Positions 1 through 24,173 of a DNA stretch of 24,173 nt are shown here, one piece after another. This DNA is from a virus. The position numbers and the translations under genes were made by a program. Under the pieces are notes generated by a model. It ran no database searches and was not told where the DNA came from. It saw only the letters and a list, made by a program, of their open reading frames with translations. The stretch covers positions 1 to 24,173 of the IMG/VR virus record IMGVR_UViG_3300032285_004521; one strand, 5' to 3'. Numbering within the stretch: position 1 is the first letter of the stretch; each line of letters starts with the position of its first letter.

Positions 1-301
1 ACGATATAATTTACCATCAGTAGTATTAAAAACGCTACTAGTAGACTTTGTACTAGGTACGCTGGTTACTAAGGTAACTGGTTCTAAACCAGTAGCAAAT
101 TTAGCAGTATTAATAGCACCGTCAGTAATTTGTGCTGTAGTAATTTGACCAGTAAGATCAGCAGTAGGTACTGTAGCTACATAACTAGTACCGTTCCAAC
201 GATATAATTTACCATCAGTAGTATTAAAAACGCTACTAGTAGACTTTGTACTAGGTACGCTGGTTACTAAGGTAACTGGTTCTAAACCAGTAGCAAATTT
301 A
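1..301 (-). repeat. Tandem direct repeat, 198-bp period (66 residues), in the fibre gene
   Basis: Bases 1-103 are identical to bases 199-301, a perfect 103-base direct repeat with a 198-base offset. It is in frame, so it encodes 66-residue protein repeats. The unit nearest base 301 is followed by diverged sequence; the unit at base 1 is cut by the window edge, so the copy number is unknown. Perfect nucleotide identity suggests recent duplication or gene conversion rather than old divergence. Confidence 0.93.
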
Positions 302-1446
302 TCGGTATTAATAGCACCATCAACAATATTAGCTCTGCCAACAACATTGCCATTTAGTTTTAGTGTAGTACCATTAAAGCTAATATTTGTGGTAGGATTA
401 CCAAAAGCAAAATTACCAGTACTATAAAGAATACCACCAGCTGTTCCAGTAGTAATTGTATTATCAGTAGTATTTAAGGTGGCAGTTCCTGCTTTAAAAT
501 TACCACTAACTGTTAAGTTACCAGTATTCGCAGTAATTGCCTCTAGGGTGTCTACTTTAAAATAACTTAGGTAAGGAGTACTCCAAGTTGTTTCTGTACC
601 GCCTGTGGGTGTTACACCATCACTTGTAAACTGTGCCTGAGTTCCGGTTACAGTTACTGGCGACTCTGACCAGTTGCTGGGTATAGTTCCTGCAGGAGTT
701 TTAGCTGGAGTAGCTGGAATGGCGGCACTGTTTGCAGCCACTATATAAATTTTACTAATCGAGCCGCCGCTGATTCCAGCTTTTGCCTTAGTAATAATAT
801 AGTTAGCGTTATATCCAATACCGGCTTTTGTAACCGTTAGGGTAAAAGTCTCGCTGCCACTGGTCCAGGCATTACTAGAAGCCTGTGTAACTGTAATTTC
901 ACCAGTGCTAGTATTTACCTGAACAGTTAAACCATTTTTAGTGGTAGTTGCAGGTCCGTAGGTTACACCAGTAACTACTTTTGCACCGCCGTTATATAGT
1001 TCTAAGTAGTTTGTACCGGGTAGTGTATAGTCTGTGCCCACATTACTACTAGCTACTACATCCAGCGGACGTAACACACTAGCAACTAGTTGGTTATAAA
1101 TTTTACTAAAACTAATTGAATTAGTGTAAGTTGCACCTAAAAATGTAAGTGTAGCTGTTACAGTAGCAAAATCGCCGGTAATACTTTCTGGTAAGATTAC
1201 CACAGTATTTCCACTAGCAGTGGGATTAGGGCTAAGTCCGCTATAGCTAAAAGTTACTGTTTGTCCATTAAGAGCACCTACTAGGGTAGCAGTAACTAGT
1301 GATTGTGTAGGTTGAGCTACATTAGTAGCACCATACTTAAATTGTACGCTAGGCGCACTTAGGCTAATATAATTACTGCCAACTTGCAACAATCTAGGAG
1401 TGGTTGCTTGTAGTCGTAAATCTCTAGTATTTGTTGGTGTGGACAT
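1..1446 (-). CDS. Tail fibre / tail-tip protein, N-terminal 482 residues (partial)
   Basis: The reading frame is open from an ATG at 1446 to the window edge, so the C-terminus is missing. The start directly abuts the TAA of the upstream tail-tip gene, and an AGGAG lies 11 bases before the ATG. The visible protein is rich in Thr, Ser, Gly, Asn and Val, with no signal peptide or membrane segment, and looks like stacked beta-sandwich or Ig-like modules (roughly residues 20-240). Next comes a segment around residue 300 resembling the 'DTLEAITANTGNLTVSG' style of tail-tip and fibre proteins, as at the C-terminus of lambda gpJ-like proteins. It ends in 66-residue tandem repeats containing LYRWNGTSY and DGAINTAKFATGLEP. 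Position after the tape measure and hub genes supports a role in host receptor contact. The structural and tail-tip role is fairly secure; the exact fibre type is not. Confidence 0.75.
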   Translation of the reverse strand, partial: MSTPTNTRDLRLQATTPRLLQVGSNYISLSAPSVQFKYGATNVAQPTQSLVTATLVGALNGQTVTFSYSGLSPNPTASGNTVVILPESITGDFATVTATLTFLGATYTNSISFSKIYNQLVASVLRPLDVVASSNVGTDYTLPGTNYLELYNGGAKVVTGVTYGPATTTKNGLTVQVNTSTGEITVTQASSNAWTSGSETFTLTVTKAGIGYNANYIITKAKAGISGGSISKIYIVAANSAAIPATPAKTPAGTIPSNWSESPVTVTGTQAQFTSDGVTPTGGTETTWSTPYLSYFKVDTLEAITANTGNLTVSGNFKAGTATLNTTDNTITTGTAGGILYSTGNFAFGNPTTNISFNGTTLKLNGNVVGRANIVDGAINTDKFATGLEPVTLVTSVPSTKSTSSVFNTTDGKLYRWNGTSYVATVPTADLTGQITTAQITDGAINTAKFATGLEPVTLVTSVPSTKSTSSVFNTTDGKLYR

Positions 1447-2955
1447 TTATACTAAAACTCCTATTTGAACTAGGCCGGTAATCCAGTCTCTGGTAATGCT
1501 AAATACTAGGCCAGTTTTTCCTGCAGTTAGATTAAAGCGGTTAGATTTAATTGTTACAATGTCGCCTAGTTGTACAAAAATAAGCTCTGGTAAATAAGTT
1601 GCTGTGATCAGCAATCGTTGTACGCCCCATAAACCCAAGCGTTTAGTAACTTCTGCAGTTGCGGCTGCCTCAGTAATTACTAAAATATCTTCTTGGGCAA
1701 CATCACCAGTTTCACGATACAAATTTTTATTAGTATCATTACTACCAGTTACTACTAAGTATTCATCATCAAACTTACTAGCTGGATTTAAACCAGCTGC
1801 AACAGTTTGTTGCAAAGTATAGTTTTTGCAATAACCTAGTTTAACACTGGGTTTTACCGGAAATAATTGACTGATACTTAGGCTGCCCACAACCATGTTA
1901 TCATCACTAAGTGTATACTTTGCAGTACCACTAGGTACTTTTAGCTCAACTAAGCGCAGTTTACTAGAACTAATATTACCACTATTGTCTACGTTTATAC
2001 TAGGGCAAACAAGACTAGCACAAACGCTTTTGGCCAGTTGATTGCATACATCTAGGGCATTTATTCTGTCTGGGCAGTAGATACCCACAGCACTAGTATT
2101 GGTAAAACTAGTAAAATCAATTTCGCTGTCAGTAAACCTGCCACTGCTATTTCCGTAATTTTTAACTATATTAGTAATAATGCCTGGAATAGTATTTGAG
2201 TAACCACCAGTAGCATTGCCCTGCACGCTACAAGTAACCGTACCACTAGGATTAGTTAACAGTGTTACCAGTCCCTTAGTAAGATTTTCAGTAATGCTAA
2301 TAGGCACACCATTATCTCTGACTTCAACCACGCCACTGATTGGCCCGTTGTTTACCATGTAAACATTGCCAGTATTATTAGTACTGCCGTTATCTACAAA
2401 CAGTGGTTGAATGTTAAAACACTCACCAAATAGTAGTGGTAGTAGTGTTTTTTGTGCTGTGTCTATCAACTTTTGGCTATAGGTGTCGGGACTATCCGCC
2501 AGCGTAGTTTCTGTTAGCGAATCGTTTAGGCGTTGCAATTTGTCTAGTAGTAACAAACTTAATTCATTTTCACTGTTAGCAGTCAGCTCTTGCACTAATC
2601 CATCAAAGATTAATGCAAAATCTGATTTAGGCCAACTAGGGTCGCCCAAGTAAATTTTTACTGGGCGACGATTCCACACATAGTTTAAAAATTCATCATT
2701 AACACCATAGGTATTAACTAGGCTTAAGCTACCAAAACTAGTACTAATACTACCGTCTGCGGAAAGTGATTCGCTAAAGCTAAGTCCACCTAAAACGCAA
2801 GCGTTATAGGTAGTGTCAGCACTGCTATAGGCTACAGTAGAGAGATTTAAGGTTGTGGGAGTACCTGCAACCGAAACCTCACTTACGTCTACTAGTGTAC
2901 ATTTAATGTGACTTGGCGTTTTAAGCCAAGCCACCATTTCACTTACTGTTTTCAT
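1447..2955 (-). CDS. Tail-tip / baseplate hub-like protein
   Basis: This 502-residue protein lies between the tape measure and fibre genes. Its ATG overlaps the tape measure stop in an ATGA arrangement, suggesting translational coupling; only a weak AAGG lies upstream. The N-terminal part (about residues 1-150) is a beta-rich region with 'FDGLVQEL'-type segments like those of tail proteins just after the tape measure. The C-terminus, with LGDIVTIKS and then KTGLVFSITRDW, resembles the ends of phage hub and tail-tip proteins, where a beta domain closes the tail. No enzymatic motif, signal peptide or membrane segment is seen. I infer that it forms the distal tail or hub ring on which the fibre encoded next is mounted. 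It may combine the distal tail and hub roles, since no separate small distal-tail gene is present. The family assignment comes from position and general character, not from a precise motif. Confidence 0.6.
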   Translation of the reverse strand: MKTVSEMVAWLKTPSHIKCTLVDVSEVSVAGTPTTLNLSTVAYSSADTTYNACVLGGLSFSESLSADGSISTSFGSLSLVNTYGVNDEFLNYVWNRRPVKIYLGDPSWPKSDFALIFDGLVQELTANSENELSLLLLDKLQRLNDSLTETTLADSPDTYSQKLIDTAQKTLLPLLFGECFNIQPLFVDNGSTNNTGNVYMVNNGPISGVVEVRDNGVPISITENLTKGLVTLLTNPSGTVTCSVQGNATGGYSNTIPGIITNIVKNYGNSSGRFTDSEIDFTSFTNTSAVGIYCPDRINALDVCNQLAKSVCASLVCPSINVDNSGNISSSKLRLVELKVPSGTAKYTLSDDNMVVGSLSISQLFPVKPSVKLGYCKNYTLQQTVAAGLNPASKFDDEYLVVTGSNDTNKNLYRETGDVAQEDILVITEAAATAEVTKRLGLWGVQRLLITATYLPELIFVQLGDIVTIKSNRFNLTAGKTGLVFSITRDWITGLVQIGVLV

Positions 2956-5900
2956 TTTACCGCGGCCTTAATACTAAACCTGTTAAATGTGTTGCCCTCA
3001 TCAAGAGCATCCACAATTGCTTCAGTGTTACGATCTGTTGCCGCAGCACCTAGCGCGGCGCCATCGGCTACTACTTGTTGCAATTCAGCTATATTTTGGT
3101 TAAGTGATTGAATTTCTGTTTTTAAATCAGCAATGGTTGTTGCTATTGCTACTTGATTAGTTGTTCCTGGCGGAACAAAATTATCTGGTGCTGTAGTATA
3201 GTATTGTGTAGGTATGCCATTAACAGTAGCTGTAGTACCAGTATTAGCAACAGTATTAGCAGCAGTGCTAGTTATAGCTGCAGTAGTTCCTGTATTTGTA
3301 GTTGCTGCTGTAGTTGCTGCTGTAGTTGCGGCGGTAACTGCTGCACTAGTTGCTGCTGCATTAGCAATTACTAAACTACTCTGAGCCGTTAAATACTCGT
3401 TTAATAATGTAACAGTTGATTTAGAACTAGCGTCAATACTTTGCAAGAAAGTATTGCTAGTTTTTACTTCTTCTAGTTGCAGTTGAGCATCTGTAAGTTG
3501 TGTGTCTAAACCAGCACCCACATTGCTAATAATATCCAGTACACTATTAAAATCAACCGTATACTGTGCACCACTAGCATACAGTTGACGAGATAAGCCC
3601 AAGAATTTATCAGTAGCACCAGTTAGTTTACCAATTGCAGTATTTCTAGCTTCTATTTCTTGTGGTGTTGTAGCAGTAGTATTAATTGTAGTTAATAATG
3701 ACTCTACTTCACCTTTAGCCTTAGCGTACTGTTCTGTTGCTGTTAGGGTAGATTTATCACCACTTATTAGTGCTGTTTTATAATCAGTAAGACTGCTAAT
3801 TTGCGATTTAAGCGTTTTTGTAGTATCTTCTAGTCGGCTAGCATAAGCTTTTGCTACTGTGTTTAAGTTTTCTTGTGCCCAGATTTGGCGTTGCAGCGCA
3901 CGATTAGTAGCATCAATTTTAGTAATGTCTACTTCTCGCCACTTTTTAGCAAATGCCTCAGTGCTCATAGTAAGTTCGTCAAGTTTACGTTGTAAACCTT
4001 CACGCTCATCACTAACTTTATTAGCTGCGGCTTCTGCTGCTGCGGCAACTTTGTTAAATCCATCAGCAATATCTAATAATGCTACATAAGTTTCTTCGGT
4101 AGATTTACCAGCACGACCTGCCGCTGGATCAAAAAGGTCAAAGTTTTGAATTAAACCTTTAAGTTCTTCACGACTAATATTAGCACTATAGCCTAGGTCA
4201 GTTAAACCCTTTTTATAAGCTGCGGTAATTGGTGCTAGGCGCTCTTCTTCAGTTAAAAAGTTTGTTCTAAAGTTTTCTACTTTATCTAAAAACTTATCTA
4301 AACCACCACTAACATTAGCTAATGCTTCAGTAATGGCATCACTTAGTTTACTAGCAATTACTGCGGTATATTTTCCTACTGGAGTATTAACACCGTTAAT
4401 CATAACAGTAGTATAGAAACTTTCTACTTGCTTGCTAATACTAGTACCAATATTTTTAACAGCTTGGTTAATCTTAGTGTTAGTGTCTACTACTCTGACT
4501 ACAGTTTCCAGCATGCCCTCGCCAAATTTTGCAAACTTTTCAAATTCGCTAAATAGTGTTAGGCTTGCGTCGTCTAGTACCGCGCTAATTACAGACTCTA
4601 GTTGTTTGGTAAAGTCCTCACCAGTTAAGCCGCGTAAGGAAACTAACTCATCAACACTAACGCCACCCATAGCCCGTTCAATTTCTTGTGGTAATTTACC
4701 AGCTTGCTCGCCAATACTGTAGAGCAGGTCACCAGCATAACCAAAAGCGGCTCGTAAGGATGCTGCAGCCTTAGGGTCGGTAATACCTAAATCTTTGTAA
4801 TTAGTTCCTACGGTAGTCTTAGTGCTAGCACCAAGTCCAAAAAACCCACTACTTTTTGTAGTAGTGCTTACAACTTCAAAAGTATTAATTACGCCACCAC
4901 CAGCTTTTGCTAGTTCTAAGAAAGTTCCTTTTAATTGTATACCACTATCAATAATGCTTTGAGTTGTTGATCTACTAAATAATCCGCCAATGCCTAAAAA
5001 GCCGCCACTAGTATTAGTACCTTCTACAGTATTAAACATACTGCCGCTTCGTAAACCTTTAACACCAAACAGTGATTGTGCTGATTCTGTTAATGCGTCA
5101 CGAAGGCTCTGTAAAGCCCTAAGCATTTTATTATCATAGTCTAAGCCGTCAACGCTGTTTTTAGCAATTAGATCAAGAGATTTTGCAATTGATTCGCTTT
5201 TTGCATTTTCGTCGCCAAAAACGCCGCGACGAACTTGTACCTTTTCACCAGTTTCGGCGTTATAACCCATGGCAGTGCCCTGAGTTTCTTGGCGTTGGGC
5301 TGCAGTAACTCCACCAAAACCAGTTGGTTTTTTACTAAATGCACTGCCTAATAGTGAAGCAACTATTGCAGCCATTGCTCCACCAGCAATAAAATTAAAT
5401 GGTGTAGGCAAATCTTTCATTGCATTAATAATAGCTTCTGTACCTTTAGCACCAGAACGTGTAGCGCTTGCACTTACGCTAACGGCAGTAAGACCGAGTT
5501 CCCCAGCAACTTCTGCTGCTAGAGTAGCTAGTTTAACTACCATCATTGCTTTTTCAAATGCAGCAAACACTTTGTGTGCAGCTGTTTTTTCTTTAAACAT
5601 CATTTTAGCAGCACTGGCACCTTTAATTGCAGTATCTAAGTCTAACTTTTGTTGTTCTTTGGCAAATTTCTTATTAATCTGAGCAGATTTATTTTTTAAA
5701 TCTTCCTCGTCATTAGCGCTTATTTCAGCTATACGAAGTTCTGATTCGCGTTGTTTGTTTAATTTTTCCTGTTGCTGCGAATTATTAAGAATAGCAGTAC
5801 CTATCTCACCAATTGATTTAGCCAATTGCGGAGTATTACCTCCCATATTAGCAAATAAACTATTAAGTGTTTCAGTTGCTCTATTAGATTTTTGCAATTC

Positions 5901-8900
5901 CTCTGTTTGTTGAGCTTGCAATATATTTTGTTCGCCTTGCAATTTTAACAAATATAAACGAATATCAGCTTCACGACTAAGTGCTAAAAATTTAAAATCA
6001 GCTAACTCTTGTTCTTTAGCTAATTTTTCTTTTAGAAAATCTAGGTCATTTTGAGCCTGTATTTGAGCAGTTGTTTCAACAGGTGGGGGTAGCATTAATG
6101 AGCCAGCTTTGCCATACTTAAGATTTTGTTCATCTTCAGCGGCCTTGTTTGCAATATCTACCCGTTTTTGAGCTTCTGCAATTTCTTTTCTAATATTTGC
6201 TGCCCTATCTGCTGATTCTTTACGCAATTTATTTTTTTGATCTTCTGTGTCTGCTCTGCCTTTTTCTAAATCAACAATAGATTTTAAAGTCTGATACTCT
6301 TTATCTGTTATAAAACCTAAAGTTTTTCTAGATTCTAATAACATACTTTGAATATTTAAACGAGATTGTTCTTTAGTTGTAACTATTTCTAGTTTTGTAA
6401 ATTCTAAATCTCTAATATCTTGTTGACGTTTATACAGCTTATTTTGTTCTTCAATAAAGGCTTGAAGTTCTGCTGCATATCCTACACGTAATTTATCTTG
6501 TTTTGCTAATCGTTCAGTTGTATCAACAGTATTAGTTAGTTTAATATCAATTTGTTCATAATCTTGAACAAGAGCGTCTACTAACAATTTAGCATCTTCA
6601 AGAGCTTTATTTGGTACAATTATTACTCTACTAAGATCAGTCTCTTCTGTAGTACCAGAAATATCTTGAATTTGAGCTTCTGCCTGTTTTCTTTTTTGAT
6701 CTTGTTCAATTAGTCTTACTTTTTCTTTAGCATCTAATAATTTTTTCTCTACATCAATTCGTTGTCTACTTGCAGCTTCTGTTGCTGCATCTATTTTAAC
6801 TTGCCTATCCTGTTCTATTTTACTAATATCTTGTCGATTCTTTTCTAGAATATATTCTTTTTCTGTAATTAATAGGCCTGCTTTTCTACGTTCAAGATTG
6901 CTAGATTCAATATCAAGAGTAGACTGAGCAAGTTCGTTTTGTAATTTACGAACATTATATTGCATATCTAATTCAATTACAGCTATCCTAGCATTTCTAG
7001 CCGTATTAGCTTCAAACTTTCCAAGATCTGCTGCCTGTATAACAATATTTTTTCTAGTTTTAGTTTCTTGATTAAGTTGTTTATTTGTTTCAGTTAATTC
7101 ATTGCCTAGACGTTCTTGAGCATTAACTGCACGATTAATATTTGCTAAAGCTTCCTGATTAAGACCCTTACTTGCCATCCATTTTTTAGTATTTTCATCG
7201 ATGATTTTTTGTTGTGCTTCTAGTTCTTCAGTATTTTTAGCAGTAGATGTTTTTAAATCATCAATTAATTGACGATCAAGTTTTTGTAAATCTGAGATAC
7301 TTTTTTCAGCTATAAACTCTTGTTCAACTATTAAGCCTAAACTTTGGCGAGCACTTAACACTTCTTGTTCTAGTGCTAGTGCACGATTTGTCATTTGAAT
7401 ACGAAACTCTAATGCTTTTTGTGCTTCCGCTCTATCTGCTGATTCAATTCTATATTTTCGTTCAATAATATCAATTTCATCTTGTAAATTATTCAACGTA
7501 ATTTGACCAGCTTGTGCAGTATCATCGTTACCTTGTCTACGAGCTATTTGAATCGCAACACTTCTTTTTTGAACAAGCTCAGCCTGTTTTAGTTTTTCAT
7601 CTTCTTTTCGAACCTCAGTAGCACTCAAAGTATTTATCTCGACTTGTAAACCTATTCTTTCGGCTTCTTGTTCATTATCCAGTATACTTATGTCTAAATT
7701 ATCCCTTCTTAGTCTTTGTTCTGCAGTTAATTCACCATTAAGTCTTTTTTGATTTTCAAGTTCAGCCCTCTGTGATCTTTCTCTATCTGCAGTTCTTTTG
7801 AATTGTTCAGCAGCTTCTTGACCGCGCGCTCTAGCTACATTAATAGCACCTTGAATAGTTATAGCTTTAGCACTTGCTTGTAATTCATTAAGTTGATTTA
7901 CAAGATCAGTTGCTCGATTAACGTCACTTTGAGTGTCTATTACAGCTTGTTTAGCTTCAGGAGTAGAACCAGCAGACGTTAATGCTTTTTGTAGTATTAC
8001 TGGATTTTTACTAGTTAATATAGCTTCTTTAATACTTGTAATTAAAAGAGAATTTCTTGCAGCATCTTTTTGTTCTGAAGTTGATTTATCGCTAGTAAGT
8101 ACTCTTTGTGCAGTTTCTTTTTCTATACTTAATTTTAAAAGTTGATTGCTTTTTATTAAGTCTATGGTTGCTTCGACATTTTTTATTTTTATTTGTAAAT
8201 CTTGTTTAGCTAAACTTGTTTCTTGTTCAGCAGCGCGCGGACCAGTAAATAAACTACTATAAGATTTTCTAATAGTTTGTTCTTGTCGTACTAATGATGC
8301 TTCAGTTTCAGCAGCCAATGCCTTACCTGCTGCTCTAAATCTTTCCAAGGCCATTGCCTGTACAAGCGGTGCAGCTAATACCACCCCTCGCTCTTTGGCT
8401 TTTACTAATTCTTCTTGACTATATTTAATAGATGCTTGTAAACTATCTCGTTCACTTCTGCTTAAATTAGTATCAGCTAATTTTGCTTGTTTTTCTCTAA
8501 TATTTGCTTCTTGCTTATCTATTTCTGCATAGACTTCTTTAATCTTATCGCTTGATGCCATCAGCATATTAAAAGTTTCAAGCTCTAAAAATCCACCTTT
8601 ACTAGGGTTTTCTAATAGCCCCATTATATTTTTAATAGCCATTTCCGGGCTTTTTAATTCTTGCAATAATTTTCCAGCACTTGCCTGCAGTTGCTCGGCA
8701 AATTTAGTTAGTGGGCTAGATTTTGAAAAAGATTGAGCCAATTCATTATAGGCTTTATCAGTTGCTTTAAAAGCATCTTCTACTTCTCGTACTCTACTAG
8801 CGCTTTCTTGATGTGTTTTATTAAGGTCTTTTGAGGCAGTATCAACCTTTTTAACAGCAGCCTTATATGACTCAATAGTCATACTATCTATGCTTTTATT

Positions 8901-11042
8901 AATTTCAGCAGCACTAGTAGCCCCAAAAATTTCATTAATTTTTTCTAAGTAAGCTTGTTTTGCTGGGCCTTCGTCTGAGCTTGCAATAATATCTGCAATT
9001 GCAATGCCTATTTGTTGTCCACTAGTACTTTTTAAATCTTTACCAACAACTGAAAAGGCCCCATCCCAGAACTTATCCCAAGCACCTGCGGCTTTATCTA
9101 CAGCTAAAAGTGCGTCAATAGTTTTAGTTATTCCTTGTGTGAGTTCATTTATAGCTGTAGCACGTGCTAATGTAGATTGAACAGCAAATTTTCCTAATGG
9201 ATCTAATTGACTAAAACGTTCTAACACAGCGGTAGTATTTTTTGTAGTGGCTTTTAATTGATCTAATCCTTGATTAAACTTATTAGTTTCTTCTGAATTT
9301 TTACTAAGCCAATCATTTAATAATCCAGCAACTTGTATGCCTATTCCTACTGCCGCCCCCCAGGCACCAAAAGCATTAACTGCAGTACTAATTTTTCCAG
9401 TTAAAATAGCAAAACTACCTTGTACATATGTAGTAGCTTTTCCTAAACCAGTAAGATTAGATTTTTTAATTTCTTCATTTAATGCACCAAAAGCTCCACG
9501 TAAAGTATCCACACTGCCAGCATATCCGGCATTAGCAATAATATTACTTTTAGTTACACTTCTTTCAGAATCTAATGCGGCTTTTGCTGCTTGACCACGA
9601 GTAGTTGTTAAACTAGGATCTTTTTCAAGTTCGGCTCTTGCTTTAGCCTGAGTAGCCATTAATTCTTTTTCGGCTTTAATATGCCCTTCTAAGGCAGTAG
9701 CATATTCACTATGATATTGTGCTGAAGCTGTTCTGCCTTTATTTAATTCTTCTTGAGCCTTATCCCTTAATTTTTGAACATAACCTTCTTGTTCAATTTC
9801 TTGGGCACTAGCTTGCGAAACTTTATCTAGCAAACTACCTTTTCTAAATTTTCCTTCTTTTAATGCCTTTAATCGCTCCTCTGCATCTGCAGCAATATTA
9901 ACCTCTTTATCAGCACGTTTAGCAACTTCTTCTTCTATTGCTTTACTGCGTGCTTTTTCAGCAGCAATAGCGTCATCCTTTCTTTTATTATTCCAAAATG
10001 CGGCTTCTTCTGCAGACCGTCTAAGACTTTCTCTAAAATCAGTTATAGCTGGTACTGCTTGTTTGAGTAAAAGTGCAGCAAGTGCAGCTACAGTGGTATA
10101 AAGTGCAGTTGGACTACTTGCTAATAGTGATACAAAAGGTCCAATAACAGTGTTGGCCACTTCAGCAATTTTTTGGCCTACGTTAGCTAGTGCAGCTGCT
10201 AGTTGATTATAAGGATTTACGTCTAATTTAATTTCACCAAACTTAGTATTACTTTGATCTAAGGCAGCATTTAAAAAGGCTTGACGACGCTCAAATTCAG
10301 TAACTTGACCAACAGTTTTACCTACACTTAGTGCATACTTTTGTACAACATCATCGATTTTTAAGAATATGCCCAATTCATCAAGCAATTCAGGTTCTAG
10401 TTTAGTAACAGCTCTAGTTAATCTAGTAACTGCATCAGCTGCGTCTAGGCCAAGTGCTTGTGCAATTTTAGTACCGGCTTTACCAATAGCTTCTACTTGC
10501 ATAGAACCAAAACCAGCACTAGTAACCTGTGCAGTTACTTTCATGCTTTCACGAAAACTAAGAGCTCCTTGTGTTACTTCTGTTAAACGTTGACTTAGTG
10601 CACCTAGAGCAACTCCACTTACTGCCCCCAGTTGTTCTAGACCACGAACCATGTTTGTGGTATCTTGTGCGGCTTTTAGTGCATTAAATGCAGCAGTTGC
10701 AGCATATAAATTAGCAGCATAGGTAGCATATAGGCGAACTAATCCACCCAAACCCTCAGATTGTCTGGCAAAGTCTCTAGCACTTGATCCAGTACCTCCG
10801 GCTGTACCACGTAAATTAGTGTACTCTTGAACCTGCATGCTAGGAGGTTTAGCGGCTTGGGCTGCAGCACGACTACCAGCAGTACCAGCAGTACCAGCAG
10901 TACCTGCAGTAGCTGCAGTAGCTTTACTAGCGGCTGCTCCTGCCTCTTTTGCGGCGTCCCTGAGATCATTGAACTTTTTAACTGTTTTATCTGTAGTACC
11001 ACCATCGGTAACACTAACAATAAACTTTTCTTCTGTAGCCAT
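2952..11042 (-). CDS. Tape measure protein (giant, 2696 residues)
   Basis: The protein sets tail length and is packed inside the tail tube before DNA ejection. ATG at 11042 is preferred because AGGAG lies 6 bases upstream; an in-frame TTG at 11060 would overlap that ribosome site. Visible features: a Thr-Ala-Gly repeat linker near residues 44-56; hydrophobic, probably membrane-active stretches near 304-330, 547-577 and 1877-1902; a very long charged coiled coil rich in Gln, Glu, Lys and Arg at about 650-1780; and an Ala/Thr low-complexity stretch near 2557-2602. Four degenerate copies of a G-x-I/L-x-x-x-E-Y/F motif sit inside the coiled coil. I see no obvious lysozyme or NlpC/P60 motif. By the usual rule of about 0.15 nm per residue, the tail would be about 400 nm long. 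The gene has its own promoter and 5' leader. Confidence 0.95.
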   Translation of the reverse strand: MATEEKFIVSVTDGGTTDKTVKKFNDLRDAAKEAGAAASKATAATAGTAGTAGTAGSRAAAQAAKPPSMQVQEYTNLRGTAGGTGSSARDFARQSEGLGGLVRLYATYAANLYAATAAFNALKAAQDTTNMVRGLEQLGAVSGVALGALSQRLTEVTQGALSFRESMKVTAQVTSAGFGSMQVEAIGKAGTKIAQALGLDAADAVTRLTRAVTKLEPELLDELGIFLKIDDVVQKYALSVGKTVGQVTEFERRQAFLNAALDQSNTKFGEIKLDVNPYNQLAAALANVGQKIAEVANTVIGPFVSLLASSPTALYTTVAALAALLLKQAVPAITDFRESLRRSAEEAAFWNNKRKDDAIAAEKARSKAIEEEVAKRADKEVNIAADAEERLKALKEGKFRKGSLLDKVSQASAQEIEQEGYVQKLRDKAQEELNKGRTASAQYHSEYATALEGHIKAEKELMATQAKARAELEKDPSLTTTRGQAAKAALDSERSVTKSNIIANAGYAGSVDTLRGAFGALNEEIKKSNLTGLGKATTYVQGSFAILTGKISTAVNAFGAWGAAVGIGIQVAGLLNDWLSKNSEETNKFNQGLDQLKATTKNTTAVLERFSQLDPLGKFAVQSTLARATAINELTQGITKTIDALLAVDKAAGAWDKFWDGAFSVVGKDLKSTSGQQIGIAIADIIASSDEGPAKQAYLEKINEIFGATSAAEINKSIDSMTIESYKAAVKKVDTASKDLNKTHQESASRVREVEDAFKATDKAYNELAQSFSKSSPLTKFAEQLQASAGKLLQELKSPEMAIKNIMGLLENPSKGGFLELETFNMLMASSDKIKEVYAEIDKQEANIREKQAKLADTNLSRSERDSLQASIKYSQEELVKAKERGVVLAAPLVQAMALERFRAAGKALAAETEASLVRQEQTIRKSYSSLFTGPRAAEQETSLAKQDLQIKIKNVEATIDLIKSNQLLKLSIEKETAQRVLTSDKSTSEQKDAARNSLLITSIKEAILTSKNPVILQKALTSAGSTPEAKQAVIDTQSDVNRATDLVNQLNELQASAKAITIQGAINVARARGQEAAEQFKRTADRERSQRAELENQKRLNGELTAEQRLRRDNLDISILDNEQEAERIGLQVEINTLSATEVRKEDEKLKQAELVQKRSVAIQIARRQGNDDTAQAGQITLNNLQDEIDIIERKYRIESADRAEAQKALEFRIQMTNRALALEQEVLSARQSLGLIVEQEFIAEKSISDLQKLDRQLIDDLKTSTAKNTEELEAQQKIIDENTKKWMASKGLNQEALANINRAVNAQERLGNELTETNKQLNQETKTRKNIVIQAADLGKFEANTARNARIAVIELDMQYNVRKLQNELAQSTLDIESSNLERRKAGLLITEKEYILEKNRQDISKIEQDRQVKIDAATEAASRQRIDVEKKLLDAKEKVRLIEQDQKRKQAEAQIQDISGTTEETDLSRVIIVPNKALEDAKLLVDALVQDYEQIDIKLTNTVDTTERLAKQDKLRVGYAAELQAFIEEQNKLYKRQQDIRDLEFTKLEIVTTKEQSRLNIQSMLLESRKTLGFITDKEYQTLKSIVDLEKGRADTEDQKNKLRKESADRAANIRKEIAEAQKRVDIANKAAEDEQNLKYGKAGSLMLPPPVETTAQIQAQNDLDFLKEKLAKEQELADFKFLALSREADIRLYLLKLQGEQNILQAQQTEELQKSNRATETLNSLFANMGGNTPQLAKSIGEIGTAILNNSQQQEKLNKQRESELRIAEISANDEEDLKNKSAQINKKFAKEQQKLDLDTAIKGASAAKMMFKEKTAAHKVFAAFEKAMMVVKLATLAAEVAGELGLTAVSVSASATRSGAKGTEAIINAMKDLPTPFNFIAGGAMAAIVASLLGSAFSKKPTGFGGVTAAQRQETQGTAMGYNAETGEKVQVRRGVFGDENAKSESIAKSLDLIAKNSVDGLDYDNKMLRALQSLRDALTESAQSLFGVKGLRSGSMFNTVEGTNTSGGFLGIGGLFSRSTTQSIIDSGIQLKGTFLELAKAGGGVINTFEVVSTTTKSSGFFGLGASTKTTVGTNYKDLGITDPKAAASLRAAFGYAGDLLYSIGEQAGKLPQEIERAMGGVSVDELVSLRGLTGEDFTKQLESVISAVLDDASLTLFSEFEKFAKFGEGMLETVVRVVDTNTKINQAVKNIGTSISKQVESFYTTVMINGVNTPVGKYTAVIASKLSDAITEALANVSGGLDKFLDKVENFRTNFLTEEERLAPITAAYKKGLTDLGYSANISREELKGLIQNFDLFDPAAGRAGKSTEETYVALLDIADGFNKVAAAAEAAANKVSDEREGLQRKLDELTMSTEAFAKKWREVDITKIDATNRALQRQIWAQENLNTVAKAYASRLEDTTKTLKSQISSLTDYKTALISGDKSTLTATEQYAKAKGEVESLLTTINTTATTPQEIEARNTAIGKLTGATDKFLGLSRQLYASGAQYTVDFNSVLDIISNVGAGLDTQLTDAQLQLEEVKTSNTFLQSIDASSKSTVTLLNEYLTAQSSLVIANAAATSAAVTAATTAATTAATTNTGTTAAITSTAANTVANTGTTATVNGIPTQYYTTAPDNFVPPGTTNQVAIATTIADLKTEIQSLNQNIAELQQVVADGAALGAAATDRNTEAIVDALDEGNTFNRFSIKAAVK
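3235..3370 (-). repeat. Ala/Thr low-complexity repeats near the tape measure C-terminus
   Basis: Imperfect 12-base units (gtagttgctgct and variants on the plus strand) encode a run made almost only of Ala, Thr and a few Asn, Ser, Gly and Val, at roughly residues 2557-2602. This is likely a flexible linker before the short helical C-terminal domain. Confidence 0.7.
10873..10910 (-). repeat. Short tandem repeat in the tape measure N-terminus (Thr-Ala-Gly)
   Basis: A 9-base unit reading cagcagtac/ccagcagta on the plus strand is repeated about three times and continues imperfectly. It encodes repeated Thr-Ala-Gly at about residues 44-56 of the tape measure protein. It looks like a flexible linker and is a slippage-prone microsatellite. 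Confidence 0.75.
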
Positions 11043-11112
11043 TATATCTCCTAATAGCAACTTACTGTGCGCTACGCTAAAATTATAGGCAGGCTTTTAT
11101 AACTTTAAAACG

Positions 11113-11141
11113 ATTATAACACAAGGGCATGAATTTGTCAA
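11113..11141 (-). promoter_or_regulatory. Consensus sigma-70 promoter for the tape measure gene
   Basis: On the minus strand, TTGACA (11141-11136) and TATAAT (11118-11113) are separated by exactly 17 bases. Both hexamers match the consensus perfectly. Transcription would start near 11106, giving a leader of about 64 bases before the ATG at 11042. It lies only 20 bases downstream of the terminator that ends the chaperone unit. Confidence 0.9.
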
Positions 11142-11160
11142 CTGTAAAATTTACAGCAAT

Positions 11161-11196
11161 AAAAAAGCCCTAGTAGAAAATCTATTAGGGCTTTTT
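11161..11196 (-). terminator. Intrinsic terminator after the tail chaperone genes
   Basis: The 15-base arms at 11196-11182 and 11176-11162 pair with one mismatch around a 5-base loop. On the minus strand the hairpin is followed by a run of six T residues. The TAA of the chaperone extension (11187-11185) lies inside the stem. The near-symmetric A and T tracts mean it could also work on the plus strand, but no plus-strand gene runs into it. Confidence 0.85.
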
Positions 11197-11574
11197 GTCT
11201 AGCTTTGCTTTTATTTTTTCACTAATAATCTTGCCTCTGCAAACATCCATTTCTTGCAAGAAGCCGATTGCAAGCAAGTGCTCGCACTCATCTAAGTTGT
11301 ACAACTTAAATAGGCTAAATATTAAACTGTAGTCTTTACCTAAATAGTTACCATTCATAGTATCCCATATATCGGGCAGTATTCTGTATATTAAAAAACA
11401 CTGTATTACTAGTTCAGGAAAATCTTCTATTTCTATAGGTATTTCGGATTCAACAGGCTCCGTGCCCATCATCTCACAAACTTCAAAATACTGCTCCTTA
11501 GTCATACTAACTTCAGCATTTTGATAGTAATTACTAAGACTACTGTTTATGTTATTTACTTGCTCGTAGAAAAG
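11185..11574 (-). CDS. Tail assembly chaperone, frameshift extension (T-like part of G-T)
   Basis: After a -1 slip on GGGAAAC (11580-11574), reading continues CTT TTC TAC and onward with no stop down to TAA at 11187-11185. This adds 129 residues and gives a 260-residue G-T fusion. The 106-residue segment beginning with ATG at 11505 lies wholly inside this extension. That ATG has no Shine-Dalgarno sequence just upstream, so independent translation is unlikely. The segment is acidic and helical, with EYxEVCEMM-like and ELVIQCFLIYRIL-like stretches, and resembles the C-terminal part of long-form chaperones that contacts tail tube subunits. In lambda the ratio of short to long form matters for tail assembly; the same is inferred here. 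Confidence 0.85.
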   Translation of the reverse strand, partial: LFYEQVNNINSSLSNYYQNAEVSMTKEQYFEVCEMMGTEPVESEIPIEIEDFPELVIQCFLIYRILPDIWDTMNGNYLGKDYSLIFSLFKLYNLDECEHLLAIGFLQEMDVCRGKIISEKIKAKLDKKP

Positions 11575-11966
11575 TTTCCCAAGTCTGTTACCTGTTCGCT
11601 AATAAACGCGTCAAAGTTACTGGAGCTTTTCATTAATTGCAGTGCATTTTCTTCGTTGTACTCAAGTTCTGCGTCTGCGTCTTGACCAGTAATGTCCACT
11701 GGTGCGAGTTGTTCTAGATACTTAAGTTTAAGTCCAGTCCAACCTTTGATGCTGGCCTTGACATATAATTCTAGGAAAAGATCGTCATTAAGTTCTTCAA
11801 TGGGCTGACGATTTTTAAATACGGTTTTAGTAGCCTTTTTGCGAATGTTTTGCAAAGTTTCACGAGATAAAAATGCAATCTGAATTTTAAAATCAGGCAT
11901 TCCGGGATACTCGACTTCAAGCGGCTTTGAGGGAACTAATAGTGTTTTTAAGGAAAAAGTTGACAT
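11556..11966 (-). CDS. Tail assembly chaperone, short form (G-like)
   Basis: This 136-residue soluble protein is rich in Glu, Lys, Asn and Leu and is encoded between the tail tube and tape measure genes. That is the conserved site of the chaperones that coat the tape measure protein during tail assembly. The ATG at 11966 follows a TAGGT-type ribosome site 4-5 bases upstream. No signal peptide or membrane segment is present. At codons 130-131 the mRNA carries GGGAAAC in the phase needed for a -1 shift, six codons before the TAG-free end at TAA. Most ribosomes should stop there and make the short form; a minority continue into the downstream frame. The family call rests on position, size and the frameshift rather than a diagnostic motif. 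Confidence 0.85.
   Translation of the reverse strand: MSTFSLKTLLVPSKPLEVEYPGMPDFKIQIAFLSRETLQNIRKKATKTVFKNRQPIEELNDDLFLELYVKASIKGWTGLKLKYLEQLAPVDITGQDADAELEYNEENALQLMKSSSNFDAFISEQVTDLGNFSTSK
11574..11580 (-). promoter_or_regulatory. Programmed -1 ribosomal frameshift slippery site GGGAAAC
   Basis: The heptamer is read in zero frame as ..G GGA AAC, the X XXY YYZ phase required for simultaneous -1 slippage of both tRNAs. Lambda G/T uses the closely similar GGGAAAG. Zero frame ends at TAA a few codons later, while the -1 frame is open for 129 codons. Confidence 0.87.
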
Positions 11967-11990
11967 ATGTACCTATCATATTTAAGAGAT

Positions 11991-12020
11991 AAGAAACTGG
12001 ACCGTTAAGTCCAGTTTCTT
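11991..12020 (-). terminator. Hairpin terminator after the tail tube gene
   Basis: Perfect 11-base arms at 11991-12001 (aagaaactgga) and 12010-12020 are separated by an 8-base loop, just downstream of the tube gene stop at 12031. The T run after the stem on the minus strand is short (TTTCTTAT-like), so termination may be partial. That would give less chaperone message than tube message. Confidence 0.72.
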
Positions 12021-12030
12021 TGTTTGCGAA

Positions 12031-13245
12031 TCAATAATTGGTATCAGCAACGTAATAGCGAACTTCCAACTCATTATCTGTACCAATATCAAAAGAGGTA
12101 CTAGTATAACCTTGAGCAGTAAATCCGATAGTTGTTGAAATAACCTGTTCCGTTGCAATTGTAGGAATCTGCAACACAACTGCGGGCATAAGCAAATCAA
12201 CACGAGTTGTAGCAGCAGATGTACCACCAACGCTTAATTTTAAGTTGTATGCTGGATTAACATCTGTAATACTAGCTGTAAGCAGCGCGTTGTAAAGTGC
12301 CGTTGCACTGCCTGAACCAGTACGCAAGTAAGCATTAATACTACCACTAATAGCACGTGTACCTGTAAAATAAGTAATTGGCTTATTAACAACACCCAAA
12401 TTGCTGGGGGTTAGGTAGGTAACGTTATTAGCAATGGTCAAGCTACCGCCGGTAAGAGCAATGCTATAGTTAGTAGTGCTACCACTAATTCCTTGAGCAA
12501 GGCTAACCGTGCTTAGTTTATTGGCTAAATAGGCAGCTTGCGTATCTTTTAGGACTGCTGTTCCCACAAAAAGCGTATCGCTGCTAACTGCAGTTGCTGC
12601 AACAGTACCACTGCCGTTTGTTAGTGTGGTTTTACCAAACTGACGAATGGCGCTGGCCTTACCTGCCCACTGAATAGTAGCAATTGTATCTAAGCCAAAG
12701 TCCATGGTAGCTGTGTCCATAACACAGTTATCAATCACAAAGGTTGCATCATCCATACAGATAATCATACCAAAAGGCAACAACTGGTTTTTATTGGAGT
12801 TTGTAAGCACAGCACCGGCATAAACCGTTGTGCTAGCACCGGACTCGGAAGATGGAGCTGTCCAAGCTGCACCTGTTTCGCCAATATTAGCAGCACTAAA
12901 CATTGCGTTCCACAAGTGACGCTCTTCGCAGTTAACTTGGCGTGTGCCAGCAGCTGCTTGACTATCGCGAGGACGAACATAAGTACTAAAGCTAAAATCA
13001 ACTGGCTCTAGTGCGGTGTTAAAGTTACGCTGGCCACGATTAGGTGTACCACCGGCTTCATTAAGTGTAATTGTTTCTGTTGTTGTATTCTGACTAAAGC
13101 TTAGGCCATCCAACACCTGAATTTCATAGGTATCAGTAATAGCAAACGCAGTATTTCCAGCACCACTACCAGCTTTAACCACTCCGTAGCTATCAACTTT
13201 TGTAGTAAAGAATACCCTGGCGTTACGAATTAAATTAAATGCCAT
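12031..13245 (-). CDS. Major tail tube protein
   Basis: This 404-residue protein is encoded between the tail terminator and chaperone genes, the standard place for the tube subunit. The start ATG at 13245 has AAGGA about 7 bases upstream. The sequence is beta-rich with many Thr, Ala, Ser, Gly and Asn. It opens with a typical tube-protein start (AFNLIRNARVFFTT) and a loop region about DGLSFSQNTTTETITLNEAG. The second half (about residues 205-400) looks like an added domain, which would decorate the outer tube surface. At 404 residues it is longer than minimal tube proteins of about 150-250 residues. It is flanked by a hairpin terminator, consistent with a strongly expressed structural gene. 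Confidence 0.82.
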   Translation of the reverse strand: MAFNLIRNARVFFTTKVDSYGVVKAGSGAGNTAFAITDTYEIQVLDGLSFSQNTTTETITLNEAGGTPNRGQRNFNTALEPVDFSFSTYVRPRDSQAAAGTRQVNCEERHLWNAMFSAANIGETGAAWTAPSSESGASTTVYAGAVLTNSNKNQLLPFGMIICMDDATFVIDNCVMDTATMDFGLDTIATIQWAGKASAIRQFGKTTLTNGSGTVAATAVSSDTLFVGTAVLKDTQAAYLANKLSTVSLAQGISGSTTNYSIALTGGSLTIANNVTYLTPSNLGVVNKPITYFTGTRAISGSINAYLRTGSGSATALYNALLTASITDVNPAYNLKLSVGGTSAATTRVDLLMPAVVLQIPTIATEQVISTTIGFTAQGYTSTSFDIGTDNELEVRYYVADTNY

Positions 13246-13320
13246 TTCTATTTCCTTTTTGTTAATGCTTTAGTACATGAACTAGACATTTATCTGTTGC
13301 TAGTACTTAGGCATGGTTGC

Positions 13321-13758
13321 TTACACGACCTGATATCGGACTTGCAAGTTAATCTCACCAACTGCATAAGGAGCTAGGAGACCCTCGTCAGTGGTAATCG
13401 ACTGAATTAAAATTTCAGTTGTAGAATAATTATTAGTAGAGTCATAGATAATCTGGCGATTTGCATCTACACAAGTTTCTATATCCTCCAGCAGTTTTTC
13501 TAGTTGTTCACTACTAGATTCACCATGACAGTATACTTTTACTGCAATGCCTAGATATGCCCAAGCAAAGTTACCGGGATGATACTCACGCATTTCAGTA
13601 CCAGGCGTTAAGTATACTGCTGGAAAGTCCTCGACTTCATCCCAGAATTTTAACTTAGCATATGCATTTTGAAACAGATTAACCTGATAAGGTTGCTGGC
13701 CATTAATCAGTTTAAGCTTTTCAGTAAGGGCTTTTATAATAGATGTTCTTTTACTCAT
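13321..13758 (-). CDS. Tail terminator / tail completion protein (gpU-like)
   Basis: This 145-residue protein begins with SKRTSIIKALTEKLKLI, has a FPAVYLTPG-like strand, and ends in INLQVRYQVV. That is the usual pattern of siphovirus tail terminators, which cap the finished tube and join it to the head. Its ATG at 13758 overlaps the TGA of the preceding gene (ATGA), indicating translational coupling, with AAGGG about 10 bases upstream. It sits directly before the tail tube gene, as expected. No membrane segment or signal peptide is visible. Assignment is by position, length and fold-like pattern. Confidence 0.75.
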   Translation of the reverse strand: MSKRTSIIKALTEKLKLINGQQPYQVNLFQNAYAKLKFWDEVEDFPAVYLTPGTEMREYHPGNFAWAYLGIAVKVYCHGESSSEQLEKLLEDIETCVDANRQIIYDSTNNYSTTEILIQSITTDEGLLAPYAVGEINLQVRYQVV

Positions 13759-15578
13759 ATTAGTACCGCCCTTAATCTATTTTGTACTTTGGCTTGGGCA
13801 ATTTCCCTGATTGATTTGCTTATAAGTAACTTGGGATCGCGTGATCGTGGCAACTCTTGTTTACCACCTTCACTAAATGTTCCATATGGATTACGCATAT
13901 AGTTATAAAATGCTGTAATCATACCCGCTCTGCTTTCGCTTAGTCGTTCTACCTTAACACTTTCAGCAAATCTACCAGTACGCAAATTTAATATGTCTTT
14001 ACGATTACCGGAACCCATATTTTGTTTAATTTGCTCAACTAACTGAGCATTAATTAATGTTTGTAGTCCTGTAAGATTAGTTGTCTGACTTAGAGACATA
14101 CTAACTTTTGGGATTTTTACTTTAACAGGTGTTTCCGATGTAGAAGTTGTAGAGCTTTTAGACTTTTTAAGACTAGGAACTTTTAGATTTTTATTACTAG
14201 GTTTACCTAGTGGTAAACTGTCCTTGGACACTGTATATTGCTCTGCTGGCCTGTCTTGACCTTTAAATGCAGCCTTTAAACTTTTAGAAATTGCTGTACG
14301 AATAGAATCAGAACCAGAAGTATCTTTTAATACCTTAGCAATTTTGCCTGCTTGTGTTTTAAGTGCTAGTGCTAAAGCTTTTTCTTCGTCTGTTCTTTTT
14401 GAGCCTGCGGCGTTTATTTTATCAGCTAATGAATCAATATAACTACCAAGTGTAGAAATGGATTCAAATAGTTTTATTAATTCTTTTCTGAAATTTTGAT
14501 TATTATAATCGCCCTCTATACCGCCCTTAACCGAGGCATCTTTAGCCGTTTGAGCTAATTTTTTAAGTTGTCTTGCGGCGGCACTTAACTTTCTACCAGC
14601 AGCTTGATTAGCTCTAGATATTTGTATTTCTGTGGAGGCAACATATGCTCCATCTTTTGATTTTGTGTGTACTCGCTTACTTGTTGTACTAGCAAGACTA
14701 ATATTACTTAATAGATTACTACTTATTGCATCAGCCTGTGCCATTAGTGTTAGGGATTGACTCATACTCTCAATATATGTGTCCATACCTTTGCCAAAGC
14801 TTGCATCACCTAATTTTGATTTAACAGTAAGATCATATACATTTCCGCCTTGGACTTGATCTACTTCTAAGTCAAGAATTGTTGCAAATTTTGAATTAAA
14901 GATACCTAAAAAATGTCCTGCGTCAGTATTTGCATCAATAAATTCTGCTAACAACGGATTTTTTGTTGCTATAAATAGTGCAAATCTAGCATTAAACTCG
15001 CGATGTGCAACACCTTTTGCAATTAAGGCTTTTAAGTCGTTTTTGCCTGAATCAGCAGGGTCAATAATTAATCCACCTTCATATCTAGTACCAACAGTTT
15101 TATCACTAAATCCAATATTAGCTTTTGTTATTTCACCAAGATAGTTAATTTTATACCAAGCAATAAATTGATCAAAAGTATTTGGATTACCAAGTAACAT
15201 TGCTGCTGCACGAGCTAAAGTTCTTATATCTTTTCCACTTTCTAAATATGCTACTACTAGTGGGTAACCCTTACTGTTTGGACCCTTTGCATATTCTGCT
15301 GCTTTAGTTTTTTTACCAAATATATCTTGTGCTTTACCTTTAGCACTACCCTCTCGAAATTCTTGAGCCAATAGGTCAAGACTTCGCTGAGTCATAATTC
15401 CTTCTTGATCTTTGTCAGCACCTAATCGAATTTGGCTGCCAAAAACTGAAATTTCTGGTAAGTCTGATATTTTTCCACTTTTAATGCTAGGATTTTTAAC
15501 AAATTCTTCATTTACTTTTTTGCGTAAGCTACCCAGTATATGATTGACTACTGCATCGCTCATTTTGCTTACGCTCAT
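13755..15578 (-). CDS. Enlarged neck / head-tail joining protein (607 residues)
   Basis: The C-terminal 110 residues look like the HK97 gp10-type head-tail joining family: RTGRF at 533-537, then SVKVERLSE, then YNYMRNPYGTFSEGG and a basic helix. This family is normally about 120-160 residues long, so about 470 residues are added in front. The extension has a Lys/Ser-rich region, predicted helices at about 1-90 and 320-440, and a basic Ser/Thr linker at about 465-485. I recognise no enzyme motif in it. The ATG at 15578 overlaps the connector stop as ATGA. No separate head-closure (gp7-like) gene lies between the connector and tail terminator, so the extension may take over that role; this is inference. 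The C-terminal assignment is moderately sure and the N-terminal function is unknown. Confidence 0.65.
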   Translation of the reverse strand: MSVSKMSDAVVNHILGSLRKKVNEEFVKNPSIKSGKISDLPEISVFGSQIRLGADKDQEGIMTQRSLDLLAQEFREGSAKGKAQDIFGKKTKAAEYAKGPNSKGYPLVVAYLESGKDIRTLARAAAMLLGNPNTFDQFIAWYKINYLGEITKANIGFSDKTVGTRYEGGLIIDPADSGKNDLKALIAKGVAHREFNARFALFIATKNPLLAEFIDANTDAGHFLGIFNSKFATILDLEVDQVQGGNVYDLTVKSKLGDASFGKGMDTYIESMSQSLTLMAQADAISSNLLSNISLASTTSKRVHTKSKDGAYVASTEIQISRANQAAGRKLSAAARQLKKLAQTAKDASVKGGIEGDYNNQNFRKELIKLFESISTLGSYIDSLADKINAAGSKRTDEEKALALALKTQAGKIAKVLKDTSGSDSIRTAISKSLKAAFKGQDRPAEQYTVSKDSLPLGKPSNKNLKVPSLKKSKSSTTSTSETPVKVKIPKVSMSLSQTTNLTGLQTLINAQLVEQIKQNMGSGNRKDILNLRTGRFAESVKVERLSESRAGMITAFYNYMRNPYGTFSEGGKQELPRSRDPKLLISKSIREIAQAKVQNRLRAVLI

Positions 15579-16141
15579 GTGTAATCCGTCCTGTACTGAT
15601 CTAGGACGCGACGAATGTGCGCAGGGAGTTGACTACTAGTAATATATTCAATTTGAGTTTTATTGGTACCTGGAGCACTATTACTGTGTACGCTCATATC
15701 GTTTTTACGATAGTAGGTAATTAAGTCCATAATACCAATTTCTAAGTCTTGCGGCGTATCATCATAGCCACCAGTATAAATTACGCGATAACCTTGCGTA
15801 TAAATCGGAAATCCGCTAGCAGTTAAGCTTAGCACTGTGTCATCACGTTTAATCCAGTCTGCGTACTGCGTTAGTGCTGTCCAGTTTTGACCATAGTCAG
15901 TGCTATAAGACACACTAGTAATTGTATTAACTGGTGTTTCCGCTAAGATAAAATACTTTAGGTTGCCGTCAAAAATTTCTGTTTTTGCGTTTACAAAGTA
16001 GTCTACAAAAGTTCTACCACAATAACGCTTTACAAAATCACTTACGCGAGGAATAAGGGCATCAATCTCGGCATCATAATTGGTACTTTTAATTCCGGCA
16101 TAGGTTTTGTAATCTGACCGTGTTGTTAAGTTTAGTCCCAT
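15575..16141 (-). CDS. Head-tail connector protein (gp6-like)
   Basis: This 188-residue protein follows the capsid gene. The N-terminal half begins LTTRSDYKTYAGI, then IDALIPRVSDFVKRYCGRTF, which is the helical start typical of HK97 gp6-type connectors that dock under the portal ring. The middle is beta-rich, and the end carries helices such as PQDLEIGIMDLITYYRKN. The start ATG at 16141 has GAGGT 5 bases upstream. Its TGA overlaps the next ATG. It probably forms a ring below the portal that receives the neck and tail. Confidence is good from motif pattern and position. Confidence 0.85.
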   Translation of the reverse strand: MGLNLTTRSDYKTYAGIKSTNYDAEIDALIPRVSDFVKRYCGRTFVDYFVNAKTEIFDGNLKYFILAETPVNTITSVSYSTDYGQNWTALTQYADWIKRDDTVLSLTASGFPIYTQGYRVIYTGGYDDTPQDLEIGIMDLITYYRKNDMSVHSNSAPGTNKTQIEYITSSQLPAHIRRVLDQYRTDYT

Positions 16142-16154
16142 ATTTACCTCGTTT

Positions 16155-16192
16155 GTCTTTTACATAGACTCCAAGAAGCCCATGTAAAAGAC
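16155..16192. repeat. 11-bp perfect inverted repeat upstream of the connector gene
   Basis: Arms GTCTTTTACAT (16155-16165) and ATGTAAAAGAC (16182-16192) are perfect complements separated by 16 bases. Three bases (16190-16192) are shared with the neighbouring capsid terminator hairpin. This could be a second hairpin in the leader of the connector message or an mRNA end-stabilising structure. Confidence 0.8.
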
Positions 16193-16211
16193 AGGGCCTT
16201 TCAGCCCTGTC
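16186..16211 (-). terminator. Hairpin terminator after the capsid gene
   Basis: A perfect 8-base GC-rich stem (GACAGGGC at 16190-16197 with GCCCTGTC at 16204-16211) and a 6-base loop are followed on the minus strand by TTTT (16189-16186). It lies 17 bases after the capsid stop. The short T run suggests partial readthrough, giving more capsid than downstream message. Confidence 0.8.
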
Positions 16212-16227
16212 AGTAGTATGCAACAGA

Positions 16228-18228
16228 TTAAGCTGCGTACTTGAGTGTAGCAACACCGCTACCGTAGTTATTAGTAACACGAACCATACCGGTACGCAAA
16301 CTAGCAACCATGACGCGACGTTGTGTTTCCACCAACTCTTGTGTGTCGATACGCAGACCACGCTGATTACCAACCACAAAGTTGCTAGGAGCAACAGCAA
16401 CAGCACCAAACGCGTTAAGAGCCTTGTCAGCAAACTCGCCAGTAACCAGCACAGGGCTGTTACCAATTTGACCAATTTGACCGGTCAACAAGGTAGCCTG
16501 AGGACCAACTTGGTTCATTGTTTGAAAAGTTGTATCTTCCAGCAAGTTGTAGTAAACATCGCTGTTAACAAGGAAAATAACGTCGGCTGGATCCAAGCCC
16601 CAAACGCCAAGGCCTTTACGCAGTGCACGCAGATTAGCAACTGTAACAACACCGCTAGCAGCCGAAACTGTGGTCAGTGTGCCAGAAGAATCATACGATG
16701 TAAGACCAGCAACAGGATCCGAACCCGAACCTGTACCACGCAAGAAAGCGCGGTCAACAGCACGAGCAACGCGACGAATCATAGCGTCACGAATCACAGG
16801 CATAATAGCGATAAGACTATCTTCCTCTTCTTCGTAAGCTGTGTACTCGTTTGTAGCCACTTTGTATGCGTTAAGAGTAATCTCTTTAAGCACATGAGGG
16901 CTGCCCTGACCAGGCGTACCAACACCAGTTGTAGTAGTAGCAGTTGTACCACCAGCACTATTGCTAGTACCAAACTGTGCGTTAGTAACCCACGAAGCCA
17001 CACCTGCTTCTGGATTAACAGGAATTGTCATCACGTTAGTTTTCATTGCAATATTGCGGAATAGTGGCGCAACAACTAGGCGACGACGAACTTCTTGTTC
17101 CATGTTCAGGGAAACTTCTGTTTCCCAAACAGTAGTACCAGCAACGCCACCAACAGTCAAGCCTGTAGGCAAGTGTGCACCGGACTTCTGAATAAGATCG
17201 CTACCAAACTTAGTAGCTTCAACAGACTTACCAGCCATTTTAGCAAGTAGGACTGCTTTTTCTTTATCTGCATAACTAACAGCATCATTACGATTGTCAG
17301 TAAATTGCATACGCGACTTTTGAATAGCCTCAAGTTCATGAGCCTTTTCACGAAGTGTGGCCTCAAGACCTGCTAGTGCAGACTTGTGCGACTCTTCTTG
17401 TTGAGCAATGCGTTTCTCAATTTCGCCAAGCAAACGCTCAGCACCTGTATCCACTGTTTGCACTTGTGCAACAGCAGCCTTGACGCGTGCGTCAAGATCA
17501 GCTTGAGCTTTTTCTTGAGCTGCTTTTTCTTGAGCAGCTTTAGCCTGGGATTCAGCAATTGCTTTTGCTGTTTCAGCAGCGGCTTGTTTAGCTGTATCGG
17601 CTAACAGTTTTTCCAATTCTTTAGGATCCATGTTCCATTCTTCCTTTGTAGTATTGCCACTTGCTTCCACGTGGGACTCTAGCCCTTTAGCTGATTCCTG
17701 CTTGGGCGCAAATTGCAGTTTAAAAGATTTAAATTCCTCGGCCGTATTAAACGACTTTGAAAGACTAAATAGTGTGTTTTGATTTGCGGGTACGGATACA
17801 ACTGAAATTTCAGTTAGCTCCAGCTCTTTAACAACAAACAGCTCTTTAGCTGCGTCATATTCAGCATCAATAATACGAAAACCGATACTAAATGCACTTA
17901 GAACCCCGTCTTTGATAAGATTAAATACTTCGCCTGCAGCTGCAGAAATCCTAGCCTTAATCCAAAGTCCGCGGTTATCAATTCTGTGGTCTACCATTCT
18001 GCCCACTGGTTCGCTGTGTTGGTGATAGGCTAAAATTACCGGGTTATTTAGGTAATTTGTAATACCACTTTTCCAGACACTGGAGGGCACGATATCACCT
18101 TGTCGATCAGCATCTGCGGTACTTGCGTAGCCTTCGATCATAATCGAGTCGATGTTCATATCTTTGGTAGGTAGATTGCTCTTAGTAAAAGTACTTGTTA
18201 AAGTAATAAGTTTGTTTTTATCTACCAT
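16228..18228 (-). CDS. Fused prohead protease - scaffold - major capsid protein
   Basis: This 666-residue protein has three parts. Residues 1-160 are an HK97-type (U35) prohead protease: EGYASTADADRQGD near 32, His69 in YHQHSEPVG, and Ser114 in LSAFSIGF, with Glu140 a possible third residue. Residues about 160-310 are an Ala/Glu/Lys/Gln coiled coil like the HK97 delta scaffold domain. Residues about 310-666 are an HK97-fold capsid subunit, with EVSLNMEQEVRRRLVV, a TIPVNPEAG strand and a RRVARAVDRAFLRGTG helix. Protease and capsid are separate genes in HK97; here one frame carries both, so self-cleavage must release the capsid subunit unless an internal start is used. Met200 (17631) has a good ribosome site. 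The main ATG at 18228 has GGAG 6-7 bases upstream. Confidence 0.92.
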   Translation of the reverse strand: MVDKNKLITLTSTFTKSNLPTKDMNIDSIMIEGYASTADADRQGDIVPSSVWKSGITNYLNNPVILAYHQHSEPVGRMVDHRIDNRGLWIKARISAAAGEVFNLIKDGVLSAFSIGFRIIDAEYDAAKELFVVKELELTEISVVSVPANQNTLFSLSKSFNTAEEFKSFKLQFAPKQESAKGLESHVEASGNTTKEEWNMDPKELEKLLADTAKQAAAETAKAIAESQAKAAQEKAAQEKAQADLDARVKAAVAQVQTVDTGAERLLGEIEKRIAQQEESHKSALAGLEATLREKAHELEAIQKSRMQFTDNRNDAVSYADKEKAVLLAKMAGKSVEATKFGSDLIQKSGAHLPTGLTVGGVAGTTVWETEVSLNMEQEVRRRLVVAPLFRNIAMKTNVMTIPVNPEAGVASWVTNAQFGTSNSAGGTTATTTTGVGTPGQGSPHVLKEITLNAYKVATNEYTAYEEEEDSLIAIMPVIRDAMIRRVARAVDRAFLRGTGSGSDPVAGLTSYDSSGTLTTVSAASGVVTVANLRALRKGLGVWGLDPADVIFLVNSDVYYNLLEDTTFQTMNQVGPQATLLTGQIGQIGNSPVLVTGEFADKALNAFGAVAVAPSNFVVGNQRGLRIDTQELVETQRRVMVASLRTGMVRVTNNYGSGVATLKYAA
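17631..17647 (-). promoter_or_regulatory. Internal ribosome binding site and ATG inside the capsid fusion
   Basis: AAAGGAAG (17647-17640) lies 8 bases before an in-frame ATG at 17631-17629, codon 200 of the fusion and followed by DPKELEKLL. Initiation here would give a 467-residue scaffold-capsid protein lacking the protease. The sequence supports the site; use in vivo is inferred. Confidence 0.6.
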
Positions 18229-18240
18229 GTATTCTCCCTG

Positions 18241-19425
18241 TTATTCAGATCCGGAGGCGGGACGACCCCCTTGGGCTGGGTTTACAGCACTACCAGCAAT
18301 ATTTGCAGGTATTCTTAATTCGTCATTGCCTGCAATAGTTGGATACCGCAACTCTACTCTAGCTTCATTGGGAGTAATAATACCGCCATTTACTAGTGTT
18401 TGATGGTAGGTAGCAATATCTTTTAATTCTGGTTGCAGTGCGCTTACATTAGTGGTGATTGCGTCTACGTCATAGCCATAGTAGCGTTCTAGTGCACTAA
18501 TAAATTTTCTAACTGCTGGCAGCACTGTTTCTAAATAGAACAGGCGCAGGTTAGGTGAAATATTAGCATTATTACCGCCTGCTAAGAGCAGTGGTGGAAC
18601 ACCTAGTACGTGTAGGAGTAGCTCGTTGTGAGTTTTAATTGCCTGATCAAAGTCTAGGTCTTTAAAACTGTCGTTGCTAATAGAGTGTGGCTTTAGGCCT
18701 GAATCTAAGATTACTGGACGCTTGCCGCCCGACTTAGCACTGTAGCGTTGCAGCCAGTACTGAATTGTTTTTTCCTTGGCCGCTTGTGACAAGGTATTAT
18801 CACTGGTAAGCACAAAACCAAATACTGCACCGTTGTCAAAAAACTGTGTTTGAAACTGGTGCATTGAATTTAATAAGTCAATACTGTGTTGTGCAGCTTC
18901 TAACCTACTAGCACCACGATAAATACTAGTAGAGCTTAAATCGCGAAAGTGAAATACTTCAGACTCCTTAAACTCGATATAGCCATTGTAACGATAGCCA
19001 CGAATAAACGTTTTAGGGTCTGTTAAGATTTCAGTGTTCTGTGCAGGCAAGTGGTACATAAATGCACCGTCGTAATGAATAAATACGTTGCCCTCCAAGA
19101 TCAAGTCAGTAAAAATGGCTTGACGAAATTCTTGTGTGCTTTGATAGGGATTAGGTCTGTAGTTAAGCAGAGTATTTAACTGCTTTTGGCGCACGCCAGT
19201 TACTACACCTTCATACAACTTATCTTTAATATCGTAATCTAGACTACTACAGGCGCTAACAATCATGTTTACGCCACGATTAATAACCTCTAAATTCCTA
19301 AATGCTACTTGGTAGCTAAACTTTGCGGTTGTGGGAATGTGTGTTCCCTCAGCCTGTGCAATTCTAACCTGTGCTGGATTTAGCTTTTCACGAAACCAAT
19401 CCACACTATTCTTAATCCAACTCAT
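18241..19425 (-). CDS. Portal protein (HK97 family)
   Basis: This 394-residue protein forms the dodecameric ring at the packaging vertex, through which DNA enters and leaves. HK97-family features are an N-terminal WFREKL region, FRNLEVINRGVNMIVSACSSL near 42-62, LLNYRPNPYQSTQEFRQAIFTDLILEGNVF near 85-115, and a late LLHVLGVPPLLLAG segment near 292-305. Length is typical of the family. The start ATG at 19425 follows AGGA about 6 bases upstream, right after the HNH gene. The stop is 12 bases before the capsid fusion ATG, so the two are probably co-transcribed. Confidence 0.94.
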   Translation of the reverse strand: MSWIKNSVDWFREKLNPAQVRIAQAEGTHIPTTAKFSYQVAFRNLEVINRGVNMIVSACSSLDYDIKDKLYEGVVTGVRQKQLNTLLNYRPNPYQSTQEFRQAIFTDLILEGNVFIHYDGAFMYHLPAQNTEILTDPKTFIRGYRYNGYIEFKESEVFHFRDLSSTSIYRGASRLEAAQHSIDLLNSMHQFQTQFFDNGAVFGFVLTSDNTLSQAAKEKTIQYWLQRYSAKSGGKRPVILDSGLKPHSISNDSFKDLDFDQAIKTHNELLLHVLGVPPLLLAGGNNANISPNLRLFYLETVLPAVRKFISALERYYGYDVDAITTNVSALQPELKDIATYHQTLVNGGIITPNEARVELRYPTIAGNDELRIPANIAGSAVNPAQGGRPASGSE

Positions 19426-19433
19426 GGTTTGTC

Positions 19434-19865
19434 CTAAATAAATTCGCTAAAGAAACTACCATAGCTTTGCTTAGGAACACCACGACCACCACTGGCAACT
19501 TTTTCACGTTGAATCTCAATCCAGCGTGCTTGTTTGGGTTCGCTGCCAGGCTGAGGAGCCTTACCGTACACACCGTGTAGCGCTACATGATGAGGATTAC
19601 AAAGTGTGTAAACCTGATCATATAACTCTGCATGATGACTACTAATAAACTCGTCCCTGACAGCTAAGATTCCCTCATCAGTACTAATATCGTAACCGCA
19701 TCGTTGTGCCCAGCGCTCTAGTAAGAGCGTTATGCTGTGCAAGTGATGCAATTCCAAGTCCTGAGCTGTGTTGCAAATATAGCAATGATCCTGCTTTTCA
19801 TAAGCCGACTTGGCTTTATCTCTAACGTGTTTGACGGGAATCCGTTTGTTTGTATTTTTTGCCAT
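19434..19865 (-). CDS. HNH endonuclease (probable packaging accessory)
   Basis: This 143-residue protein has Cys28-x-x-Cys31 (CYIC), His40-His41-x-His43, and Cys89-Asn90-x-His92-His93 with His97. That is a zinc-bound HNH pattern whose histidines coordinate the metal and attack DNA. The start is ATG at 19865, which shares its A with the TAA of the Dps-like gene (TAATG), so translation is coupled; an upstream in-frame extension to 20039 would lie entirely inside the Dps gene and is not used. HNH proteins beside terminase and portal genes are known to assist DNA cutting by the packaging terminase (HK97 gp74 is the model). The location just before the portal fits that role. A free-standing homing nuclease is the alternative. 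Confidence 0.82.
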   Translation of the reverse strand: MAKNTNKRIPVKHVRDKAKSAYEKQDHCYICNTAQDLELHHLHSITLLLERWAQRCGYDISTDEGILAVRDEFISSHHAELYDQVYTLCNPHHVALHGVYGKAPQPGSEPKQARWIEIQREKVASGGRGVPKQSYGSFFSEFI

Positions 19866-20305
19866 TACTTTAAGGAGCTGCGTAACATCCACGAATGTTT
19901 TTTGTGTGCGTCCTGACGATCTGCTAGGAAGTTTGATAGGCCGTGATCGCCAAAAGTTTCTGCAACCATAAATAGCTGCTGAAACTTTAGTGCCATCATA
20001 TCTGAATCTAGTAGCAACTCCTGCAGCATAGACCGCCAATCACCAGGCATATTTTCATCTTCAACATAAGTTAGTTGTGAAAACTGTGATAGGCTAGCAG
20101 GTGTGACGATTTGCAGTGCGCGAAGTTCTTCAGCATACTGATCAATGCTACCATAAACTTCGGTATAGATACGCTCAAACAGTTCGTGCAGCTCACCAAA
20201 CAGCATACCTTCTACGTTCCAGTGAAAATTTGCAGCTTTTAGGTAAAACGCAAACTCGCTGGCAAATGCGCGTTTTAGTTCTAGGTAGTACTCTGTTTTG
20301 TCCAT
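19865..20305 (-). CDS. Dps / ferritin-like protein
   Basis: This 146-residue four-helix protein matches the Dps family, whose dodecamers bind DNA and oxidise and store iron using peroxide. The ferroxidase ligands of E. coli Dps (His51, His63, Asp67, Asp78, Glu82) have exact counterparts in spacing: His28, His40, Glu44, Asp55, Glu59, with Asp67 replaced by Glu. The surrounding pattern NFHWNVEG..F..LHELFE..Y matches. The C-terminus (DAHKKHSWMLRSSL) is typical. The Lys-rich N-terminal tail used by E. coli Dps to bind DNA is missing, so DNA binding is uncertain. It is the first gene after a strong promoter and is coupled to the HNH gene. It probably protects DNA or limits metal damage; a structural role in the particle is also possible. 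Confidence 0.85.
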   Translation of the reverse strand: MDKTEYYLELKRAFASEFAFYLKAANFHWNVEGMLFGELHELFERIYTEVYGSIDQYAEELRALQIVTPASLSQFSQLTYVEDENMPGDWRSMLQELLLDSDMMALKFQQLFMVAETFGDHGLSNFLADRQDAHKKHSWMLRSSLK

Positions 20306-20318
20306 GATCTTATTTAGT

Positions 20319-20382
20319 AATTTTTTATGATACTGGTATTGTACACCCTAGGCACAAATAAGTCAACGTAAATTTTTTATGA
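20319..20382. repeat. Pair of 12-bp direct repeats flanking the Dps promoter
   Basis: The motif aattttttatga occurs at 20319-20330 and again at 20371-20382, a 52-base offset, close to five turns of DNA. One copy is around the transcription start and the other is just upstream of the -35 box. The spacing suggests a looping operator pair, but a chance match in an AT-rich gap is possible. Confidence 0.55.
20338..20366 (-). promoter_or_regulatory. Sigma-70 promoter for the Dps-HNH-portal-capsid run
   Basis: On the minus strand TTGACT (20366-20361) and TACAAT (20343-20338) are separated by 17 bases, five of six matches in each hexamer. Transcription should start near 20330, about 25 bases before the Dps ATG at 20305. 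Confidence 0.8.
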
Positions 20383-20405
20383 CCTAGCTACTTAAAATTT
20401 ATACC

Positions 20406-20435
20406 TTGCAAAGTGACCCGGGTTTAAAGTATAAT
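20406..20435 (+). promoter_or_regulatory. Probable promoter for the GIY-YIG gene
   Basis: TTGCAA (20406-20411) and a perfect TATAAT (20430-20435) are separated by 18 bases, on the plus strand. AGGAG at 20446-20450 precedes the ATG at 20458 by 7 bases, so the gene carries its own initiation signals. Confidence 0.7.
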
Positions 20436-20457
20436 AAACTAAATTAGGAGAATTTTT

Positions 20458-21210
20458 ATGACTTGTGGAATTTATAAATTAAAATTTAATAATACTAATA
20501 AATTATATATTGGGCAATCTATTAATATTGAAGATAGATATTTATCACATATACGAAATATGCGTTCTAATAATAGTTCTAATAAACTATTAGAGGCATA
20601 TAATATATATGGTATTCCTCAATATGAAATAATTTTAGAATGTGCTGAAGATGAATTAGATATCTATGAAAACGAAGCAATACAGATATTTGATAGTTAT
20701 AATAATGGATTCAATACACTTGAAACTGCTGAAGAAATGCCCAAATGGAAAAATAAACTAAAAGGTGAAGAGGGGCCGACTGCTATATATACAAATGATC
20801 AAATATTACAAGCAATTAATTTAATGTGTGATCCATTATTTACTTTAGTAAAAATATCAGAACTTACTAATATTAAATATACTACTATTAGAAAAATATC
20901 GCAGGGTACACAACACTTATGGGTTTTGGAACAATACCCTGAATTATGGAATAGAATGTTAGCTACTAGAACAGAACGTAAAGCTAATAATGTAAAAAAT
21001 AGGTCTGAATTATTAAAATATAAATTTTGTGCAAAATCTCAAGGTATAGTATATCCTTTAGTTATATTTACAGATGGAACTGTGCATAATATAGAAAACT
21101 TTTCAGAATTTTGCAGAATTAATAATTTACAGGCTGCCAATCTTAGAAAAGTAATAAATGGCAAAAGAATTTCACACAAAGGTTGGAAATTATATAATCA
21201 AAGTGTATAA
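20458..21210 (+). CDS. GIY-YIG family (homing-type) endonuclease
   Basis: This is the only plus-strand gene, 250 residues. The GIY-YIG nuclease domain covers about residues 1-90: GIY 4-6, YIG 17-19, Arg27, His31 and Glu71, matching the catalytic Tyr, Arg and Glu pattern of I-TevI. A helix-turn-helix-like segment (TLVKISELTNIKYTTIRKISQG, about 130-150) and a C-terminal motif about 207-246 ending KGWKL resemble the DNA-binding modules of phage homing endonucleases. The gene is much more AT-rich than its neighbours (two sample lines gave roughly 17% and 28% GC). It contains only one CTAG, whereas the rest of the window is rich in them. It has its own promoter and ribosome site. Its last 13 bases overlap the end of terL in the opposite direction. 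It is likely a free-standing mobile gene inserted here. Confidence 0.88.
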   Translation: MTCGIYKLKFNNTNKLYIGQSINIEDRYLSHIRNMRSNNSSNKLLEAYNIYGIPQYEIILECAEDELDIYENEAIQIFDSYNNGFNTLETAEEMPKWKNKLKGEEGPTAIYTNDQILQAINLMCDPLFTLVKISELTNIKYTTIRKISQGTQHLWVLEQYPELWNRMLATRTERKANNVKNRSELLKYKFCAKSQGIVYPLVIFTDGTVHNIENFSEFCRINNLQAANLRKVINGKRISHKGWKLYNQSV

Positions 21211-22487
21211 GTATAAAGTGCGTAACGGAGTGCATCAGCCATGTGCGAATATTTATCGTGCACTGGCTTTTCTCTGGTAAGTGTTTCACGACTATCCCAG
21301 CGATATTGTTGTAGTGTATCTAAAACATTTTGACAGTGTGGGGCAACCTTTAGTCTACCAGTTTCTACTAAGGTTTGCACATATGCGATGCCGGGTAATA
21401 CGTCCTTTTTAGCCTTAGTAGTGGAAATGTTGTAGGTATAAGCAAGATCGCCTGCAAACTGTGCAGCGGCCGAATCTATAAACACCACTTCAATATTCCA
21501 TTTTTCTATTAACTGGGTAAACGCAGCAGCATGCTTATCAGTGGTTTTTTGATTATCCAAATACTCATCAATAACCCAATAACACTCGGTATTAGGATTA
21601 TAACTAATAACAACAAAAGATGTACTATCGCGATAACCAGGGTCACATCCAGCAATGTACTCGCAACCGTCTTGATGCTCATATTCTAGTACTCCCGCAC
21701 TGCGATCAAAATTGTAGATTTGACCCTCAAACACATTAAAACTAGCCAAGTATTCTTGCTCAAACTCAGCTTTTGACATCGAACGCTTAGCTTCCTGCAC
21801 GTCCGACTCTGCCATCCTAGAATTCTCAGTATAGTCTGCCTGAATGGAACACCACTCAGGATACTGATCGCCAAAGCCGCGTTGGTAAAATCTTGAAAAC
21901 CAGTTTTGCTGACCGCGGGGTGTACTAATAAAGATGGCCTTGCTATTAGGTCTGTCTAGGGTAGGACGCAGCTGCACGTTAAATGCCGATTCACCGTCTG
22001 TGCCTAAGGCGGCCTCGTCAAACAGGATAATCTGATAGCTACGACCAACTGTAGAATCTACTGTGCTTAAGCTGCCCATTCTAATGGTACTACCATTGCT
22101 GAGCTCTACTACCTTGTCTTTTAGGTTATCTCGCTCTACCTCAAGATCAAAGTGTCTGATAAATCTACGCTGCAGTTCAAAGGAGATCGAACTCAGGTTA
22201 TAGTTTGGCGAGATAATAAGCACATTACAGCCTGGGACTAGTGAGACCAGCTGTGCAATAATATTACTGATATAGGTTTTGCCTAGTCGTCTAGCAAGCG
22301 CAGCACAAACAAAGCGGTATTTAGGATTGTTGATAGCGTTGATTAAGGCAATCTGTGGACGATTCATTGAATCCCAAGCACCTAACAGCTTTAGGTAGTT
22401 TTCGATCGGCAGTTTAATAAAGCGCTCTGATACCGGAAACTCTGTGATCTCGTCCAGCTCAACATCTGGTCTTGAAACTTTAAGCAA
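21198..22487 (-). CDS. terL: Terminase large subunit
   Basis: The 429-residue packaging motor cuts and translocates DNA into the prohead. ATPase motifs: Walker A ARRLGKT at 65-71; Walker B IILFDEAA at 153-160 (Asp157, Glu158); coupling motif STP at 188-190. The C-terminal nuclease has Asp282 in AGCDPGYRDST, Asp338 in VVFIDSAAA, and Asp418 in DKYSHMADAL. Length is typical. The start is TTG at 22487, not ATG, chosen because AGGAG (22498-22494) lies 6 bases upstream and the start overlaps the terS end by 8 bases. The protein's C-terminal end overlaps the antisense endonuclease by 13 bases. Confidence 0.97.
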   Translation of the reverse strand: MLKVSRPDVELDEITEFPVSERFIKLPIENYLKLLGAWDSMNRPQIALINAINNPKYRFVCAALARRLGKTYISNIIAQLVSLVPGCNVLIISPNYNLSSISFELQRRFIRHFDLEVERDNLKDKVVELSNGSTIRMGSLSTVDSTVGRSYQIILFDEAALGTDGESAFNVQLRPTLDRPNSKAIFISTPRGQQNWFSRFYQRGFGDQYPEWCSIQADYTENSRMAESDVQEAKRSMSKAEFEQEYLASFNVFEGQIYNFDRSAGVLEYEHQDGCEYIAGCDPGYRDSTSFVVISYNPNTECYWVIDEYLDNQKTTDKHAAAFTQLIEKWNIEVVFIDSAAAQFAGDLAYTYNISTTKAKKDVLPGIAYVQTLVETGRLKVAPHCQNVLDTLQQYRWDSRETLTREKPVHDKYSHMADALRYALYTYTL

Positions 22488-22962
22488 GTTTATCTCCTAA
22501 TAACTTCGAAATCAGTGCTCCATACTTGGTGCCGTCTCCACCCTCGTTAATCTGCACGTTTACTTGCGATTTAGGTCCAGCACGCTCCATGCGCAGCTTT
22601 TCCAGCTGAATCTCGCGGTCTAGTAATTCCATTGACATTTTATGCGACAGTGCCAGCAATTCAGCAATGTCTTTATTGCTGCCAACGTCTGCCTCCTCCA
22701 TTTCCTGAAACTTGCGGCGTAACACAGCGTCCATAGCCGAACGCATCCTAAAGCGGTTGTTAAAGCCCAGGTCAAAAAATACCTGATTAATATAGGCTTT
22801 GACCTCAGGGCGCTTTAAGATTTGCGACACCTGAGCCGGAGCTAAGTCTAGGCTTTCACTACACTTGCCCACATCCTGTGTTTGTAGGTAGCAATTAGCC
22901 ACTTCTAGTGCCTCAGGCGATATTTCTAGCACCTCGGCTGGTGCTACGTTAGTTAGGTTCAT
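22480..22962 (-). CDS. terS: Terminase small subunit (probable)
   Basis: This 160-residue protein lies directly before terL and overlaps it by 8 bases. The N-terminal part is helix-turn-helix-like: ALEVANCYLQTQDVGKCSESLDLAPAQVSQILKRPEVKAY, about residues 18-57, the type of DNA-recognition domain that selects packaging sites. Next is a charged helical region (about 75-130) suited to ring oligomerisation. The C-terminus has QVNVQINEGGD and a GALISKLLGDKL tail that may contact the large subunit. The ATG at 22962 overlaps the TGA of the upstream gene; its ribosome site is weak, so coupling is likely. The call is firm by context, with a reasonable HTH pattern. Confidence 0.87.
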   Translation of the reverse strand: MNLTNVAPAEVLEISPEALEVANCYLQTQDVGKCSESLDLAPAQVSQILKRPEVKAYINQVFFDLGFNNRFRMRSAMDAVLRRKFQEMEEADVGSNKDIAELLALSHKMSMELLDREIQLEKLRMERAGPKSQVNVQINEGGDGTKYGALISKLLGDKLA

Positions 22963-23279
22963 TTTCGTAACTTTTCTTCTAGGATAATAATACGTTCACG
23001 GTTAACAGTAATCTGATCGCGATTTGCCTGAATTTCCTTTTCCAAGTCCTGACGCAATTTTTCACGAGCCAGCTCAGCACCAGTATTAGTAGCCTGCTTA
23101 TTATCGCTGGTGACTACTAAGCTAATTTTGCCGTTTAGGATAGTAACGTCATGTTGTAGGTTTTGCAGTGCAGTCATTAAGTAGACTACGCAGGTGAATA
23201 GGAGTGGTAAGAGTGCAAAACTAATTTTTTCAATTAACTGGCCTTTAGCATGGGCCTCTTGTAACTTTTCATCGCTCAT
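22959..23279 (-). CDS. Single-helix membrane protein with coiled coil (function unknown)
   Basis: This 106-residue protein has one hydrophobic segment (IEKISFALLPLLFTCVVYL, about residues 16-38) and no cleavable signal. A charged coiled-coil region rich in Glu, Arg, Lys and Asp follows (about 65-106). The N-terminus is short and charged. It resembles small one-helix proteins encoded beside phage terminase genes in marine and freshwater phages, but I am not certain of the family. One single-helix possibility is a holin-like or spanin-related lysis protein; another is a membrane anchor. The ATG at 23279 has GGAGAG about 7 bases upstream, inside the end of the glycosyltransferase gene, so the two are probably co-transcribed. 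Confidence 0.7.
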   Translation of the reverse strand: MSDEKLQEAHAKGQLIEKISFALLPLLFTCVVYLMTALQNLQHDVTILNGKISLVVTSDNKQATNTGAELAREKLRQDLEKEIQANRDQITVNRERIIILEEKLRK

Positions 23280-23282
23280 GGC

Positions 23283-24173
23283 TTATCTCTCCACTAAGTT
23301 ATCCCTGAAAATTTCCCAACACCGCTGCCAAGTCCAGTGTTGACTACTGTCTACTACCACTTCACGTGGAATGGTTAAGGCTCCAGCAACGGCTAAACCT
23401 AAATCGTCATTAACGCAACCGGTTCTGTAAGCCTCTACTACGTCCCTAGGCCCGCAAACCGGATAGCCTGCTATGGGTGTACCACAAGCCATTGCTTCCA
23501 GCATTACAATGCCAAACGTATCCCAGCGGCTGGTAAACACCAAGCAGTCTGCACTTTGGTAGTACTTGGCTAAGGCTCTGCCCACCTGCATACCCACAAA
23601 TTCTACCCTGGGATACTTCTTACGCAAATACTCTAGCTGAGGCCCACTGCCTACCACTACCTTCCTAGCACCAGGATACTCCAACCTACAAAAATCTTCG
23701 CAGTTCTTTTCCACCGACACCCTGCCAACCCATAGGAGTGTAGGATACTTGCTACTACCAGGACCCGGCCAGAACAGGCTACGATCTACGCCACGAGTCC
23801 AAGGTACCAAGTCGCCCTTAAATCCACGTTCATGCAACTCCACAACCATGCTTTCGGTAGTAGCTAAAACTTTGCCCGAATGCTTATGAAACCAGCGCAA
23901 GTATCTATAAGTCCAACTGGTAGGAATCTTATAGTAACGCTTAAGTGCCTCTGGAATCTTAGTGTGATAGCTGGTATTATACCGCCAACCATGTTTATCC
24001 ATCCAGCAGCGGGCAGCTAAGCCTACAGGACCCTCAGTTGCAATATGTACGTAATCTGGTCTTAGCCAGTCCAGCGTTTTACCAATGCCACGAGGCCACG
24101 ATAGCCTAATATCACCATAACCAGGAGCACCACAATTAGGGAACTGCCTGGGATCCAAATATATAAAGTAATA
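23283..24173 (-). CDS. GT4-family glycosyltransferase, N-terminally cut by the window edge
   Basis: The frame is open to base 24173, giving 296 residues. A TTG at 24158 is available, but GT4 proteins of this family begin about 50-60 residues earlier with a Rossmann strand, so the real start lies beyond the window. The sequence fits the retaining GT-B fold of GDP-mannose-type mannosyl- or sulfoquinovosyl-like transferases: HIATEGPVGLAAR and SYHTKIPE in the first half; GRVSVEKN (Arg151 and Lys156 in the visible fragment) gripping the donor phosphate; and WDTFGIVMLEAMACG with the D-x7-E form of the E-x7-E motif (Asp218, Glu226). It would transfer a sugar, possibly mannose or a similar hexose, to an unknown acceptor. 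Phage enzymes of this kind can modify the host surface or phage DNA or protein; nothing here decides which. Confidence 0.88.
   Translation of the reverse strand, partial: YYFIYLDPRQFPNCGAPGYGDIRLSWPRGIGKTLDWLRPDYVHIATEGPVGLAARCWMDKHGWRYNTSYHTKIPEALKRYYKIPTSWTYRYLRWFHKHSGKVLATTESMVVELHERGFKGDLVPWTRGVDRSLFWPGPGSSKYPTLLWVGRVSVEKNCEDFCRLEYPGARKVVVGSGPQLEYLRKKYPRVEFVGMQVGRALAKYYQSADCLVFTSRWDTFGIVMLEAMACGTPIAGYPVCGPRDVVEAYRTGCVNDDLGLAVAGALTIPREVVVDSSQHWTWQRCWEIFRDNLVER

Follow-up and report, generated by a model that had tools for sequence, protein, structure and literature searches.

A conserved putative internal start nested in the protease-scaffold-capsid gene of uncultured T5-related viruses

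How are the right few copies of a protease brought into a prohead of hundreds of capsid subunits? This is a general question of assembly, to which one nested gene seems to be the answer in a large group of uncultured T5-related viruses: the protease is covalently carried on a capsid subunit. We analysed one such gene in a stretch of viral DNA of 24,173 nucleotides, here called the window. The preliminary description of this locus reported a frame of 666 residues with protease, scaffold and capsid fold, and proposed that an internal start at codon 200 would bypass the protease. As an alternative, it considered the site a remnant of a former gene boundary. The comparison with related genes makes it very probable that this is a nested gene with two starts, encoding a protease-scaffold-capsid protein and a scaffold-capsid protein.

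One frame from protease to capsid

The gene and its parts are the following:
16228..18228, minus strand: fused gene for prohead protease, scaffold (delta-like) segment and major capsid protein; a single open frame of 666 aa with an ATG start
17761..18153, minus strand: protease domain (Peptidase_S78), residues 26-156, from Pfam and NCBIfam matches
17179..17631, minus strand: scaffold (delta-like) segment, about residues 200-350, from helices in the model and the T5 alignment; its 3' end is an estimate from alignments to pb8 and to the mature capsid protein of T5
16228..17178, minus strand: HK97-fold capsid domain, from about residue 351 to the end, stop codon included; presumed mature capsid protein

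The domain content given in the preliminary description is borne out by Pfam, NCBIfam, Foldseek and profile matches. Peptidase_S78 (PF04586) matches residues 26-156 with 62.3 bits (cut-off 21), and the prohead protease family TIGR01543 reaches 74.3 bits (cut-off 59). Two residues, H69 and S114, are invariant across 23 diverse rows. Phage_capsid matches residues 376-650 with 43 bits (cut-off 24). A profile built from 23 relatives matches the T5/DT57C capsids, with E-values of 1.7e-102 for 8ho3 and 2.5e-101 for 8zvi.

The AlphaFold model is modest (mean pLDDT 59). Foldseek searches with it place the T5 and DT57C capsids at the top and the T4 gp21 protease further down. In the model, residues 173-201 form a linker of low confidence, and long helices span residues 202-253, 263-305 and 319-332. 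Because this linker precedes the helices that start at 202, Met200 is placed at the junction. Modelled helices over residues 202-332, behind a linker, fit what is expected of a delta-like scaffold.

The frame is uninterrupted in the window, and likewise in each of the 223 distinct fused relatives sampled. Its neighbours follow the order portal, fused gene, head completion protein. Directly past the capsid stop, ahead of the head completion gene, there is a terminator-like hairpin with a T-run (16190-16211, minus strand). Klebsiella phage Sugarland likewise has an annotated terminator immediately after the capsid gene.

Other frames nearby were also noted. A gene for a ferritin-like (Dps-type) protein (PF00210) is located at 19865-20305 on the minus strand, between the terminase and portal genes. 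It is overlapped by an HNH-like frame (19434-20039, minus strand), whose annotated TTG start is probably too early. On the plus strand, the frame at 20458-21210 has an N-terminal GIY...YIG motif, and resembles a homing endonuclease that has inserted next to the gene for the large terminase.

Conservation of the internal site

The two starts and their ribosome sites (SD) are placed as follows:
18234..18239, minus strand: AGGGAG, the SD that serves the full-length start at 18226-18228 (ATG), with a duplex energy of -8.2 kcal/mol; this and all other SD energies were computed with the E. coli anti-SD, which may differ from that of the host
17640..17647, minus strand: internal ribosome site AAAGGAAG, 8 bases ahead of the internal ATG
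17629..17631, minus strand: internal start codon ATG, Met200, matching the start of the separate T5-like capsid gene

All fused relatives come from metagenomic contigs of uncultured viruses. The 223 distinct fused genes are a sample, into which the best 80 loci per scan were entered, and they form 74, 50, 30 and 17 clusters at 80, 70, 60 and 50% identity. Divergent members were recruited by patterns that do not use the internal site (VPANQNT, ATNEYTA, DRxGD and similar).

The preliminary description tied the value of the site to its presence in close relatives. A start codon and an SD are found at the junction in 223 of 223 sampled fused genes, 222 of them with ATG and one with GTG, which supports a usable internal start that would bypass the protease. 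In the sole GTG gene (L341), the codon is preceded by AAAGGAGAA, a strong SD. At 60% identity, 29 of the 30 clusters have ATG and an SD at -5.4 kcal/mol or better, the 30th being that of L341, while this value is reached by 7.7% of regions of equal length taken at random from these genes. With a threshold of -4.3 kcal/mol, the numbers are 29 of 30 clusters against 11.3% of such regions. One group of variants (L040 and relatives, termed EMEM) carries AAGGAAATGGAAATG, in which the SD is followed by two in-frame ATGs, two codons apart.

Considering only the best 80 relatives (67-100% identity), all 80 have Met200 within one open frame. The SD includes a Lys codon, which is AAG in all 80, when AAG makes up 28% of the Lys codons in these genes. 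Likewise, all 23 rows have AAG at Lys195, against a median of 29% for other Lys columns. Met200 also stands apart from other methionines. Among 39 representatives of the 80% identity clusters, it is the only conserved Met column with an SD, the other four having none, and its site reaches -5.4 kcal/mol or better in 39 of 39. For the other internal ATGs of these genes, the mean energy of pairing with the anti-SD is -1.4 kcal/mol, and -5.4 is attained in 5%. The internal start ranks near the bottom of its gene for folding, with a median rank of 7%, and of 19% for the window's own gene.

The peptide encoded across the SD varies freely (TKEE, PNEE, SKGD, VFGD, DKTE, EVQE, TMEI, ASRK), and the SD core is found in all three codon registers among the fused genes. 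Such varying peptides and registers point to selection on the nucleotides, and not on the protein alone. The SD codons also show synonymous conservation. A codon-shuffle test inside single genes gives a median p of about 0.26-0.30; this test is weak because the acidic and basic peptide itself favours A and G. The force of the sequence evidence is thus in the combined result across genes and in the turnover of the peptide. On this evidence, a protein motif cannot explain the pattern over the SD, and a ribosome site can. The comparison indicates that the internal start is maintained by selection, and is neither a chance occurrence nor a decaying remnant.

The hairpin upstream of the internal start

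A second conserved feature is found next to this site, identified by silent-site depression, alignment fold, a codon null and a covariance model:
17656..17716, minus strand: conserved RNA hairpin 5' of the internal start
17716-17708 with 17664-17656, minus strand: its outer helix
17694-17678, minus strand: its inner hairpin, UCAGCU-AAAG-GGCUAGA

The hairpin ends 8 bases ahead of the internal SD. Within the window's subclade, silent sites are more depressed over codons ~170-206 than anywhere else in the gene (58 independent gene pairs). The z-values are uncalibrated, with a spread over the gene of 3.1, but these codons still give the lowest windows. At codons 179-185, 10 synonymous differences were observed and 89 expected. 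In 51 distinct rows, 97% of the hairpin cells pair, against 26-38% with the partner strand slid. The observed pairs are 13.7 of 14, compared with 8.8 for synonymous codons sampled within each gene and a maximum of 9.4 in 500 draws.

One pair alternates between A-U and G-C at the synonymous third positions of codons 172 and 190. Across 134 genes, this pair is G-C in 58, A-U in 39 and G-U in 4, with mismatches chiefly where residue 190 is Lys. Tree-aware analysis of the pair leaves 4 independent contrasts, which almost without exception go the way expected but are too few for significance. The covariation in the alignment appears real but thin, and the case for the hairpin is built on silent-site conservation and the codon null.

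With the covariance model, each of the 12 subclade contigs searched has a single copy, at this position; the deepest fused lineages and T5-like phages give no match. Most deeper fused lineages have no hairpin, yet keep the SD and start. In Rfam, no family comes near threshold for the hairpin.

Within the subclade of the window, the inner hairpin coincides with an invariant or nearly invariant linker motif, SAKGLE(S/A) (17671-17694, minus strand). Its codons are largely fixed, with an identical GGG in 45 of 45 representatives and CTA in 43 of 45. The motif could also act in another way, for example as a site of cleavage.

Other explanations of the conserved stretch were considered and rejected. 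As for an overlapping gene, the other sense frames have stops in nearly all rows, and the one antisense frame that is mostly open varies in length between relatives. As for a promoter, the stretch holds no sigma-70-like site on the minus strand, and its 17-base motif has a single exact match in each genome, located at the capsid gene.

The position of the hairpin suggests that it affects internal initiation. As a tentative further proposal, it may be a cis-acting RNA element within coding sequence that governs how frequently ribosomes initiate at Met200, and thereby the proportion of protease-bearing and protease-free capsid subunits in the prohead. An unlikely alternative is a separate transcript as the source of the short form, through a promoter or an RNA processing site in the protease part, with the hairpin as the processing site. 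Both the hairpin and the synonymous depression sit immediately 5' of the SD, as this would require, and herpesvirus UL26/UL26.5 offers a precedent. The lack of a sigma-70-like promoter there on the minus strand argues against it, as do the single-copy motif, unlike a phage promoter class, and the persistence of SD and start in most deeper fused lineages, which have no hairpin. Even so, two products from the same nested start would result anyway.

Origin, products and related systems

Among cultured phages, the nearest relatives are T5-like, and these encode the protease and the capsid precursor in separate adjacent genes. In Vibrio phage phi 3 these genes are in frame, with the boundary AAG GAA AAC TAA ACC ATG, and the matching stretch of the window reads AAG GAA GAA TGG AAC ATG. 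Since this in-frame boundary aligns with the window, Met200 is taken as homologous to the start of the T5-like capsid gene. In a tree of 56 protease-capsid pairs, the separate forms are all on one side of one branch (100/100), so a single change between fused and separate states suffices. The tree is unrooted, with a midpoint only, and fits both a stop lost and a stop gained in T5-like phages. No relative was found in two scans of cellular genome contigs. In the record of Aeromonas phage Akh-2, stops interrupt the protease and capsid frames and only fragments are annotated, perhaps through sequencing errors.

This homology upholds one part of the alternative in the preliminary description, in that the site corresponds to the start of the separate capsid gene in T5-like phages. 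The other part fails: the site appears to be kept by selection, and hence is not dead. An inert remnant would mean that loss of the ancestral stop joined the two genes and left the full-length protein as the sole product, with a protease on every subunit. The homologous capsid start and the placement of the fused state on one side of a single branch agree with this, and fused protease-capsid proteins with no reported internal start are known (PMC6536676; NF045541). On the other hand, SD and start persist in the 30 clusters at 60% identity while the surrounding peptide changes, and a dead site would have decayed over such divergence, including its synonymously conserved codons. We consider an inert remnant very improbable. 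Weakest of all is a feature of the protein, such as an autocleavage site that frees the protease, with the SD likeness as a by-product of a Lys-Glu-rich linker: SAKGLE is conserved in the linker of the window's subclade and a fused protease needs some release, but the nucleotide pattern is conserved through unrelated peptides, three registers and synonymous codons, and deeper fused lineages without SAKGLE still keep SD and start.

The nested gene with two starts builds on the computed domain content, the homology of Met200 and the nucleotide-level conservation; from these we infer that both proteins are made, their ratio, their co-assembly and the self-release of the protease. Ribosomes that start at 18228 would make the protease-scaffold-capsid protein. 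Those that start on this message at Met200 (17631) would make a scaffold-capsid protein homologous to the complete T5 precursor pb8. The two could co-assemble in one prohead, because they share the scaffold and capsid parts. The long form would then be the carrier that brings the protease into the prohead, where it would cut the scaffold from all subunits and afterwards free itself. In the window's subclade, the hairpin near the internal SD would probably tune internal initiation.

A second S78 protease was sought in 11 longer fused-gene contigs, of 45-109 kb, and the fused one was the only one found in each. The long form would then also have to be made, as no other S78 protease was found in these 11 contigs. 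A pool of many short and few long products is plausible. SD strength does not predict this excess of the short form, because the SD of the full-length start is stronger than the internal one in 33 of 38 representatives.

The conserved internal start would thus supply subunits without protease, and the prediction is two N-termini from one gene, with the hairpin as a candidate control element. For annotation, this calls for caution: the main capsid precursor may be missed if the long frame alone is called.

Parts of this arrangement are known from other systems. The herpesvirus UL26/UL26.5 genes give a protease-scaffold protein and the scaffold alone, which have a common C-terminal part and co-assemble. 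The likeness is in the protease-bearing and protease-free products. They differ in being made from separate transcripts, with the capsid protein separate and not in the fusion, whereas here scaffold-capsid is nested in one gene.

In lambda C/Nu3, an in-frame internal start for the scaffold lies inside the protease gene. Genes I/Z of Mu and relatives such as PaMx73 have an in-frame internal start with an SD in the protease gene, which gives a scaffold product free of protease (PMC4378225). Both resemble the present gene in having a protease-bearing frame with an in-frame internal start and an SD. In both, however, the internal start yields only the scaffold, and a separate gene encodes the capsid, whereas here the nested frame continues through the capsid to 16228.

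Fused protease-capsid proteins were described in Paracoccus prophages and lactococcal c2 (PMC6536676). These fusions, including family NF045541, have both parts in one frame of ~700 residues, as here. The Paracoccus proteins have a ClpP-like protease and a Mu gpT-like capsid domain with no internal start described, in contrast to the S78 protease and T5-like capsid found here. The match of our gene to NF045541 (prohead protease/major capsid fusion) is 59.2 bits, far under the cut-off of 525. In the full-text literature, mostly without subscription papers, we found no internal start described in a protease-scaffold-capsid fusion and no description of the hairpin. Nested scaffold starts and protease-capsid fusions are thus already known, and their combination with a complete scaffold-capsid precursor was not found described.

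The nearest comparison is with T5 and T5-like phages (Demerecviridae). The T5 prohead I has 775 copies of pb8, from which the scaffold is cut off by pb11 (PMC5292684). As in the window, the homologous protease (pb11) is followed by the capsid precursor (pb8), and the order of portal, protease/capsid and head completion genes is that seen around the fused gene. The T5-like capsid precursor also has an N-terminal scaffold domain, and starts at the homologous point, preceded by the same SD motif. The difference is that T5-like phages have two genes with a stop between them, whereas here there is one frame, with the capsid start nested inside it.
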